DNA of 64,000 bases from Ereboglobus sp. (lineage in GTDB: Bacteria > Verrucomicrobiota > Verrucomicrobiia > Opitutales > Opitutaceae), in assembly GCA_029974595.1 (NCBI GenBank), contig JARKRC010000027.1, positions 310,001 through 374,000 on the forward strand. The letters are read 5' to 3'. The position numbers and the translations under genes were made by a program. Positions 1-64,000 of the stretch are shown piece by piece. Each line of letters begins with the position of its first letter. Position 1 is the first letter of the stretch. Below the pieces are notes generated by a model. That model searched no databases. It was not told where the DNA came from and saw nothing but the letters and a program-made list of their open reading frames with translations.

Positions 1-1
1 C

Positions 2-3000
2 GAAAGTCCCAGCGCCAACACCGACGCCCTCATCATCGCCGACGCGCAACTCGCGGATAGCGGCAGCTACGACGTCGTCATCACCAACCATGGCGGCAGC
101 GTCATCAGCGACGCCTGCCAGCTCACGGTCAGCGGTGCCGCCGCCGACTCAGAGCCCGCCATCACCGCCCAACCCGTCTCGACGATTACCAATGCCGGCG
201 ACTCCATCACGCTTTCCGTGACCGCCACCGGCGGTGCACTTTCCTACCAATGGTATAAGGACGGCGTGCTCCTCAGCGGCGAAACCGGTGCCACCCTCAC
301 TATCGCGAATCCGATGGCAGCCGACGCCGGCAGCTACCACGTCGTCGTCACCAACTCGCTCGGCGAGGCGACCAGCACCACGGTCACCGTGACGGTTGAA
401 AGCAGCACGCCAGCCGGGGCGGTGTTCATAAAAATGTCGCGCGACAGCTCGACGCAACCGGGCGTGACACTGACGACATCGGACACGATGAGCATCGCCG
501 TCCAAGGCAGCGGCTGGAATTACAGCGCCGCCGCACGCTACGACGGCACTGTTTGGAACAAAATCCTGATGCCCAACTCCGCCGATTCGATTAACTCCAA
601 CTCCACTGGTGTAAACGGGACCTTCCGTGTGAAAACAGCCGACGGCATCAGCTTGTTCACACCTTCTGGCGCAGCAACGGCTGCCACGCTCTCCATCGAC
701 ATCGTCATCGCCGACCGCGATGGCAATACCACGCGCATGGAACCCAACTACTGCACAGGGGCCACCACGGCGCTCGCGCCAAAAGGCCTCATGGAAAATG
801 GCTGGCGCATTTATCGCGGCGGCAACTCGGCCATCTACACGTTGAACGGCCTTGCTCACAACACCCACTACATCGCCTATTTTTACGGTGCGGCTGGAGC
901 AAACCAAGGCAGTCGCTATGTTCTTGATACTGCCAACACCGCAGTCTCCACCGCTGCCTGGGTTGAAACAATCGGTCCGGCTAACACGGAAATCTTCGCC
1001 AGCGACGGCACCAACATTGCCCCCAAGCCAGCTTCCCCCCAAGCCACCGCTGTCGTTGCCGACGAGGACAAACCATGGGGACTCTTGCATGCGATCACCG
1101 ATGCCACTGGCAAGCTGGTTTTCACCACGACAAGATCTGCCGCAGCCGGACAATATTATCAAGGCTTCCAGCTCATCCCCTATCCGAAAGCCGTCATCGA
1201 CGTTGACGTGCCATCGACACTATCCACCCCCACCGGCGGCACGACCACCATCACAATCACCGCGCTCGGCTTCGATGCCGGTGACCACCTCAGCTACCAA
1301 TGGCGCAAGGACGGCGTCGCCATCAACACCGCTGACAACCCCACCGCCAACACCGCCTCGCTCGTCATCACGGACACGCAAGACACCGACGAAGGTGATT
1401 ACGACGTCGTCATCACCAACTACGGCGGCAGCATCACCAGCGGCATTTGCACGGTTGAAACACTCGCGGGTGCCGGTGCCCCCACCATCTTCACGCAACC
1501 GGTCAACCAAACCGGCGTTGTAAACGGCACTGTTACTCTCAGCGTCGCCGCAGGCGGACAACCCCCGCTCACCTACGTCTGGCAAAAGAGCGCCAACGGC
1601 ACCGACTTCACAGACCTCGCAGACAGCAACAGCTCCTCGCGCGTCCTCGCCGGCATCGCCACCGCCGACGCTGGCTACTACCGCGTGAAAATCACCAACC
1701 CGCAGGATAGCGCCGGAGTTCTCAGCACCGCCATCACCCTCATCGTAAAACCTGTCATCATCACGCAACCCGGGAGCGCGGTCATTGCAATCGGCTCGCC
1801 CGCCACCCTCACCGTCGTGGCCGACGCTGGTCTCGCCACCGCGCCCTTCGCGCCCACCTATCAATGGCAACTCGACGGCACCGACATCCCCGGAGCCACC
1901 AGCGCGAGCTACACCATCCCCTCCTTCGCCGCTGGCGATGCCGGCGCCTACACCGTCACCGTTACCAACGCCGCTGGCGCCACCACCAGCGAGGCCGCCA
2001 CGCTCGCGTATCCGACCCTGCCAGCCTTCACCACGCAGCCCGTCGCTGCGTTGACCGCAGTCAACGGCATCCCAGTCAGATTTGTCGCCTCGGCCACCGG
2101 CATCCCTGCGCCAACCTACCAGTGGAACTTCAACGGTGCCCCGATCGCCAGCGCCACCAACGCCACCTACACCATCGCGTCGGTCACGCTCGCCGATTCC
2201 GGCACCTACACCGTCGTGGCAACCAACATGGCAGGCAACACCACCAGCGATGACTCCGTGCTCACCGTCCGCGACGCCACTGGTCCCGCGATCGTTTCCG
2301 ACGGTTTCGGCTCCACCGCCACCGGCGGCGCGGGCGGCCCCACCTACGTCGTCACCACTGCCGCCGACCTCCTTGAAAAGGCCAAACTCTCCGGTCCCGC
2401 CATCATCACCGTCTCCGGCACCATCAACCTGATCGCCGCGGGCGTTGACAAGAAGCGGGTTGGCCTGACTGCCAATAAAACCCTCCAAGGCGCCGACGCC
2501 AACGCGCTCATCGTCGGCGAGGTTGGCATCTACGACACCAACAACGTCATTGTCCGCGGCCTCACCATCACGCACCCCGGCACCACCATTGACACCGATC
2601 CCACCTCTCCGACTCGCGGTAAATACCTCGACAGCGGCGACGGCATCAATGTGTGGAACTCCACAAACGTCTTCATCACCCATTGCACCATCTACGACTG
2701 CGGCGACGGCTGCATTGACATCACCCGCCCTGGCACGCGCAACGTCACTGTCTCCTGGTGCAAATTCTATTACACAAGCGACAACTTTATTCACCGCTTC
2801 ACCATGATCCTCGGCAACATCGAGCCGGACGACCCGAATTACGTCGCCCCGAACTACACCACCCTGCACCACAACTGGTGGGCCGAGCTATGCCACGAGC
2901 GCATGCCCGCCGCCACGAGTGCGCGCGGCCACATGTATGGCAATTACTTCACCTGCGCTGGAAACTTCTACTCCAGTAACGCCCGCAACAACACCCACCT

Positions 3001-5011
3001 CCTCGTCGAGCACAGCTACTATGGCACGGGTGTGAACAATCCCGTCGGAAAAAGCGCCGGCACAACCGGCCTCATCCGCACCATCAACAACATCTACAAC
3101 GCCACCACCGGCTCCATCGACCCCGGCACTGATACCGTCTTCACACCGTCCTATTCGTACCAACTCGACGACGCAGCCGACATCCCCGCGCTGATGCCGC
3201 AATACGGCGGTAACACCGACGGTGCATTCTCGGTTACACCCGCCGTGGCCCAGCCGCTGAGTGTCGTCGCTTCAACGACAACGCCCCTCCAAGGCGACAC
3301 GGTCACCCTCGTCCCTTCGCTCGGCAACGCAGGCACCGCCTACCAATGGCGTTTGAACAACTTCGACATCGCCGGCGCGACATCCGAAACACTCACGCTC
3401 CCCAACTTCCAATCCGCCAATCTCGGCGCCTACACCGTCGTCGTGACCACCGCGCCCGGCAAATACACTGTCAGCTCGCCGACCACGCTTGTCTTCGGTC
3501 CTGCTCCTTCCTTTCCCAACGCAACCGGCGGCGCAATCGCGGCGGTAACCGGCAAATCGGTCACCCTCAGCCCCGCCGTGAACGGCGAAGAACTCAACTA
3601 TCAGTGGCAACGCTACGACGGCAGTGCGTGGGTCAATATCACCGATGACTCCACCTACTCCGGCGCCACCACGGGCTCGCTCACCATCGCAAACATCGGC
3701 GACGCGCAAGCCGGCCAGTATCGCCTCGTCGTTACCAACCCGAGCGGCCCCGCTACCACAGACCCCTACACCCTGTCCATAGCCCCCGTGCTCTTCCCGC
3801 ACCCCACCGGCATTGCGCTCGACTCCTATGGTGATCTCTACGTGGCCGACTCCGCGCTCAACGTGATCCGCAAGATCGCCGCGGGCGGCACCACCGCCAC
3901 CCTCTACGCCGGCATACCCAACAGCGGCGGATTCAAGGACGGCGCCTTCGGCGTGAGCACCCTCAACTTTGGCCCATACTCCTACAACTCGCTGGCCATC
4001 GACGCCACCGGCAATCTTTACGTCGTAGACACCGGCAACAAGGTTGTCCGCCGCGTCAATCGTGATGGCTCGCTCACCACGCTCGCGGGCGACGCCTCCG
4101 GCATCGGCAATCGCGACGGCATCGGCACGGCCGCGCTCTTCTCCTCGCCCAACGGCATTTCGTTCGACCGCACCAACGGCGCCACCTATGTGGCCGACAC
4201 CAACAACCACACCATCCGCAAGCTCACGCCGATGAACGCTTCCTACGGCGTCTACATAGGCAACATCGTCGCCACCATCAACGGCGTGGCCGGCGTGAGC
4301 GGCGACAGCGACGCCCCGATGACTCTCTCGGGCTCTACGCTGGTATTGACCGGCACAGCACTCTACAACCACCCGGCCGCGGTAGCTTACTCGGGCACAT
4401 GCCTCTACGTTGCCGATGCCGGCAACAACACGATCCGCAAATTCATCTTGAGCGGTAGCTACCTCGGCGAAGTCACCACGCTCGCTGGCATGCCCGGAGC
4501 CTCGGGCTATGACGACGGTGCCGGCATGTATGCCCTCTTCAACCAGCCCAAGGCCATCGTCACCGACGCCAGCGGTTCCAACATCTACATCGCCGACACG
4601 GGCAACCACACCATCCGCCGCGTCACCCGTTTGGGCGTCGTCACCACCCTCGCCGGTCTGCCCACGGTCAGCGGCCTGGCCGACGGCGTCGGCGAGGAAG
4701 CCCTCTTCAACCAGCCCAGCGCGCTCGCCCTCGACATCTCCGGCAGCAACCTCTACGTGGCCGACACCGGCAATGCCACCGTGCGCAAGATCGTCATCAA
4801 CGGCACCACCGCCACCGTTTCGACGCTCTCCGTGCTCACCGTGAGCGACAGCCTCCCGCCCAGCGGCACGGTCCCGCCCTTCACGCCCGGCGACGAAGGC
4901 AGCGGCGAAGGCGGCGGCGCTGGCGGTGGCGGCGCACCCACCCACTGGTATCTTTCCGCCCTCGCGGCCCTGGCGCTCCTGCGCCTCGTGCGGTGGGGTA
5001 GAAAAAGCTGA
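2..5011 (+). CDS. Secreted Ig-like / pectate lyase / NHL-propeller protein (5' end outside window)
   Basis: The frame is open from the first bases, so the gene starts upstream; 1669 residues are visible. Order by nucleotide: two Ig-like domains (to about 400, with the recurring GxYxVVVTN strand), an unassigned segment (415-1190), four more Ig-like domains (1200-2275), a PL1-like right-handed beta-helix (about 2285-3200, with LHHNWW, ERMP and HMYGNYF motifs typical of pectate lyases), two further Ig domains (3230-3780), then six NHL-type repeats (YVADTGNxTIRK; 3785-4840) that should close a six-bladed propeller. The C-terminus is Gly-rich, then a hydrophobic helix, then an Arg/Lys tail, which looks like a GlyGly-CTERM or similar sorting signal (inference). 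Probable role: a cell-surface pectin-binding and pectin-cleaving enzyme. An intrinsic terminator follows 21 bp after the stop. Confidence 0.88.
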
Positions 5012-5032
5012 AAAGCTCTATAATTCGTAACA

Positions 5033-5061
5033 GGGGCGCACCTCACCGTGCGTCCCTTTTT
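5033..5061 (+). terminator. Rho-independent terminator
   Basis: The stem GGGGCGCAC (5033-5041) pairs with GTGCGTCCC (5048-5056): nine pairs including one G-U, with a 6-nt loop, followed directly by five T. It ends the Ig-pectate lyase-NHL gene. Confidence 0.9.
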
Positions 5062-5125
5062 ATTGATCCATAATGAATTGTGATTTTTCTTGTAAAATTG
5101 AAGTTGAAGTTCAATTTTGCAAAAA

Positions 5126-6295
5126 ATGATCCAGCGCGCTTGTATTGAACGAATAATTGCTCTTTCGACACAATTTCCGGCGGTGACCGTGCTTGGAATG
5201 CGGCAAGTCGGCAAAACAACGCTCGCCAGACAGGCGTTTCCCGATGCGACGTATGTTGATTTGGAGAACCCGGAGACGCGTCGGAGGTTTTTGGAAGACA
5301 CGAGTTTTTCCATTTCAGAAGCGGGGGCGAATACTGCGGGCACGATTATTTTTGACGAGGCGCAACTGGTGCCGCCGCTGTTTGAGGCGTTGCGCGGAGT
5401 AATCGATGCCGACCGCAAGCGCAACGGACGTTTTATTCTGCTCGGCTCGGCGCAACCTGCGTTGATTCGTTCCATTTCCGAAACGCTGGCGGGGCGGGTG
5501 GGAAGCGTCGAATTGGAGCCTCTGGTTACAAGCGAGGTCCGGCCCGATGCGCCTGTTTCCGCGATGCACCGACTCTGGCTGCATGGAGGCATGCCTGATG
5601 CGCTCAACGGAAATTTTCGCGAGTGGTGGGCCACGTATATCGATACGTTTGTCGAGCGCGATCTCGCGAGGTTCGGGTTGCAGACCGATCCGTTTTTGCT
5701 GCGCCGTTTGCTCACATTGCTGGCGCATCAACAGGGCGGTTTGTTGAATCACTCCGACCTGGCGCGCATCGGCGATGTTTCCGTGCACACCATCCAGCGG
5801 TATCTCGATTTGCTGGAGGGGACGTTTTTGATCCGGCGCTTGCGACCCTACTTTGCGAACGTGGGCAAGCGGCTTGTGAAGGCTCCGTGCTGTTATCTGC
5901 GCGATACGGGAATGCTGCACCATTTGCTCAATCTGAACTCACTGGAGGAAGTGCGTTCGCATCCGGTTGCGGGAGCGAGCTGGAAGACGTTTATCGTGGA
6001 GGAAATCCAGCGGCGCACGCATTTGGAGGACCCGTTCGCGTCGTTTTTTTTCTGGCGAACCTCCGACGGGCACGAGGCGGATTTGCTCATTGAGCGCGGA
6101 GGCAAGGCAGACACACTTGTGGAGGTTAAGCTTGGTGGCGGGGCGGACGCAAAGGCGGCGGCAAAACTTGCCGCGATTGCAAAACAACTCGGCGCGCGCC
6201 GCGCCTGCATCGTCAGCCAGCAAGACGGGCGCGAAATGCTCAACCCGGTCGTCGAGCGCATCGGTCCCGAAGAGTTGTTTGCGCGGCGGTGGTGA
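5126..6295 (+). CDS. AAA-family ATP-binding protein (ATPase + DUF4143)
   Basis: 389 residues. The N-terminal ATPase domain has a Walker A motif GMRQVGKTT (about residues 24-32) and Walker B TIIFDEAQ (73-80). The C-terminal half has the look of DUF4143, with the restriction-endonuclease-like end EADLLIERGGK...LVEVKLG. Proteins of this type are widespread, cytoplasmic and poorly characterised; no polysaccharide role is implied, and it is probably a passenger between carbohydrate genes. The ATG at 5126 was chosen; an in-frame TTG at 5117 is possible but adds only three residues. No ribosome binding site stands out. Confidence 0.88.
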   Translation: MIQRACIERIIALSTQFPAVTVLGMRQVGKTTLARQAFPDATYVDLENPETRRRFLEDTSFSISEAGANTAGTIIFDEAQLVPPLFEALRGVIDADRKRNGRFILLGSAQPALIRSISETLAGRVGSVELEPLVTSEVRPDAPVSAMHRLWLHGGMPDALNGNFREWWATYIDTFVERDLARFGLQTDPFLLRRLLTLLAHQQGGLLNHSDLARIGDVSVHTIQRYLDLLEGTFLIRRLRPYFANVGKRLVKAPCCYLRDTGMLHHLLNLNSLEEVRSHPVAGASWKTFIVEEIQRRTHLEDPFASFFFWRTSDGHEADLLIERGGKADTLVEVKLGGGADAKAAAKLAAIAKQLGARRACIVSQQDGREMLNPVVERIGPEELFARRW

Positions 6296-6380
6296 TGTTT
6301 TGGAGAAAGCAAAAAGACGTTTTTCGAATGTCCCGGAATAAATAAGTTTTGGAAATTTTTATAGGCGGTTCCCGCGCCGA

Positions 6381-6394
6381 GTGCGACAATGCGC
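6381..6394 (+). promoter_or_regulatory. Putative operator, motif A copy 1
   Basis: GTGCGACAATGCGC lies about 110 bp upstream of the GH51 start. The identical 14-mer occurs at 21470, and near copies occur at 9093 and 20549, each upstream of a carbohydrate gene. The regulator is not identified in the window. Confidence 0.45.
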
Positions 6395-6505
6395 ATTCCG
6401 GCGGGATTGATGTCTGCGGCGCGGATGCACATTTTGGTGCTTGTCTAATTTTGAGCTATCAACGCTGAAAACCAGCATAACCCTGATCCGCACCTCCCTC
6501 TGCCA

Positions 6506-8980
6506 TTGCAACCCACGCTTCCAGAAACCCGCACCCTTACTCCCAAAATCATCGCCCTCGCCATGGCTGCTTCCGCTCTTTTTGCGCAATCAGCCGGGGC
6601 CGCGTCCGCCGACATCCGCGTGGACGTCGATAAACCCACGGTGTCGCTCAGTCCTTATCTTTACGGGCTCTTTTATGAAGACATCAATTATGGCGCCGAC
6701 GGCGGCCTTTATGCTGAGCTCGTCCAGAATCGCTCGTTTGAGTATCATCCCTACGAATATAAACCGCACGCGGCCTCCACAAAGGACGCGCTTTACGCAT
6801 GGGAAAAAATCGAGCGCAAGGGTGCCAGGGCCGACATCGCCGTCGTGGACGATCAGCCGCTCAATGCAAACAATACAAAATATCTCGAAATCAAAATCGC
6901 GCAGTCCGGCGAGGCCGGCGTGAGCAACAGCGGCTTTTGGGGAATCCCCATCGACGCCGGTGCGAAATACGATTTTTCCGTCTTCGCGCGTAGAAGTGCA
7001 GATTGGGACGGCGCGGCAACGCTCGTCATATCGCTCGAATTACCCGATGGCACATCCGCAGGTTCGATCACTCTTGACGGCATCGGCACCCAATGGGCAA
7101 AGCACACCGGCGTCATCACCGCCTTGAAAACGGCGGACAAGGCGAAACTTGCCGTCACGACAACCGGCAAAGGCACGCTCGCGCTCGACATGATTTCGCT
7201 CTTCCCGCAGGAAACTTGGGGCGGCCGGAAAAACGGTCTGCGCAAGGATATGGTTCAAGCGATCAAAGACTTGAATCCAAAGTTCCTCCGATTCCCGGGC
7301 GGCTGCATCGCGCACGGACTTGGCATCAAGAATATGTATCGCTGGAAAGACAGCGTCGGGCCGGTCGAGGAGCGCAAACCCAACTTCAACCTCTGGGGTT
7401 ATTATCAAACCTACGGACTCGGCTACTATGAATATTTCCTTTTGTGCGAAGACCTCGGAATGACGCCGCTGCCGGTCGTCCCCGTTGGTGTCTCCTGCGG
7501 ATTTCGCGGACTGGAAGCCGTTCCAATGGACCAACTCCAGCCGCATATACAAGACGTCCTCGATCTCATCGAATTCTCCAACGGCCCCACGACCAGCGAA
7601 TGGGGCGCCGTGCGCGCGAAGATGGGGCATCCCGCGCCGTTCAACATGGAATACATCTGCCTCGGCAACGAGGAGCACAACAGTCCGGAGTTCCGTGAAC
7701 GCTTTCCACTGTTTGTCGAAGCTGTCAGGGCGAAACACCCCGAAATCAAAATCATCGGCACATCCGGTTTTGGAATCAAACCCGCCCAATATGAAATGAT
7801 GGCGAAACTGAAAGTGCATAGTTCCGACGAACATTATTACGAAACCCCCGAGTGGTTTATACATAACCAAAACCGTTTCGACACATTAGACCGCAGCAAA
7901 CCGAAAATCTTTGTCGGTGAATATGCTTCGCGAGGCAACAGGCTGATCAATGCCTTGGGCGAGGCCGCTTACCTGACCGGTGTCGAACGCAACGGCGACA
8001 TTGTCGAGATGGCCAGCTACGCGCCGCTCTTTGCGCGCACCGACATCGATGTGCGAACCTGGCGCCCCGATCTTATATTTTTCGACAACCGCCAGTTGAT
8101 GCGCACGCCAAACTACTACGTGCAACAACTCTTCGGCCAAAACAAAGGCGATGTTTATCTCTCCAACACCCACGTGCTGAAAGACGGCTTCATACCCGGC
8201 CCCATCGCCGGCGCGCCGGGCATCGGCTCGTGGCAGGCGGCCATCGAAGTCTCGGAGTTCACGGTGAACGGCCGCAAACTCGACCTCTCGCAATGGAAGG
8301 CGGATCGCGGCAATTTCAAGATGCAGGATGGCAATTGCGTGCAATCCGACCCGCGCGAAAAACCGGCCATGAGCCTGGCCAATGAGAACTTCTCGGACAA
8401 AACCATCACCTACACCACCCGCTTTCGCAAAACCGACGGCAGGGGAGGATTCATAATCCGCTTCGGCGCCGATAAAAGAGGCCGGGGCGGCTATTGGTGG
8501 AATCTCGGTAACGCGGACAACACCCGTCACGCACTGGAGTGTTTCGGTGAAAACAGTGACAGACGTATCATTGTTACGCAGGAGCCCGGCTCGATCACCG
8601 AAGGCTGGCACGACGTCAAAGTCGTCACGACGCCCGACTCCATCGAATGCTCGCTCGACGGAAAACTGATCCACGCATACAAAATACCGTCCGTGCCGCT
8701 CAGCGTGGCATCAACCTACGACAAGACAGCCGGTGAGATAATAATAAAACTGGTGAATCCGAGCCCCGAGGCCATTGATGCAAACATCACACTCGCAGGT
8801 GCGAAGATTGTGGCGAAAAAAGGAACACTCATCTCGCTCTCGGGTGCAAAGGAAGCGGTCAATACGATCGGAGAACCGGAAATCGTTAGACCGATGACAG
8901 CGGAAATCAATGTCGCGTCTGAATTCAAGCATCTCATACCGGCGATGTCCGTGGAATGCATCCGCATAAAGGGGGAGTAA
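6506..8980 (+). CDS. Secreted alpha-L-arabinofuranosidase, GH51
   Basis: 824 residues. It should release terminal arabinofuranose from arabinan or arabinoxylan side chains outside the cytoplasm. The signal peptide (hydrophobic core IIALAMAASALFAQ, Ala-rich cleavage site) is complete only if translation starts at TTG 6506; the first in-frame ATG (6563) would remove the basic N-region. The catalytic domain shows the GH51 acid/base Glu in LGNEE (about residue 389) and the nucleophile Glu in VGEYAS (about residue 472). The C-terminal beta-sandwich appears to be interrupted by a concanavalin-like segment (about residues 575-730: GFIIRFG, WWNLG, WHDVKV), an arrangement familiar from Bacteroidetes GH51 enzymes. 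Motif A lies upstream. Confidence 0.9.
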   Translation: MQPTLPETRTLTPKIIALAMAASALFAQSAGAASADIRVDVDKPTVSLSPYLYGLFYEDINYGADGGLYAELVQNRSFEYHPYEYKPHAASTKDALYAWEKIERKGARADIAVVDDQPLNANNTKYLEIKIAQSGEAGVSNSGFWGIPIDAGAKYDFSVFARRSADWDGAATLVISLELPDGTSAGSITLDGIGTQWAKHTGVITALKTADKAKLAVTTTGKGTLALDMISLFPQETWGGRKNGLRKDMVQAIKDLNPKFLRFPGGCIAHGLGIKNMYRWKDSVGPVEERKPNFNLWGYYQTYGLGYYEYFLLCEDLGMTPLPVVPVGVSCGFRGLEAVPMDQLQPHIQDVLDLIEFSNGPTTSEWGAVRAKMGHPAPFNMEYICLGNEEHNSPEFRERFPLFVEAVRAKHPEIKIIGTSGFGIKPAQYEMMAKLKVHSSDEHYYETPEWFIHNQNRFDTLDRSKPKIFVGEYASRGNRLINALGEAAYLTGVERNGDIVEMASYAPLFARTDIDVRTWRPDLIFFDNRQLMRTPNYYVQQLFGQNKGDVYLSNTHVLKDGFIPGPIAGAPGIGSWQAAIEVSEFTVNGRKLDLSQWKADRGNFKMQDGNCVQSDPREKPAMSLANENFSDKTITYTTRFRKTDGRGGFIIRFGADKRGRGGYWWNLGNADNTRHALECFGENSDRRIIVTQEPGSITEGWHDVKVVTTPDSIECSLDGKLIHAYKIPSVPLSVASTYDKTAGEIIIKLVNPSPEAIDANITLAGAKIVAKKGTLISLSGAKEAVNTIGEPEIVRPMTAEINVASEFKHLIPAMSVECIRIKGE

Positions 8981-9092
8981 TCTTTTCTACGTTTGCCGGT
9001 CGATCCCGTTGTCGTTTCCAATGCAAAGCACCGGGAGCCATGCCGGAATGAGAATTAAAACACGGTGAACGAATGAGACCAACTTCACTTTT

Positions 9093-9106
9093 GTGCAACG
9101 ATGCGC
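9093..9106 (+). promoter_or_regulatory. Putative operator, motif A copy 2
   Basis: GTGCAACGATGCGC, flanked as TTGTGC...GCACA, lies about 120 bp upstream of the Tat-exported oxidoreductase. It differs from copies 1 and 3 at two positions (A for G and G for A). Confidence 0.4.
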
Positions 9107-9227
9107 ACAGCGGAATGATTGAGTTATTCACGGGAATGCCAATTAATCCCCGGCAGACCGCGCAATAACGCGCGCCTCTTTTGCTTCAGACGACAGCTTG
9201 GAATAACAAACACGCAGTTCCTCCTCC

Positions 9228-10550
9228 ATGAATCGACGTTCCTTCCTCAAGACCCTCGCCGCGGGCACCGTGGCCGCCTCCGCAACAAATGTCTTTCCGC
9301 AAATCATCCGCGCGCAGACTCTCGGGCTCAATGGCGGGGTCGCGCCAAGCAACCGCCTCAACTTCGCCCTCATCGGCTGCGGCGGGCAGGGCATGATGGA
9401 CATGATCAACGCGCTTTCCAACAAACACGCCCGTATTCTTGCCGCCTGCGATCCGGATGATTCGCGAACGTCGGGCTTTCGGGACCGGCTTGCCAAGGAT
9501 CATCCCGAAGCGTCCGCCGGCATCACCACCTGCCGTGACTTCCGCGAGATCATCGCCCGCCCGGACATCGACGCGGTGCTCATCGGCACGCCCGATCACT
9601 GGCACGCGCTTGCCGCCATCGCCGCCGCGCGGGCAGGGAAACATATTTATTGCGAAAAACCGCTCGCCAGTTCCATCGCCGAAGGCCGGGCCATGGTTGA
9701 TGCGGTCAATCTAGCCGGCGTCACCTGTCAGGTCGGTTCGCAGCAGCGCTCCGGCTCCGAGTTTCAGCGTCTGATTGATCTCACCCGGGGCGGCTATCTT
9801 GGAAAAATCACCTCCATCAAAGTCGGCCTCCCTCGCGACACGCAGCGGCGGCCCAAAAATGCGCCGCCTCCGCGCCCTGAGACAATTCCCGCTGACTTCG
9901 ATTACAATCTCTGGCTCGGGCCCGTCGAGGCGATGCCATATTTCAAGGACTATTGCCACTTTCACTGGCGCTGGAATTACGCCTTCGCGGGAGGGCAGGT
10001 TGGCGATTGGATTGGTCATCATTATGACATCGCGGCTCTGGCGATGAATGTCGCGGGTCAGCAACCTGTCGCTATTAAAAAAGCCTCCGCCACCTTTATT
10101 GACGACAGTCCGCTTTACAACACTGCCCGTGATTACTCATTCGAGGCGCACTACGCCAATGGAACGGTTATCGACGTTTCGTCCGCTTATCCGAGCGGCA
10201 TCCGGGTCGAGGGCACCGATGGTTGGACTGCCGCGGATCGCGGGAAAAGCGATCACAGTGACGAGGCTCTTCGCCGCGTGGTCATCCCCGCGCAGGCGCG
10301 CATTGTCGCCGATGGTCCGCGAGGACATATAGACCAGTTTATTGATGCCGTCCTTACCGGGGCCGCGCCGCGCTGCCCCATTGGCGAGGCGCACAACATC
10401 GCCGCCGTCGCGCATCTTGCCAACGCCGCCTTCCGCTCGGGGCGTGGCGAACTCCGCTGGAATCCGGCATCGGAAACCGCCGTTGGCGCGCCCGATGCCG
10501 CCGCTTTCCTGCGGCGCGCCTATCGCGCTCCGTGGAGCCTTGCCGCGTGA
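9228..10550 (+). CDS. Tat-exported Gfo/Idh/MocA-family oxidoreductase
   Basis: 440 residues. The N-terminus carries a twin-arginine signal (RRSFLK at residues 3-8 followed by an Ala-rich hydrophobic stretch), so the enzyme is exported folded, with its nucleotide. The Rossmann motif GCGGQG is at 50-55 and the family catalytic motif CEKPLA follows the NAD-binding domain. The family performs NAD(P)-dependent redox chemistry on sugars, cyclitols and glycosides; the substrate cannot be read from the sequence. It sits 35 bp before a ThuA-HEAT gene, and an MFS transporter and a second Gfo/Idh/MocA enzyme follow. This grouping is reminiscent of 3-keto-glycoside pathways (inference). Confidence 0.9.
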   Translation: MNRRSFLKTLAAGTVAASATNVFPQIIRAQTLGLNGGVAPSNRLNFALIGCGGQGMMDMINALSNKHARILAACDPDDSRTSGFRDRLAKDHPEASAGITTCRDFREIIARPDIDAVLIGTPDHWHALAAIAAARAGKHIYCEKPLASSIAEGRAMVDAVNLAGVTCQVGSQQRSGSEFQRLIDLTRGGYLGKITSIKVGLPRDTQRRPKNAPPPRPETIPADFDYNLWLGPVEAMPYFKDYCHFHWRWNYAFAGGQVGDWIGHHYDIAALAMNVAGQQPVAIKKASATFIDDSPLYNTARDYSFEAHYANGTVIDVSSAYPSGIRVEGTDGWTAADRGKSDHSDEALRRVVIPAQARIVADGPRGHIDQFIDAVLTGAAPRCPIGEAHNIAAVAHLANAAFRSGRGELRWNPASETAVGAPDAAAFLRRAYRAPWSLAA

Positions 10551-10585
10551 GGCGGATTTCCAAAAACCAATTTCCAATTTTCAAA

Positions 10586-13330
10586 ATGAAATTCCGCTGC
10601 CTCCTCTCACTGCTTTGTTTACTCCCTCTCATGGTCCGCGCCAAGCCCGGCCAGCAATTCCCGCCGCTCACCGCGAAGGAAACCGCCGCCATTGCCGCCG
10701 CAATTCCTGACTCTGCGCGTGCCAGGCCCGGGAAACCACGCAAACTCCTCCTTTTCTATCGCACGGAAGGTTTTGTCCACAAATCCATCCCGAATGCAAA
10801 CCATGCCATTGAGCTTATGGGCAATCGCACCGGCGCCTACACTGTCGTCATCAGCGATGATATGGCGCAATTCGACCCCGAGACGCTCAACACCTACGAC
10901 GCAGTCGTTTTTAATAATACCAGCCAGCTTAAATTCGAAAATCCCGCTCATCGTCAGGCGTTTCTCGACTTCGTCCGCAGGGGCAAGGGTGTGATAGGAA
11001 TTCACGCGGGCTCGGACAATTTTCCGACCTGGCCCGAAGGTCAGGCGCTTATGGGTGGCGTCTTTCATAGCCATCCTTGGGGCGCAAAGGACACGGTCGC
11101 TGTCAAAAACGACGATCCCGATCACATCCTCAATGCCGCATTCGAGAAACGCGGTTTCTGGATTACCGAGGAAATCTACCAGATTGTCGGCCCTTACAGC
11201 CGCGAGACTCAGCGCATCCTTCTGAGCCTCGATATGAACCGTGCGGAGAACGCACGTTCCGCAAAAAAAATCGTCCGCAACGACAATGATTTTGCGATCA
11301 GCTGGCTCAAAACCGAGGGCAAAGGCCGCGTGTTCTATACCTCGCTTGGCCACAACAAAGACATCTTTGAAGTCCCGCAAATCCTCCGCCACTTGCTCGA
11401 CGGCATCCAGTATGCCCTTGGCGATCTCGCTGCCGACGCAGTGCCAAGCGCCAGGCTCAAAACACAGCCGGTGCCCGCCTTCGCTTCCGACGACAAAACC
11501 ACGCTTCAGGCGCTTGCGGCCAGCTTGGCGCAGGCTTCCGCGCCCTCCCTTCAGGAACTCGCGACCTACGAATCCGGCGATCCTCTCGCCCGACAGCTCG
11601 CATATGAAAAATACATCCGCACCGTCGATGCCGGCGAGCGCGCAAGTATTGCGGGTCAGCTCGAAACATTTATTTCCGCGCCCGCCACTACCATTGCCGC
11701 CAAGCGGATTTTTATCAAATGGCTCGGCTGGATCGGTGCCGAAAAATCCATCTCCACCCTCACCACCGCCGCAAAAAATCCCGGCCTTGCTCATGCCGCC
11801 ACGCGCGCCCTCGCCGCGATCGACGCTTCGGGTGCGGAAACCGCCCTCCTTTCTCTCACGGATGCTATCCGTCCCGAGTCTGTCCGCATTGAGGCGCTCA
11901 ACGCGCTTGGCCAGCGGCGCGCGGATTCCGCCGTTTCCAACATCGCCACATTTGCTGACGACAAAAACAGCGCCGTCGCCGCCGCCGCTCTCGATGCGCT
12001 TGCGGCGATCGGCACGCAAAATGCCATCGACTCGCTTCGTCGCGCTGGCGGGCCGGAGCTTCCCCGCGTCCGGGCCGCTCTTCTTGCGCTCGACAACCTG
12101 GTCCGCCGCAATCCATCCGCCGCGATTCGTGCCCAAGTCATCGGGCTTCACGCCGAAACCCTGGCCTCCGCCAGGGATGCGACCGCCCGCGTCGAAGCCG
12201 CCCGCGCCCTCCTCGCCCTCGATCCCGCCAATCCCGCGCTCCTGCCGCCTGCAACCGATTCCGATGCGCGTCTTCGCAATGTCATTGCCGTGGGTATGGC
12301 CGTGTCCGGCAATTCCGATGCCGTCGCAATGCTTGCCTCCCGTTTCAACGACATCCCGGCGGACACCCGCCGTCGCATGATGGTTGCCCTTGCGTCCACG
12401 CGAAACGCAACCGCCATGCCATTGATCGGCAACGCGCTCGACGGCGCGGACGAGAGTCTTCGCCTTGCCGCCCTCTCCGCCGCGGGCGCTTGTGGCGATG
12501 AAAACACCGTCGCAACACTGCTCCCCTGGCTCGCGCGCAAGGAAAAGGATGTTTCCGCTGCCGCATTCAACGCGCTCGCCCGCCTTCCCGATTGCGATGG
12601 AAAAACAAATGCCGCGCTCCGCAGGCAGCTCGACGATGCCGCCATGAAACCCAAGGTCATGCTGGTTCTCGCCCAGCGTCAGGATCGCTCGATATATTCA
12701 GTGGCTTTGGCGGACACGGAAACCGGCGACAATGTCCTTCGCGCCGCGGCTTACGAAGCCATCGCGCTCCTCGTCCGTCCCGGAGATCTTCCGCAAGTCG
12801 CGCCGCTTGCAGGGAAGCTACAGCGCCCCGTCGAGCGTCGCGAATGGATAAAGGCGTTGTATATCGCCACGGCCGCGCACCCCGATGCCAAGGCCGCCGT
12901 TGAACTCCTCCAAAGGCAGCTCGACACCGCGAAGCCCGTCGACCTCCCCAGCTTCATTGCCGCGCTTACGATGGTGAACTCGCGCGACGCCAAAACCGCG
13001 CTCAGCGCGATGCTCGCATCGTCCGACATCGAGGCGAGGAAGGAAACCATCCGTGCCCTCAGCAGCGCGCGCACCCAGACGGCTTACGATCTGCTTGTTG
13101 ACCATATCGCTGTCGCGACCGACACCTCCGAGCGCCTTCTCACCCAGCGCGGCGCGATTGACACGCTCAACCAGCTTTCGATGTCCAAGGACAAGAAGGT
13201 CGCGGCTTATCGCAAGCTCTGGCAAACTGCCGATACGCAGGAAAACAAGGACGCGATCATCGCCGCGGTAAAACGCATCAGGCACGACGAAGCGACCAAG
13301 TTTCTGAAGGAATTTGCGCCTGCGGAGTAA
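10586..13330 (+). CDS. Secreted ThuA-domain protein with C-terminal HEAT repeats
   Basis: 914 residues from ATG 10586; an upstream GTG at 10532 would overlap the preceding gene and hide the signal peptide (MKFRCLLSLLCLLPLMVRA). After the signal comes a ThuA-like, glutamine-amidotransferase-fold domain (about residues 50-290: KLLLFYRTEGFVHKSI, GIHAGSDNF, GRVFYTSLGH). The remaining roughly 600 residues are Ala-rich helical pairs typical of HEAT/PBS-lyase-like repeats, likely a protein-binding solenoid. ThuA proteins are linked to utilisation of 3-keto disaccharides, and the flanking Gfo/Idh/MocA genes fit that theme. It probably forms an operon with the upstream oxidoreductase. Confidence 0.85.
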   Translation: MKFRCLLSLLCLLPLMVRAKPGQQFPPLTAKETAAIAAAIPDSARARPGKPRKLLLFYRTEGFVHKSIPNANHAIELMGNRTGAYTVVISDDMAQFDPETLNTYDAVVFNNTSQLKFENPAHRQAFLDFVRRGKGVIGIHAGSDNFPTWPEGQALMGGVFHSHPWGAKDTVAVKNDDPDHILNAAFEKRGFWITEEIYQIVGPYSRETQRILLSLDMNRAENARSAKKIVRNDNDFAISWLKTEGKGRVFYTSLGHNKDIFEVPQILRHLLDGIQYALGDLAADAVPSARLKTQPVPAFASDDKTTLQALAASLAQASAPSLQELATYESGDPLARQLAYEKYIRTVDAGERASIAGQLETFISAPATTIAAKRIFIKWLGWIGAEKSISTLTTAAKNPGLAHAATRALAAIDASGAETALLSLTDAIRPESVRIEALNALGQRRADSAVSNIATFADDKNSAVAAAALDALAAIGTQNAIDSLRRAGGPELPRVRAALLALDNLVRRNPSAAIRAQVIGLHAETLASARDATARVEAARALLALDPANPALLPPATDSDARLRNVIAVGMAVSGNSDAVAMLASRFNDIPADTRRRMMVALASTRNATAMPLIGNALDGADESLRLAALSAAGACGDENTVATLLPWLARKEKDVSAAAFNALARLPDCDGKTNAALRRQLDDAAMKPKVMLVLAQRQDRSIYSVALADTETGDNVLRAAAYEAIALLVRPGDLPQVAPLAGKLQRPVERREWIKALYIATAAHPDAKAAVELLQRQLDTAKPVDLPSFIAALTMVNSRDAKTALSAMLASSDIEARKETIRALSSARTQTAYDLLVDHIAVATDTSERLLTQRGAIDTLNQLSMSKDKKVAAYRKLWQTADTQENKDAIIAAVKRIRHDEATKFLKEFAPAE

Positions 13331-13428
13331 GCCCCTGCGCATCTTTCATGCCCGCCTCGCAACCTCCTGACCGGGATTATCCGAGACAATTCTTTCCATC
13401 CTCAAAAAACACCAAACGATAAAAAACC

Positions 13429-14688
13429 ATGAAGCCCCTCCGTTTATTTCGGGCCAGTTGCGTCGCCCTTGTTGTGACAGCCATGAGCTTTGCCTTGCGT
13501 GCCGCCGCAACCGGCGCGTGGGAGGGCGAATTTCAACTCAGTCACGAACAAGTCGGCTGGGTGAACAGCGCCGCGTTCTGGGGCTTCACGCTCGCGATGA
13601 TGTTCGGCGGGCCGCTGTGCGATTTGCTCGGTCTCAAGCGCATCATGGTTATTTCCACAGCCGGTCATTTTATCGGCATTTTGCTGACGATCCTTGCGTG
13701 GGATTACTGGAGCCTCTTCACCGGGACGCTGATCTTTGGCATCGCCAACGGTTCGGTCGAGGCGGTGTGCAATCCGCTCATCGCAACAATTTTCCCGGAC
13801 GACAAGACGACGCGCCTCAATCATTTTCACGTATGGTTTCCCGGCGGCATCGTGATAGGCGGACTGCTTTCGTTTCTTTTCGCAAAAATGGGGCTGGGCT
13901 GGAAAATCCAATTTGCAAGCATGCTCGTGCCTTTGGCGATCTATACGATCATGTTCTTTGGCCAGGCATTTCCCAAGACCGAGCGTGTGCAGCAGGGCGT
14001 CACGACCGGGCAGATGTTCACCGCGTGTTTGCACCCGATGTTTATTCTGATGGTCGTATGCATGTTCATGACCGCATCCACTGAATTCGGGCCGAACCAA
14101 TGGATACCAAATATCCTGAGCAACGCCGGGGTTTCGGGCATTCTGGTTCTCGTGTGGATCACAGGCTTGATGGCTCTTGGCCGCCAGTTCGCAGGGCCGT
14201 TTGTCCACCGTCTTTCGCCCCTCGGCATGCTTCTGACCAGCGCGATCCTGAGCTTTCTGGGTCTCCTCATCATGAGCCGCACGAGTGGCGTCATGCTGTT
14301 CGGCGCGGCGACCATCTTTGCCTTGGGCGTGTGCTTTTTCTGGCCGACGATGCTCGGCTTCGTGAATGAACGCTACCCGAAAACTGGCGCGCTTGGGCTC
14401 GCGATCATGGGTGGCGCCGGAATGCTCAGTTCCAGTTTTGTTCTCCCGGCGATGGGCAAGATTTACGACGGCGCCATCGTGGCGGCCACGCCTGTCGGCG
14501 CCGATGCTGCCGTGCTCGCAGCCGCCCCGGCTGGCAGCGACCTTGCCGCCCAGTGGATGGCCATACAGGCAAATGCAGGCTTGGATACCATCGGCAAAAT
14601 CGCGATTCTCCCCGCTATTCTTATGATCGTCTTTCTTGTCATGTTTGTCACCATGCGGCGCAAACGTGCGAGCCGGGACGAAATCTAA
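13429..14688 (+). CDS. Major facilitator superfamily sugar transporter
   Basis: 419 residues with about 12 hydrophobic segments, and the MFS signature region GPLCDLLGLKRIM between the second and third helices. There is no periplasmic domain. It lies 98 bp after the ThuA-HEAT gene and 114 bp before another Gfo/Idh/MocA gene, so it most likely imports the sugar or oxidised glycoside handled by these enzymes. The substrate is unknown. Confidence 0.85.
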   Translation: MKPLRLFRASCVALVVTAMSFALRAAATGAWEGEFQLSHEQVGWVNSAAFWGFTLAMMFGGPLCDLLGLKRIMVISTAGHFIGILLTILAWDYWSLFTGTLIFGIANGSVEAVCNPLIATIFPDDKTTRLNHFHVWFPGGIVIGGLLSFLFAKMGLGWKIQFASMLVPLAIYTIMFFGQAFPKTERVQQGVTTGQMFTACLHPMFILMVVCMFMTASTEFGPNQWIPNILSNAGVSGILVLVWITGLMALGRQFAGPFVHRLSPLGMLLTSAILSFLGLLIMSRTSGVMLFGAATIFALGVCFFWPTMLGFVNERYPKTGALGLAIMGGAGMLSSSFVLPAMGKIYDGAIVAATPVGADAAVLAAAPAGSDLAAQWMAIQANAGLDTIGKIAILPAILMIVFLVMFVTMRRKRASRDEI

Positions 14689-14802
14689 AATACAGAGCTT
14701 GCCGATAATATCATGTCACACCCCGTTACTCTTTTTCAGCGGAGCTGGCTTCGATACTACCTCGGCAAAAAATAGAAACAACACACCGGCCACCTCATTC
14801 CC

Positions 14803-15975
14803 ATGAAACTGAATCGCAAATTACGCTATGGCATGATCGGCGGCGGACGCGGCGCGTTTATCGGTACCGTGCACCGCATGGCCGCCGCACTCGATGGCAA
14901 AATCGAGCTCATTGCAGGCTGTTTTTCCGCCGATCCGGAAAAATCGCTCGCATCGGGCGCCGATCTCCACCTCGACCCCGCGCGCGTCTATTCCAACTTC
15001 AAGGACATGGCCGCCGCCGAGGCTGCGCGTCCGAAGGATAAGCGCCTCGATTTTGTCAGCATCGTCACCCGCAACAACACGCACTTTGAAATCGCCAGCG
15101 CCTTCCTTAAGGCGGGTTTCAATGTCGTCTGTGAAAAACCCGTTGCCTACACGCTTGCCGAGGCGCGCAAACTGCGCGGGATCGTTCGCCGCACCGGCAA
15201 GGTTTTCGCCCTCACGCATAACTACACCGGCTACCCGATGGTCAAGGAGGCCCGCGCCAAGGTGCGCGCCGGGGAGCTTGGAGAAATCCTGAAAGTTGTC
15301 GTCGAATATCCGCAGGGCTACGCAATCACCAACCTCGCCAGCGCACAGCAAGGCGCGCAAATCTCCTCGTGGCGCGCGCAACCGAAGGTTGCCGGCATCT
15401 CAAACTGCATGGGCGACATCGGCATCCACGCTGAAAACCTCGCCCGCTACATCACGGGCTTGGAAATCGACGAACTGTGCGCCGAACTCACGAGCTTCAT
15501 TCCCAACAGCCCGCTCGATGATGACGGCAACTGCCTCATTCGCTACAAAGGCGGCGCGCGCGGAATTCTCTATGCCTCGCAAATCTCCAACGGGGACGAA
15601 AACGACCTCAACATCCGCGTCTACGGCACAAAGGCCGGGCTCGAATGGCATCAAGAGCATCCCAACGAGCTCATCGTCAAGGCAGCCGACCGCCCCTCGC
15701 AGATATGGCGTCGCGGCAACAATTATGTAAGCGCTGCCGCGCGTGATGTCACCCGCACGCCCTTCGGGCATCCCGAAGCCTTCATCGAGGCCTTTGCCAA
15801 TGTCTACCTTGCCGCAGCCGAAGCCATTGCCGACGAGGTTTCCGGCAGAAAACCGCCAAAGTCCGGTTACGATTTTCCAACCGTTGATGACGGGGTGACC
15901 GGTATGGCATTCATCGAAACCGCGGTGAAAAGTTCCCAAAAAGGCGCCCGCTGGCTGAAATTGCCAAAACAGTAA
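14803..15975 (+). CDS. Cytoplasmic Gfo/Idh/MocA-family oxidoreductase
   Basis: 390 residues, no signal peptide. The N-terminal Rossmann motif GMIGGGRGAFIG is at about residues 10-21, the catalytic CEKPVAYTLAEA motif is near residue 110, and the C-terminal half contains the usual alpha/beta substrate domain with NCMGDIGIHAENLARY. It is a closer match to the LacI-operon and myo-inositol-dehydrogenase type members than the Tat-exported enzyme at 9228. The pairing of an exported and a cytoplasmic member with an MFS transporter suggests a two-step redox route; the exact sugar is unknown. Confidence 0.88.
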   Translation: MKLNRKLRYGMIGGGRGAFIGTVHRMAAALDGKIELIAGCFSADPEKSLASGADLHLDPARVYSNFKDMAAAEAARPKDKRLDFVSIVTRNNTHFEIASAFLKAGFNVVCEKPVAYTLAEARKLRGIVRRTGKVFALTHNYTGYPMVKEARAKVRAGELGEILKVVVEYPQGYAITNLASAQQGAQISSWRAQPKVAGISNCMGDIGIHAENLARYITGLEIDELCAELTSFIPNSPLDDDGNCLIRYKGGARGILYASQISNGDENDLNIRVYGTKAGLEWHQEHPNELIVKAADRPSQIWRRGNNYVSAAARDVTRTPFGHPEAFIEAFANVYLAAAEAIADEVSGRKPPKSGYDFPTVDDGVTGMAFIETAVKSSQKGARWLKLPKQ

Positions 15976-16005
15976 TAAAAAATCGTGCGGCATGGATTTG
16001 ATACA

Positions 16006-16583
16006 ATGGCACACCGGCATTCTTCCAGCATTGCAGCAGGGCTCGCTATTTTGATTTCGGTCGCATGGCTCTCGATCACTTTCGCGGCGCCGGCAATCCC
16101 CGATTATCCCATCGCCTACGCCGTGCCCGAGGTTGAGCAGGTCGAGGCAGCCGTTGCCCGAGTGCATGATTATATCGTCACGCATTCGAGCCTGAAAATC
16201 ATCGACAGGAACACACGCCGGGAAATCGCCTCGCCCGATTTCGAAAAGTTCAACACAAACGCCATAATCGACTCCAGCCTGGGCCCGTTTAACCGGTGGG
16301 ATTATCCGATAGGCGTCATCCTCACCTCGTTCGATCATCTGGCGGGTGTCACGGGAAAGCCGGAATACCGCGATTATAATATGCGGTTTTTCAATTATAC
16401 GTTCACCTGGATGCCGTGCTTTCGGGCGATGCAGGAAAAGACCGGCAGGAGAAACGATTATTCGCGCATGGCACCGCCGGTTACGATCCGCGTTTTTATT
16501 GGGATGTAATTCTTCCGGGATGCGAAAGCAAAATTAAAGAATTGTTCACGGAGAACGAGTCGCCTTCATTAAACAATATATAA
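16006..16583 (+). pseudogene. Truncated GH105 unsaturated rhamnogalacturonyl hydrolase remnant
   Basis: From ATG 16006 (GTG 15985 also possible) the frame encodes a signal peptide and the N-terminal part of a GH105/GH88-type enzyme: VARVHDYIVTHSSLKIIDR, LGPFNRWDYPIGV and FNYTFTWMPCFRAM are characteristic. Full-length relatives are around 350-400 residues. Here the match ends after EKTGRRNDYSRM (about 16470) and a stop comes at 16507. A neighbouring frame stays protein-like to 16583 (HGTAGYDPRFYWDVIL...KIKELF), which looks like the end of another or the same protein. An out-of-frame internal deletion is the simplest explanation. The gene is most likely inactive. Confidence 0.7.
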
Positions 16584-16590
16584 GGATTAT

Positions 16591-18030
16591 ATGAAAAAGT
16601 GGCATCACATCCAACACGGGGAGAAAAGATTGCTCCCTTTCCAAGGCTTGGCAGTCCTGCGAACTGCCGTCATCGCGATTGTCGCTTTTGCGGAAATCGC
16701 TCCGGCCCCCGCTGTTTCTGGTGAGACGATCTCCGAAAGCGATTGGGCGCCTGTCGTGATTCCGTCCGCTGACGCAATCCCCGCTTTTCCGGGAGCCGAA
16801 GGCGCCGGTTCCACGACTCCCGGTGGACGCGGCGGACGCGTCATCCATGTTACCAATCTCAACGATTCCGGTCCCGGCTCTTTTCGCGAAGCCTGTGAAG
16901 CGAAGGGTCCCCGCATCGTGCTTTTCCAAGTTTCCGGGATCATCGCGCTCACAAAACCGATTAAAATCAAGAATCCCTATATCACCATCGCCGCCCAAAC
17001 CGCTCCCGGTGACGGGGTAAGCCTGAAAAATTTTCCACTTGTGACAGAGACGCACGACATCGTGGTGCGTTATCTCCGCAGCCGCAAAGGGGACGAAACC
17101 CCGCAAGCGGAGGATGCGCTTGATATCGGGCATGGTTCCCGTGACGTGATCTTTGATCATTGCTCCGCGACCTGGTCGATTGACGAGGCCTTTTCGCTCT
17201 CCGGCAACAATGGCAATATCACGATCCAGTATTGCATTATCGGCGAGTCTCTTCGGGCCAGCACCCACGGCAAGGGTGCGCACGGTTACGGTTCGCTTTC
17301 CCGTGCCAATGGCCCCGTCACTCTCCACCACAATCTCTACATTCACAACGACGCCCGCAATCCCCGCTTCGGCGACAACTACGGCAAGCCACCGTTTCCC
17401 TCCTTCGACTTCCGAAACAACATAATTTATAATTTTGGCAAAATTGCTTCCGGCGTGACTCAGGGCAACCTTCGCATCAATTATATTAATAACATTATTA
17501 TTCCCGGTGCTTCGACCGCCAATCCTCGCACCTCCCCCATCCACATCGGCACGCCTTCCAATATATTCGTCCACCTCAGTGGAAACATCTACGAGCAAAA
17601 CGAAAAACTCACCGCCAGCAATGACCTTTTCCTCAGCCGCACTCTTATCGACGGCAGGGTGCAAGCCCGCGCGGTCAAAACCCCTTTCGCAATGCCCCCG
17701 GTGAAAACGCAGCCTGCGATGGAGGCTTATGAAACAGTCCTCTCCAGTGTCGGTGCGACGCTTCCTGTGCGCGATGCCGTTGATGCGCGTCTTGTCAACC
17801 ATGTCCGCAATCGCATCGGCAAAATGATTGACTCCCAAAAAGAGGTCGGCGGCTGGCCTGTCTATAAATCCGGTCGGATTCCGAAGGACACCGATGGCGA
17901 CGGCATGCCCGATGACTGGGAACTGGCTCACGGCCTGAATCCCAAAGATCCTGGTGACGGTCCCAAAATCAGCGCCAGTGGCTACACCAACCTCGAACAC
18001 TACTTGAATGGCACTGATCCTCGTAAATGA
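16591..18030 (+). CDS. Secreted pectate lyase (PL1-like) with Ca-binding C-terminal module
   Basis: 479 residues. AAGGA at 16582-16586 precedes ATG 16591. After an N-terminal hydrophobic segment the mature part begins FPGAEGAGSTTPGGRGG, the usual start of this secreted pectate lyase group, and continues as a beta-helix with VTNLNDSGPGSFREA, ITIAAQTAPGDG and TLHHNLY. The last 60 residues (DTDGDGMPDDWELAHGLNP... YTNLEHYLN) form a thrombospondin-3-like acidic calcium motif common in these enzymes. It should cleave polygalacturonate by beta-elimination outside the cell. A paralogue lies at 52649. It overlaps the esterase frame by 4 nt only if the latter starts at 18027. Confidence 0.88.
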   Translation: MKKWHHIQHGEKRLLPFQGLAVLRTAVIAIVAFAEIAPAPAVSGETISESDWAPVVIPSADAIPAFPGAEGAGSTTPGGRGGRVIHVTNLNDSGPGSFREACEAKGPRIVLFQVSGIIALTKPIKIKNPYITIAAQTAPGDGVSLKNFPLVTETHDIVVRYLRSRKGDETPQAEDALDIGHGSRDVIFDHCSATWSIDEAFSLSGNNGNITIQYCIIGESLRASTHGKGAHGYGSLSRANGPVTLHHNLYIHNDARNPRFGDNYGKPPFPSFDFRNNIIYNFGKIASGVTQGNLRINYINNIIIPGASTANPRTSPIHIGTPSNIFVHLSGNIYEQNEKLTASNDLFLSRTLIDGRVQARAVKTPFAMPPVKTQPAMEAYETVLSSVGATLPVRDAVDARLVNHVRNRIGKMIDSQKEVGGWPVYKSGRIPKDTDGDGMPDDWELAHGLNPKDPGDGPKISASGYTNLEHYLNGTDPRK

Positions 18031-18089
18031 TGTGTTTGCCTGCGCCGGTTCTTGCCATCCATAAAGCTGGAAATCACAACCAAGCGAAA

Positions 18090-18980
18090 ATGATCAAATC
18101 CATGCATGCGGTTCGCGCCTTTCCCGTAATATATGTCGTTTTGTTTGCGGCTGTGCTTTTTGCCACTCTTGGGCGGGCGATGACCTCCGATGTTGAATAC
18201 ACAAAAGCCGGTAATGAAAGCCTCAGGCTCGACGCCTGTGCCCCCGCCGCGGATTCGTCCCGGCCCCGGCCCGTCGCGATTTTGATTCATGGCGGCGGAT
18301 GGATGGGCGGAAGCAAAGCAAATGCTGAAAACAAGCTGTGGGCCGGCGCGCTCGAAAAGGCGAATTTCGCCTGGTTTGCGATCAACTACCGCCTCGCGCC
18401 CGCGCACCGCTGGCCGGCGTGTCTCGACGATGTGCGGGCTGCAATCCGTTGGGTAAAGACGCATGCCGCCGACTACAACGGCGACCCGTCGCGCATTGTT
18501 CTCTTCGGATACTCGGCTGGCGGACAGCTCGCCAGCCTCGCTGCGCTTACCGCGCAACCCGATATGCGAGTGATGGCGGTTGTAGGCTGCGCTCCCGTCA
18601 CCGACTTCGAGCAGGATTTGCCGGTGCGCGGCGGATTGAGCGTTTCTTTGCAAAATCTTTTTGGTCTCGCGCCCGAGAAAAATCCGCTCTCCGCACCCAC
18701 GCTCAAACTGCTCCGGGAAAACTCACCGCTCAATGCCATCGCGTCCGCCAGGTCCAAGGGAGTGCTTCCGCGCTTTTTGATTATCCAAGGCGATGCCGAC
18801 AAAACTGTGCCGCATCAACAATCGCTCAACTTCCAGAATCGTCTCTGCGAAGCGGGTGGAATATGTGACATCATCACAATCCCCGGCGGGCAGCACCGTA
18901 TTGGGGATTGGGAAAAATATGCTCCCGACTGGCGCGACAAGCTTCTCTCCTGGCTTCAGTCAAACGTCTGCGGGGAATGA
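18090..18980 (+). CDS. Secreted alpha/beta-hydrolase, acetyl/feruloyl-type esterase
   Basis: 296 residues from ATG 18090, which gives a proper signal peptide (MIKSMHAVRAFPVIYVVLF). A start at 18027, overlapping the lyase stop, would add 21 unlikely residues. The oxyanion motif HGGGW is at about residues 67-71, nucleophile Ser in GYSAGG near residue 142, acid Asp in QGDADKTVP, and catalytic His in GGQHRIG. It resembles the BD-FAE/acetylxylan esterase-like hydrolases that deacetylate pectin or xylan. It follows the pectate lyase closely and is probably co-transcribed with it. It converges with fucP after a 22-bp gap. Confidence 0.85.
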   Translation: MIKSMHAVRAFPVIYVVLFAAVLFATLGRAMTSDVEYTKAGNESLRLDACAPAADSSRPRPVAILIHGGGWMGGSKANAENKLWAGALEKANFAWFAINYRLAPAHRWPACLDDVRAAIRWVKTHAADYNGDPSRIVLFGYSAGGQLASLAALTAQPDMRVMAVVGCAPVTDFEQDLPVRGGLSVSLQNLFGLAPEKNPLSAPTLKLLRENSPLNAIASARSKGVLPRFLIIQGDADKTVPHQQSLNFQNRLCEAGGICDIITIPGGQHRIGDWEKYAPDWRDKLLSWLQSNVCGE

Positions 18981-19002
18981 ACGGTAACCCGACGCCCGGG
19001 GA

Positions 19003-20460
19003 TCACGGATTCTTGTCGAGGTCGGCCTTGTTCTTTTGATCGACGCGAGCGAGCTTGGCCCAGAGGAATCCGTAGGCCGTCAAATATGCGAAACAGAAAA
19101 GCGGGACGATGAAACCGGGCGACATCAGATTCGTATTGATGTGTCCGTCCCCGGTGGCGATTGTGCGGCCATAGTAGCCTTCGACGTGGCCGTAATGGTC
19201 GCTGACCCAGCCCATAAGCTTCGGCATGATCGCGCCACCCATGATGGCCATGACGATGAAGGACGAGGCCACCTTTGCCTTTCTGCCGAGGCCGTAAATG
19301 CCGAGCGCGAAGATTGTCGGGAACATGATCGACATGAAGAAAAAGCTGAGCAGCAGCGCGATCACCGAAAGCCATCCGCATTGCATGAAGATCATGATCA
19401 TAAGCCCCGTATTCACGAGCGCGTAGGTGCCGAAAACGATATGCGAAGGGAGGAACTTCACGAGGGCCGAGCCGACGAAGCGACCGAGCAGGAATAGCAC
19501 AAAGCCGACAAGGCCGAGCAGTTTCGTGGCACCCATTTCGCTGATGAAGTGCAGGCCGTTGCCTTCCTGAAACACCGAGCCGCTTGCGCCTCCGATCAGC
19601 CAGTGATCGGCAAACGAGGCCGGAATGGGCGGAGTGTCCGATACGATGTAGTTTATGAAGAAGCTGAATATGCCAGCCTGCGCAGCGACGTAGAGAAATT
19701 GCGCGAGCACGGCTGCGCTGAAATGCGGATGCGACCAGATGGAGTTTCCTCCTCCGCCTCCAGGAGTGCTGTCGATTTTATACGCGTCGGGTGTCTGGAG
19801 ATCAGGGATTTTTGAAAAGCGAAAGACAACCGCGAGCACGAGCACGACAATGCCGATGCCGAGGTAGGGAATGTAGAGGCGTTCATGATTTGCGGTGACA
19901 TCGCCCGAGCCATAGAAAAACATTCCGCCGACGATGGGGCCGAGGATCCAGCCGATGCCATTGGCCGATTGGGCGATATTGATGCGCGCCGCGCCGCCTT
20001 CGGACGGGCCAAGAACGGTGGTGTAGGGATTGGCGATGGTTTCGAGAAACGTGAGCCCCATCGCGATAATGCACACGCCGATGAGGAATGCCGGGAACGT
20101 GTTTATGAACGTCGCGGGCACGAACCAGAATCCGCCTATCGCGACGACAAGGAGCCCCGTGACGATGCCCGCCTTGTAACCCAGTGTCCGCGACAGCCAG
20201 CCGGCTGGCAGCGCGATGAGGAAGTATCCGAGGTAGTGGGCGAATTGCACCCAGGCCGATTGCGCGCGCGTGAGGTGAAGTTTGTCCTGAAAGTGTTTGT
20301 CCATCACGTCGATCATGCCGTTGCAGAAGCCCCAAAGCAGGAACAGCGAGCTGACGAGGATAAATGTCACGAGGAGACTTCGCCCGTCGGGGCCGGTGAA
20401 CAGGCCGGATGATTTGTTTGCGGTCACGGGCGCGGATGCGGTGATTTCAGAGCGGCTCAT
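19003..20460 (-). CDS. fucP: Sugar:proton symporter, FucP family
   Basis: 485 residues, about 12 transmembrane segments. FucP-family hallmarks include LLWGFCNGMIDVMDKHFQ in the first helix, QFAHYLGYFLIALPAGWL, and FLETIANPY with the following NIAQSANGIGWILGP block. It should import L-fucose, or a similar hexose, across the inner membrane with protons. fucU lies upstream on the same strand, which supports L-fucose, but no fucose isomerase, kinase or aldolase is present in the window. A motif A copy and an inverted repeat are located about 75-100 bp upstream of its ATG. Confidence 0.88.
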   Translation of the reverse strand: MSRSEITASAPVTANKSSGLFTGPDGRSLLVTFILVSSLFLLWGFCNGMIDVMDKHFQDKLHLTRAQSAWVQFAHYLGYFLIALPAGWLSRTLGYKAGIVTGLLVVAIGGFWFVPATFINTFPAFLIGVCIIAMGLTFLETIANPYTTVLGPSEGGAARINIAQSANGIGWILGPIVGGMFFYGSGDVTANHERLYIPYLGIGIVVLVLAVVFRFSKIPDLQTPDAYKIDSTPGGGGGNSIWSHPHFSAAVLAQFLYVAAQAGIFSFFINYIVSDTPPIPASFADHWLIGGASGSVFQEGNGLHFISEMGATKLLGLVGFVLFLLGRFVGSALVKFLPSHIVFGTYALVNTGLMIMIFMQCGWLSVIALLLSFFFMSIMFPTIFALGIYGLGRKAKVASSFIVMAIMGGAIMPKLMGWVSDHYGHVEGYYGRTIATGDGHINTNLMSPGFIVPLFCFAYLTAYGFLWAKLARVDQKNKADLDKNP

Positions 20461-20533
20461 GGGTTGGGATTAGGTTTTTCGACGCGATGCGTTAAAAGGG
20501 GACTGCGAACAAATGCGCGCGCCTTGCAAAACG

Positions 20534-20562
20534 CAACGATGCAAATGCGCGCATCGTCGCGC
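20534..20562 (-). promoter_or_regulatory. Putative operator upstream of fucP, motif A copy 4 and inverted partner
   Basis: On the minus strand GCGCGACGATGCGC (20549-20562) differs from motif A at one consensus position. On the plus strand CAACGATGC (20534-20542) is its inverted partner, giving CGACGATGC-N8-GCATCGTTG. It lies 75-100 bp before the fucP start. Confidence 0.45.
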
Positions 20563-20623
20563 TGGCTTGCATAAGTGAGGGGATGGTCGCGATTACGCCG
20601 TTTTTGTCCCAGAGGCCGGAGCG

Positions 20624-20884
20624 TCAGATGCCTGTGTTCGGCGAAAGGATGCGTTTGAAGATACCGACGATCTGAGCTTCGTTATCGTAGACGGTTGCGC
20701 AGTCAGGGTGCTGGTATCCGAGCTCGGCGGCGGCGACTTCATCGGGCGTGACATGGTCAGAGCCGAAGGTTCCCATGCCGGTGCCAAGCACGCGCACACT
20801 TGTGGCGAGCATGCGTTGGGGCACGATCGGGGGATCAATGACGCCGGGAGCGCGGGGATTGAAGCCGATCTCAGGATGAGGTTT
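20624..20884 (-). pseudogene. Unassigned reading frame continuing directly after the fucU stop
   Basis: Immediately after the fucU TGA the same frame remains open for 86 codons, ending at 20624. The translation reads like real protein (NPRAPGVIDPPIVPQRM, VRVLGTGMGTFGSDHVTPDE, YDNEAQIVGIFKRIL). The only candidate starts are internal (GTG 20824, then ATG), which would discard the first 20 plausible residues. I do not recognise the family. It may be the remnant of a gene whose 5' end has been lost, or a short real protein with an unusual start. Confidence 0.35.
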
Positions 20885-21319
20885 TCAGACGATGGGAGTA
20901 ACGCCTTTTTTGAGGAGGATATTACCGTATTTGGCAGTTTCGCCGGTCATGAGGACGGCATAGGCTTTGCGTGTGCGTTCGTAGAAAGCGAAGCGATCGA
21001 TGCGCGTGATGGCGGGCGCATCGGGCGCGTGTTTGCGAATGGGTGCGAGATAGGAGGCTTCGACCGAGGGATCGAGCGAGTCACCGGGAACAGCGGCCAT
21101 CATGACGAGCGGATCAGGCACGTAGGTGTCGATCACGAAGAGCGGCAGGATCGCATCGAGGAGCGCAGGGATGCGCAGACCGTCGGCCCGGAGCACGCGG
21201 GCGTTGAAGCTCTCGCCGGGAAAATGCGCGTCGGCGAGGACGATTTCGTCGCCGTGTCCCATGCGGGCGAGGGTGGCGAGGAGTTCGGGGCTGATGAGCG
21301 GGGAGATTCCTTTGAGCAT
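20885..21319 (-). CDS. fucU: L-fucose mutarotase, RbsD/FucU family
   Basis: 144 residues, the usual length for the family. Recognisable features are the start [34 protein letters not shown], the catalytic-region segment around [18 protein letters not shown], and the ending [10 protein letters not shown]. It interconverts alpha- and beta-L-fucopyranose in the cytoplasm to supply the anomer used by catabolism. It is encoded on the same strand and upstream of fucP, with about 425 bp between them that hold an unassigned open frame and a putative operator, so they may not share one transcript. Confidence 0.9.
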
Positions 21320-21624
21320 GGTGCAATGTTGTGTTTATAGCGCGTTGCGGGTTGTTGTTACGGTCGTTTTCCGGCGGGAAGGGCATTGAGAACATGTCTG
21401 CAATCAGGCGCAAGGGAGGAAGGGCAAAAGTGTGATGCGATCCGACCGCTGACATGACGACCCTGCCTTGTGCGACAATGCGCGCTTCGGAACGATTGCA
21501 CAATATCGGAGGATTTATGTTAGTGGGTTTCACATTTTCCTTCGCTCAAGAATCCCTGAATCCTCATCAACCCTGCCATCCCGGGCCCCGCAGCCCGCGA
21601 AGAGTCCATCCAAAAAAATCTCTT
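21320..21624. other. Divergent intergenic region between fucU and GH28
   Basis: About 305 bp between the fucU start (minus strand) and the GH28 start (plus strand). It holds one motif A copy (21470-21483), itself the left part of a longer dyad TTGTGC (21468) ... GCACAA (about 21508). No gene or RNA is recognised. Confidence 0.4.
21470..21483 (+). promoter_or_regulatory. Putative operator, motif A copy 3
   Basis: GTGCGACAATGCGC, identical to the copy at 6381, lies about 140 bp upstream of the GH28 start and 150 bp from fucU on the other strand. Confidence 0.45.
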
Positions 21625-23031
21625 ATGAACAAACACATGCATCATCTTCGGTTTATCGCCATAATTCTGGCCGGTCTGTTTTCCTGCATGCTGTTTGGCG
21701 CTTCGGGCGCAGTTTCAATTTATAATATCCGCGATTATGGTGCGACAGGTGATGGGGCGACGCTCGACACCAAGGCGTTTGCACTGGCTGTTGATGCCGC
21801 GTTCAAGGCCGGCGGCGGCACTGTGTATGTGCCGCCCGGACGCTACCACACGGGCGCAATCCGCCTGAAAAGCCACATCACGCTCCACATGGAAGCGGGA
21901 GCCGTGATTCTGGGCAGCGAAAATCCCGATGACTATCCGCCCACTGAGAACGTCTGGCGGGACGGTGATGGCGGGCATGGGCGCAGCTCCACAATGTCCT
22001 CGCTCATCTATGCAGAGGATTCCGAAAACATCACCATTACCGGGCGCGGCACCATCGACGGGCAGGGGCGAATCTGGTGGCTGCGCATCGAATATGCCAA
22101 CCCCAAGAAATACAAACTCCCACCGCTCACGGATGAGCAAAAGGTGGAACTGGCAAAAATTTCCCGCGGCCGTCCGCATTTGATTCGCATGCTCCGCTGC
22201 CGCGATATACTGATTGAAAACGTGAACCTGCAAAACTCCGCCGAGTGGACTGTGCATCCGATGCTCTGCGACTTTGTCCGCATCGAGGGGATTTCCATCA
22301 CCAATGATCCCGATGCATCGCACAACACTGACGGCATCAATCCCGAATCATGCACCAACGTGCGCATTGCGAATTGTCGCATAGACACCGGCGACGACTG
22401 CGTGACACTCAAGTCAGGGAAGGATGAGGCAGGACGCCGCGTCGGAAAACCCACCGAAAACGTCACCATCACAAACTGTGTCATGTATCACGGGCACGGC
22501 GGCGTCGTGATTGGCAGTGAAATGTCCGGCGATGTACGCAATGTCACCGTCGCAAATTGTGTTTTTCACGGCACGGATAATGGGATTCGCATCAAATCGC
22601 AACGCGGACGCGGCGGCGTGGTCGAGGGGCTCAATGTCAGCAACATCGTCATGCACGACGTATCTACGCCCTTCACGATCAGGACATTTTACATCGGCAA
22701 GGACAAGGTCGAGGACTGGCATCCCGTCAATGAGGGCACGCCACGTTATCGCAATTTCATGTTCAACAACATCAGCGCCCGCGGAGCGAAAATCGCCGGC
22801 GAAATTATCGGCCTGCGCGAAATGCCCATTGAGGATATCGTCTTCAGCAACGTGCGCATCCAGGCTGCGAAAGGCTTTTTCTGCGCCAATACGCGCGACG
22901 TGACTTTTCTCGAGACGATCATCGACACCGCATCCGACCCCGCGCTTACGTTACGCAACGCGGACGAAACCCGCGCCGACGGCTTGCGCACACGCAAGCC
23001 GCACAAGGACACGCCTCTCATCCTGAAATGA
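21625..23031 (+). CDS. Secreted polygalacturonase, GH28
   Basis: 468 residues from ATG 21625, which places a signal peptide (MNKHMHHLRFIAIILAGLF) at the N-terminus; the longer open frame from 21454 has no support. The beta-helix carries all GH28 signature blocks: NTDGINPESC, DTGDDCVTLKSG, GHGGVVIGSEMSG and RIKSQRGRGG. The three catalytic Asp and the GHG/RIK residues are therefore intact. The early motif NIRDYGATGDG...VYVPPGRYHTGAI is typical of exo- or rhamnogalacturonan-active bacterial members. It should release galacturonate units in the periplasm. A hexuronate-type transporter gene follows 37 bp later. Confidence 0.92.
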   Translation: MNKHMHHLRFIAIILAGLFSCMLFGASGAVSIYNIRDYGATGDGATLDTKAFALAVDAAFKAGGGTVYVPPGRYHTGAIRLKSHITLHMEAGAVILGSENPDDYPPTENVWRDGDGGHGRSSTMSSLIYAEDSENITITGRGTIDGQGRIWWLRIEYANPKKYKLPPLTDEQKVELAKISRGRPHLIRMLRCRDILIENVNLQNSAEWTVHPMLCDFVRIEGISITNDPDASHNTDGINPESCTNVRIANCRIDTGDDCVTLKSGKDEAGRRVGKPTENVTITNCVMYHGHGGVVIGSEMSGDVRNVTVANCVFHGTDNGIRIKSQRGRGGVVEGLNVSNIVMHDVSTPFTIRTFYIGKDKVEDWHPVNEGTPRYRNFMFNNISARGAKIAGEIIGLREMPIEDIVFSNVRIQAAKGFFCANTRDVTFLETIIDTASDPALTLRNADETRADGLRTRKPHKDTPLILK

Positions 23032-23068
23032 AACGGGCGCTTGCCGGCCATTTATATCCATCTTCAAA

Positions 23069-24433
23069 ATGACAATGCCCTCAAACGCCAATCCTGCTAC
23101 CGCGCCGGCTCGCGCCGGCGGAAACTTTCGCTGGGTTATTTGCACGCTGCTTTTCTTTTCGGTCGCGCTGAATTACATCGACCGGAATATAATCGGCATT
23201 CTCAAGCCGCATTTGAGCGAAAAGCTCGGCTGGGATGAAAACGACTACGGCACCATCACAGCGGGATTCAGCTTTGCCTACGCGTTCGGATATCTGGTTG
23301 GCGGGCGGCTTATCCAACGGTTTGGCATACGCTACGGACTGCCCGCCTTCGTGTTGCTTTGGAGTCTCGCGGCCATGGCTCACGGCCTCTGCGGTTTCAT
23401 TCCCGTCGAGAGTGTCTTCCGTATGGGTACTTTTGCCATACCGGCAACAGCACTGGGCTTCCTGTGCGCACGCATCGCGCTCGGCCTTACGGAAGGCGGC
23501 AATTTTCCCGGGGCGATCAAGGCGGTCGCCGAATGGTTTCCCCAGAAGGAGCGCGCGTTCGCCACGGGGCTGTTTAATGCGGGTACAAATGTGGGCGCAG
23601 TCATTTGCCCCATCGGTGTGCCATGGCTGCTTGGCCATGTGGGTTGGGAATCGACTTTTTATATCACCGGCGGCCTTGGCTTCATATGGCTCATCGCATG
23701 GTGGTTCCTTTATGAGTCGCCGGAAAAGAGCAAACGGCTTTCCGAAAGCGAGCGCGCTTACATTCAGGGCGAACAATCTGCGACGCCGGTTTTGGACGGC
23801 GCAAAAAAGGAAACGATGCCTTGGGGACGGCTCCTCCGATACCGCGCCGTGTGGGCGTATATCATCGCTGGTATTTTTGCCGGCCCCGTGTGGAGTTTCT
23901 ACCAATTTTTTCTCCCGGATTTTCTCTACAAACGCTACGATCTCCAGCTTCAAGAGACCGGAATATGGACGGGCGTGTTTTATGCGCTGGCCGCGGTCGG
24001 AGGTGTATTTTTTGGATGGCTCGCGGGCAAACTTTTCGAGCGTGGCTGGACAACCAACGCGACCCGCAAGATCGCCCTCCTCATTTGCGCCGTGTCGGTC
24101 GTTCCCGTTTTCTTCGCACCTTACGTGTCCGCCATCTGGCTTACCGTGCTTATTGTCGGCATCGCCGGGTCCGCGCATCAGGGCTGGTCGGCGAATTTGT
24201 TTAGCTTCGTATCTGACACCATGCCGAAAAAGGCCATCAGCACGGTGGTTGGGCTGGGCGGCTTCGTGACGTATTTTACCAGTGGCGTTGTTTCCAAGGC
24301 GACAGGCTGGATTTTGCAGGAAACAGGCAGCTACGTCTATGTCTTCGTGTGGGCTTCGCTCATGTATGTGCTCTCGCTCGTGGCAATCCAACTCCTCGTC
24401 CCGCGCATCCCGCAAAGCCCCGAGGAGGCCTGA
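23069..24433 (+). CDS. MFS transporter, anion:cation symporter (hexuronate-type)
   Basis: 454 residues with about 12 helices. The first helix carries NYIDRNIIGILKPHL, and GLTEGGNFPGAIKAVAEWFP matches the conserved block of ExuT/anion:cation symporter family members that carry hexuronates or aldonates. It follows GH28 by 37 bp and very likely forms an operon with it, so import of galacturonate or oligouronides is the natural guess. No uronate isomerase or dehydratase lies in the window. Confidence 0.85.
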   Translation: MTMPSNANPATAPARAGGNFRWVICTLLFFSVALNYIDRNIIGILKPHLSEKLGWDENDYGTITAGFSFAYAFGYLVGGRLIQRFGIRYGLPAFVLLWSLAAMAHGLCGFIPVESVFRMGTFAIPATALGFLCARIALGLTEGGNFPGAIKAVAEWFPQKERAFATGLFNAGTNVGAVICPIGVPWLLGHVGWESTFYITGGLGFIWLIAWWFLYESPEKSKRLSESERAYIQGEQSATPVLDGAKKETMPWGRLLRYRAVWAYIIAGIFAGPVWSFYQFFLPDFLYKRYDLQLQETGIWTGVFYALAAVGGVFFGWLAGKLFERGWTTNATRKIALLICAVSVVPVFFAPYVSAIWLTVLIVGIAGSAHQGWSANLFSFVSDTMPKKAISTVVGLGGFVTYFTSGVVSKATGWILQETGSYVYVFVWASLMYVLSLVAIQLLVPRIPQSPEEA

Positions 24434-24491
24434 GCGCTCCTGCAATTTCCAATTTATTCTGCATTTCACAATCCACATTCCGCATTTCACC

Positions 24492-26114
24492 ATGTCTCCC
24501 TGGCAACCTGACCTCAACAATGGCACTTACAAAAATCCGATTCTCAACGCGGATTATTCCGATCCCGATGCCATCCGCGTTGGAAACGATTACTGGATGA
24601 TTTCATCGAGTTTTTGTCACGTGCCCGGCCTGCCGATTTTGCATTCGCGCGATCTCGTCAACTGGACAATCGTCAATCATGCGCTTCCCGCGCTTGTGCC
24701 GCATGGCTATTTTTCATCCGTGCGGCACGGTCAGGGTGTCTGGGCTCCGTCCATCCGTTATCACGATAACAAGTTCTGGATATACTATCCGGACCCGGAT
24801 TTTGGCATCTATGTCATCACCGCAACCGATCCACGTGGCGCGTGGAGCGCGCCGGTTTGCGTAAAATCCGGCAGGGGATTCATCGATCCGTGTCCGCTTT
24901 GGGATGACGATGGTTCGGCATGGCTTGTGCATGGCTGGGCCAAGAGCCGTTCGGACATTTGCAACATCCTCACGCTCCACCGGCTCAATGCCGGCGGCAC
25001 CAAGATTGAAGGACAGGGGGATGTCATAATCGACGGCCACAAGATGCCCGGTTGGAATACAATCGAGGGCCCGAAGTTTTATAAACGCAACGGATGGTAT
25101 TATATTTTTGCGCCTGCAGGCGGCGTGGCGGTTGGTTATCAGGCTGTGTTCCGATCGCGCAAAATCACCGGGCCTTATGAGAGCCGTGTTGTTCTCGAAC
25201 AGGGTATGTCGCCAATCAATGGCCCTCATCAGGGGGCATGGATAAGCACACCCGCCGGTGAGCATTGGTTTTTGCATTTTCAGGAGGTTCCCACGATGGG
25301 CCGCGTTGTGCATCTTCAGCCCATGCGTTGGGAAAAAGACTGGCCTGTGATGGGCACTGCGGTTGCAGAAGCGAATGCCGGCTGTGGGGAGCCCGTCCTT
25401 GTACATCGTAAACCTGACTTGCCGAAACAGCCACCCACAGCTCCCGCGACGTCGGACGATTTTTCGACGCCGGTCCTTTCTCTCCAATGGCAGTGGCAGG
25501 CCAATCCTCGCGCGGAATGGGCGGATATTGATGCCGGCTCCAATACCCTCCAGCTTGCCTGCATGCCAATGGTTGCTCCGGGCTCGCATTGGATGACGCC
25601 AAATCTGCTCATGCAAAAATTCCCATGCACGGAATTTACCGTTAATGTCGCAATGGAATTTCCGTCCGCCGAATCAAAACCGGGCGATCATGGCGGACTG
25701 ATTGTTTTTGGTTATGATTACGCATGGCTTGGCATCGAAAATAACCGGGGCTCGCGGCGTCTGGTTCTGAAAAACTGTGAGAAAGCGCAGGATGAAAACA
25801 AAGAACAAACGCTTGTATCCATTGAAGCGCCCGAGTCAGCCGTCATATACTTGCGTGTAGATGTTATCAATGGTCGCGAATGTCGTTTCAGCTATAGTGT
25901 TGATGGGCGCGTTTACACCCCCGTGGGTCAGGTGTTTTATGCCACATCGAGCAAATGGGTTGGCAGTAAGGTCGGCATGTTTGCCGCGAGTATTGCAGAT
26001 GCTGGAAGCGCCCGAAAGATCGGATTCAGGGAGTTCTCTGTTTCCGAAGGCCCGTCGAATGGCCAATCCAATTCGTCTTTTTGCCCGGAATTGTCGTCGG
26101 TCGCCAATGCATGA
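24492..26114 (+). CDS. Cytoplasmic beta-xylosidase/arabinofuranosidase, GH43
   Basis: 540 residues from ATG 24492; the upstream part of the open frame (from 24282) overlaps the transporter gene and is not coding. There is no signal peptide. GH43 five-blade propeller catalytic residues are visible: Asp in DYSDPDAI (about residue 24), Asp in GFIDPCPLWDDDG, and Glu in WNTIEGPKFY. A C-terminal beta-sandwich of about 200 residues (from DDFSTPVLSLQWQWQANP) matches the XynB/GH43 C-terminal domain. It should split xylo-oligosaccharides in the cytoplasm, consistent with xylA and xylB directly downstream. Confidence 0.9.
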   Translation: MSPWQPDLNNGTYKNPILNADYSDPDAIRVGNDYWMISSSFCHVPGLPILHSRDLVNWTIVNHALPALVPHGYFSSVRHGQGVWAPSIRYHDNKFWIYYPDPDFGIYVITATDPRGAWSAPVCVKSGRGFIDPCPLWDDDGSAWLVHGWAKSRSDICNILTLHRLNAGGTKIEGQGDVIIDGHKMPGWNTIEGPKFYKRNGWYYIFAPAGGVAVGYQAVFRSRKITGPYESRVVLEQGMSPINGPHQGAWISTPAGEHWFLHFQEVPTMGRVVHLQPMRWEKDWPVMGTAVAEANAGCGEPVLVHRKPDLPKQPPTAPATSDDFSTPVLSLQWQWQANPRAEWADIDAGSNTLQLACMPMVAPGSHWMTPNLLMQKFPCTEFTVNVAMEFPSAESKPGDHGGLIVFGYDYAWLGIENNRGSRRLVLKNCEKAQDENKEQTLVSIEAPESAVIYLRVDVINGRECRFSYSVDGRVYTPVGQVFYATSSKWVGSKVGMFAASIADAGSARKIGFREFSVSEGPSNGQSNSSFCPELSSVANA

Positions 26115-26147
26115 GTTTTGCTGGATATAAAAATACCATTATCGATT

Positions 26148-27479
26148 ATGAAAATTAAATCGCACTTCCCGAAAATCGGCGTCATCGCCTGCGAAGGCCC
26201 GCGCAGTGAAAACCCGCTCGCTTTCAAGCACTACAACCCCGACGAAATCATCGATGGGCGCAGCATGTCAGAGCTCCTCCGTTTTTCGATCGCCTACTGG
26301 CATGCTTTTCGTGGCGCGGGCGCGGATATGTTCGGCTCCGGCACAATCAACCGCCCTTGGGAGAGGGGCAAAGATGGTGTATCCATCGCCAAGGTTCGCA
26401 TGGATGCCGCGTTTGAATTCTTTCAAAAAATCCGCGCGCCGTTCTGGTGTTACCATGATCGCGACATCGCGCCCGAGGGCGCCACGCTTGCGCAGACCAA
26501 CAGGAATCTCGACGCCATCGTCGCGCACGCCGCGCAACTCCAGAAAGCCACCGGCATAAAACTCCTCTGGGGCACCGCCAACCTCTTTGGCAATCCGCGC
26601 TACATGTGCGGCGCGGCCACGAACCCCGATGCGCACGTTTTCGCCTATGCCGCCGCGCAGGTGAAAAAGGCTATGGATACGACTCTCGCCCTTGGCGGAG
26701 AAAACTATGTCTTCTGGGGCGGACGCGAAGGCTACGAAACCCTCCTCAACACCAACCTCAAACGCGAACAGGACCACCTCGCCGCCTTCATGCACATGGC
26801 GGTCGATTATGCGAAGGAAATTGGCTTCAAGGGGCAGTTCCTCATCGAACCCAAGCCGAAGGAACCCACCAAGCACCAATACGATTTCGACGTCGCCAGC
26901 GGCATCGCCTTCCTGCGCACCTACAAACTCGACAAACATTTCAAATTTAACATCGAGACCAACCACGCCACGCTCGCCGGGCATACCTTCGAGCATGAAA
27001 TCGAGGTTGCCGCCTCAGCCGGAATGCTCGGCTCCATTGACGCGAACACCGGCGACACGCTTCTCGGCTGGGACACCGACCAGTTCTCGACCGATGTCCA
27101 CGGTCTCACACTCGCCATGATCTCGATTCTGCGCGCCGGCGGCCTTGGCCGCGGGGGGCTCAATTTCGATGCGAAGCTCCGCCGTCCCTCGATCGACCTT
27201 GAAGACCTTTTCCTCGCCCACATCGGCGGCATGGACGCGTATGCGCTCGCTTTCAAAATCGCCCGGAAAATTCTGGCGGATGGAAAACTCTCCCAATTCG
27301 TCGCCGATCGCTACGCCAGCTACGATACCGGCTACGGGAAGGAAATCGAGAAACGAAAAATCGGCTTCGCAGAACTCGAAAAACTCGTTTTCACCCAGCT
27401 TGGCGAACCGAAGCCCCGCTCCGGCAAGCAAGAGCTGCTGGAAAATCTGATCGCCCAATATGTCTCCAACGGCGTGTAA
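26148..27479 (+). CDS. xylA: D-xylose isomerase
   Basis: 443 residues from ATG 26148. The family signatures [10 protein letters not shown] and [18 protein letters not shown] hold active-site and metal-binding residues, and [18 protein letters not shown] and GSIDANTGD are further conserved metal-site blocks. It converts D-xylose to D-xylulose in the cytoplasm. It sits 33 bp after GH43 and 14 bp before xylB, forming an evident xylan-to-xylulose-5-phosphate operon. Confidence 0.97.
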
Positions 27480-27493
27480 ATGGCATCTTTATC

Positions 27494-28990
27494 ATGTCCC
27501 TCTACATTGGTTTTGATTCCGGCACCCAGAGCACGAAGGCGGTCGTCCTTGATATTGAAACCGGCAAAATAATCACCGAGGCCCGCGCTCCACATGCGCT
27601 CATATCCGGTCTTCCAACCGGTCACATGGAGCAAAATCCGGCTGACTGGATTCAGACGTTGGAAACGACGCTTGCCGCCGTCCTGTCGAAAATCGGCCCG
27701 GGCAATCGTGTGCATGTTCGCGGTATGGGGGTGTCCGGCCAGCAACATGGATTCGTGCCGCTCGATGCCGAGGGCATGATCATCCGCCCTGCAAAGCTCT
27801 GGTGCGACACCAGCACAATCGCGGAGTGCGCATTGCTTACAAAAAAGCTCGGCGGCGCCAAGGCTGTGATACGCAAAATCGGGCTTCCGTTTTTGCCCGG
27901 TTACACCGCGCCAAAAATTCTCTGGCTGAAGCGCCACGAGCCGCAAAATTACAAGCGGCTCCGTCACGTCCTCCTTCCTCACGATTATCTCAACTTTCAT
28001 CTTACGGGAAATTACTTCATGGAGCCCGGCGATGCATCCGGCACCGCGCTCATGGATATTCGCCGCCGCAAGTGGTCGCGCGACGTGCTCGACGCCATCG
28101 ACAGAAATCTTGTCGATTATCTGCCTCCGCTTTCTGACTCGCGCAAGGCCGCCGGTATTTTGCGCCCGGAGCTGGCCCGTCGATTTGGTTTGCCTGACAA
28201 CGTCATAATCAGTGCTGGCGGCGGCGACAATATGATGGGTGCGATCGGCACCGGCAATGTCGTCCCCGGCATCGTGACAGCGAGCTTCGGGACGAGCGGC
28301 ACCATTTACGCATATTCCGCAAAACCCGTCGCCGATGCGCAGGGCGAGGTTGCGGCCTTTTGCTCATCCACCGGCGGCTGGCTTCCGCTCATCTGCACGA
28401 TGAATGTGACCACGGTCACCGAGCACATCCGCGCCCTGTTCAATCAGGATCACCGCGCTCTTGACCGTGCGGTCGAATCATCTCCGCCGGGCGCGAATGG
28501 GTTGGTTCTGCTCCCTTATCTTGCGGGCGAGCGCACGCCAAATCTGCCGCACGCCACGGGTGTGCTTTACGGTTTGAACGCGACGACCATCAACGCTTCC
28601 CATCTCGCGCGCGCATCGATGGAAGGTGTCACGCTTGGAATGAACTACGGATTGCAACGCCTTGCCAAACTCGGCGTGCGGCCCCGTGAAATCCGTGTTA
28701 CCGGCGGCGGCGCCCGCTCATCCGTATGGCGTCAAATCATGGCTGATATTTTTGGCGTTCCGGTTGTCGCGATGAAGGAGGACGAAGGCGCGGCGCTTGG
28801 AAGCGCAATCCAGGCCGCCTGGTGTGTTGCCAAAAGGGAAGGCCGGAAAACGACGCTCGCCGAACTTGCATGCAAGAGCGTCGCCGTTGAGGAGGCGAGC
28901 CGCGTCCAGCCCAATCCGGAAAATGCGGCTATCTATCGCGAACTCCAACGCCGTCAGGATGCAATCAGCGCAAGCCTTTGGCCTCGTTGA
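27494..28990 (+). CDS. xylB: Xylulokinase
   Basis: 498 residues, the usual FGGY-kinase length. The N-terminal ATP-binding motif FDSGTQSTKAVVLD, substrate region GMGVSGQQHGFVPLD, catalytic-Asp region GGGDNMMGAIGTG and the C-terminal VTGGGARSSVWRQIMADIFG are typical of XylB. It phosphorylates D-xylulose to D-xylulose-5-phosphate for the pentose phosphate pathway. It follows xylA by 14 bp. Confidence 0.95.
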   Translation: MSLYIGFDSGTQSTKAVVLDIETGKIITEARAPHALISGLPTGHMEQNPADWIQTLETTLAAVLSKIGPGNRVHVRGMGVSGQQHGFVPLDAEGMIIRPAKLWCDTSTIAECALLTKKLGGAKAVIRKIGLPFLPGYTAPKILWLKRHEPQNYKRLRHVLLPHDYLNFHLTGNYFMEPGDASGTALMDIRRRKWSRDVLDAIDRNLVDYLPPLSDSRKAAGILRPELARRFGLPDNVIISAGGGDNMMGAIGTGNVVPGIVTASFGTSGTIYAYSAKPVADAQGEVAAFCSSTGGWLPLICTMNVTTVTEHIRALFNQDHRALDRAVESSPPGANGLVLLPYLAGERTPNLPHATGVLYGLNATTINASHLARASMEGVTLGMNYGLQRLAKLGVRPREIRVTGGGARSSVWRQIMADIFGVPVVAMKEDEGAALGSAIQAAWCVAKREGRKTTLAELACKSVAVEEASRVQPNPENAAIYRELQRRQDAISASLWPR

Positions 28991-29126
28991 ATGGAGCGGC
29001 TCGCGGTATCGCCCATCAATACTAGCATTCGCTCATTTTATAAAAATATTCACTCGTCACAAAGATCACGTTTTTGGTTGAGCCTTTTTCGCCAATTTTC
29101 CGATTCTGAAACTCCTCTTCACCGCC

Positions 29127-30599
29127 ATGTTTTCAAAGAAGTTATCCTCCCTCACTGCGTTCTTGGTTTTCAGTTTGGTTTCGAGCGCCGCTGATATTGA
29201 GCCCATCGCTCCGATCAACGCGCCATTCCCAATGCCCCAGCTTCAACGTCCAGCCGTGCCAACTCGCGAATTTAATATACGCGATTACGGCGCGATTGAG
29301 GCTGCCGAGGCGGGTGTTCCTGATGCGATTACGTCTTCGACGAATTTGGCTGCCGCCACTGCCAATGCAAAAAACTCTGCTGCCATCAAAGCCGCCATCA
29401 CTGCGTGTTCAAGTGCCGGTGGCGGGCGTATCATCATCCCTGCGGGACGCTGGCACACGGGACCAATTCATCTGCATGGCAACATGGCGCTGCACCTTTC
29501 CGCCGGGGCTGAGGTCGTCTTCAGCGACCGCATTGAAGATTACCTGCCTGTCGTTCCCGTCCGTGTTGGTGGCATCGAGCTGCTCAACTATTCGCCGCTC
29601 GTTTATGCTAAGGATTGCGAAAACATCGCCATCACCGGCCCCGGCAAACTCAACGGCAACGCACGGGCTTGGTGGGGCTGGAAAAAGAAGGAAACAAGGG
29701 AAATCTTCCAGCTTCAGGCTCGCGGCATACCGCCTGAAAAGCGCATCTACGGCACGCACGAAGCGGCGATCCGTCCGAGCTTTGTCACCTTCTACAATTG
29801 CAAAAATATCCTGATGGAGGGCTTCACTATCGGCAGCGGCCCCAACTGGACGATTCATCCCGTTTATTGTGAAAATATAATTATCCGTCGCGTCCATGTG
29901 CTTACCGACGGTCCAAACAACGATGGCATAGACCCGGATTCCTGCCGCAATCTGCTTATTGAACATTGTGTCTTCGATACGGGCGACGACTGTGTGGTGC
30001 TAAAATCCGGATACAATGAAGATGGCTGGCGCGTGAATCGTCCCTGTGAAAATGTGGTCATGCGTCACTGTTCCAGCAAGCGCGGCCACGGCGGCCTCGT
30101 GATCGGCAGTGAAATGTCAGGCGGTGTTCGCAATGTTTACATGCATGATTGCTACTTTGAGGGCACTGATCGCGCTGTCCGCATTAAATCGCGCATCGAC
30201 CGCGGAGGTGTCGTCGAGAACATCTGGACTGAAAATCTCCGTGTGAGAAATATGAAATACGAAGTTGTCATTCTCAACATGGACTACAGTGCCGACCGCA
30301 ATACCACGCTCAAGCCGGTGCCTCCTGTTTTCCGCAATATTCGTTTGAAAAATATCACCGCCGATGGCGCGCCTGTCGCCATTCGCATCACTGGCTTGGA
30401 ATCGCAGTCCGACGCCATTCGCGACATCACATTTGAAAACATGGAAATCAAGTCCACTCAGGGTGTGATTGCCAGATATACAAAAAATCTTTCTTTTAAA
30501 AATGTGAAACTTGCCGTCACCAAAGGTCAGCCTTACCAATTGGTTGATTCGCAGGGTGCAACGATTGATGGCAGGCAGTTTGGCCGCAAAACGAAATGA
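29127..30599 (+). CDS. Secreted polygalacturonase, GH28
   Basis: 490 residues with a signal peptide (MFSKKLSSLTAFLVFSLVSSA). GH28 motifs are complete: NNDGIDPDSC, DTGDDCVVLKSG, RGHGGLVIGSEMSGG and RIKSRIDRGG. Compared with the GH28 at 21625 it has an N-terminal extension and an insert near ARAWWGWKKKETREIF, which resembles the putative rhamnogalacturonan- or exo-polygalacturonase subgroup. It lies 136 bp downstream of xylB, so it may have its own promoter; neither recurrent operator motif was found in that gap. Confidence 0.9.
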   Translation: MFSKKLSSLTAFLVFSLVSSAADIEPIAPINAPFPMPQLQRPAVPTREFNIRDYGAIEAAEAGVPDAITSSTNLAAATANAKNSAAIKAAITACSSAGGGRIIIPAGRWHTGPIHLHGNMALHLSAGAEVVFSDRIEDYLPVVPVRVGGIELLNYSPLVYAKDCENIAITGPGKLNGNARAWWGWKKKETREIFQLQARGIPPEKRIYGTHEAAIRPSFVTFYNCKNILMEGFTIGSGPNWTIHPVYCENIIIRRVHVLTDGPNNDGIDPDSCRNLLIEHCVFDTGDDCVVLKSGYNEDGWRVNRPCENVVMRHCSSKRGHGGLVIGSEMSGGVRNVYMHDCYFEGTDRAVRIKSRIDRGGVVENIWTENLRVRNMKYEVVILNMDYSADRNTTLKPVPPVFRNIRLKNITADGAPVAIRITGLESQSDAIRDITFENMEIKSTQGVIARYTKNLSFKNVKLAVTKGQPYQLVDSQGATIDGRQFGRKTK

Positions 30600-30775
30600 T
30601 TGGTAGTTGAGTTGGAACAACGCGTCCGATGTTCCTCCTGCCTTCGCTGTTTCTTTTGTCTTTTCTCGATACTCCTCTTTGCCGGCTTAAAACGCCGAAG
30701 AACCTGCGAAGCCCCTCGGGACAGGGCCCGTCAATACTCGCAAAGCATCCTTTCGCTCGCGAAACGTTGCCGCTC

Positions 30776-33457
30776 CTACTTGCCAACGTCGCTGGTGCGC
30801 TCGATTTTCACGTTTTCCTGTCTCAGGTTTTGGACGTGTTCGATGAGATTGTCCTTTTTGACACCGCCGAATTGGCAGTTGCGCACGGTGATGTCACTGA
30901 TAGGCGCTTTTTCGAGACCCCGCAGGGTGATGGCGCGGGCACTGGATTTGCTGGTCAGGTTTTCGATGACGACGTTGCGGAGAACGGGGATGTGGTCGCC
31001 GCGCGCGCCTTCCTCATAGTTGAAATCAGCATGGATGACGGCGTCGGCAACGCGGCCAACACGAATGTTGCGGGCATGGATGTTCTCAATCACGCCTCCG
31101 CGAACGGCGTTGGTCTTGAATCGTAGGGCACGGTCAAGGCGAGGGCTGTCCATCTCGCAGTTTTCGATAAACACGTTGCGACAGCCGCCGGAGATTTCGC
31201 TGCCGATAGTCACGCCGCCGTGGCCATCCTTGAAGGTGCAGTTGCGGATGATGATGTTTTCGGAGGGAACATTCACGCGGCGTCCGTCGTTGTTGCGTCC
31301 GGACTTGATCGCGATGCAGTCGTCGCCGGTGTCGAAGCTGGTATTTTCAATGAGGACGTCGGTGCAGGACTCGGGGTCGCAGCCGTCATTGTTTGCGCCG
31401 TGGGAGACGATGGTGACGCCGCGAATGGTGACATTACGGCAGAGCACGGGGTTGATCTCCCAGAAGGGAGAGCGGAGGATGGTGACGCCTTCGATGAGAA
31501 TGTTCTGGCAGCGATAAGGTTGGATAAAGGGGGGGCGGATGTATTCGTGAAGGCCGTAGATGCGCTGGCGTGGGTCTTGCTGCTCGATGGGCATTTGGGC
31601 TTCGCGCATGAGGCGGTTGCGGCTGGCGCGGGCCAATGGTTCCTTGGGTTTGGTTTTGCGGTCAAGGAGGACCCAGCCCCACCAGTTGTCGTAATCGGCG
31701 GCGCCGTCGAGGATGCCTTTGCCGGTGATGGCGATGTTTTGCTGTTCGTAGGCGTAGATGAGAGGGGAGAAATTCATGAGTTCGACGCCTTCCCAACGGG
31801 TGAAAACGTTGGGCTGATAGAGGCGCGGGTCGGGGATGAACTGGAGGGTGGCGCCTTCTTCGAGGTGGAGGTTGGTGTTGCTTTTCAGATGGATGGGGCC
31901 GGTGAGCCAAGTGCCGGCGGGGATGAGGACGGTGCCGCCGCCGCCGGCTGCGCAGGCATCGATGGCGGCGCGGATCGCGGCGGATGCGTCGGATTTGCCA
32001 TCGGCGGACGCGCCGTAATTGGTTATTGGATACACGCGGTCGGGGAAGGCCGGCGGCTTGATGCGGGCAAGTATGGCGGGGTAAACCGACAGCCACGGGT
32101 CGTCGGAACTTTTGGTTTTCGATTTCGGATTTTGGATGGATGAGGACTTGTCGATGGTTTTGGCGCCGTAGCGGAAGTCGGGAGGCGGGGGGATGGAGGT
32201 AGCGGGAGTGTCGATTTTGAGGAGGCGGTCCATCTCGATGCCGGCAAAGACGAAGGGGCCGGTGCCTTTGTTGTCGTTGTTTACGATGGGTTCGCTGATG
32301 TAGTAGGCGAAGGAGCCGTCGCGTTTGTTGCCGGGGCCGAGGCCGGCGACTTTGCAGCATTGGGTGAGGACGAGGGAGCCGTCGGGATTTTCGCGGATGA
32401 AGTGTTTAAGAATGCCATTCCAAGCTTTTTCGGCGGCGGCGTGGAAGGCGGCGCGGTCGGAGAGCCAGTTGTTGTTGATGGCCTTGGCGAGTGTGTAGGT
32501 GAACATGCACGAGGCGGTGGCTTCGAGATAGTTACCTTCGCGGGTACCTTGATCGGTGACTTGCCACCAGAGGCCGGTGGTGGGGTCTTGGTGTTTCACG
32601 ATGCCGTCAGCGAGTTTTTGAAGGATGGCGGTGATTTTCGGCCGGGCGGGGTGGTCGGCGGGGAAGTTGTCGAGGACATCAACCAGAGCCATGCCGTACC
32701 AGCCGATGGCGCGGCTCCAGAAATTGGGCGAGAGGCCGGTGGTTTTGTCAGCCCAGGGTTGTGCGTGGGATGAGTCCCAGCCGTGGTAGTAGAGGCCGGT
32801 TTTCGCGTCGTAGGCGTGTTTGTCGATGAGGAGGATTTGGTAGGCGATATCGTCGAAGGCGGCGCGTTTTTCGGAAGCGGGGGCAAAGTTGGCAGCGTAA
32901 TCGGTGTAAAAGGGCGCGCCCATAAAAAGGCCGTCGAGCCACATTTGGTGCGGGTAGATTTTTTTGTGCCAGAAACCGCCTTCGCTAGTACGCGGATGGA
33001 CGGTGAATTGGTGGCGGAGGATTTTTATGGCGGCGAGGTAGCGCGCGTCCTTGGTGGTTTTGTAGAGGGTTTCGATGGCGCGTCCGGGGGCAATGAAGTC
33101 GATATTGTAGTCTTCGAGCTTATATTTGGCGATGGTAACGCTGCCGTCGGCGTTGGCGGTAATGAAGGAGTCGGCGGTGCGACGCACAAAGTCGAGGTAG
33201 CGGGGCTGACCGAGACGGGTGTCGAGGTTGAGGAGGGAATTGAGAAAAAGGAAATTGGCGTAATCCCAACTCGCACCAGATTCGGCGTTGAAGCGTTTTG
33301 CGGGTGCGAGCGCGGCCACGCGGCTGTCTGCGAAGCGGACGGACCAAGCGAGGGGAGTTTGCGCAAGAGCGGCGAGGCAGAGCGCAAAAGACAGGGGATA
33401 GAGAACGAAAGACAAAGAGTGGAGGAGCGATGGTGGCGGGCGGTGGGTGGGCTTCAT
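30776..33457 (-). CDS. Bifunctional secreted GH105-GH28 fusion (rhamnogalacturonyl hydrolase + polygalacturonase)
   Basis: 893 residues from ATG 33457; the longer open frame to 33535 adds an unlikely N-terminus before the signal peptide (LSFVLYPLSFALCLAALA). Residues about 35-425 form a GH105 (alpha/alpha)6 domain (DYNIDFIAPGRAIETLY, HQMWLDGLFMGAPFYTDYA, WSRAIGWYGMALVDVLD). A Ser/Lys/Pro-rich linker is followed by GH28 (from about residue 485) with NNDGCDPESC, DTGDDCIAIKSG, DGHGGVTIGSEISGG and RFK in place of the usual RIK. It should cleave the pectin backbone and remove terminal unsaturated uronates within one polypeptide. A perfect motif B palindrome is 120 bp upstream. Confidence 0.9.
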   Translation of the reverse strand: MKPTHRPPPSLLHSLSFVLYPLSFALCLAALAQTPLAWSVRFADSRVAALAPAKRFNAESGASWDYANFLFLNSLLNLDTRLGQPRYLDFVRRTADSFITANADGSVTIAKYKLEDYNIDFIAPGRAIETLYKTTKDARYLAAIKILRHQFTVHPRTSEGGFWHKKIYPHQMWLDGLFMGAPFYTDYAANFAPASEKRAAFDDIAYQILLIDKHAYDAKTGLYYHGWDSSHAQPWADKTTGLSPNFWSRAIGWYGMALVDVLDNFPADHPARPKITAILQKLADGIVKHQDPTTGLWWQVTDQGTREGNYLEATASCMFTYTLAKAINNNWLSDRAAFHAAAEKAWNGILKHFIRENPDGSLVLTQCCKVAGLGPGNKRDGSFAYYISEPIVNNDNKGTGPFVFAGIEMDRLLKIDTPATSIPPPPDFRYGAKTIDKSSSIQNPKSKTKSSDDPWLSVYPAILARIKPPAFPDRVYPITNYGASADGKSDASAAIRAAIDACAAGGGGTVLIPAGTWLTGPIHLKSNTNLHLEEGATLQFIPDPRLYQPNVFTRWEGVELMNFSPLIYAYEQQNIAITGKGILDGAADYDNWWGWVLLDRKTKPKEPLARASRNRLMREAQMPIEQQDPRQRIYGLHEYIRPPFIQPYRCQNILIEGVTILRSPFWEINPVLCRNVTIRGVTIVSHGANNDGCDPESCTDVLIENTSFDTGDDCIAIKSGRNNDGRRVNVPSENIIIRNCTFKDGHGGVTIGSEISGGCRNVFIENCEMDSPRLDRALRFKTNAVRGGVIENIHARNIRVGRVADAVIHADFNYEEGARGDHIPVLRNVVIENLTSKSSARAITLRGLEKAPISDITVRNCQFGGVKKDNLIEHVQNLRQENVKIERTSDVGK

Positions 33458-33576
33458 GATCGGTGTGATGGCTGAGGTTAAAAAACGGAGTATTTGGGAC
33501 GTCTTGGAATCATGCGGTTGCGTTGTGCGGGACAATGGTGCTTCGTATTCGGGACAGGGCGAAAGGTTTGATTGTT

Positions 33577-33587
33577 CGGACTGTCCG
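33577..33587 (-). promoter_or_regulatory. Putative operator, motif B copy (perfect palindrome)
   Basis: CGGACTGTCCG, a perfect palindrome around a central base, lies 120 bp upstream of the GH105-GH28 ATG. The identical 11-mer lies upstream of the lacI-type gene at 38355. Confidence 0.55.
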
Positions 33588-33743
33588 CTTCGTTGCCTTT
33601 TGGGAGATGTCGGCCGGACCGCTGTATTTCGAGAACTTGGTGTTGTTCGGCGGTGGCAGTTCCGACTTGGCGGTCACGGGAACAGACGATAGAAGGCGGA
33701 GAAGTGGCGGACGGGGTTCATGGGGGCGTATGAAATCCAGCCG

Positions 33744-34859
33744 TCATGTGATTTTGAAAATGAAGCCGCTGGCAGTCATGTGTTTTCCGCCTTGGGCGGC
33801 GGTAAAGAGGTATTCGGGAGCGCCGTCTCGCATGAGGATTTGCGGACGCTCAAAGCGCCCGTAGCGGCTCAGATGCCGGGGCGCGGGCGGCTCATTGAGG
33901 TTGTAGGCCGCTGCGCTGCCGTAGGCGATGAGGGGGCGCCCGAAATGAATGCCGTCCTTGGATTCAAGCAGAAGGCCGGCAAAATGGTCGTAAATACCCA
34001 TGTCGCGGCAGATAAGTTTTTTGACACCGTCCTCGCTCCAAACAAAAGCATCCTCGACCTGCTTGTTGTTTCCAAGCGGCGCAAAATTGAGGATCGGGTT
34101 TGCGTCGTGCTTCTTGAAGGGGCCTTCGGGCTTATCCGCGATGGCGAGTCCGTAGCGACGGTTGCCGCGGATGCGCGTGCCGGGGGGCGCCCCGAAGTAT
34201 TCCTCGCGCTTGAGCGCCTTGTAGTAGAGCCAGTATTGGCCGTTGTCATGCCTGAGAACGGCGGGATTGGTATTGCATAGGTCGTCCCATGCGCTGGCGG
34301 GGCCAGGCTCGAGAAGCGGTTCGTCGCAGCGGGTCCAGGGTCCCGCGGGGTTTTTTGCGACGGCGTAGCCGATGCGCTTGCTGGCCAGCTGCCCGTCCGA
34401 GGTACCCATGTAGTAAAGGTGGTATTTTCCGTCGAAAAAATGGATGCTCGGGTTGTGACAGGTGCTGGCATCGAAATGTCCGGCGCGAGGTGTGAGAATG
34501 GTGCTGGCGAACTCAAAAGGCCCCTCAGGCGAGGCGGCGGTGGCGTGCGCAATTTCACAGCGATTGATCCAGCCGCCCATCCCGTATTTGGCAGGCCAGC
34601 GCGAGTAATAAACATGCACGCGGCCCGAGCCGCTCGCATCGTAGATGGGGCTGTTGCACCATACGTAATAATTCTCAGTTTCGAGGATACGGTGGAGCGG
34701 GCGGAGCCGGCGGCTTAATCTGGAAATGTCGGCTGCCGGATATGGCAGTGAATATGCGGCAGAGGCGGCGGCAGCAACGGCGAGCCTGGACTTGCCGATG
34801 GCAAACGCGCCCCCGGCCAGCGCCAGCTGGCCGAGAAACTGTCTGCGCGAGGATTTCAT
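33744..34859 (-). CDS. Tat-exported beta-propeller glycosidase (GH43/GH117-like)
   Basis: 371 residues. It begins with a twin-arginine signal (SRRQFLG) and an Ala-rich hydrophobic stretch. The mature part has repeated propeller strands typical of five-bladed glycosidases (YYVWCNSPIYDASGSGRVHVYYSRW, NPSIHFFDGKYHLYYMG, NTNPAVLRHDNGQYWLYYKA, ERPQILMRDGAPEYLFTA). The exact family is uncertain; the GH43/GH117/GH130 superfamily is likely but I cannot map the catalytic triad safely. It starts 78 bp after the stop of the six-hairpin glycosidase at 34938-37148, so the two are probably co-transcribed. Confidence 0.75.
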   Translation of the reverse strand: MKSSRRQFLGQLALAGGAFAIGKSRLAVAAAASAAYSLPYPAADISRLSRRLRPLHRILETENYYVWCNSPIYDASGSGRVHVYYSRWPAKYGMGGWINRCEIAHATAASPEGPFEFASTILTPRAGHFDASTCHNPSIHFFDGKYHLYYMGTSDGQLASKRIGYAVAKNPAGPWTRCDEPLLEPGPASAWDDLCNTNPAVLRHDNGQYWLYYKALKREEYFGAPPGTRIRGNRRYGLAIADKPEGPFKKHDANPILNFAPLGNNKQVEDAFVWSEDGVKKLICRDMGIYDHFAGLLLESKDGIHFGRPLIAYGSAAAYNLNEPPAPRHLSRYGRFERPQILMRDGAPEYLFTAAQGGKHMTASGFIFKIT

Positions 34860-34937
34860 GCGACTGGTTGTGGTTGGATAAAAATCAATATGGCAGAGCG
34901 GGCCGAAGATGGCGGCGTGTTCGCAGGGGCGTCGCGA

Positions 34938-37148
34938 TCATGGCATTTTGTTGAGGCCTTCGGAACGCACGGTCCAACCGGCGTTTTTCGGGAAGCCAGG
35001 GGCGTCGCCTTCGGGGGCGGTGTCGTAGCCGGCGGCCATAAGCGCGACGGCGCCCAGGAAGGAGGCGTTGAAGGGCATGTAGGCGGGGCAGCCTCGGGGT
35101 TCCTTGGGGCGGCGGACGTAGCCTTGCGGCATGAAACGCGCAGAGGGGGCGTCATTGGTCACGATGTCAACGGCGGCTTGCGGGTCGCCGAGGCGCGTGG
35201 CGGTCATCGCTCCAAAGCCCATCGCCCAACTGTTCCAGCGTTTGGGGTTGCGCTGGTGAATGGCATCAAAGGTGGTTTTCATGATTTTGGGATCGATGAG
35301 GGGCGTTTGAGGCACGCAGCCGAGGGCGTAGATTTGGGACGTGGCGCCGCGGTTGTTGGGCTCGGTTTCGATTTCGATATACCGGCCTTCAACAATGGTG
35401 GGCGTGGCAAGTTTTGCGAGGACGTCGGCCCAATGCGCATCGGGGGCGAGGCCGAGGCGTTCGCGCCACTGTTGCGCGAGGTGCAAACCCCAATACCAGA
35501 GGGCAAGTTCAAATGTGGGGTTTTGAGTTTGGTCTTCCTTGGAGGCTTCGCTGGAGGCTTTGAGCGGGGGGCCGAGAATGTAGCGTTTGGTGGCGGTGTC
35601 GTAGAAGGCGTAGCTGGCGAGGTAATCACCGGTTTCGAGGACGATGTCTTTGTATTTGGCGAGGGCGGCGCGGGCGTCGGCGGGCGATCTCGTGGCAGCA
35701 TCGCGATAGACGAGTTCGCAGAGGTATATGGGGTTGGGATGATTCCAGATGATGAAGGGGTTTATGCCGCCGGGGGTGGGGCGTCCGTCGGGACCTGCCA
35801 TTTTGGGCCAGCAGGCGCCTTTGTAGCCTTTTTCGGCAGCGTCGGCTTTGGCGAGGGGGAGGACTTGTTGATACCATGAGAGGCCTTTTTCCAAAAGATC
35901 GGTATGGCCCCATTGATAGAATTGGGCGGAATGGATGAAATAGACTTCGGAGTTGTGCTTGCCAAACCATGTTGGGGTGACGAGGCCGCATTCGGAGGGC
36001 GGGAAGATGCTCGCGTAGTTTACGCGGACAACGTAAAGGGACTGGATGGTGCGGCGTTCGAGTTCGGGGGCGCGTGAGTTGGTGCTGGCAGAAAGATCAA
36101 TGATGCCGCCCTTAGTCCAAAATTCGCGCCAGGAAGTGACGCTGGCTTTGGTGATGTCGGCGAAGGAGGGTAGTGCCGTGGCGGGTTTGTCGGCGGCGGC
36201 GAGCGTGGCGGCGGGCGTGACGTTGACGGGGCGCGTGGGTTCGGCAGTGGCAGGGGTGAACTCGCAGGTGAAGGCGAGCTGGCCGCCTCCGGCAGAGCGG
36301 GGGGCGAGGCGGAAGTCATGCGGGGCAGCTTCCGTGAGGTCGGCGAGGCCGTCCCAGGCGAGTTTTACGTTGCAGGTGGCGGCGTCGATGGTGCGGGTGA
36401 GTTGCGCGGATTGGGCGCTTTGCGCGGTGATTTTGGTGGTGTGTGCGTCGGGTTTGTTCCAGATGAGCGGGGGATTGTTTTTGCTGGCTGCAAAATCGTA
36501 AGCGTAGGGGAAGCGAATGCGGAGCGCGAGTGTGCCATTTTGGAGGAGGGGCGAGCGGATGCGGGCGGTCATCATGCTGCGTTCGGGGTGGGCGGCGGTG
36601 ACGACTTCGACGGTGTGGCCGTCGAGGAGGTAGCGACTGGTGACGATGCCAGTCCAGAGGTCGAGGGTCTGGTCGATGGCCGTGAGGTCGCCGAGGGTGA
36701 GTTCGCGGTTTTGATAGAGAAAGCTGAATTGTCCAAGGGGAAGCGGGTGCGGGTTTTCGCGGAAATATTTTCCGGCGGGGCTTTTTTCGAGGGCGATGTA
36801 GGGGACCTGGCGTCCGTGGACGTTGTAGTTTTTGGAGGCGTCTTCGAGTTTGTGGCCTTCGGGGTTGGGGAAATCGTGCCAAGCCCAGGCGGCGAGAGTA
36901 TAGATGGGGACGCCTTTGGTGTGGTGAAGTTTGTCGAAGCATTGAAGGCCGGTGGCGTCGACGGTGAACGCGAAGTCGCCATTGCCGACGCTGAGTGAGG
37001 CCTCGGGATCGACGGTGGTGATGCGGGGATTATGACGCGTGACGACGGCGTGGCGATCTATGGTGGCGGCGGGCGCGATGAGCCCGGGAGCGAGCGCAGA
37101 AAGGATGCAGGCGGATGCGAAGGTGCAGAGCAAAGGACGTTGATTCAT
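34938..37148 (-). CDS. Secreted six-hairpin (GH65/GH95-like clan) putative glycosidase
   Basis: 736 residues from ATG 37146-37148, giving a signal peptide (MNQRPLLCTFASACILSALA); upstream in-frame codons to 37208 are discounted. An N-terminal beta-sandwich (TIDRHAVVTRHNPRITTVD, LSVGNGDFAFTVDATGLQ) leads into an (alpha/alpha)6-type domain (CGLVTPTWFGKHNSEVYFIHSAQFYQWGH, GYKGACWPKMAG). The layout resembles GH65/GH95-type enzymes, but the family is not one I can name. A clear paralogue is encoded at 59940-62162. A motif B copy lies about 93 bp upstream. Confidence 0.75.
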   Translation of the reverse strand: MNQRPLLCTFASACILSALAPGLIAPAATIDRHAVVTRHNPRITTVDPEASLSVGNGDFAFTVDATGLQCFDKLHHTKGVPIYTLAAWAWHDFPNPEGHKLEDASKNYNVHGRQVPYIALEKSPAGKYFRENPHPLPLGQFSFLYQNRELTLGDLTAIDQTLDLWTGIVTSRYLLDGHTVEVVTAAHPERSMMTARIRSPLLQNGTLALRIRFPYAYDFAASKNNPPLIWNKPDAHTTKITAQSAQSAQLTRTIDAATCNVKLAWDGLADLTEAAPHDFRLAPRSAGGGQLAFTCEFTPATAEPTRPVNVTPAATLAAADKPATALPSFADITKASVTSWREFWTKGGIIDLSASTNSRAPELERRTIQSLYVVRVNYASIFPPSECGLVTPTWFGKHNSEVYFIHSAQFYQWGHTDLLEKGLSWYQQVLPLAKADAAEKGYKGACWPKMAGPDGRPTPGGINPFIIWNHPNPIYLCELVYRDAATRSPADARAALAKYKDIVLETGDYLASYAFYDTATKRYILGPPLKASSEASKEDQTQNPTFELALWYWGLHLAQQWRERLGLAPDAHWADVLAKLATPTIVEGRYIEIETEPNNRGATSQIYALGCVPQTPLIDPKIMKTTFDAIHQRNPKRWNSWAMGFGAMTATRLGDPQAAVDIVTNDAPSARFMPQGYVRRPKEPRGCPAYMPFNASFLGAVALMAAGYDTAPEGDAPGFPKNAGWTVRSEGLNKMP

Positions 37149-37240
37149 GATGCGTTGCTTTGTTGGATGTGCTGGAGAGGTAAGAACTATGCCACGAGAA
37201 TTTGACACGACCCGGAACGCAGCGCGATAGCGCCACGAAT

Positions 37241-37251
37241 CTGACAGTCGG
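37241..37251 (-). promoter_or_regulatory. Putative operator, motif B variant
   Basis: CTGACAGTCGG (CCGACTGTCAG on the coding strand) matches the perfect motif B palindrome at nine of eleven positions and lies 93 bp upstream of the six-hairpin glycosidase start. Confidence 0.4.
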
Positions 37252-37286
37252 GATACCGAAATGACCGGATGTTCTAATATTAACTA

Positions 37287-38312
37287 TTAGGCATCCCTCC
37301 GCACGGTCGGGCCTTCCACCCATCGGCTTGGAATTGTGATGAGCGAGGGGATTTCGGGAACCCCGCGTTCGTTGCGATGGAGCATGGCCACGACACTTTC
37401 AACGGCGCGCGCGCCGATGAGTGCGGTTCGTTGCTCGAGGCCGGCGCAGGGCACATGCTGGCGAAGTGTATTGAGGCAGAAAAAACCGTGCGTTCGCGGC
37501 ACGCTCGCGCCGCCCGCCCGCATCCACTCGATAGCCTCGCTCTGATGCCCGATAACGACATCGGGATTATATTTGGAAAACCATTTTTTGAAATTGTCCT
37601 TTGTTATTTCATCCTCCACGAGCGGTGGCACGGGACGTTTTTCGGGGTTGGAATTCTGAAAGGCCAGAAATGCGCCCTGCCAGCGACCAAGCAACCGCTC
37701 GTCAGTGTGCCTGTGCATGAACAAGCCGGGCCGTTTGTATCCGCGTTCGCGCAATTTTTGCAGTCCTCTCACGAGCGAGCGATAGTGGTCCGGGCAGATC
37801 GAGTGCAGGGCGGGCTTGCGGATCGAATAATCGGTGTAAACGCCCGCAAAGCGCGTCCAGTCAAGTCCCGAGAAATCCGGATCGCCCCAAGCCGGCAGGA
37901 TCACGATGCCCTGGATGCCGCGCGATTCGAGTATCTGATTCAGGCGGGACATGCTCACCCCGGTTTTACCGGAGGAGGTGAACGATTCGGTTTTGAAACC
38001 GAGGCTTTGAGCGCTTTCCATCGCGCCGCGTGTGATTTCGCAATAGAATTTTTTTGCATACTCGGGCCGTCCTGGCTCGTCGAGTGTCAGCAAGGCAATG
38101 ACTCCGCGAAAGGTATTGCTGCTGGAACGGCGCAGTTCCGACATGACCGCTCCGGCGAGAGGATTGATTCTATATCCGGCTGCCTCGGCGGCTCTTCGGA
38201 TGCGGATCGCGGTTTCGGCTTTTACGCAATCCGAGCCCCGAAGCGCCTCGGAAATGGTGGTGCGCGAAACACCGAGGGTTTTGGCAAGTGAGCGAAGGGT
38301 AGGCGCGGACAT
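37287..38312 (-). CDS. LacI-family transcriptional regulator
   Basis: 341 residues. The N-terminal helix-turn-helix TLRSLAKTLGVSRTTISEALRG and hinge region AAEAAGYRINPLAGAVMSELRR are characteristic; the remainder is a periplasmic-binding-protein-like effector domain (GVIALLTLDEPGRPEYAKKFY, GIQGIVILPAWG). It probably binds a sugar and controls neighbouring polysaccharide genes. A perfect motif B palindrome 43 bp before its start suggests autoregulation, and further copies precede at least five other units in the window. It is transcribed divergently from the Pmp-type autotransporter. Confidence 0.92.
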   Translation of the reverse strand: MSAPTLRSLAKTLGVSRTTISEALRGSDCVKAETAIRIRRAAEAAGYRINPLAGAVMSELRRSSSNTFRGVIALLTLDEPGRPEYAKKFYCEITRGAMESAQSLGFKTESFTSSGKTGVSMSRLNQILESRGIQGIVILPAWGDPDFSGLDWTRFAGVYTDYSIRKPALHSICPDHYRSLVRGLQKLRERGYKRPGLFMHRHTDERLLGRWQGAFLAFQNSNPEKRPVPPLVEDEITKDNFKKWFSKYNPDVVIGHQSEAIEWMRAGGASVPRTHGFFCLNTLRQHVPCAGLEQRTALIGARAVESVVAMLHRNERGVPEIPSLITIPSRWVEGPTVRRDA

Positions 38313-38683
38313 GGGCGGGTTGGTGGATGGTTTATTTTAAAGGAAAGCATGAATCGGACTGTCCGGCAAGCGGTTTATTGCGATACGGGAAACGAACCAC
38401 ATTCATTGAAGCATCTTGTTACGGCCCTTTCCATTCAGAATGCAAATCTAGTGATCCTTACTGATCCCAAAAAATATACTCACCCCGGCATGACATGCTC
38501 GTATCTCTTGGTTCGCGATGCATCACAACACCAAAAAATATCTAAACAAACACTTTGATTAAAGAAGCTGGATGACCCCCGCCTCCGGGTCGCATCTGTT
38601 ATAACCGTCCCTCCTGAGTTTGCATCGCGGCAATTTCCAGAAAATTATTCCAATTAATGATAACCAAATAAAATCACACTATT
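38313..38683. other. Divergent control region between lacI-type gene and autotransporter
   Basis: 371 bp without a convincing gene; a 69-codon open frame at 38349-38558 has no recognisable features. It contains the motif B palindrome (38355-38365), a second palindrome GCATGACATGC (38488-38498), GATGCATC (38517-38524) and a small GACCC/GGGTC hairpin near 38572-38590. It is AT-rich close to the autotransporter start. Confidence 0.5.
38355..38365 (-). promoter_or_regulatory. Putative operator, motif B copy (perfect palindrome)
   Basis: CGGACTGTCCG, 43 bp upstream of the lacI-type start and about 320 bp upstream of the divergent autotransporter. Confidence 0.55.
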
Positions 38684-41600
38684 ATGAATACCACCATCGC
38701 GTCATTCTGTGTTTGTCGCCCGATTGCCCAAGTTTCGGCATTTCGCGGGCTGATAGTGGCTGCGGCCGTATGGATCGGCGCATTGAGCCCCGGCTATTCG
38801 CAAACAGTTTATTGGTTGAGCGGTAGCGCGGGTGCCGTTGGCTCCAAGGAAAACCCGTCTGGCGCCATACGTTTGATAAAAAATGATGTGGTTATTCTTG
38901 ATGCAGGCAAGGTTTCCGATGTTGTCGCATTTACTCCGTGGAATGCCATTTTACCGTCGTTTACGATCAGTTCGCTTGTGACAAACGGAGCAAACAGCAC
39001 CTACTTGGGGTATAAGGATGGGGACGTGAGCCTTACCTATGCCCTCACGCCGTTTGCGAAGCTCGACCCGGCGAAGAGCTGGGTAGTTCCAGAACTGATG
39101 CCGTCGTTTTTTACTCAGGGCAATCCCGTGCGCATATCAGCCAAAATTCAACAGGATAATAAGGATACGCCTGATTGGATCAAGGCGGTGACTTCGGTCG
39201 GGATGAATACTTGGCCAATTTCATTGTATTCTTCCGATGCGTTGGATGCGGGCGGCAACGGCATTGTTCCGCGCATGGATATGCAAAATGCGGCATGGGC
39301 CATTCTCACGCCGTCGGATACAACCTCGCGAATCCAGTTGATGGACTATTATAGTGATTATGGCCCCATACCTGCCGGCGGAACTCGGACTGTTGGCAAC
39401 TATTCGATGATAACCTTGGAGCACATTATCTTTTATGGGGGGCGCAGCCAGGGCAACGGCGGGGCGATCGATTTTCGCCGGGCCACAGACGGCCACTCCT
39501 CGCTGGCCTCGGGTAATCGCGCCACGGTGCAGATTAAAGGAGATGTGGCCTTTGTCGGTAATTCGGCGAAAAACCTTGGTGGCGCAATCCAAGGTCAGGA
39601 GTCGCTTCAATTTGACGGCAACGCCTATTTTGTAGGCAACATTGTCGGAGCTGACTACAGCCAGCCGGATGGCGGCTTGCTTGTATTTAATACGGGCGGC
39701 GGCAGCAGCTACGTTGGCAATGGTGGCGCCATTCGCGCCGGTTCCGGAGGCGATCAAAATCTTATCTTTAACAAGGACGCAATTTTCGTGGCGAATCTGG
39801 CAGGCGACATGGGAGGCAGCATATCCATCCATAACGGCACCAATCTTCGTTTCAACGGCAAGACCGTGTTCATGGGCAACATGTCCGGCCTCTATATGCA
39901 GCAAATGGCGACTCGTGGCGGCGGCAATGGCGGGGCCATTGTTTTTGGAGATACTGGAAACAAGGCATATTTTGCAGGGGAAAGTTATTTCATCGCAAAT
40001 GCGGCGGGTGGATATGGCGGCGCGTTGAGTGGCGGCCATTCGAGCAATGTCACCCAGAATTCCTTCTTTTATTTTACGGCAAATGCCCTTTTTACGGATA
40101 ACATTTCCGGCTACAATCCCACGACAACCACGGTAGTCAGCTCAACGAGCGGCCAGGCAAAAAATGGCGTGTTCACACCTCCCGCCAACATCACTACGGG
40201 CACCGGTATCACCAGTGATGGCTTTTGGTACGGTGAAGCAGTTGTCAATGTCTTGTCTGGCACCAACAAAAGCGGGCAGAAAGACTACGGCTCCAAAGTA
40301 AGAGGAGGGGGTGCAATCATGACATTGGGCGAGCGGCTGCTTTTCTCTGAAGGCGCGGAGGCGACATTCCGGCGCAATAGCACCAATGGCTCTGGCGGGG
40401 CAATCCTCACTTTCGCCAATCAGACTGCGAACAACGGCCCGACCGGGTATCTCACCGGCATCGCCACGGCGTTTTTCGATAACGCAACGTTTACCGGTAA
40501 CGTAGCCGTCATAAATGGCGGTGCCATCATGGCGGGCACGTATGGTACGGCGAGATCTGATATATGGACCTTCAGTTCGACCAACAACTCTGCGGCGTCG
40601 GTGTACTTTGGTAAGGCCGGCCTCGGTTCTACGCTCACGATGAATGGCAATATTTCTTACAGCAAACCGGTTGTCTTCATTACCAGCACGAATATAAGCG
40701 CGAGCGGTTCCGTTGTCATTGCCACCGGCACAAGTGTCAAAACGGCCAATGGCACAACAGTGGACGAAGTTCCGGTGATGGGCGGCGGCGCGGTCTTTGC
40801 CAATGGCGGGCTTTACGTCGAATCCCTGTATTCATTCAGGAATAATCAGACGGGCGGTAGCGGCGGCGCGCTCCTGATCGGCTCCGGCACGACGCCTCAA
40901 CTCATAGCGGGCAGGCAGGGATCGCCTTACGCCTTGATTCTCAATCCGTTGGATTGGAAAAATGCGGGGACCTATTCCAAGGCAGGCGACTGGGCTTTGT
41001 TGCAGAATAATGTGGCCGTCTATAACGGTGGCGCCATCGGCTCTTATGACGGTGCCAAGCTTTATATTGGTTCCGGCGCCAAATTTCTCGAGAACTATGC
41101 TGGCGGGCAAGGCGGTGCGATTGCCATGGGGCTGACTTCGGGAGCTATTCCGGGGAGCGCTTCGATTCCCGCCTCATCGATTGACGCACCGCTTCTCGAT
41201 CTTCGCGCTCGGACGGGCGATATTATTTTCCAAGGCAATCGTGCTGGTGTGGCGGTGGACACATCAACCGTCGATTTTGGTAAAATACTCGATCCCTCCA
41301 TCTCTGGGGACGGGACAGGAACCGCCGGATATATGACTGTGAACACAACGTCGGGTCGAAAAAATGATATTTATGTGGGCAAAGGCGCGATCACCGGAAC
41401 AGCCACTATTGCCGGCACGATCAATATGGATGCCTACAAGGATATGAAGATTTCTTTGAATGGCGGCATTGAGATGGATCATAGCGGAACAAAGAACCTT
41501 GTTGTTAAAATCAATACCACCCCCTACGTCTCGACAACTTCCATAGGTGGCACTTCAGCAACAACAGGACTTCTTGCCGATAGCGGCACGATGCCGGTTG

Positions 41601-44600
41601 GCTTGGTGGTATTTGACAATGCCGGCGCGGATATCGAGGGTGTCACCACCATCGGCAACGGCATACTTCGCATCCAAGGCACCTCGAATAATCTGCATTG
41701 GGGCACAGGCACGAGTACCACGCGTGCGGGCACAAAGTTCGAACTGCAAGGCCCCGCCTCGCTCGAGGCCAACGCTACCATCAATGCCAACACGATTCTC
41801 ATTGGTGCCGGCGCCACTCTTCGCGTTCTCGGAAGCAGCGTCGGCGCAGGCGTCCTCTCGCTCAACGCCGGCGCGGGCGGCGTCACCTATTCTGGTTCGG
41901 TGAATCTTGCAGGCAATGGCCGCATCAATACCGGTGTTTCCGGACTTGCTTCCGTTTCCTCCGTTACCGTCGGCGATTTCGGGCACGCGGCGGCGCAAAC
42001 GCTGACCATCGGACAGAATGTCTCGGTGCTTGCTGGCATCACGTTTGCCAACAACGCAAAGCTGACCGTGGGTTTGTTCGACGGAGGCAGCGACCTGCTG
42101 CGCGCGGACTCCATCACTCTCGGCTCCAGCACTCGAATCAGCCTGAGTTCGGTGGCACAGGGTCTCTCGTTTAATTTGGCGAGGGCGGACAGTGCCATTG
42201 CTGGAAGCACCGTTTTTGCGCTTGATTACAAGGGCACGGATCTCGCCGCCATGGTTGTGAATCCCCGCTTTACGGCGAACGCCTATATTAGCGGCAACGA
42301 CATCCTTTTGGATTATACGACCACCAACAAACTCCTCGCTTGGAATGCGGCAAGTGGCGTCTGGACTTCCGTGGCTGCCAATTGGGCAGGCGGCGATACC
42401 AAATACGTGCTCGGGGACGCTGTGGTCTTTGACGCCGCGCATTCCGGCAGTGTCAGTGTAAATGAAAACGTCGCCGCGTCCGGGATGAATGTGACCGGTG
42501 ATTACACCTTTGGCGGACAATATGGCATCACCACGCAGGCTTCCGCATGGGGCGGCGGCGCGGCTCCGACGCAGGCGGATGGACGCCTCACCATGAGCGG
42601 TACGGGCAAGATGCTGACACTCGCCAACGCCCAGGCGGGCCAGCGCAACGAATTTATGAGCGGCATTTTAATCACCGGTGGTACCGTTGCAGCAGGCACC
42701 GAAGCCCAGCTCGGCTCGGCCCTCAGTCAGATTGTATTTTCAAACAACACGAACAATGGCGCGGCGCTCCTCGTCACCAATACGATGATTCTCAACGGAG
42801 CCTCCAGCCTCCAGTCCCAGCGCCTCAATGTCGCAACGGGTAACTTCGCCACCATCGCCACAACCGCCTCCGGAGCGCTGTATGTCATCAACAACACGGT
42901 TGTGGGAACCGGCGGCGTGATTAATGTCGAGGCGGGCTCCAGGCTCAATCTCAACGCGCAAGGCAGCATGTCGTTCTTGAATAATACGGCTGCCCAAGGT
43001 GGCGCGCTCGCTTTGGCTGCCAGCTCCACGGCCAGTATTGATGTGGCTTCGGACAAAACCGTGATGTTCGGCTTGCAAGGCGACCGCACTCTCAACACAT
43101 CGGCTAACACCAGTGCCGCGGATTCCATTTATGGCGCTGCCGGCTCGATGATAGAAAAGAAGGGGGCGGGCACACTCTCGATCAATTCCAACAGCTCAGG
43201 CTTCCACGGCACCCTGAATGTGAATGAAGGCAGAGTCTTGCTTGGCGAAGGTTCGGTGTTCGGCTCGTTGACAAGCCATATCAATGTTCGCAACGGCGCC
43301 CTGTTGGGGGGGGGGGGCACGATTGGCGGCAATCTTCTTGTGGATGGCGGCAAGCTGTCGATTGACGGCGGGCAGGCATTTGATCGTTCCTCTTGGGGGA
43401 CGGCTCAGACGCTTACGATCGTGGGCGATTTTGGCCTGAACAATGCCTCGTTGCTCTACAATGCCGTGGTCAACAAAAGCAATGAATATAGTATTGACCT
43501 CATTCAAACGCACGGTCCGGTCAGTATTTCAGGCTCCACAAAATTCGACTTCAACAGGCTCTCAACCGGACTCGCGTCGCTCATCGATTCGGGCTCCTCG
43601 GCCATCACATGGGCGGCCACTGCCGGCGGGGTTACAAGCGGCAGCATCCACTTGTCGGGCACGTTTGTAACATCGTCGGGCAGCAGTTACGCGATCATGC
43701 TGCTCAATTCCAACACAGCTTGGAATGGCCCGACTTTCGTTACTTCGCATACCGGTGCCACCTCTGAAAACTTTATTACATCCACCAACTTTGTAATAAG
43801 CAAGGGAGGCGTCAATCTTGACGCGTCGCGTTATGAAATCGAGGTCGGGTACAATCTGATTAATTCCCTTTACGTCGTTGACACGTCAGGTGCCATCACC
43901 GGTACGGTCGGGGCGGTGGTGAGCCAGACCAATTTCTACGACGCTTCAAAGCTCGTAATGAATACGTTCGTCAACAACATGAAGCTTTATTGGACGGGCG
44001 AATCCGGCACATTATGGAACACCTCCAGCAATAATTGGTACATCCCGAAAGCGACCTCCGATAAGACTTTTGCCGACGGTGACAGTGTTGTCTTCGGTGC
44101 CACAGGCAGCAATGGAATTGCATATGACAACAACGATGCGGCCCTGCGCTCTGTAAACGTCGATATGCTTGCCGCTTATGTGGCGGATCTGACTGTTACG
44201 GGAACAGGCAACTGGACGTTTGTCGGCGGTGTGATTGCCTCCAACGCGGGCGCCAACAACTACAGGGACGCGGATCGCAATGACCTCAGCACCGGCCAGT
44301 TTGTGCTCGACGAATCATTCACCGGCACCGTTACCCTCGCAAACAATGGTGGCATTTCGTTCAACGGAGCGTATGTCACCACAGGATCGACGACAAAAAA
44401 ATTGAATAATGTTGAGATTCGCAACGGCACGCTGCTCACGTCTGCAGGCAGGCTGAATGAAAATTCAGTTCTGAACAACAGCACCCTGATATTCAACCAG
44501 ACTTCGAATGAAACCCTGAAAGCCATCGTGACGGGAACCGGCGATATCATACAGACAGGATCGTCCACTCTGACTGTGAATGAAGAAAGCGGTGTCAGGG

Positions 44601-46624
44601 TAAAAAATTACCGGATCCTTCAAGACAGCAAGTTGCAGATCAATACGGGCGGCATGACGCTTACAGGCACGCTTGCCATCAATTCCGGCGCGCAGCTTAT
44701 GATAAGCGATTATGTGATTATGGACACGCTGTTGAACAATGGCGCATTGATGAAGAGTCCTGTTGACTCCGATGGCCAAAAAGCTCCGGACACCAGCTTG
44801 AAAATCAGAGACCCTGGCGTTCGTGACACTTCCATTTATGTCATGGGCAATTATCATAGTGATGGCGGCACAGTTGTCTTGAACACCTATCGGGACGCGA
44901 TGCTTGTCAATAATGTCGTTGTCACCGGAAATTCAAGCGGCACCAGCTTTGTCGCTGTCCGCAACATCACTTCGTTGGATTCAGCTTCGACTAATGTCGG
45001 ATTCCTCGGCACAGGAACCTTCTTTCAGCCCGCCGGCTATCCTGCCACTGTCAATACGATGGCGCAGAGCAAACGCGATACGATCATCTTCAGGACGCTT
45101 GGAGGGCAGCATGACCTGCAATTGATCATGGACTGGAATAACAGCATTCTTCCCAGTGCGACGGTCAACTCCATTGTGCCATTTTCGACCCTGATCACTA
45201 AAACTGACGAGGTCGTCTCGACTGTCGAAAAGATTATAACTATAACTTCGAGCGGAACGCTGGAAACGAGCACAACCACCTCAGGAACCACCTCGCTTTC
45301 CTCCGGAACAAACACTGCGCATTATTATAATAAGGATGGTTCGATTGCCATCATTGGAAGCAGCGGGACCACCGTTTTGGGTTCAGGCACTGTCGTTAGC
45401 AGCGGCACTACGGTCGCAAGTGGCACCATCACTGTGGTGAATCGCAGCGTGGTAACCGGCACCGTTGTTGTGACCGAGCTGCAGACTACTTATGGCCCGA
45501 GTGAAATCGATTATAGCGAGTCGCGCGACAATTACAAATTGGTCAAGGGCAAGGACGGCAACTGGTATTTCCGCAATGCCAGCATCGCTCTTCAGAATAC
45601 CGACCTGCCCATGATGGGGGCTGCTCCCATCATGGCCGACGTAATCGGGCAAGGCAGCGTCAGGGCGTTTTATAAACACATCAACGCGCGGCACGATGAT
45701 CTCCGGAAGGGTTGGTCCACATGGGCCAATTACACCCACAGTGAAGACCGCCTTCGCCAGGAATATTACGCCAATACCATGATCAAGCAGGATATCTTCC
45801 AAGTGGGGGCCGATTATACCTTCGGAAAGGACGGCAAAAAGTTCAGTCTGGTTCCTTCGATCAACTTCGGCGGCGCGTATGCCTATACAAGCGCCAAGGC
45901 CACGCGTGATGAAAGCTCCGCCAATCTTCAGGATCTGTTCAACCAAGCTGACAAATCAACACTCTCGGCAAATATCAACACACTCACAGGCTACGCGTCC
46001 GCCCGCTGGTGGCGTTTTTATCTCGATATGCTTCTCCAATACAGCCCCGATGCGAAGTATAAGGCAGAAATAGACAGCAGCGTCCCGTTTGATCTCAATG
46101 GCAGTGTAAAAGGCTCGCGGCTTGGAGCCTCCGCAGAGTTCGGCATCATTATCACGCCGGCAGGGCTCGGCCAGCTTGAAATCTACGCGCAGGCGACCGG
46201 CCAGAAACATGACTTTGGCAGCATATCCAGGATTTCCGAGCCTGTTGATTTGACCAATGGTGAAGGCTATAACCCTATTTACGATCCGAATTCCGCGACC
46301 GGACGTCGTTATCATTTCACCGCGCCAACCACGTTCCAGGCCGAAGGCGGGCTGCGTTGGGGATCGCATCTCAAGATTAATGAAGCTTTCGCCGTCCGTC
46401 CTTGGGCCGGACTTGCTTATGGCCGCATGATAAGCAGCGACTATCTTATCTATGTGGACGATGAGAGCGTTCGCAATGACATGCGTGGAAACTATTACAC
46501 CTTCCAAGGTGGCGCGAGCGCGCTAATCGGGCGAAACTGGCAAGTTTACCTCACGCTGGGGTGGACGAACGGCGCGCCAAGCAATAATTATACACTCTCT
46601 TCGGGAGTGAATTATCATTGGTAA
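38684..46624 (+). CDS. Giant Pmp-type autotransporter adhesin
   Basis: 2646 residues. A signal peptide (ending about GYSQT) precedes a long passenger. From about 39430 to 41170, and again near 43000, it is built of repeats pairing FxxN (FVGN, FIAN, FTGN, FLEN and others; 12 seen) with GGA[ILV] (13 seen), the hallmark of chlamydial polymorphic membrane proteins. The middle has autotransporter-associated beta-strand repeats (GAGTLSINSN, GGTIGGNLLVDGGKLSIDG). About the last 300 residues (from WSTWANYTHSEDRL) form an autotransporter beta-barrel ending in VNYHW. It should display an extended adhesin on the cell surface. An in-frame run of 12 G at 43306-43317 could switch it off by slippage. The composition is more AT-rich than its neighbours. 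Confidence 0.88.
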   Translation: MNTTIASFCVCRPIAQVSAFRGLIVAAAVWIGALSPGYSQTVYWLSGSAGAVGSKENPSGAIRLIKNDVVILDAGKVSDVVAFTPWNAILPSFTISSLVTNGANSTYLGYKDGDVSLTYALTPFAKLDPAKSWVVPELMPSFFTQGNPVRISAKIQQDNKDTPDWIKAVTSVGMNTWPISLYSSDALDAGGNGIVPRMDMQNAAWAILTPSDTTSRIQLMDYYSDYGPIPAGGTRTVGNYSMITLEHIIFYGGRSQGNGGAIDFRRATDGHSSLASGNRATVQIKGDVAFVGNSAKNLGGAIQGQESLQFDGNAYFVGNIVGADYSQPDGGLLVFNTGGGSSYVGNGGAIRAGSGGDQNLIFNKDAIFVANLAGDMGGSISIHNGTNLRFNGKTVFMGNMSGLYMQQMATRGGGNGGAIVFGDTGNKAYFAGESYFIANAAGGYGGALSGGHSSNVTQNSFFYFTANALFTDNISGYNPTTTTVVSSTSGQAKNGVFTPPANITTGTGITSDGFWYGEAVVNVLSGTNKSGQKDYGSKVRGGGAIMTLGERLLFSEGAEATFRRNSTNGSGGAILTFANQTANNGPTGYLTGIATAFFDNATFTGNVAVINGGAIMAGTYGTARSDIWTFSSTNNSAASVYFGKAGLGSTLTMNGNISYSKPVVFITSTNISASGSVVIATGTSVKTANGTTVDEVPVMGGGAVFANGGLYVESLYSFRNNQTGGSGGALLIGSGTTPQLIAGRQGSPYALILNPLDWKNAGTYSKAGDWALLQNNVAVYNGGAIGSYDGAKLYIGSGAKFLENYAGGQGGAIAMGLTSGAIPGSASIPASSIDAPLLDLRARTGDIIFQGNRAGVAVDTSTVDFGKILDPSISGDGTGTAGYMTVNTTSGRKNDIYVGKGAITGTATIAGTINMDAYKDMKISLNGGIEMDHSGTKNLVVKINTTPYVSTTSIGGTSATTGLLADSGTMPVGLVVFDNAGADIEGVTTIGNGILRIQGTSNNLHWGTGTSTTRAGTKFELQGPASLEANATINANTILIGAGATLRVLGSSVGAGVLSLNAGAGGVTYSGSVNLAGNGRINTGVSGLASVSSVTVGDFGHAAAQTLTIGQNVSVLAGITFANNAKLTVGLFDGGSDLLRADSITLGSSTRISLSSVAQGLSFNLARADSAIAGSTVFALDYKGTDLAAMVVNPRFTANAYISGNDILLDYTTTNKLLAWNAASGVWTSVAANWAGGDTKYVLGDAVVFDAAHSGSVSVNENVAASGMNVTGDYTFGGQYGITTQASAWGGGAAPTQADGRLTMSGTGKMLTLANAQAGQRNEFMSGILITGGTVAAGTEAQLGSALSQIVFSNNTNNGAALLVTNTMILNGASSLQSQRLNVATGNFATIATTASGALYVINNTVVGTGGVINVEAGSRLNLNAQGSMSFLNNTAAQGGALALAASSTASIDVASDKTVMFGLQGDRTLNTSANTSAADSIYGAAGSMIEKKGAGTLSINSNSSGFHGTLNVNEGRVLLGEGSVFGSLTSHINVRNGALLGGGGTIGGNLLVDGGKLSIDGGQAFDRSSWGTAQTLTIVGDFGLNNASLLYNAVVNKSNEYSIDLIQTHGPVSISGSTKFDFNRLSTGLASLIDSGSSAITWAATAGGVTSGSIHLSGTFVTSSGSSYAIMLLNSNTAWNGPTFVTSHTGATSENFITSTNFVISKGGVNLDASRYEIEVGYNLINSLYVVDTSGAITGTVGAVVSQTNFYDASKLVMNTFVNNMKLYWTGESGTLWNTSSNNWYIPKATSDKTFADGDSVVFGATGSNGIAYDNNDAALRSVNVDMLAAYVADLTVTGTGNWTFVGGVIASNAGANNYRDADRNDLSTGQFVLDESFTGTVTLANNGGISFNGAYVTTGSTTKKLNNVEIRNGTLLTSAGRLNENSVLNNSTLIFNQTSNETLKAIVTGTGDIIQTGSSTLTVNEESGVRVKNYRILQDSKLQINTGGMTLTGTLAINSGAQLMISDYVIMDTLLNNGALMKSPVDSDGQKAPDTSLKIRDPGVRDTSIYVMGNYHSDGGTVVLNTYRDAMLVNNVVVTGNSSGTSFVAVRNITSLDSASTNVGFLGTGTFFQPAGYPATVNTMAQSKRDTIIFRTLGGQHDLQLIMDWNNSILPSATVNSIVPFSTLITKTDEVVSTVEKIITITSSGTLETSTTTSGTTSLSSGTNTAHYYNKDGSIAIIGSSGTTVLGSGTVVSSGTTVASGTITVVNRSVVTGTVVVTELQTTYGPSEIDYSESRDNYKLVKGKDGNWYFRNASIALQNTDLPMMGAAPIMADVIGQGSVRAFYKHINARHDDLRKGWSTWANYTHSEDRLRQEYYANTMIKQDIFQVGADYTFGKDGKKFSLVPSINFGGAYAYTSAKATRDESSANLQDLFNQADKSTLSANINTLTGYASARWWRFYLDMLLQYSPDAKYKAEIDSSVPFDLNGSVKGSRLGASAEFGIIITPAGLGQLEIYAQATGQKHDFGSISRISEPVDLTNGEGYNPIYDPNSATGRRYHFTAPTTFQAEGGLRWGSHLKINEAFAVRPWAGLAYGRMISSDYLIYVDDESVRNDMRGNYYTFQGGASALIGRNWQVYLTLGWTNGAPSNNYTLSSGVNYHW
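43306..43317 (+). repeat. Homopolymeric tract of 12 G inside the autotransporter gene
   Basis: Twelve consecutive G spanning the codons for LGGGG near residue 1541, upstream of the barrel domain. The reading frame is intact with 12 G; 11 or 13 would truncate the protein before the barrel. It is the longest homopolymer noticed in the window. Confidence 0.9.
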
Positions 46625-46679
46625 TTTATTAAAAAAAAGACACGTCCTTAATTACTAAAACTCAAATCGATCAAATATT

Positions 46680-49600
46680 ATGGATACAACCAACAATGCC
46701 CTCGGGAGTTTTCTTTCCAGATGTAAGCTTGGCGCCTTCCTGTTTATTTTCATCTGGCTGAGCACTGGAGCCGCATTGGCTCAAAGCACGGCTGGCAATG
46801 GCTCTATTTATGGGCGCATCTTTGATGCTGACACCGGCAGGTTCATGCAGAACGCCGAAATCACGATTGAAGGACGCACGGAAACAACCGTTTCCGAGCA
46901 AGGTGGCTTTTACGTTCTCAACAGCGTTCCTGCTGGGGAAATTACCATGGTGGTTAGCTACGCTGGTTATGTCACGCAAAAGCGCGCAGTCACTGTGACG
47001 GCAAGCGGCCGCATTGCCGTGGATTTCGAGATGCGCCTGATGCCCAGCTCGTTGGGCGCGCCATCTGACGTGTCAGCAGACGCGAAAAAAAGCGATGTGA
47101 TTGTGTTGGACAAGATCACAGTCACCACAGAGCGCGCCGGCAACGCCCGCGCCTTCATGGATCAGAAAAATGCCATGACTCTTTCGACCGTGGTGGCGGC
47201 CGATAGTTTTGGTACAGTGCAGAATGGCAATATCGCTGAGTTCCTCAAAAATTTGCCCGGTATCAGCGCCTTGGAAGACGATGTCACCGGCGAGGCCAGT
47301 GAAATCAGCATCGGCGGCATGGATCCGCAATATACAGGTGTCTATATGGACGGCGCACGCATGGCCAGTGGCGCAAAAGGCGCATTTGATGAAAGCTCTC
47401 GCACATTCCAGTTTGACCAGGTTTCGATCAATGGTGTTGAAAGCATCGAGATTCGCCGGACTGTAAGCGCAGATATGGACGGGGACGCGCCTGCCGGCGG
47501 CATTTCCATGCGCAGCAAAAGCGCTTTTGATCGAAAAAATGCGGTTCTGCTTTACGATATTTACCTGACGGGCAATTCTTTTGCATTGGATGCGAGCCGC
47601 ACCGCAGGCGTTGATGATGGGAAGAGCCTTAAAATTCAACCCGGCTTTATCCTGTCATACTCGACCCCGCTTAGAGAAAATACGATGGGGTTGCTTGTGC
47701 AATTAAATGGTCAGACGGATTACAGGGAAAACAACCGCGCGACCAACAGCTTCGGCAGCAGTTATGTGAACAAAGTGACTTATCGCAACTCTCAGACCCA
47801 AAGCGAACGTTACAATGCCAGCATTCGTTTCGACTGGAAGATCAGCCCATTTGCCAAGATGTCCGCCCAGCTTGCCTATAATAAGAGAAATACGACATCT
47901 TTCAACCGCAACGTTTCTTTCAACGCCGGGACAAAAGGCAATGACAGCAATACGAGTAATTATCTTTTCTGGATGTCACAGGAAGATCAAGCTGCTACGA
48001 ACGTTGGCGTTAATCAATCAGCCTCTTATAGCGACAGCCAAACCTATCAGCCCACTCTGACTTTTAACTGGAAACGCTATCGTTTCACATTTGATGCGAT
48101 CGCTACATTTTCTTACTCCGAAGGTGCTAAAAATCCTTCGAACAATAAATGGTTTCCTCAAATTACGCTGCGCAGTAAAAATAGCAATGGCAGTGGAAAT
48201 ATCCTCTGGGGGCAGCGTGATGACCTGAGAAGCATGGAATGGTTCTTCTATCGCGGGGACAGATTTACAAAGGCCGTCAATCCGACTTATATGGAGCAGT
48301 TGGGACAAAACACATTTTATGGGCAGGACGGAACCAGATCGATTGTCGATCCTTTGGCAACGAGCAACAAACAGACCATACCGACGCTCAAGATGGATCT
48401 TCGCTGGGATGCCCCGACAAGAATGCCACTTTGGTTCAAGACTGGATTTAATGGAAGACAAAGTAAATTTGACGCATGGCAGCCGACAAATAGCAGCGGT
48501 GGGGCTCTTGCGAACCATTATCAATACGTTGGATCCAACATAGTTAAGAACGTCGGGCAAGGCGGCGGCTTCACAAACTCCGGTTATGATGCTTTATCGG
48601 GAAATGATAAAGATCCGGACGTTCCTTCGTTATCCTCGGATTACTATCGTTCGGCTTATCACTTTGATCCTCACTTTGGCGGGAATGTCACTGATTTGAA
48701 CATCCCGCTTATCAATCAGACGCTTCTCTACTCCGCCTTCAAGAATCCAAGTACCAATTACTGGTTCTATCAAGATCCTGCTGATGCGGCAAATGGCCGC
48801 ATTGCTGGCTATACGGGAAAGCGCGATCTTTCTGAGACAATGGCCGCAGGGTATCTTATGGGCGAAATCAGACCGCTCCCGCGCCTGATTTTCCAAGCGG
48901 GTTATCGCTATGAATATACTAATCAGGAATCGCTCACCTTGATTCCGCTCACTAAGGGGCAAACACACAACATACTCGGCACTGGTGGAAACTCCATTTA
49001 CGAAACCACGGATCTCTTTATTGACACAATGTATAAAAGGGGTGAGCGCACAAAGATCACAAAAACTTATTCCTTCTGGCTGCCGAGCGCCGCCATGAAA
49101 TATAATTTCACCCCAAACCTGACCGCGCACTTGGGCTATAGCGAAGGTTTTGGACGATTGGATGTCGAAAAGATCGCTGGCAATTGGAAGGTGAATGACT
49201 CGTCGCTGAGGGCTGATGCCCCGAATCCCAACCTAACCCCGGATCGTTTCAAGACCTATGCAACAAGCGTGGAGTATTATTTTGAACCGGCGGGCAGCTT
49301 CACCTTTACGTATACAATTCGCAAGTGGGACGGCGTATCATACGCGGCCATGCCTATTGATTCCAGCAATATAGATAATCCGTCTCCTGAGCTGGCCCAA
49401 CTCATTGCCATGTATGGCCGCGACACAATCGAGACCTTTGTAAATAATAATTATGAGATTCGCATGTATCTGCCCGAGAGCTCGGACAACAGAATGATGC
49501 AAACCCTTGAATTTGGTTATCGTCAGCGCATCCCCGCAATTCCAGGCCTGCAGGTGGACGCCTCCTTCACTCGCAATGTGCCGAATTGGCGGAAGACGGG

Positions 49601-49919
49601 TGCGTCGTCGGCCCCCAAGATCGCCTCGGGCGGCGTCAGTTACAGCAACCGCAACTTTTTCGTGCGTGTGAGCGGCAATTGGCGGGACCGCTACTGGACC
49701 AATTGGAACGAAAGTTTGCAGACAGGCGCAGGCCAAAGCGCGCGTTTCACACTCAATCTCGAAATGAATTACCGCCTAAAAAAATGGCTTACCATATATT
49801 TCAGGGGCGACAATATATTGAATGAACCGACGGATGCTTGGACGATGTATTCGGACCTCCTTCGAGAAGAGACCTTTACCGGAGCAGCCCTTCGCCTTGG
49901 CATAAAAGGCGAGTTTTAA
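46680..49919 (+). CDS. TonB-dependent outer-membrane receptor with carboxypeptidase-like N-domain
   Basis: 1079 residues. A signal peptide (LGAFLFIFIWLSTGAALAQ) is followed by a carboxypeptidase-regulatory-like beta-sandwich (GSIYGRIFDADTGRFMQNAEITIEGR... GGFYVLNSVPAGE, about residues 40-120), a plug domain (IAEFLKNLPGISALEDDVTGEASEISIGGMDPQYTGVYMDG) and a large beta-barrel ending in RLGIKGEF with the typical C-terminal Phe. No SusD partner is present, so it is probably a TonB-type importer of plant oligosaccharides rather than a SusCD pair. It lies 55 bp after the autotransporter, which suggests co-transcription. It is noticeably more AT-rich than the enzyme genes. Confidence 0.9.
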   Translation: MDTTNNALGSFLSRCKLGAFLFIFIWLSTGAALAQSTAGNGSIYGRIFDADTGRFMQNAEITIEGRTETTVSEQGGFYVLNSVPAGEITMVVSYAGYVTQKRAVTVTASGRIAVDFEMRLMPSSLGAPSDVSADAKKSDVIVLDKITVTTERAGNARAFMDQKNAMTLSTVVAADSFGTVQNGNIAEFLKNLPGISALEDDVTGEASEISIGGMDPQYTGVYMDGARMASGAKGAFDESSRTFQFDQVSINGVESIEIRRTVSADMDGDAPAGGISMRSKSAFDRKNAVLLYDIYLTGNSFALDASRTAGVDDGKSLKIQPGFILSYSTPLRENTMGLLVQLNGQTDYRENNRATNSFGSSYVNKVTYRNSQTQSERYNASIRFDWKISPFAKMSAQLAYNKRNTTSFNRNVSFNAGTKGNDSNTSNYLFWMSQEDQAATNVGVNQSASYSDSQTYQPTLTFNWKRYRFTFDAIATFSYSEGAKNPSNNKWFPQITLRSKNSNGSGNILWGQRDDLRSMEWFFYRGDRFTKAVNPTYMEQLGQNTFYGQDGTRSIVDPLATSNKQTIPTLKMDLRWDAPTRMPLWFKTGFNGRQSKFDAWQPTNSSGGALANHYQYVGSNIVKNVGQGGGFTNSGYDALSGNDKDPDVPSLSSDYYRSAYHFDPHFGGNVTDLNIPLINQTLLYSAFKNPSTNYWFYQDPADAANGRIAGYTGKRDLSETMAAGYLMGEIRPLPRLIFQAGYRYEYTNQESLTLIPLTKGQTHNILGTGGNSIYETTDLFIDTMYKRGERTKITKTYSFWLPSAAMKYNFTPNLTAHLGYSEGFGRLDVEKIAGNWKVNDSSLRADAPNPNLTPDRFKTYATSVEYYFEPAGSFTFTYTIRKWDGVSYAAMPIDSSNIDNPSPELAQLIAMYGRDTIETFVNNNYEIRMYLPESSDNRMMQTLEFGYRQRIPAIPGLQVDASFTRNVPNWRKTGASSAPKIASGGVSYSNRNFFVRVSGNWRDRYWTNWNESLQTGAGQSARFTLNLEMNYRLKKWLTIYFRGDNILNEPTDAWTMYSDLLREETFTGAALRLGIKGEF

Positions 49920-49940
49920 AACATAGGATGCCGTGGAAAA

Positions 49941-49972
49941 GGACCAGGCCCAAAGCTGTCCGGCCTTTTTCG
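49941..49972 (+). terminator. Possible weak terminator after the TonB receptor
   Basis: AGGCC and GGCCT flank an 11-nt loop and are followed by a T run. The stem is only five pairs, so it is weak. A partial motif B half (CTGTCCG) overlaps the loop. Confidence 0.3.
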
Positions 49973-50050
49973 CGGTTATGACTGCACGCTATTTGCCAGC
50001 TTGAGCAAATTGCTTTGCGCCTTGGTAGGTCAATAGGTTAAAGCCTCTCA

Positions 50051-52507
50051 ATGGATATGAATAATTCATTCCTGCATGGATCAAAATCAACTGGCATTCG
50101 TTTTTTTTTATTCCTTGTCGCATTATTTTTGATCGTTTTGGCGGCTTATGGAGGCACCTTCCGATCTCCCTTTATTTTTGATGATGTGAAGTCGATCAAA
50201 GATAATGCCAGTATACGTCAGTGGAGCACGGCGCTGGCATCGGACCTGCATGCCGGCGAAACCGCCAGCGGGCGTCCGATTCTCAATCTCACGTTTGCCA
50301 TCAATTACAAAATCAGCGGTTTGGATGTGTGGAGTTATCACGCGACCAATTTGCTCATTCACTTTTTGTCTGGGCTTGCGCTGCTTGGCATCGTGCGGCG
50401 AACCTTGCTGTTACCTGTTTTGCGCGAGCGTTTCGGCCCACCGGCCTTCATGCTTGGCTGGCTCGTTGCCGCGATCTGGCTCGTGCATCCATTGGCGACC
50501 GAGTCTGTGACTTACATCGTGCAACGCGCCGAATCGTTGATGGCCTTGTTTTATCTGCTGACGTTTTATTGTTTTATACGCGCCGTTTCGGTGGGGCAGG
50601 ACGGGCAAAATGGGCGCAATATTCGTTGGTTGGGGCTTTCCTGGCTATGCTGCCTTGCTGGCATGGCCGCGAAGGAGGTCATGGTATCGGCGCCCGTGAT
50701 GCTTGTGCTTTACGATGCCGTCTTTGTGTCCGGTTCATTCCGGGAAACGTGGCGCTGGCGATGGCGATGGCATGCGGTTTATGCGCTCACGTGGATTCCG
50801 CTTGTATTGCTGATGATCCACGTCGCTGGTCGCGGCGGCACCGTGGGTTTTTTCGCCGAACCCGAAATCACACCGTGGGTTTATGCGCTGACCCAATGCT
50901 GGGCGTTTGTCCGCTATCTGTGGCTATCCGTGATTCCGCATTCGCTCGTGTTCGATTACGGCATGTATGTGTATAAAAGTCTCTTTCAAGTCTGGTGGCA
51001 AATGCTTCTTGTCATCGCGTTCGTGAGCGCTAGTTTTTATCTGTATTATAAACGTCCGCGCGCAGGATGGCTTGCCTTGTTCTATCTTGCGGTGCTTGCG
51101 CCGACGACGACAATAATCCCGGTCGCAACCCAGGTCGCCGCCGAGCATCGCATGTATCTGCCGCTTGCCGCGATCGTGACAGCAGCGGTGTTGCTGGGGT
51201 ATCACTTCATATCACGCCGCATTTTGCCGGTTGGGCTCGCTGTCGTGGCAGTATTCGCTGTCATGACTTTCGTGCGCAATGAGGTGTATCGCAGCGAAGA
51301 CGGCTTGTGGATGGATGTCGTTCAAAAATACCCGGTGAACGCGCGCGCCCACGGAAACGTGGGCAATATGTTCGTGAGGCTGGGCCGCATGGATGAAGCG
51401 TTGCCTTGCCTGAAGAAGGCCATCATTCTACAACCGACCTACGGCGATCATTATAATAATCTCGGATATGCCTGTGCAATGATGGGCGATTACGGGAAAG
51501 CTGCGCAATATTACGCGCAAGCGAGCGAGCGAAAAATCTCGCAGACCGAAATCTTTTCCACCAATTATTGCCAAGCCCTCATGAAGCTGAGGCGCTTCGA
51601 CGAGGCGATGGCGGTTGCGCGAAATTTTTTGGATATAAATCCCAAGAGCGCGGCCGGCCATGTGATTATGGGGAATGCTCATAGCGCGAAAAAGAATTTT
51701 TCCGCCGCGGAGGCGTGCTTCAGGAAGGCTCTGGAAATTGACGATAAAAATGCCGAGGCATGGAATAACCTGGGCAACGTCATCGCGTTGCACGGTGGCA
51801 GGCTTGCCGAGGCGTTGGATCTCTATAAAAAAGCCGCCGCGCTTGCGCCTTTGAATGCCGATATCCAGGACAATGTTGCGCGGCTTCTTTCCCAGCTCGG
51901 GCGCTGGCGGGAGGCCGTGCCGTATTTTGAGGCGGAGCTGGCGATCGCGCCCGATGACGCCAGCGTGCGTATCGGTTATGCGGATGCCTTGTATCGTTTG
52001 CAGCGCTTTGCAGAGGCTGCGAAACAATATAAAATTTCTCTTCAAAAGGATCCGTCGGGGCAGCGTTATGTCGGAGGCCAGGCGGCTGCATTGATGGCAA
52101 AGGGGAATCCCGAGGCTGCCTATCCGCTGGCGCAGGCGATGGCGGACGCGCTGCCGGAGATTCCGGCGGCCCGTGTCTTGCTTGCCAATATTCTTGTCGC
52201 AATGGGGCGTGCCGAGGAGAGCTTGCCCCATTATCAAGAGGCTGAAAAAGCGGAGCCTGCGCGTGTCGAGATTCGTTACAACCACGCTGTCGCGCTCACC
52301 CAATGCGGGCGATATACCGAGGCGGCGGAACAATACGAGGAGGCGTTGAAACTCGCGCCGCACCAGGCAATCATCCATCATAGTTATGCCTTTGCATTGG
52401 AGAAACTCGGGCGTGTTCAGGAGGCTGTTTCCCGAGAAAAGGAGGCATTGCGATTGCAGCCAGGCCTGCAGGAGGCGCGGGAGAATCTTTCAAGATTGTC
52501 TCCATGA
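50051..52507 (+). CDS. TMTC-like GT-C membrane glycosyltransferase with TPR repeats
   Basis: 818 residues. The first half has roughly ten transmembrane helices with an early luminal-type loop (TFRSPFIFDDVKSIKDN), NLLIHFLSGLAL, WLVHPLATESVTYIVQRAESLMALFYLL and AAKEVMVSAPVML, a pattern shared with TMTC/DUF1736-type GT-C enzymes. The second half (from about residue 430) is a run of TPR motifs (ARAHGNVGNMFVRLGRMDEALPCLKKAI and similar). In animals TMTC proteins transfer O-mannose to proteins; the activity of bacterial relatives is unknown. It follows the autotransporter and TonB receptor genes, so glycosylation of a surface protein is an attractive but untested idea. Confidence 0.78.
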   Translation: MDMNNSFLHGSKSTGIRFFLFLVALFLIVLAAYGGTFRSPFIFDDVKSIKDNASIRQWSTALASDLHAGETASGRPILNLTFAINYKISGLDVWSYHATNLLIHFLSGLALLGIVRRTLLLPVLRERFGPPAFMLGWLVAAIWLVHPLATESVTYIVQRAESLMALFYLLTFYCFIRAVSVGQDGQNGRNIRWLGLSWLCCLAGMAAKEVMVSAPVMLVLYDAVFVSGSFRETWRWRWRWHAVYALTWIPLVLLMIHVAGRGGTVGFFAEPEITPWVYALTQCWAFVRYLWLSVIPHSLVFDYGMYVYKSLFQVWWQMLLVIAFVSASFYLYYKRPRAGWLALFYLAVLAPTTTIIPVATQVAAEHRMYLPLAAIVTAAVLLGYHFISRRILPVGLAVVAVFAVMTFVRNEVYRSEDGLWMDVVQKYPVNARAHGNVGNMFVRLGRMDEALPCLKKAIILQPTYGDHYNNLGYACAMMGDYGKAAQYYAQASERKISQTEIFSTNYCQALMKLRRFDEAMAVARNFLDINPKSAAGHVIMGNAHSAKKNFSAAEACFRKALEIDDKNAEAWNNLGNVIALHGGRLAEALDLYKKAAALAPLNADIQDNVARLLSQLGRWREAVPYFEAELAIAPDDASVRIGYADALYRLQRFAEAAKQYKISLQKDPSGQRYVGGQAAALMAKGNPEAAYPLAQAMADALPEIPAARVLLANILVAMGRAEESLPHYQEAEKAEPARVEIRYNHAVALTQCGRYTEAAEQYEEALKLAPHQAIIHHSYAFALEKLGRVQEAVSREKEALRLQPGLQEARENLSRLSP

Positions 52508-52588
52508 GGACGTTGCTTGCAACATCCTCTTTTTCAATCCAGATCGAAAAGCGGGCAGGCTGTGGCAGTCGGTGCCACTCGCCCGATC

Positions 52589-52599
52589 CTGACCGTCCG
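52589..52599 (+). promoter_or_regulatory. Putative operator, motif B copy
   Basis: CTGACCGTCCG, nine of eleven matches to the palindrome, 50 bp upstream of the pectate lyase start. The same 11-mer recurs at 58406. Confidence 0.45.
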
Positions 52600-52648
52600 A
52601 TTTATGCGCGGTTTCTAGCTTCCCGGTTTTATTCATTAAATTCTCAAT

Positions 52649-53947
52649 ATGAAAATCTTTGCAGCATTTTGCTTCCTGTTCTCCAGCGCCGTCGCCTTGG
52701 CGCAAACAATATCATTCCCCGGGGCGCAGGGGTTTGGAGCGCTTGCATCGGGCGGGCGTGGAGGGGAAGTTTATCATGTTACTAATCTCAACGACGACGG
52801 GCAGGGGTCGTTTCGCGACGCTGTCAGCAAGCCGGGACGCACCGTCGTTTTTGATGTCGGCGGCGTTATTAAAATAAGCAGCCGTTTGCAGGTGGCCTCC
52901 GATATCACCATTGCGGGCCAGACTGCCCCGGGCGATGGCATTACCGTTTATGGCGAGCGCGTGGCGTTTTCCGATAACAATATCGTCCGTTACATTCGTT
53001 TTCACGGCAGCATCGACATGCCGCGCGGCGGATGCACGTTGATTATCGACAATCTGAAAAACTCCATCTTCGACCATGTGTCGGTTGCCTGGGGACGCTG
53101 GGATAATTTGCACATCAAGGGCACGTCGGACGTCACGTTGCAGCATTGCATCATTGCCGAGGGGATCGATCCGCAGATGTTCGGCGCGTTGATCGAGCGG
53201 CCGGACAATATCACCATTCACCACTGCCTGTGGAGCAACAACCAGAGCCGCAATCCCAAGGGAAAGGCCAAACTCCAATATTTCAATAATGTCGTTTATA
53301 ACTGGAGGGTTTCCGGTTTCGTCGGCGGACATTCCGCAGCGGATCATTTTCAGGATTTGATAAACAACTATTTCATAGCCGGCCCGAATTCCAACAACAA
53401 CTTCGTCGCCGGGTTTACGGCGACCGATCATGTTTATCACAGCGGAAATTATGCCGATCTGGACAAGGACGGCGTGCTCAACGGGCGTCTTGTGACGGAC
53501 AAGGATTTCGTGAAGACAACACCTGCTCCCGGCAGTCGCTCGCCTTCCGGCGAGGGCATGGTGGCGGCGTCTCCCACGCTTGTGCCGAAACCGTCGAACA
53601 CATCCCCGGTGCCTGTGAAGATCGAAGACGCCGCGGCGGCCTATGAAAAGGTGCTTGCGAAGGCTGGCGCCTCGCTCAAGCGCGATGCGGTCGATGCCCG
53701 ACAAATTGCCCATGTGCGTTCGCTGGGAAAGGAAGGCGCGATCATTCGGCGCGAGTCTGATGTCGGCGGGCAGCCGGAAATGAAAGGTGGCCCGGCGCCG
53801 AAGGATTCGGATGGCGACGGCATTCCCGATGCGTGGGAAATCGCGCACAGTCTCAATCCGAATGATCCCTCGGACGGGCAAAAAATCACAGCGTCCGGTT
53901 ATACCAATCTCGAAAATTATCTGAACAGCCTGGTGCCGGTGGATTGA
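52649..53947 (+). CDS. Secreted pectate lyase (PL1-like) with Ca-binding C-terminal module
   Basis: 432 residues with a signal peptide (MKIFAAFCFLFSSAVALAQ). Mature start ISFPGAQGFGALASGGRGG, then VYHVTNLNDDGQGSFRDAV, ITIAGQTAPGDG, NSIFDHVSVAWG and NITIHHCLWSNNQSRNPKGK mark the parallel beta-helix of this pectate lyase group. The C-terminus (DSDGDGIPDAWEIAHSLNPND... YTNLENYLN) is the same thrombospondin-3-like calcium module as in the paralogue at 16591, but the core sequences differ substantially, suggesting different substrate preferences. A motif B copy lies 50 bp upstream. Confidence 0.9.
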   Translation: MKIFAAFCFLFSSAVALAQTISFPGAQGFGALASGGRGGEVYHVTNLNDDGQGSFRDAVSKPGRTVVFDVGGVIKISSRLQVASDITIAGQTAPGDGITVYGERVAFSDNNIVRYIRFHGSIDMPRGGCTLIIDNLKNSIFDHVSVAWGRWDNLHIKGTSDVTLQHCIIAEGIDPQMFGALIERPDNITIHHCLWSNNQSRNPKGKAKLQYFNNVVYNWRVSGFVGGHSAADHFQDLINNYFIAGPNSNNNFVAGFTATDHVYHSGNYADLDKDGVLNGRLVTDKDFVKTTPAPGSRSPSGEGMVAASPTLVPKPSNTSPVPVKIEDAAAAYEKVLAKAGASLKRDAVDARQIAHVRSLGKEGAIIRRESDVGGQPEMKGGPAPKDSDGDGIPDAWEIAHSLNPNDPSDGQKITASGYTNLENYLNSLVPVD

Positions 53948-53975
53948 GATTTAACCCTGACGCGACTGCGCCGTT

Positions 53976-53986
53976 CCAACTGTCCG
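53976..53986 (+). promoter_or_regulatory. Putative operator, motif B variant
   Basis: CCAACTGTCCG, nine of eleven matches to the palindrome, 53 bp upstream of the DUF4450-like gene. Confidence 0.4.
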
Positions 53987-54038
53987 ATGTCCAGCGGGGT
54001 TTGTCACGGCGCGCAGGCTCCCTCACATTTGTCGTAGC

Positions 54039-57000
54039 ATGATGAAGCTCATCCCCCTGTTTTTCCCCGCTGCCATCCTTTGCGCCGTGCTCCATGCGCA
54101 ACCGTTCCAGCAAGGCGGCCCGCGCCCCAACCTTCGCGGCAATATCGACCGCCCGCTCCGCTACACGCCCGACGGACGGGATTTCGTTATCGAAAACGGC
54201 GGTGAGTTTTTTAACCGCCCCCTCTACGGCGGCAACACCGCCTTCCGTGTCGATGGGGGCGACATGCCTGAGTTCGCTCTCTACCTGCCTGGACGCGGTG
54301 GCAACCTCCGTCTTGGCATACGCTCCACCGGCGGGCGCGCAAAATGGCTCCACGAAACCGCGCGCATCACCGCCCGCTACCGCCCCGGCGAAATGCTCTA
54401 CGAAATCCGCGATCCGCTCCTCGGTGAAAACGCCTTGCTGCGCGTCCACGCCGTCGCGCTGCACCAAACCGACGGATTCATCGTGCGAGTCGAGGCCGAA
54501 AACCTCGCGCCCGTCGGCAGCCTCGAACTTCTTGCCGCCTATGGCGGAGCCAGTGGCAAGCGCGGCAAGCGCGACGGCGACATCGGCACCGAGGCCGTGC
54601 CAATCGGCGAGTATTTCCAGCTCCAACCCGAAGCCTGCCGCGGCAACCACTTCGACATCGACGCGGCGCGCGCCCGTTTCACGCTTCGCGCCCCTTCCGC
54701 AAAAATCACCATCGCCGGCCAGTTTCCCCCCGCCGCCCGGCTCACTGTCGCCGACGCCTCCGCGTGGAGCAGCGCAGCAGACTTTCGGTCTGCCCGGCCA
54801 GACTCTCCGGTGCATACTCCCATCCTGATTTCCGTTACGCCCCTTGCCGCGAACACCCCGCTCCACTTCTCCCTCCAGCGTATCCAAGATTCAACTACAA
54901 CGGCAGTCCGTGCCACATCCGACGAACTCGCCGCCTATCGGGACGTGACCGCTCCCGGCCGCCCCGGCGCAAAACCCGCCGTGACCGAAATTCCCCTCGT
55001 TCCCGCCTTCGCCCCCGCCGACCTCCCGCGCATTTTGGAAGAAACCGTCGCGCATTTCGCTGCACTCCGCAACCAAGTCATCGTTGAGACGCCCGATCCG
55101 TTCATCAACGCCGCCGTCGCCGCGCTCAACGTCGGGGCCGATGCCGTTTGGGATGAACCGCAAGGCGCGGTCATGCACGGCGCGATTGCATGGCGCTCCA
55201 GGCTTCTCGGCTGGCGCGGCCCCTATGCGATGGACGCGCTCGGCTGGCACGACCGCGCGCGCCGCCACCTTTCCTATTGGGCCACGCGCCAGAACACCGA
55301 CCCCATCCCCGCCGACCTCCCGCCCCCCGACGAAAACGCCAATCTCTCCCGCAGCGAAAAAGCGCTTCACTCCAATGGCGACATGGCCAACTCGCACTAC
55401 GATATGAACACCGTCTATGTTGACGCGCTCTTCCGCCACATCCTATGGACGGGAGACCTCGGCTTCGCGCGCAAAATGTGGCCCGTGATCGAACGGCATC
55501 TCGCATGGCAGCGCCGCCTCTTCCGCCGCGAGTTCGGCCCTGAAAAACTCCCGCTCTACGAATCCTACGCGCAAATCTGGGCGAGCGACGACCTGCAATA
55601 CCACGGCGGCGGAGCAACCCATGGCAGCGCGTATAACTTTTATCACAACACCCAGGCCGCCCGCCTCGCACGCGCCCTCGGTGAAAACGACAAGGCCGCG
55701 TTTTACGACAACGAAGCCGCGCTCATTGCCCGTGCCATGCGCGAATGCCTCTGGATGCCGGACCAAAAGATGTTTGGCGAATTCCGCGATTACCTCGGTC
55801 TGCAACGCCTCCACGAAAGCCCTGCGCTCTGGTCGTTTTACCACACGCTCGACGCAAATCTCGTCACGTCGGACGAAGCTGCCGGTATGGTGGACTACTG
55901 CACCCGCACCTACTTCCCGCGTGCCATTCCCGTGCGCGGTCCCGGCATGCCCGCCGATGAGCATTACAGCATGATCCCGAGCACCGATTGGATGCCTTAC
56001 ACGTGGTCGATCAACAACGTCGTCATGGGCGAAAACATCCACACTGCGCTCGCACTCTGGCAGGCCGGCGCGACGGAATACGCTTTTCGACTCACCAAGA
56101 GTTCGCTGCTCGCAAGCATGTTCATGGGCATCTGTCCCGGCAACATCGGCTCGCTCAACTACCTCGACGTTTACCGCCGGGAGTCGCAGCGCGACTTCGC
56201 CGACGGTGCGGGCGTCACCTCGCGCGCGATTGTCGAAGGGCTTTTCGGCGTTCGCCCCGACGCGCTTGCGAACGAACTCACCATTGCGCCCGGTTTCCCC
56301 AAAAGCTGGACGCGCGCTTCAATCAGGCATCCCGATGTGAGCTACACCTACGAACGCAGGACGCTGGAGGACGAAGCTGTTTACGCCCGCAATGTTTACG
56401 GCAGTGGTGCTGGCGGGCAACCGATGCTGGAGACAATTGTCATTGAGCAAAGCAATCCGAAGCATGTCACGCTCCGCCTGCCTGTCCGTCGCTCCACGGC
56501 GGCAGTCGAAATCTTCAGTTCCGACGGAAAGTCCAGCAACAAGATCGTTCACTTCACGCCCAAATCCGGCGAATGCCTCATCATCGAACGTTTGCCGGCA
56601 AGTGAAAAACTGGAACTCAAAATCACATGGCTGGGCATGTTCATGACGGCATCGAAAGACGATTCGTTTCAATTGCCGCCGGCATCGTTTGATGCGCCGG
56701 TTGACTGGCGCGCACCGCCCGTGGAAGGTGTCAAATTCGATCCGGTGAACCTCGCCCCGCATTTCAACGACAGCGTCACGCGCATTTTCAAAAACGAATA
56801 CCGCTCGCCGCGCTCGCCGTTCGTATCGCTTGCGATACCGAAGCAAGGCATCGGCGCGTGGGCGGGACACGTCAACGCGACTGCTGAAATCGACGACACC
56901 GGCCTACGCGCCGCCGCGGTGGGAAACGGCGGCCTGATCCGCCTGCCGAACGGCGTCACCTTCGCCACGCCCGGCAATGCCACCATATCGCCGCGCAACA

Positions 57001-57467
57001 TTCTCTTCACCTCGCTTTGGGACAACTACCCGGCGGAGGCCGTGATTCCCCTCGAAGGCTGCGCGCGCCATATGTATTTTCTCATGGCCGGCTCGACCAA
57101 CTGGATGCAATCGCGCATCGACAACGCCGAGCTCGTGGTCACTTACGACGACGGCACGACCGCACGCCTTGCGCTCCGCAACCCCGACAACTGGTGGTCC
57201 ATCGAGCAGGATTTGTTTTATGACGACTACCAATTCCGCTGCGACACGCCGCCCCCGCCGCGAGTGAACTTGAAAACCGGCAAAGTGCGCATCCTTGATG
57301 CCGTCGCGTTCAAGGGTCAGGGGCGCGCGATTCCCGGGGGTGCGGCAACGGTGCTGCACTTGAAACTCGACCCGCAAAAACGACTTCGCTCGCTCACCCT
57401 GCGCACGCTCAGCAACGAAGTCATCATCGGCCTGATGTCCGTGACCTTGGAACGCCAGGCCAAATGA
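54039..57467 (+). CDS. Giant secreted DUF4450-like (alpha/alpha)6 putative glycosidase
   Basis: 1142 residues with a signal peptide (MMKLIPLFFPAAILCAVLHA; the second ATG at 54042 is equally possible). An N-terminal beta-rich domain (PLRYTPDGRDFVIENGGEFFNRPLYGGNTAFRVDGGD) resembles DUF4450 proteins of Bacteroidetes. The central part is an (alpha/alpha)6 catalytic-type domain (GAIAWRSRLLGWRGPYAMDALGWHDRAR, SYAQIWASDDLQYHGGGATHGSAYNF, CPGNIGSLNYLDVYRRE), and two C-terminal beta domains follow. Substrate and mechanism are not inferable; the pectinolytic surroundings suggest rhamnogalacturonan side chains. Motif B is 53 bp upstream. Confidence 0.75.
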   Translation: MMKLIPLFFPAAILCAVLHAQPFQQGGPRPNLRGNIDRPLRYTPDGRDFVIENGGEFFNRPLYGGNTAFRVDGGDMPEFALYLPGRGGNLRLGIRSTGGRAKWLHETARITARYRPGEMLYEIRDPLLGENALLRVHAVALHQTDGFIVRVEAENLAPVGSLELLAAYGGASGKRGKRDGDIGTEAVPIGEYFQLQPEACRGNHFDIDAARARFTLRAPSAKITIAGQFPPAARLTVADASAWSSAADFRSARPDSPVHTPILISVTPLAANTPLHFSLQRIQDSTTTAVRATSDELAAYRDVTAPGRPGAKPAVTEIPLVPAFAPADLPRILEETVAHFAALRNQVIVETPDPFINAAVAALNVGADAVWDEPQGAVMHGAIAWRSRLLGWRGPYAMDALGWHDRARRHLSYWATRQNTDPIPADLPPPDENANLSRSEKALHSNGDMANSHYDMNTVYVDALFRHILWTGDLGFARKMWPVIERHLAWQRRLFRREFGPEKLPLYESYAQIWASDDLQYHGGGATHGSAYNFYHNTQAARLARALGENDKAAFYDNEAALIARAMRECLWMPDQKMFGEFRDYLGLQRLHESPALWSFYHTLDANLVTSDEAAGMVDYCTRTYFPRAIPVRGPGMPADEHYSMIPSTDWMPYTWSINNVVMGENIHTALALWQAGATEYAFRLTKSSLLASMFMGICPGNIGSLNYLDVYRRESQRDFADGAGVTSRAIVEGLFGVRPDALANELTIAPGFPKSWTRASIRHPDVSYTYERRTLEDEAVYARNVYGSGAGGQPMLETIVIEQSNPKHVTLRLPVRRSTAAVEIFSSDGKSSNKIVHFTPKSGECLIIERLPASEKLELKITWLGMFMTASKDDSFQLPPASFDAPVDWRAPPVEGVKFDPVNLAPHFNDSVTRIFKNEYRSPRSPFVSLAIPKQGIGAWAGHVNATAEIDDTGLRAAAVGNGGLIRLPNGVTFATPGNATISPRNILFTSLWDNYPAEAVIPLEGCARHMYFLMAGSTNWMQSRIDNAELVVTYDDGTTARLALRNPDNWWSIEQDLFYDDYQFRCDTPPPPRVNLKTGKVRILDAVAFKGQGRAIPGGAATVLHLKLDPQKRLRSLTLRTLSNEVIIGLMSVTLERQAK

Positions 57468-57600
57468 CTTGGAGGAACCCGAGCCTCGCCCTGCGCAATA
57501 CCCGCCGGAACGTATTTTCAGTCGGAAACCAAGCATGCGTGCAAAATCTCATGTTGGGATAAAAATGGTTTGTAATTGGTCGATTGCGGTTGCGGGTTGC

Positions 57601-57647
57601 TGACAGTCAATGCAGCGCGTACGAGGCAAGGTTGCCTTGACTGTCCG
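57601..57647 (+). promoter_or_regulatory. Putative operator, motif B copy with inverted partner
   Basis: TTGACTGTCCG (57637-57647) is preceded by its inverted partner TGACAGTCAA (57601-57610); GACAGTCAA and TTGACTGTC form a perfect 9-bp inverted repeat about 28 bp apart. It lies 93 bp upstream of the lipoprotein start. Confidence 0.45.
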
Positions 57648-57739
57648 TTTGCAAGCATTCCGGTTGACGCTTGCCGCCTTATGCGCGGTGCCTGACATTT
57701 ATTCTGCCTGATACATCTTCCCTGAACGTCCAATATGCC

Positions 57740-58357
57740 ATGAAAAGACTGCTTCACGTAATCGCGGGAACTTTGGCCTTGTTGCTTTTTCCCGGCTGTG
57801 TCGCAAACACGGCAGGCCCTGACAACCGCACTTCGAAAGTGGCATGCAGCTACGCTCGCCAGCAAACACTACCGGCCACGGCCGAGGCAAAAACCTACAC
57901 CTTCGACACGGACTCGACCGCCTTGGGTACAAGTGCCTACGAAAGCTACTGCAAGCAGGTCGCCGGCGCGCTCAACGCCTATGGCTGGAGCCAGGTTCCC
58001 ACTGCTGGCCAGGATGCGACCGGCGCGCCCGATTATTGGGTCAGTGTCATCTACGGCTACGCACTTGACACATCGGGCGATACCGGTTCCTTCCGTCGCA
58101 TATCCGCCCCGGCGATGGTCTCGAACCAGACACAGCCCGTTGGCGACGTCTATGGAAAAATCGCAGTATATTATGCGGCCATTGGCATCAGCGACAAGCC
58201 GCGCGCGGAGACGGGTCATGTTTTCCTCGCGCAGATTTTCGGGTCAAGCGAGGCTGAAATGTCCTTGGTGCTGCCTACTCTGTTCACGCAACTGTTGAAG
58301 GATTTTCCCGGAGAAAACGTCGCCGCCGAGGAGATAATTTTATATACGCGCCGCTAG
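57740..58357 (+). CDS. Outer-membrane-type lipoprotein, DUF4136-like
   Basis: 205 residues from ATG 57740; the longer frame from 57671 only adds a non-signal leader. The N-terminus MKRLLHVIAGTLALLLFPGC is a lipoprotein signal, with the lipidated Cys after Gly. The mature domain (TYTFDTDSTALGTSAYESY... DYWVSVIYGY... VFLAQIFGSS... LLKDFPGENVAAEEI) resembles DUF4136-type lipoproteins of unknown function. It lies between the DUF4450-like glycosidase and an oxidoreductase, with its own motif B site. A role in the envelope is likely but undefined. Confidence 0.75.
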   Translation: MKRLLHVIAGTLALLLFPGCVANTAGPDNRTSKVACSYARQQTLPATAEAKTYTFDTDSTALGTSAYESYCKQVAGALNAYGWSQVPTAGQDATGAPDYWVSVIYGYALDTSGDTGSFRRISAPAMVSNQTQPVGDVYGKIAVYYAAIGISDKPRAETGHVFLAQIFGSSEAEMSLVLPTLFTQLLKDFPGENVAAEEIILYTRR

Positions 58358-58405
58358 GGCGGCCTCTTCCCTTCCGATGAATCCAGTCCCGTGTTCGTGC
58401 TCATC

Positions 58406-58416
58406 CTGACCGTCCG
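58406..58416 (+). promoter_or_regulatory. Putative operator, motif B copy
   Basis: CTGACCGTCCG, identical to the copy at 52589, 108 bp upstream of the oxidoreductase ATG at 58524. Confidence 0.45.
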
Positions 58417-58523
58417 ATCATATGGCCGTCGCCTGTGCAGATGTTTTTTCATTTATTAAAAACATTTTTGGCAATCTCGGTGTTTCTAAAGACACCTTGA
58501 CGCAAATCCTTTTGAACCAACTC

Positions 58524-59933
58524 ATGTCCACGCCACAGCCTTTCCTTGGCAAACGTCGTTATATAATCGTCGGAACCGGATCGAGAAGCCAGCTTTATCA
58601 GGATGCCATCCAGCGCGATTATCGCGAAGGCTCGGAGCTTGTAGCGCTCTGCGATTCCAATCCGCAGCGCCTTGCCTTTGCCGCCCGGCGCTCGCCGAAC
58701 AGCGGCCCGCGTACTTTTCCCGCCGCCGATTTCGAAGCCATGATCCGCACGACCGCGCCGGACATTGTTATTGTCACGACGCCGGATTACACGCATCGCG
58801 ACTATATCGTCCGCGCCATGGAACTCGGTTGCGACGTGATCACGGAAAAACCGATGGCCACCAATGCCGCCGATTGCCGTGCGATCCTCGAAGCGCAACG
58901 GCGCACGGGCCGGCGCTGTCGTGTGACGTTCAACTACCGCTATTCGCCGCCGCGCAGCCAGGTGAAGGACCTGCTCATGAACGGCGAGATCGGGGATGTG
59001 CTCTCGGTCGATTTTCACTGGCTGCTCAACACCCACCACGGCGCCGACTACTTCCGCCGCTGGCACAGTCGCAAACAAAATTCCGGCGGTCTCGCAGTCC
59101 ACAAGGCCACGCATCATTTCGACCTCGTCAACTGGTGGCTGGGCGCGATGCCGCTTTCCGTGCTCGCCAATGGCAGACGCGCTTTTTACACACCGCGGAC
59201 GGCGCGCCGATTCGGACTCGCGGGCGCGCACGAACGCTGCCATACCTGTACCGAGCGCGCAAAGTGCACCTTCGGCCTCGATCTTTCCGCGACCACGCTG
59301 CATCGCGAAATGTACCTCAACGCCGAGGTGCACGACGGTTACTTTCGGGACCGCTGCGTGTTTCGCGACGACATGGACATCGAGGATACGATGAGCGTGT
59401 CCGTGCGCTACGATACCGGCGCGATCCTTACGTATTCGCTCAACGCATTCAACGCCTGGGAAGGCTACATGGTTGCCTTCAACGGCTCCAAAGGTCGCAT
59501 TGAGCACAGCATCGTCGAGCAAAGTTATGTGAGCGGCGACGGCGCCGTGCAGGGTGGCACGCGTGAAGGCGGCGTGACGACACGCATCATCCCGTTGCGC
59601 GGCGAGCCGTGCGAACTCACGCCATGGAACGGAGAGGGCGACCACGGCGGCGGCGACCGCGCCATGCTTGTCGACATCCTTTCCGAGCAACCGCCGCCAG
59701 ACAAATACCTGCGCTGCGCCGATGTGCGCGCCGGCGCGGCTTCGATCATGGTCGGCATTGCCGCCAACCGCAGCATCGAAACGCGTGCCGAGGTGCGCGT
59801 CGCCGACCTGCTGCCCGGCATGGAACGCCCCGACTACGTGCCGATGCCCGATGCGACGATGCCGCTCGAAATGCCCCAAGGCATCGAGCATGACGGCATT
59901 GTGACCGTGAAGCCAAAACGCGCCGCGGCGTGA
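58524..59933 (+). CDS. Gfo/Idh/MocA-family oxidoreductase with Cys cluster
   Basis: 469 residues from ATG 58524, just before PQPFLGKRRYIIVGTGSRSQ; the open frame reaches 58422, but that start would sit only six bases beyond the motif B site. The Rossmann motif VGTGSRSQ and ITEKPMATNAADC are visible, and HKATHHFDLVNWWLG is the conserved substrate-domain block. An internal CHTCTERAKC (CxxCx5C) may bind zinc, as in several long members of this family. There is no signal peptide, so it is cytoplasmic. It overlaps or abuts the next gene, a six-hairpin glycosidase, making an obvious operon: cleave, then oxidise or reduce the released sugar. Confidence 0.88.
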   Translation: MSTPQPFLGKRRYIIVGTGSRSQLYQDAIQRDYREGSELVALCDSNPQRLAFAARRSPNSGPRTFPAADFEAMIRTTAPDIVIVTTPDYTHRDYIVRAMELGCDVITEKPMATNAADCRAILEAQRRTGRRCRVTFNYRYSPPRSQVKDLLMNGEIGDVLSVDFHWLLNTHHGADYFRRWHSRKQNSGGLAVHKATHHFDLVNWWLGAMPLSVLANGRRAFYTPRTARRFGLAGAHERCHTCTERAKCTFGLDLSATTLHREMYLNAEVHDGYFRDRCVFRDDMDIEDTMSVSVRYDTGAILTYSLNAFNAWEGYMVAFNGSKGRIEHSIVEQSYVSGDGAVQGGTREGGVTTRIIPLRGEPCELTPWNGEGDHGGGDRAMLVDILSEQPPPDKYLRCADVRAGAASIMVGIAANRSIETRAEVRVADLLPGMERPDYVPMPDATMPLEMPQGIEHDGIVTVKPKRAAA

Positions 59934-59939
59934 GTGTTT

Positions 59940-62162
59940 ATGAAACGCTGTTCCACTGGCATGAAATCCCGCCTGTTGATCCCTCCCGTCCTGGCTGCCG
60001 GATTGGGCTGTGCCGTGTTTGCCGGAACTGCCCCGATTGACCGCCACGCGCTCGTCACGCGACACAATCCTGTGGTGCGTACTGTCGATGTCGATTCACC
60101 GCTCATCGTCGGCAACGGCAACTTCGCCTTTGGCTGCGACATTACCGGCCTGCAAACTTTCGCCGCGCTTTATCAACAGCAAGGCGTGCCGGTCGAAACA
60201 CTTTCGCGCTGGTGCTGGGTTTCCGACCCGAATCCCAACAACTACACACTCGCCGACGCCTCCAAGGATTTCAAGCTGCCCGGCGGGCGTGTGCTGCCGT
60301 TTCCTACGCGCGCCTCGACGCCCGCAGGCGATTGGCTCCGCAAAAACCCGCGCTGCCAGCCTCTCGGCGAAATCGCGCTCGATTACGTTCGTGCCGACGG
60401 TTCCAACACCCGCCTCACACCCGCCGACATTACCGACCCCGTGCAGACGCTCGACCTGTGGAGCGGCATTGTCACGAGCCGCTTCACGCTCGACGGCGAG
60501 CCGGTGTGCGTCGAGACCGCATGTGCGCCCGGCGCTGACATCGTGGCTGTGCGCATCACTTCAAAACTCGCCAAATCCGGCCGCCTGCGCGTGCGCATCG
60601 CATTCCCGAGAGGCCACAACATGCGCGTGAAAAACACGCCCAATCTCGATTGGACGCGCCCCGAAACACACACCTCGCAACCGCTCGGCGCCAAACTCAT
60701 CGTCCGCCGCGTGCTTGACGCGACCTACTATGTCGTCACCAGCGCCACTTTCACACCCACACCCGCCGATGTGCCGCACACGTATTTCCTTTTCCAAGAA
60801 CAGTCCGGCCCGCTCTCGCTGACCATTCAGTTTTCCGCGGCAAAACCCTCCGCGCCCGCCCTTCCGGCGGATGATGTTTTCCGCGACTCCGCCGGGCACT
60901 GGGAAAAATTCTGGCTCGAATCCGCCGCGGTCGATTTCAGTGGCAGCACCAATCCGCTGGCCTCAAAAATCGAGGAGCGCATCATCCTGTCACGTTACTT
61001 GATGGCCGTGCAAATGGCCGGCGACGCGCCCCCGCAAGAAAGCGGGCTCACCTGCAACACATGGTACGGCAAGCACCACACCGAGATGATTTGGTGGCAC
61101 GCCGCACACTTCGCCCTCTGGGGCCACGACGGACTGCTCGCGCGCAATCTTGCCTGGTATCAATCGCAGCTTCCCGCCGCGCGCGAGCTCGCTAAAAGTC
61201 GCGGGCTGGCCGGCGCGCGCTGGGCCAAAATGACCGGCCCGGTGATGCGCGAAAGTCCCGGCGGCAATCCGCTCATTGTGTGGAATCAGCCGCATATGAT
61301 TTATCTCTGCGAACTACTCTATCGCAACGCTGCCGCCAAGGGAAACGCCGGCGCTGCGCAGGTGCTCGCGAATTACCGCGACCTCGTGCTTGAAAGCGCG
61401 GAGTGCATGGCGTCGATGCTCTATTTCTGCAAGACGCGCGCCGAAGGAAAAGGCGAATACGTGCTCGGCCCGCCTCTCTGGATAGCGCAGGAAATCCACG
61501 ATCAGGCGACAAGTCAGAATCCCTCGTATGAACTTGCCTACTGGCATTGGGGCTTGGCGGTCGCGCAGCAATGGCGCGAGCGCCTGGGCATGTCGCGCGA
61601 AGAGAAATGGGATCACGTCCTTGCGCATCTTTCGCCGCTTCCGGAGAAGGAAGGAAAATATGTCGCGCTCGAATCGCATCCCGATACGTGGGACAACATC
61701 AAAAGCCGCCACGACCATCCGGAGATGCTCATGTCGCTCGCTTTCCTGCCGGAAACGCGCGTCGTGGATCGTGCCGTGATGAACCGCACGCTCGATGCCG
61801 TGCTCGCGCAATGGGATTGGGAAACCAAAATTTGGGGATGGGATTACCCGATGATCGCGATGACAGCGGCGCGCCTTGGGCGCCCGGATGATGCCGTTTC
61901 GATCCTGATGCGCGACGGCCCGAACAACCGCTATCTGCCCACGGGACACTGTCCGCAGCGCAGCGACGAAGCGCTGCCTGCGAACCCGCCGCCAGGCGCA
62001 CGCAAACGCGAAATCGCGACATATTATCCGGCCAACGGAGCGTTCCTCGCAGCCGTGGCGTTGATGACCGGCGGCTGGGACGGCGGGTCTGAAAATACAC
62101 CCGGCTTCCCAAAGGATGGCACATGGCAAATCCGCGCGGAAGGGCTGCGGCGCTCGCCGTGA
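59940..62162 (+). CDS. Secreted six-hairpin putative glycosidase (paralogue of the 37148 gene)
   Basis: 740 residues from ATG 59940, six bases after the preceding stop (GTG 59934 is also in frame). Signal peptide about residues 1-30. The N-terminal domain IDRHALVTRHNPVVRTVDVDSPLIVGNGNFAF and the (alpha/alpha)6 part (CNTWYGKHHTEMIWWHAAHFALWGHDG, GARWAKMTGPVMRESPGG, WNQPHMIYLCELLYRN) align block by block with the protein encoded at 34938-37148. Both end APGFPK/NTPGFPK...W.RSEGL/RAEGL. The clan is GH65/GH95-like, family unknown. It is coupled to the Gfo/Idh/MocA enzyme, hinting that the released sugar is oxidised. Confidence 0.78.
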   Translation: MKRCSTGMKSRLLIPPVLAAGLGCAVFAGTAPIDRHALVTRHNPVVRTVDVDSPLIVGNGNFAFGCDITGLQTFAALYQQQGVPVETLSRWCWVSDPNPNNYTLADASKDFKLPGGRVLPFPTRASTPAGDWLRKNPRCQPLGEIALDYVRADGSNTRLTPADITDPVQTLDLWSGIVTSRFTLDGEPVCVETACAPGADIVAVRITSKLAKSGRLRVRIAFPRGHNMRVKNTPNLDWTRPETHTSQPLGAKLIVRRVLDATYYVVTSATFTPTPADVPHTYFLFQEQSGPLSLTIQFSAAKPSAPALPADDVFRDSAGHWEKFWLESAAVDFSGSTNPLASKIEERIILSRYLMAVQMAGDAPPQESGLTCNTWYGKHHTEMIWWHAAHFALWGHDGLLARNLAWYQSQLPAARELAKSRGLAGARWAKMTGPVMRESPGGNPLIVWNQPHMIYLCELLYRNAAAKGNAGAAQVLANYRDLVLESAECMASMLYFCKTRAEGKGEYVLGPPLWIAQEIHDQATSQNPSYELAYWHWGLAVAQQWRERLGMSREEKWDHVLAHLSPLPEKEGKYVALESHPDTWDNIKSRHDHPEMLMSLAFLPETRVVDRAVMNRTLDAVLAQWDWETKIWGWDYPMIAMTAARLGRPDDAVSILMRDGPNNRYLPTGHCPQRSDEALPANPPPGARKREIATYYPANGAFLAAVALMTGGWDGGSENTPGFPKDGTWQIRAEGLRRSP

Positions 62163-62204
62163 GTTTTCGAATCCAAGCGCAAACGCCGACGAGACAAAAA
62201 TAGC

Positions 62205-62506
62205 ATGGCTAAAAACAACATTTTCGCCAAACGGGCATTCGTTTTCAGCGTGTTTTTTTGAAGCCGTGGCGTGCGCCTCGGTGTCGGGCGCGCTGAACGC
62301 AGCAGAGGCTGGATTCGTCACTCCCTCGATGGAAGCGCGGCCAAAGATCTGGTGGGTTTGGAGCGAATCGGTCACGACTGATCACGGCATCACACGAGAC
62401 CTTGGGTATTGAAGCGGCCGGTTTCGGCAGCGTCGTGATTTACGAGCTAAGCGTCCGAAATAGCCTCGCTCGCAAGTTTGACAATCAACTCAAGGAGCAG
62501 CGGTAG
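62205..62506 (+). pseudogene. Decayed N-terminus of a GH106-like rhamnosidase
   Basis: From ATG 62205 a signal peptide starts (MAKNNIFAKRAFVFSVFF) but hits TGA at a run of seven T (62253-62259). A neighbouring frame continues it (EAVACASVSGALNAAEAGFVTPSMEARPKIWWVWSES VTTDHGITRDLG), which is the WW..G.vt.eGI..DL N-terminal pattern of GH106 alpha-L-rhamnosidases. A third frame adds EAAGFGSVVIYEL. The rest of the gene (usually 800 or more residues) is absent. At least two frameshifts plus a large deletion make it non-functional. Its 3' side runs into a remnant on the other strand. Confidence 0.55.
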
Positions 62507-62794
62507 GCCATGTTCTTTCACTTTCATATTCTGCTTCACTTTCTGCCAGAAGCCATCCTCTCCCGTATCGCGGAGAGGACATTATGCCCATTCCAAGTGA
62601 GGCCGGTAACGACCTCGCATGGGCACATCAATGCCGTTATCGTCGGGAAATGTGAAGATGGATGCTTTGATGAGTCCCGCCTGTTCCATGATCTGGCAAT
62701 GGTAGTTGAAGCGATGCTCGTCATCCTTCGAGGGCTGTTCCGCATGCTTCGCGCCGTTTTCGATCCAGATAAGAATGTCGCGCACCAAGTCCAT
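62447..62794 (-). pseudogene. Frameshifted DUF2513-type gene
   Basis: Reading the minus strand from ATG 62794, REMDLVRDILIWIEN and YHCQIMEQAGLIKASIF match the DUF2513 pattern, but this frame stops just after HLEWA. Another frame carries on with LTWNGHNVLSAIRERM, and a third with WQKVKQNMKVKEHGLPLLLELIVKLASEAISDA, ending at 62447. Together these restore a protein of about 115 residues, normal for the family. Two frameshifts make it a pseudogene. DUF2513 proteins are small, function unknown, and often travel with mobile elements, so this may mark an old insertion. Confidence 0.6.
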
Positions 62795-62799
62795 CTCGC

Positions 62800-63056
62800 G
62801 CGCATATCCGATCCGCCCGATCACGCGGGCGAAGGGCATCGACAACCGGAAAGGTCGGGCCGAAGCCTACCGTGAGGTCGTCATAACCGACCGCTGAACG
62901 ACCCCTGCAACGCCCAAACAGGGCTTTGCAGGCCAAGGGGCACCAGCCCCGCTTGGGGCCTCGGCGATACAATAAAAGCCTTTATTTTCTAAAACCTGCC
63001 GAAATTATTCTCGAACCAGCCCGGACGATACATTCCTCAATTTCCAACGGCTAAAC
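62800..63056. other. Non-coding stretch before tRNA-Ser
   Basis: No convincing gene. It has a GC-rich CCCC...GGGG hairpin near 62948-62965 and an AATAAA/TTTATT dyad near 62970-62985. It may hold the tail of the DUF2513-associated insertion and the tRNA 3' flank. Confidence 0.35.
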
Positions 63057-63146
<90 letters not shown>

Positions 63147-63401
63147 TGAACAGGTCCGCCCGGCGCATCAAACACGCCGAACGTCGATTGAAGGGGTCGA
63201 AATAAGGCGGGCCCGCTCATCCGGGTCAACGGAAAAGTCAGCGATATCGCATGTCGGCGCGCATGGAGGATTTTCCAAGTTGGCACATCGTCGTTCCGGT
63301 GGAACACAGTCGCGCAAAACCGTCTCGCTTTTTTTCAAAGCGCGTTGAATTTGTCCGGCTCCCTCAATCAGGTAATCAGCCAATAGCACCACCCGATTTT
63401 C

Positions 63402-64000
63402 ATGAAAAACAAACTCATCGCCCAGTTTCAGGCCGTTTTTGGCCGCTCGCCCGAATTTGTCACCCGCGCGCCGGGGCGCATCGAATTCATCGGCAACCAC
63501 ACCGATTACAATGGCGGCACAGTCCTGGGGGCTGCGGTTGACCGCAACATATGGGTCGCCATTGCGAGGCGCGACGACGGGCAGCGGCGGTTTTTCAGCG
63601 CGCAGGGGGGAGAGATCATCACGATGCCGTCGGGCATTCCCGAAAAGCAGGAGGGGCTGAGCAAGTGGACGAATTACGCGCTGGGCGTGATCGCGGCGTT
63701 TCCGCATTTCGGGCTCAAGGTGCCGGAGGGGTTTGATTATTACGACATGTCGGACCTGCCGGCGGGGGCGGGGATGAGCAGCAGCGCGGCAATCGAGCTG
63801 GCGTCGGTGCTGGCGTTTTTGGAAATCACCGGGCAGGCGGACAAGGTCGATCGCGAGACGGTCGTCAAAATCGGCAAGCATGCGGAGAATCATTTCGTGG
63901 GCATGCCGTGCGGGATTCTCGACCAGGGGGTGTCGGGTTTCGGGAAGAAGGATCATCTGGTGTTCATCGATTGCCGGGGTCCGGTGTTCGCGACGGTGCC
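63402..64000 (+). CDS. galK: Galactokinase, 5' part (continues past window)
   Basis: The frame is open from ATG 63402 to the window edge, showing about 199 of the expected 380 or so residues. RAPGRIEFIGNHTDYNGG is the galactokinase signature and LPAGAGMSSSAAIELA the GHMP-kinase ATP-binding motif. It phosphorylates galactose to galactose-1-phosphate in the cytoplasm, which fits release of galactose from pectin side chains. The C-terminal part is outside the window. It is separated from the tRNA by about 255 bp with no recognisable gene. Confidence 0.93.
   Translation, partial: MKNKLIAQFQAVFGRSPEFVTRAPGRIEFIGNHTDYNGGTVLGAAVDRNIWVAIARRDDGQRRFFSAQGGEIITMPSGIPEKQEGLSKWTNYALGVIAAFPHFGLKVPEGFDYYDMSDLPAGAGMSSSAAIELASVLAFLEITGQADKVDRETVVKIGKHAENHFVGMPCGILDQGVSGFGKKDHLVFIDCRGPVFATV

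What the first reader, a model, noticed from the sequence alone, without database searches (positions are those of the whole stretch)
43306..43317. In-frame poly-G tract of 12 in the autotransporter: candidate phase-variation switch
Twelve G in a row within a coding sequence is far beyond chance and slippage-prone. Loss or gain of one G would remove the C-terminal barrel and abolish surface display. Chlamydial pmp genes are known to carry poly-G tracts with the same effect, so the parallel is striking.
Basis: partly seen in the sequence, partly recalled or inferred. Interest (0 to 1): 0.75.

Follow-up and report, generated by a model that had tools for sequence, protein, structure and literature searches.

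The report
Slippage-prone poly-G tract in adhesin gene
A bacterium of the Verrucomicrobiota has twelve Gs in a row inside a gene for a giant surface protein, a stretch that probably slips now and then and switches the protein off, but the relatives examined lack it, so it looks more like a local accident than a dedicated switch.

Summary
The run is real: 12 G at 43306-43317, in frame (Leu1541-Gly1545) in a 2646-aa ORF. The gene encodes a classical autotransporter: its last 330 residues model as a helix plus 12-strand barrel matching EspP at Z 30.1, and the passenger has Pmp-type GGAI/FxxN repeats. One G more or fewer gives a stop at 43363 or 43437, before the barrel. So the anatomy fits a slippage off-switch, and a 9-G coding tract is reported to slip in Akkermansia, same phylum (PMC13055324, passages). 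Against an evolved switch: both orthologues (58%, 56% identity) align without gap and lack the tract; none of 56 other Pmp-like ORFs surveyed has an interior G/C run of 9 or more; a two-contig, Pmp-rich relative has no run of 10 or more. It exceeds chance modestly (0.22% of synonymous shuffles). Contig-end poly-G artefacts occur in this assembly, but this tract is 47 kb from a contig end with conserved flanks. Verdict: genuine, probably mutable, species-specific so far; selected phase variation is unproven and untestable here without reads.

The parts
38684..46624 (+). ORF of 2646 aa, giant Pmp-like classical autotransporter; N-terminus looks like a signal peptide (by eye), C-terminus ends in ...NYHW
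   Evidence: ORF; families; 58.3% and 56.5% identical orthologues of similar length
43306..43317 (+). 12-G tract, in frame: last base of the Leu1541 codon, three GGG codons, first two bases of GGC (Gly1545)
43304..43330 (+). codons for LGGGGTIGG, a Gly-rich turn motif of the passenger, aligned to LGGAATIGG and LGGAATFGG in the two orthologues
   Evidence: a modest model of 391 aa around it puts the first of the four Gly at the end of a short strand and the other three in the turn after it
39458..41239 (+). main stretch of GGA[ILV]/FxxN motifs (about aa 259-852), Pmp-like
   Evidence: TIGR01376 POMP_repeat 17.2 bits over cut-off 15
45632..46621 (+). C-terminal translocator, aa 2317-2646: helix and 12 long strands, autotransporter beta-barrel
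   Evidence: (pLDDT 83.2, pTM 0.82)
43363..43365 (+). first stop met if the tract gains one G (coordinates of the 12-G sequence)
43437..43439 (+). first stop met if the tract loses one G
46680..49919 (+). neighbouring TonB-dependent receptor, 1079 aa; an ORF that looks receptor-like by eye also follows the orthologue in L327 and the 34% relative in L075
   Evidence: (one search printed these ORFs before its script failed)

Best explanation
The run is a real 12-G stretch that arose in this species at a Gly-rich turn motif (LGGGGTIGG) of a Pmp-like classical autotransporter. Shown: the tract, the frame, the predicted fold of the barrel, the early stops in both other frames, and the absence of the tract in the relatives examined. 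Inferred: DNA polymerase slips on it often enough that a minority of cells carry 11 or 13 G, make a protein cut at about residue 1560 or 1584 without the barrel, and so do not display it; the sequenced state is ON. It works like a contingency tract, but so far it looks like a recent mutational accident that happens to be slippery, not a conserved, selected switch.
For: In-frame G12 with first stops 46 and 120 bases past the tract in the other two frames. Autotransporter barrel by fold. A 9-G coding tract in Akkermansia Amuc_1413 gained a G in four of nine sequenced mutants, the change being in 87-91% of reads (PMC13055324, passages), so shorter tracts slip in this phylum. Orthologues without tract in gap-free alignment. 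0 of 56 other Pmp-like ORFs surveyed with an interior run of 9 or more. In congener G002 runs of 10 occur inside a glutamate synthase and a Ysc84-domain protein, and two runs of 12 lie away from contig ends outside any clear gene, so a long G or C run does not by itself mark a switch.
Against: No read data or second isolate was available, so slippage itself is not shown. The tract is longer than synonymous-codon chance gives (0.22% of shuffles), which would fit selection for length. A large surface protein is the kind of gene in which contingency tracts are usually found.
Confidence: 0.55

Rival explanations
1. A selected phase-variation switch: the tract is kept long because random ON/OFF display of this giant adhesin pays off (host contact, phage or immune escape), as proposed for poly-G tracts in Chlamydia pmp genes.
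For: Tract length inside the 8-19 G reported for PmpG of C. psittaci, C. abortus and C. felis, and upstream of the autotransporter domain as there (PMC6740158, passages); truncation in both other frames; Pmp-type repeats; excess over synonymous shuffles.
Against: No tract in either orthologue; no interior run of 9 or more in 56 other Pmp-like ORFs surveyed; no run of 10 or more in a Pmp-rich 7.9-Mb relative; no second case at this motif in a long ORF among 252 family genomes; no extra Gly codons, so no trace of past triplet slippage. Three broken paralogues are broken without any poly-G.
Confidence: 0.3
2. A stable, neutral run: 12 G encode glycines in a turn, repair keeps the length, and nothing switches.
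For: The protein length at this place is the same as in the orthologues; runs of 10 sit in ordinary genes of a congener.
Against: A tract of 9 G slips measurably in another Verrucomicrobiota species (PMC13055324, passages); a 12-G tract should be at least as unstable (inference).
Confidence: 0.08
3. A sequencing or assembly artefact (no-signal G calls of two-colour chemistry, or a wrong tract length).
For: The same assembly has 5 contig-terminal runs of 19 to 94, all reading G outward. Long runs also sit at or near contig ends of congeners G002 and G003, there in mixed orientation, and G003 has one cluster of long C runs (17, 35 and 14) in the interior of a 125-kb contig (L134), so such runs are not strictly confined to contig ends. 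NextSeq-type chemistry leaves G unlabelled (PMC11140927, passages). Which platform was used for this genome is not known to me.
Against: The tract is about 47 kb from the nearer contig end; both flanks align with two orthologues, without gap and in frame, at exactly the slot of two glycines and two alanines.
Confidence: 0.07

Closest known systems
Chlamydia PmpG poly-G tracts (C. pneumoniae, C. psittaci, C. abortus, C. felis)
   Same: Poly-G inside an autotransporter gene of the Pmp type, upstream of the barrel; a frameshift would remove the barrel (PMC6740158, passages).
   Different: There the tract recurs in most paralogues of a cluster, varies in length and is often out of frame; here one gene of 57 has it, in frame, 3307 nt before the gene end, against about 1300 nt in C. 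psittaci, C. abortus and C. felis.
Akkermansia muciniphila Amuc_1413 9-G tract (Verrucomicrobiota)
   Same: Same phylum; coding poly-G in a surface-related gene; slippage by one G truncates the product; reduced mucin binding in the two mutants tested (PMC13055324, passages).
   Different: An exopolysaccharide gene, tract near the 5' end (frameshift at aa 55), 9 G in 32 of 100 genomes examined there; ours lies at 58% of an autotransporter gene and is known from one genome.
Classical (type Va) autotransporters such as EspP, EstA, NalP, AIDA-I
   Same: Helix plus 12-strand C-terminal barrel: Z 30.1 over 276 residues at 2.1 A to EspP (8bo2_P), Z 28.6 to NalP, Z 28.2 to AIDA-I.
   Different: 14% sequence identity to EspP; no Pfam PF03797 match at E up to 1; 2646 aa.
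Pmp-like autotransporters of the PVC group
   Same: [quoted passage not shown] see also PMC2811131, passages).
   Different: In the sets searched here TIGR01376 is found in 4 of 4 genomes of this genus and 1 of 34 other relatives, and in 3 of 3 genomes of a further genus. The model is not specific: E. coli, 1 of 14 control genomes, also matches.

Membership tests
Classical (type Va) autotransporter | C-terminal 12-strand beta-barrel translocator with N-terminal helix, on the same chain as the passenger | tested here: met
   AF2 model of aa 2317-2646, pLDDT 83.2, helix plus 12 long strands; best PDB matches are autotransporters, Z up to 30.1. Pfam gave no PF03797 match at E up to 1, so this rests on the predicted fold.
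Classical (type Va) autotransporter | Sec signal peptide | not tested
   The first 40 residues look like one by eye; no predictor was run.
Classical (type Va) autotransporter | beta-helical passenger | tested here: inconclusive
   Model of 391 aa around the tract is nearly all short strands and turns (pLDDT 72.3, four sequences); beta-helix proteins are frequent among the Foldseek rows but none is at E 0.001 or better.
Chlamydial Pmp family | GGA[ILV] and FxxN repeats in the passenger | tested here: met
   15 GGAI-type and 22 FxxN motifs; TIGR01376 17.2 bits, cut-off 15, a model that also matches E. coli among 14 controls. PF02415 does not match this protein at E up to 1 but matches the paralogue on C9 at 7.9e-11.
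Chlamydial Pmp family | Pmp middle domain PF07548 (one of three domains named in PMC6740158) | tested here: not met
   No match at E up to 1. Filed as Pmp-like, not as a Pmp.
Poly-G slipped-strand contingency locus | homopolymer long enough to slip, in frame, with early stops in the other two frames | tested here: met
Poly-G slipped-strand contingency locus | tract length varies among cells or isolates | not testable with these tools
   One genome per species, no reads. No second genome with near-identical DNA among 252 of the family; best others 68% and 67%.
Poly-G slipped-strand contingency locus | reversible ON/OFF of protein or phenotype | not testable with these tools
   Needs cultures.
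Poly-G slipped-strand contingency locus | recurrence of the tract in orthologues or paralogues (supporting, not defining) | tested here: not met
   0 of 2 orthologues; 0 of 56 other Pmp-like ORFs surveyed with an interior run of 9 or more.

The most novel reading that the evidence does not exclude
A poly-G ON/OFF switch has arisen independently in a Pmp-like giant autotransporter of a non-chlamydial Opitutaceae bacterium, at a turn motif of the passenger, so that the same class of adhesin is phase-varied by the same means on both sides of the PVC superphylum.
Probability: 0.3. Interest if true: 0.5.

Novelty: new member of a known kind. Interest (0 to 1): 0.3.

Why it matters
If length variation is found, it would be a cell-surface contingency locus in a little-studied Verrucomicrobiota lineage, comparable with Chlamydia pmp genes and with the Akkermansia tract. 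If not, it is a useful caution: an in-frame poly-G in an adhesin gene is not a switch by anatomy alone, and poly-G runs in drafts of this kind need checking against contig ends.

Tried and rejected
Family-wide poly-G use: rejected after surveying 31 Pmp-like ORFs in five genomes (65,827 aa) and 25 in G236 (58,435 aa). The selection rule (density of GGAI-type motifs) lets in a few partial or doubtful ORFs, and one gene counts as two pieces because of a frame break; no ORF that passed the rule was dropped. Not surveyed: one further G236 ORF (near 2.02 Mb), the remaining parts of the G236 giants, and the drafts G237 and G238; one search scored only 150 of 387 first-look candidates in G236. The only longer run, 94 at the start of contig C9 inside a Pmp-like ORF, was set aside as a contig-end artefact: C9 and C12 both end in ORFs that look like autotransporters, and both read G outward although the genes run in opposite directions relative to the contig end.

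In 16 of these 80 the motif lies in frame in an ORF of 250 aa or more and over 60 bases from a locus end (two of the 16 are the same Pseudonocardia protein), and none reads like an autotransporter passenger by eye. The list was truncated, so this is a weak negative. In 252 family genomes the 9-G version matched 7 places in 6 genomes; the same pattern read backwards matched 6 times, so the count is at chance; only the window's own place lies in a long ORF in the motif frame, the other six in ORFs of 19 to 149 aa.

Broken paralogues as OFF states: three (own C4, two in G001) have frame breaks, but none has a G/C run of 7 or more. Two G236 ORFs (L340, L343) also lack the usual aromatic end; not examined.

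Contexts of runs of 10 or more in G007 (19 of 50 looked at) were mixed and could not be assigned to genes with confidence.

Other repeats as the switch: no notable tandem array from 36000 to 50000. Promoter scan at the gene start is no better than shuffles. Programmed or transcriptional slippage was considered: both alternative frames end quickly, so no alternative product is evident; not tested further.

Organism: the family is Opitutaceae, because G127 of the same family is letter-identical, in all ten 60-base pieces checked along one locus, to Geminisphaera colitermitum TAV2. The genus could be Ereboglobus (recalled from genome sizes only; one search gives just its place in the taxonomy).

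Papers: Opitutaceae + phase variation gave 2 papers, a maize-root paper (search listing only) and the Akkermansia genome paper (passages). Verrucomicrobia + phase variation + autotransporter gave 2 Chlamydia papers (of these PMC6740158 was seen as passages, the other as listing only). The held library lacks most subscription journals, so absence there proves little.

Full report
Observation. The sequence at 43306-43317 is twelve G between T and C, the only place in the 64-kb window with nine G or C in a row. It lies in the + strand ORF 38684-46624 (2646 aa). The codons are TTG GGG GGG GGG GGC ACG, so it encodes the end of Leu1541 and Gly1542-1545, in frame.

Chance. Gly codon use in the gene is GGC 202, GGT 54, GGA 50, GGG 41, so three GGG in a row are unusual. 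Shuffling synonymous codons within the gene gave a run of 12 or more in 0.22% of 5000 shuffles, and of 10 or more in 2.4%. Over 32 Pmp-like genes the expected number with 12 or more is 0.01 (contig-end runs removed first). A looser control is less impressed: dinucleotide shuffles of the whole window reached as many overlapping 9-G matches in 8 of 100. Markov models from 174 kb of the same genome expect 33-53 runs of 8 or more, 1.4-3.1 of 10 or more and 0.06-0.19 of 12 or more in 4.07 Mb. Found: 31 places with 8 or more, of which 8 have 10 or more. Five of these eight are contig-terminal; the other three are 11, 12 and 14 bases long, so two are 12 or longer. The 14-base run is intergenic, about 150 bp before an ORF for an NHL-repeat protein that looks secreted. 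The run is thus above chance, and the excess of very long runs is not confined to this gene.

Artefact check. The assembly (77 contigs) has contig-terminal runs on C9 (94), C12 (19), C14 (26), C44 (73) and C71 (59), 5 of 5 reading G outward from the contig. Congeners G002 and G003 show long runs at or near contig ends too, there in mixed orientation, and G003 has one cluster of long C runs in the interior of a contig (L134), which speaks for some caution. This looks like no-signal G calls; two-colour chemistry leaves G unlabelled (PMC11140927, passages). That cause is inferred. The tract itself is about 47 kb inside a 400,505-base contig. It aligns gap-free with two orthologues, whose DNA there is CTC GGC GGT GCG GCC ACC (G236) and CTC GGC GGC GCG GCG ACC (G002). 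I take it as real.

What the gene is. The last 330 residues, aligned with 19 relatives, model as one helix and twelve long strands (pLDDT 83.2, pTM 0.82). The best solved structures are autotransporter translocators: EspP Z 30.1 at 2.1 A over 276 residues, EstA Z 29.9, NalP Z 28.6, AIDA-I Z 28.2. Pfam gives no autotransporter domain at E up to 1. The passenger has 15 GGAI-type and 22 FxxN motifs, and TIGR01376 matches at 17.2 bits over its cut-off of 15. In relatives this repeat is found in 4 of 4 genomes of the genus and 1 of 34 others; among 14 control genomes E. coli also matches, so the model is not specific to Pmps. It is also in 3 of 3 genomes of another genus. The tract codes for LGGGGTIGG, whose glycines a modest model (pLDDT 72.3, four sequences) places at the end of one short strand and in the turn after it. 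Foldseek found nothing at E 0.001 or better for that segment, though beta-helix proteins are frequent in the list. A TonB-dependent receptor gene follows, as an ORF that looks receptor-like does beside two relatives.

How it would work. Thirteen G meet a stop at 43363 and eleven G at 43437; the product then ends near residue 1560 or 1584 of 2646 and lacks the barrel at 2317-2646. Slippage itself is not shown here. It is plausible because in Akkermansia muciniphila a 9-G coding tract gained a G in four of nine sequenced mutants, with 87-91% of reads carrying the change and reduced mucin binding in the two mutants tested (PMC13055324, passages). Long coding homopolymers had been noted there already in 2011 (PMC3048395, passages). 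Akkermansia capsule phase variation is also reported by another mechanism, an invertible element (PMC13343947, passages).

Is it an evolved switch? Evidence against: neither orthologue (L074, 58.3%; L327, 56.5% identity) has the tract. Of 56 other Pmp-like ORFs surveyed in six genomes none has an interior G or C run of nine or more; the longest are one 8 and, in other ORFs, 7. G236, a two-contig 7.9-Mb genome with many such genes, has no run of ten or more at all. The slot has the same number of codons as in the orthologues, so no sign of earlier triplet slippage. Three paralogues with frame breaks have no G/C run of 7 or more. In G002, runs of ten occur in a glutamate synthase and a Ysc84-domain protein, and two runs of 12 lie away from contig ends outside any clear gene. 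Runs of ten or more are present in 32 of 38 genomes searched, own genome and contig ends included. In several Chlamydia species, by contrast, PmpG tracts of 8-19 G recur among paralogues, vary in length and are often out of frame (PMC6740158, passages), though in C. pecorum the longest autotransporter tract is 8 (PMC3932018, passages). Evidence for: the excess over synonymous shuffles and the anatomy. Many contingency tracts are strain-specific (general knowledge, from no call), so absence in relatives does not exclude a switch.

Conclusion. A genuine, probably mutable poly-G tract that would act as an off-switch for a Pmp-like autotransporter; species-specific as far as seen; selection for switching unproven. 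In kind it is a candidate new member of a well-known class of contingency tract, and poly-G slippage is already reported in its own phylum.

Noticed in passing
G000 contigs C9, C12, C14, C44, C71 (loci L050, L052, L053, L068, L084): Contig-terminal runs of 19 to 94 G, 5 of 5 reading outward; likely sequencing artefacts left in the assembly.
   Followed up: yes
L116 (G001:C1:1282279), L119 (G001:C1:2824499): In a one-contig congener, intergenic runs of 26 G and 22 C; the second lies under 100 bp before the likely start of a GH106 alpha-L-rhamnosidase gene. Possible promoter-region tracts.
   Followed up: partly
L080 4844-4857 (G000:C26): 14-G intergenic run about 150 bp before an ORF for an NHL-repeat protein that looks secreted, in the window's own genome.
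   Followed up: partly
L134 (G003:C12, runs at locus positions 3307, 3333, 3388): Cluster of C runs of 17, 35 and 14 in the interior of a 125-kb contig of a congener, inside an open frame of 544 aa; artefact or real low-complexity stretch.
   Followed up: no
G236:C1 around 6.92-6.93 Mb and 2.09 Mb: Open frames of 16,953 and 10,954 aa carrying Pmp-type repeats in an Opitutaceae genome; G236 has such repeats in about twenty large ORFs.
   Followed up: partly
L183 (G000:C4), L185 and L194 (G001): Three Pmp-like paralogues whose reading frame breaks within the gene, without any G/C run of 7 or more; pseudogenes or sequencing errors.
   Followed up: partly
window 38684-46624 with 46680-49919; L327; L075: Autotransporter gene followed by a TonB-dependent receptor gene in the window, and by an ORF that looks receptor-like beside two relatives, suggesting a conserved pair.
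   Followed up: no
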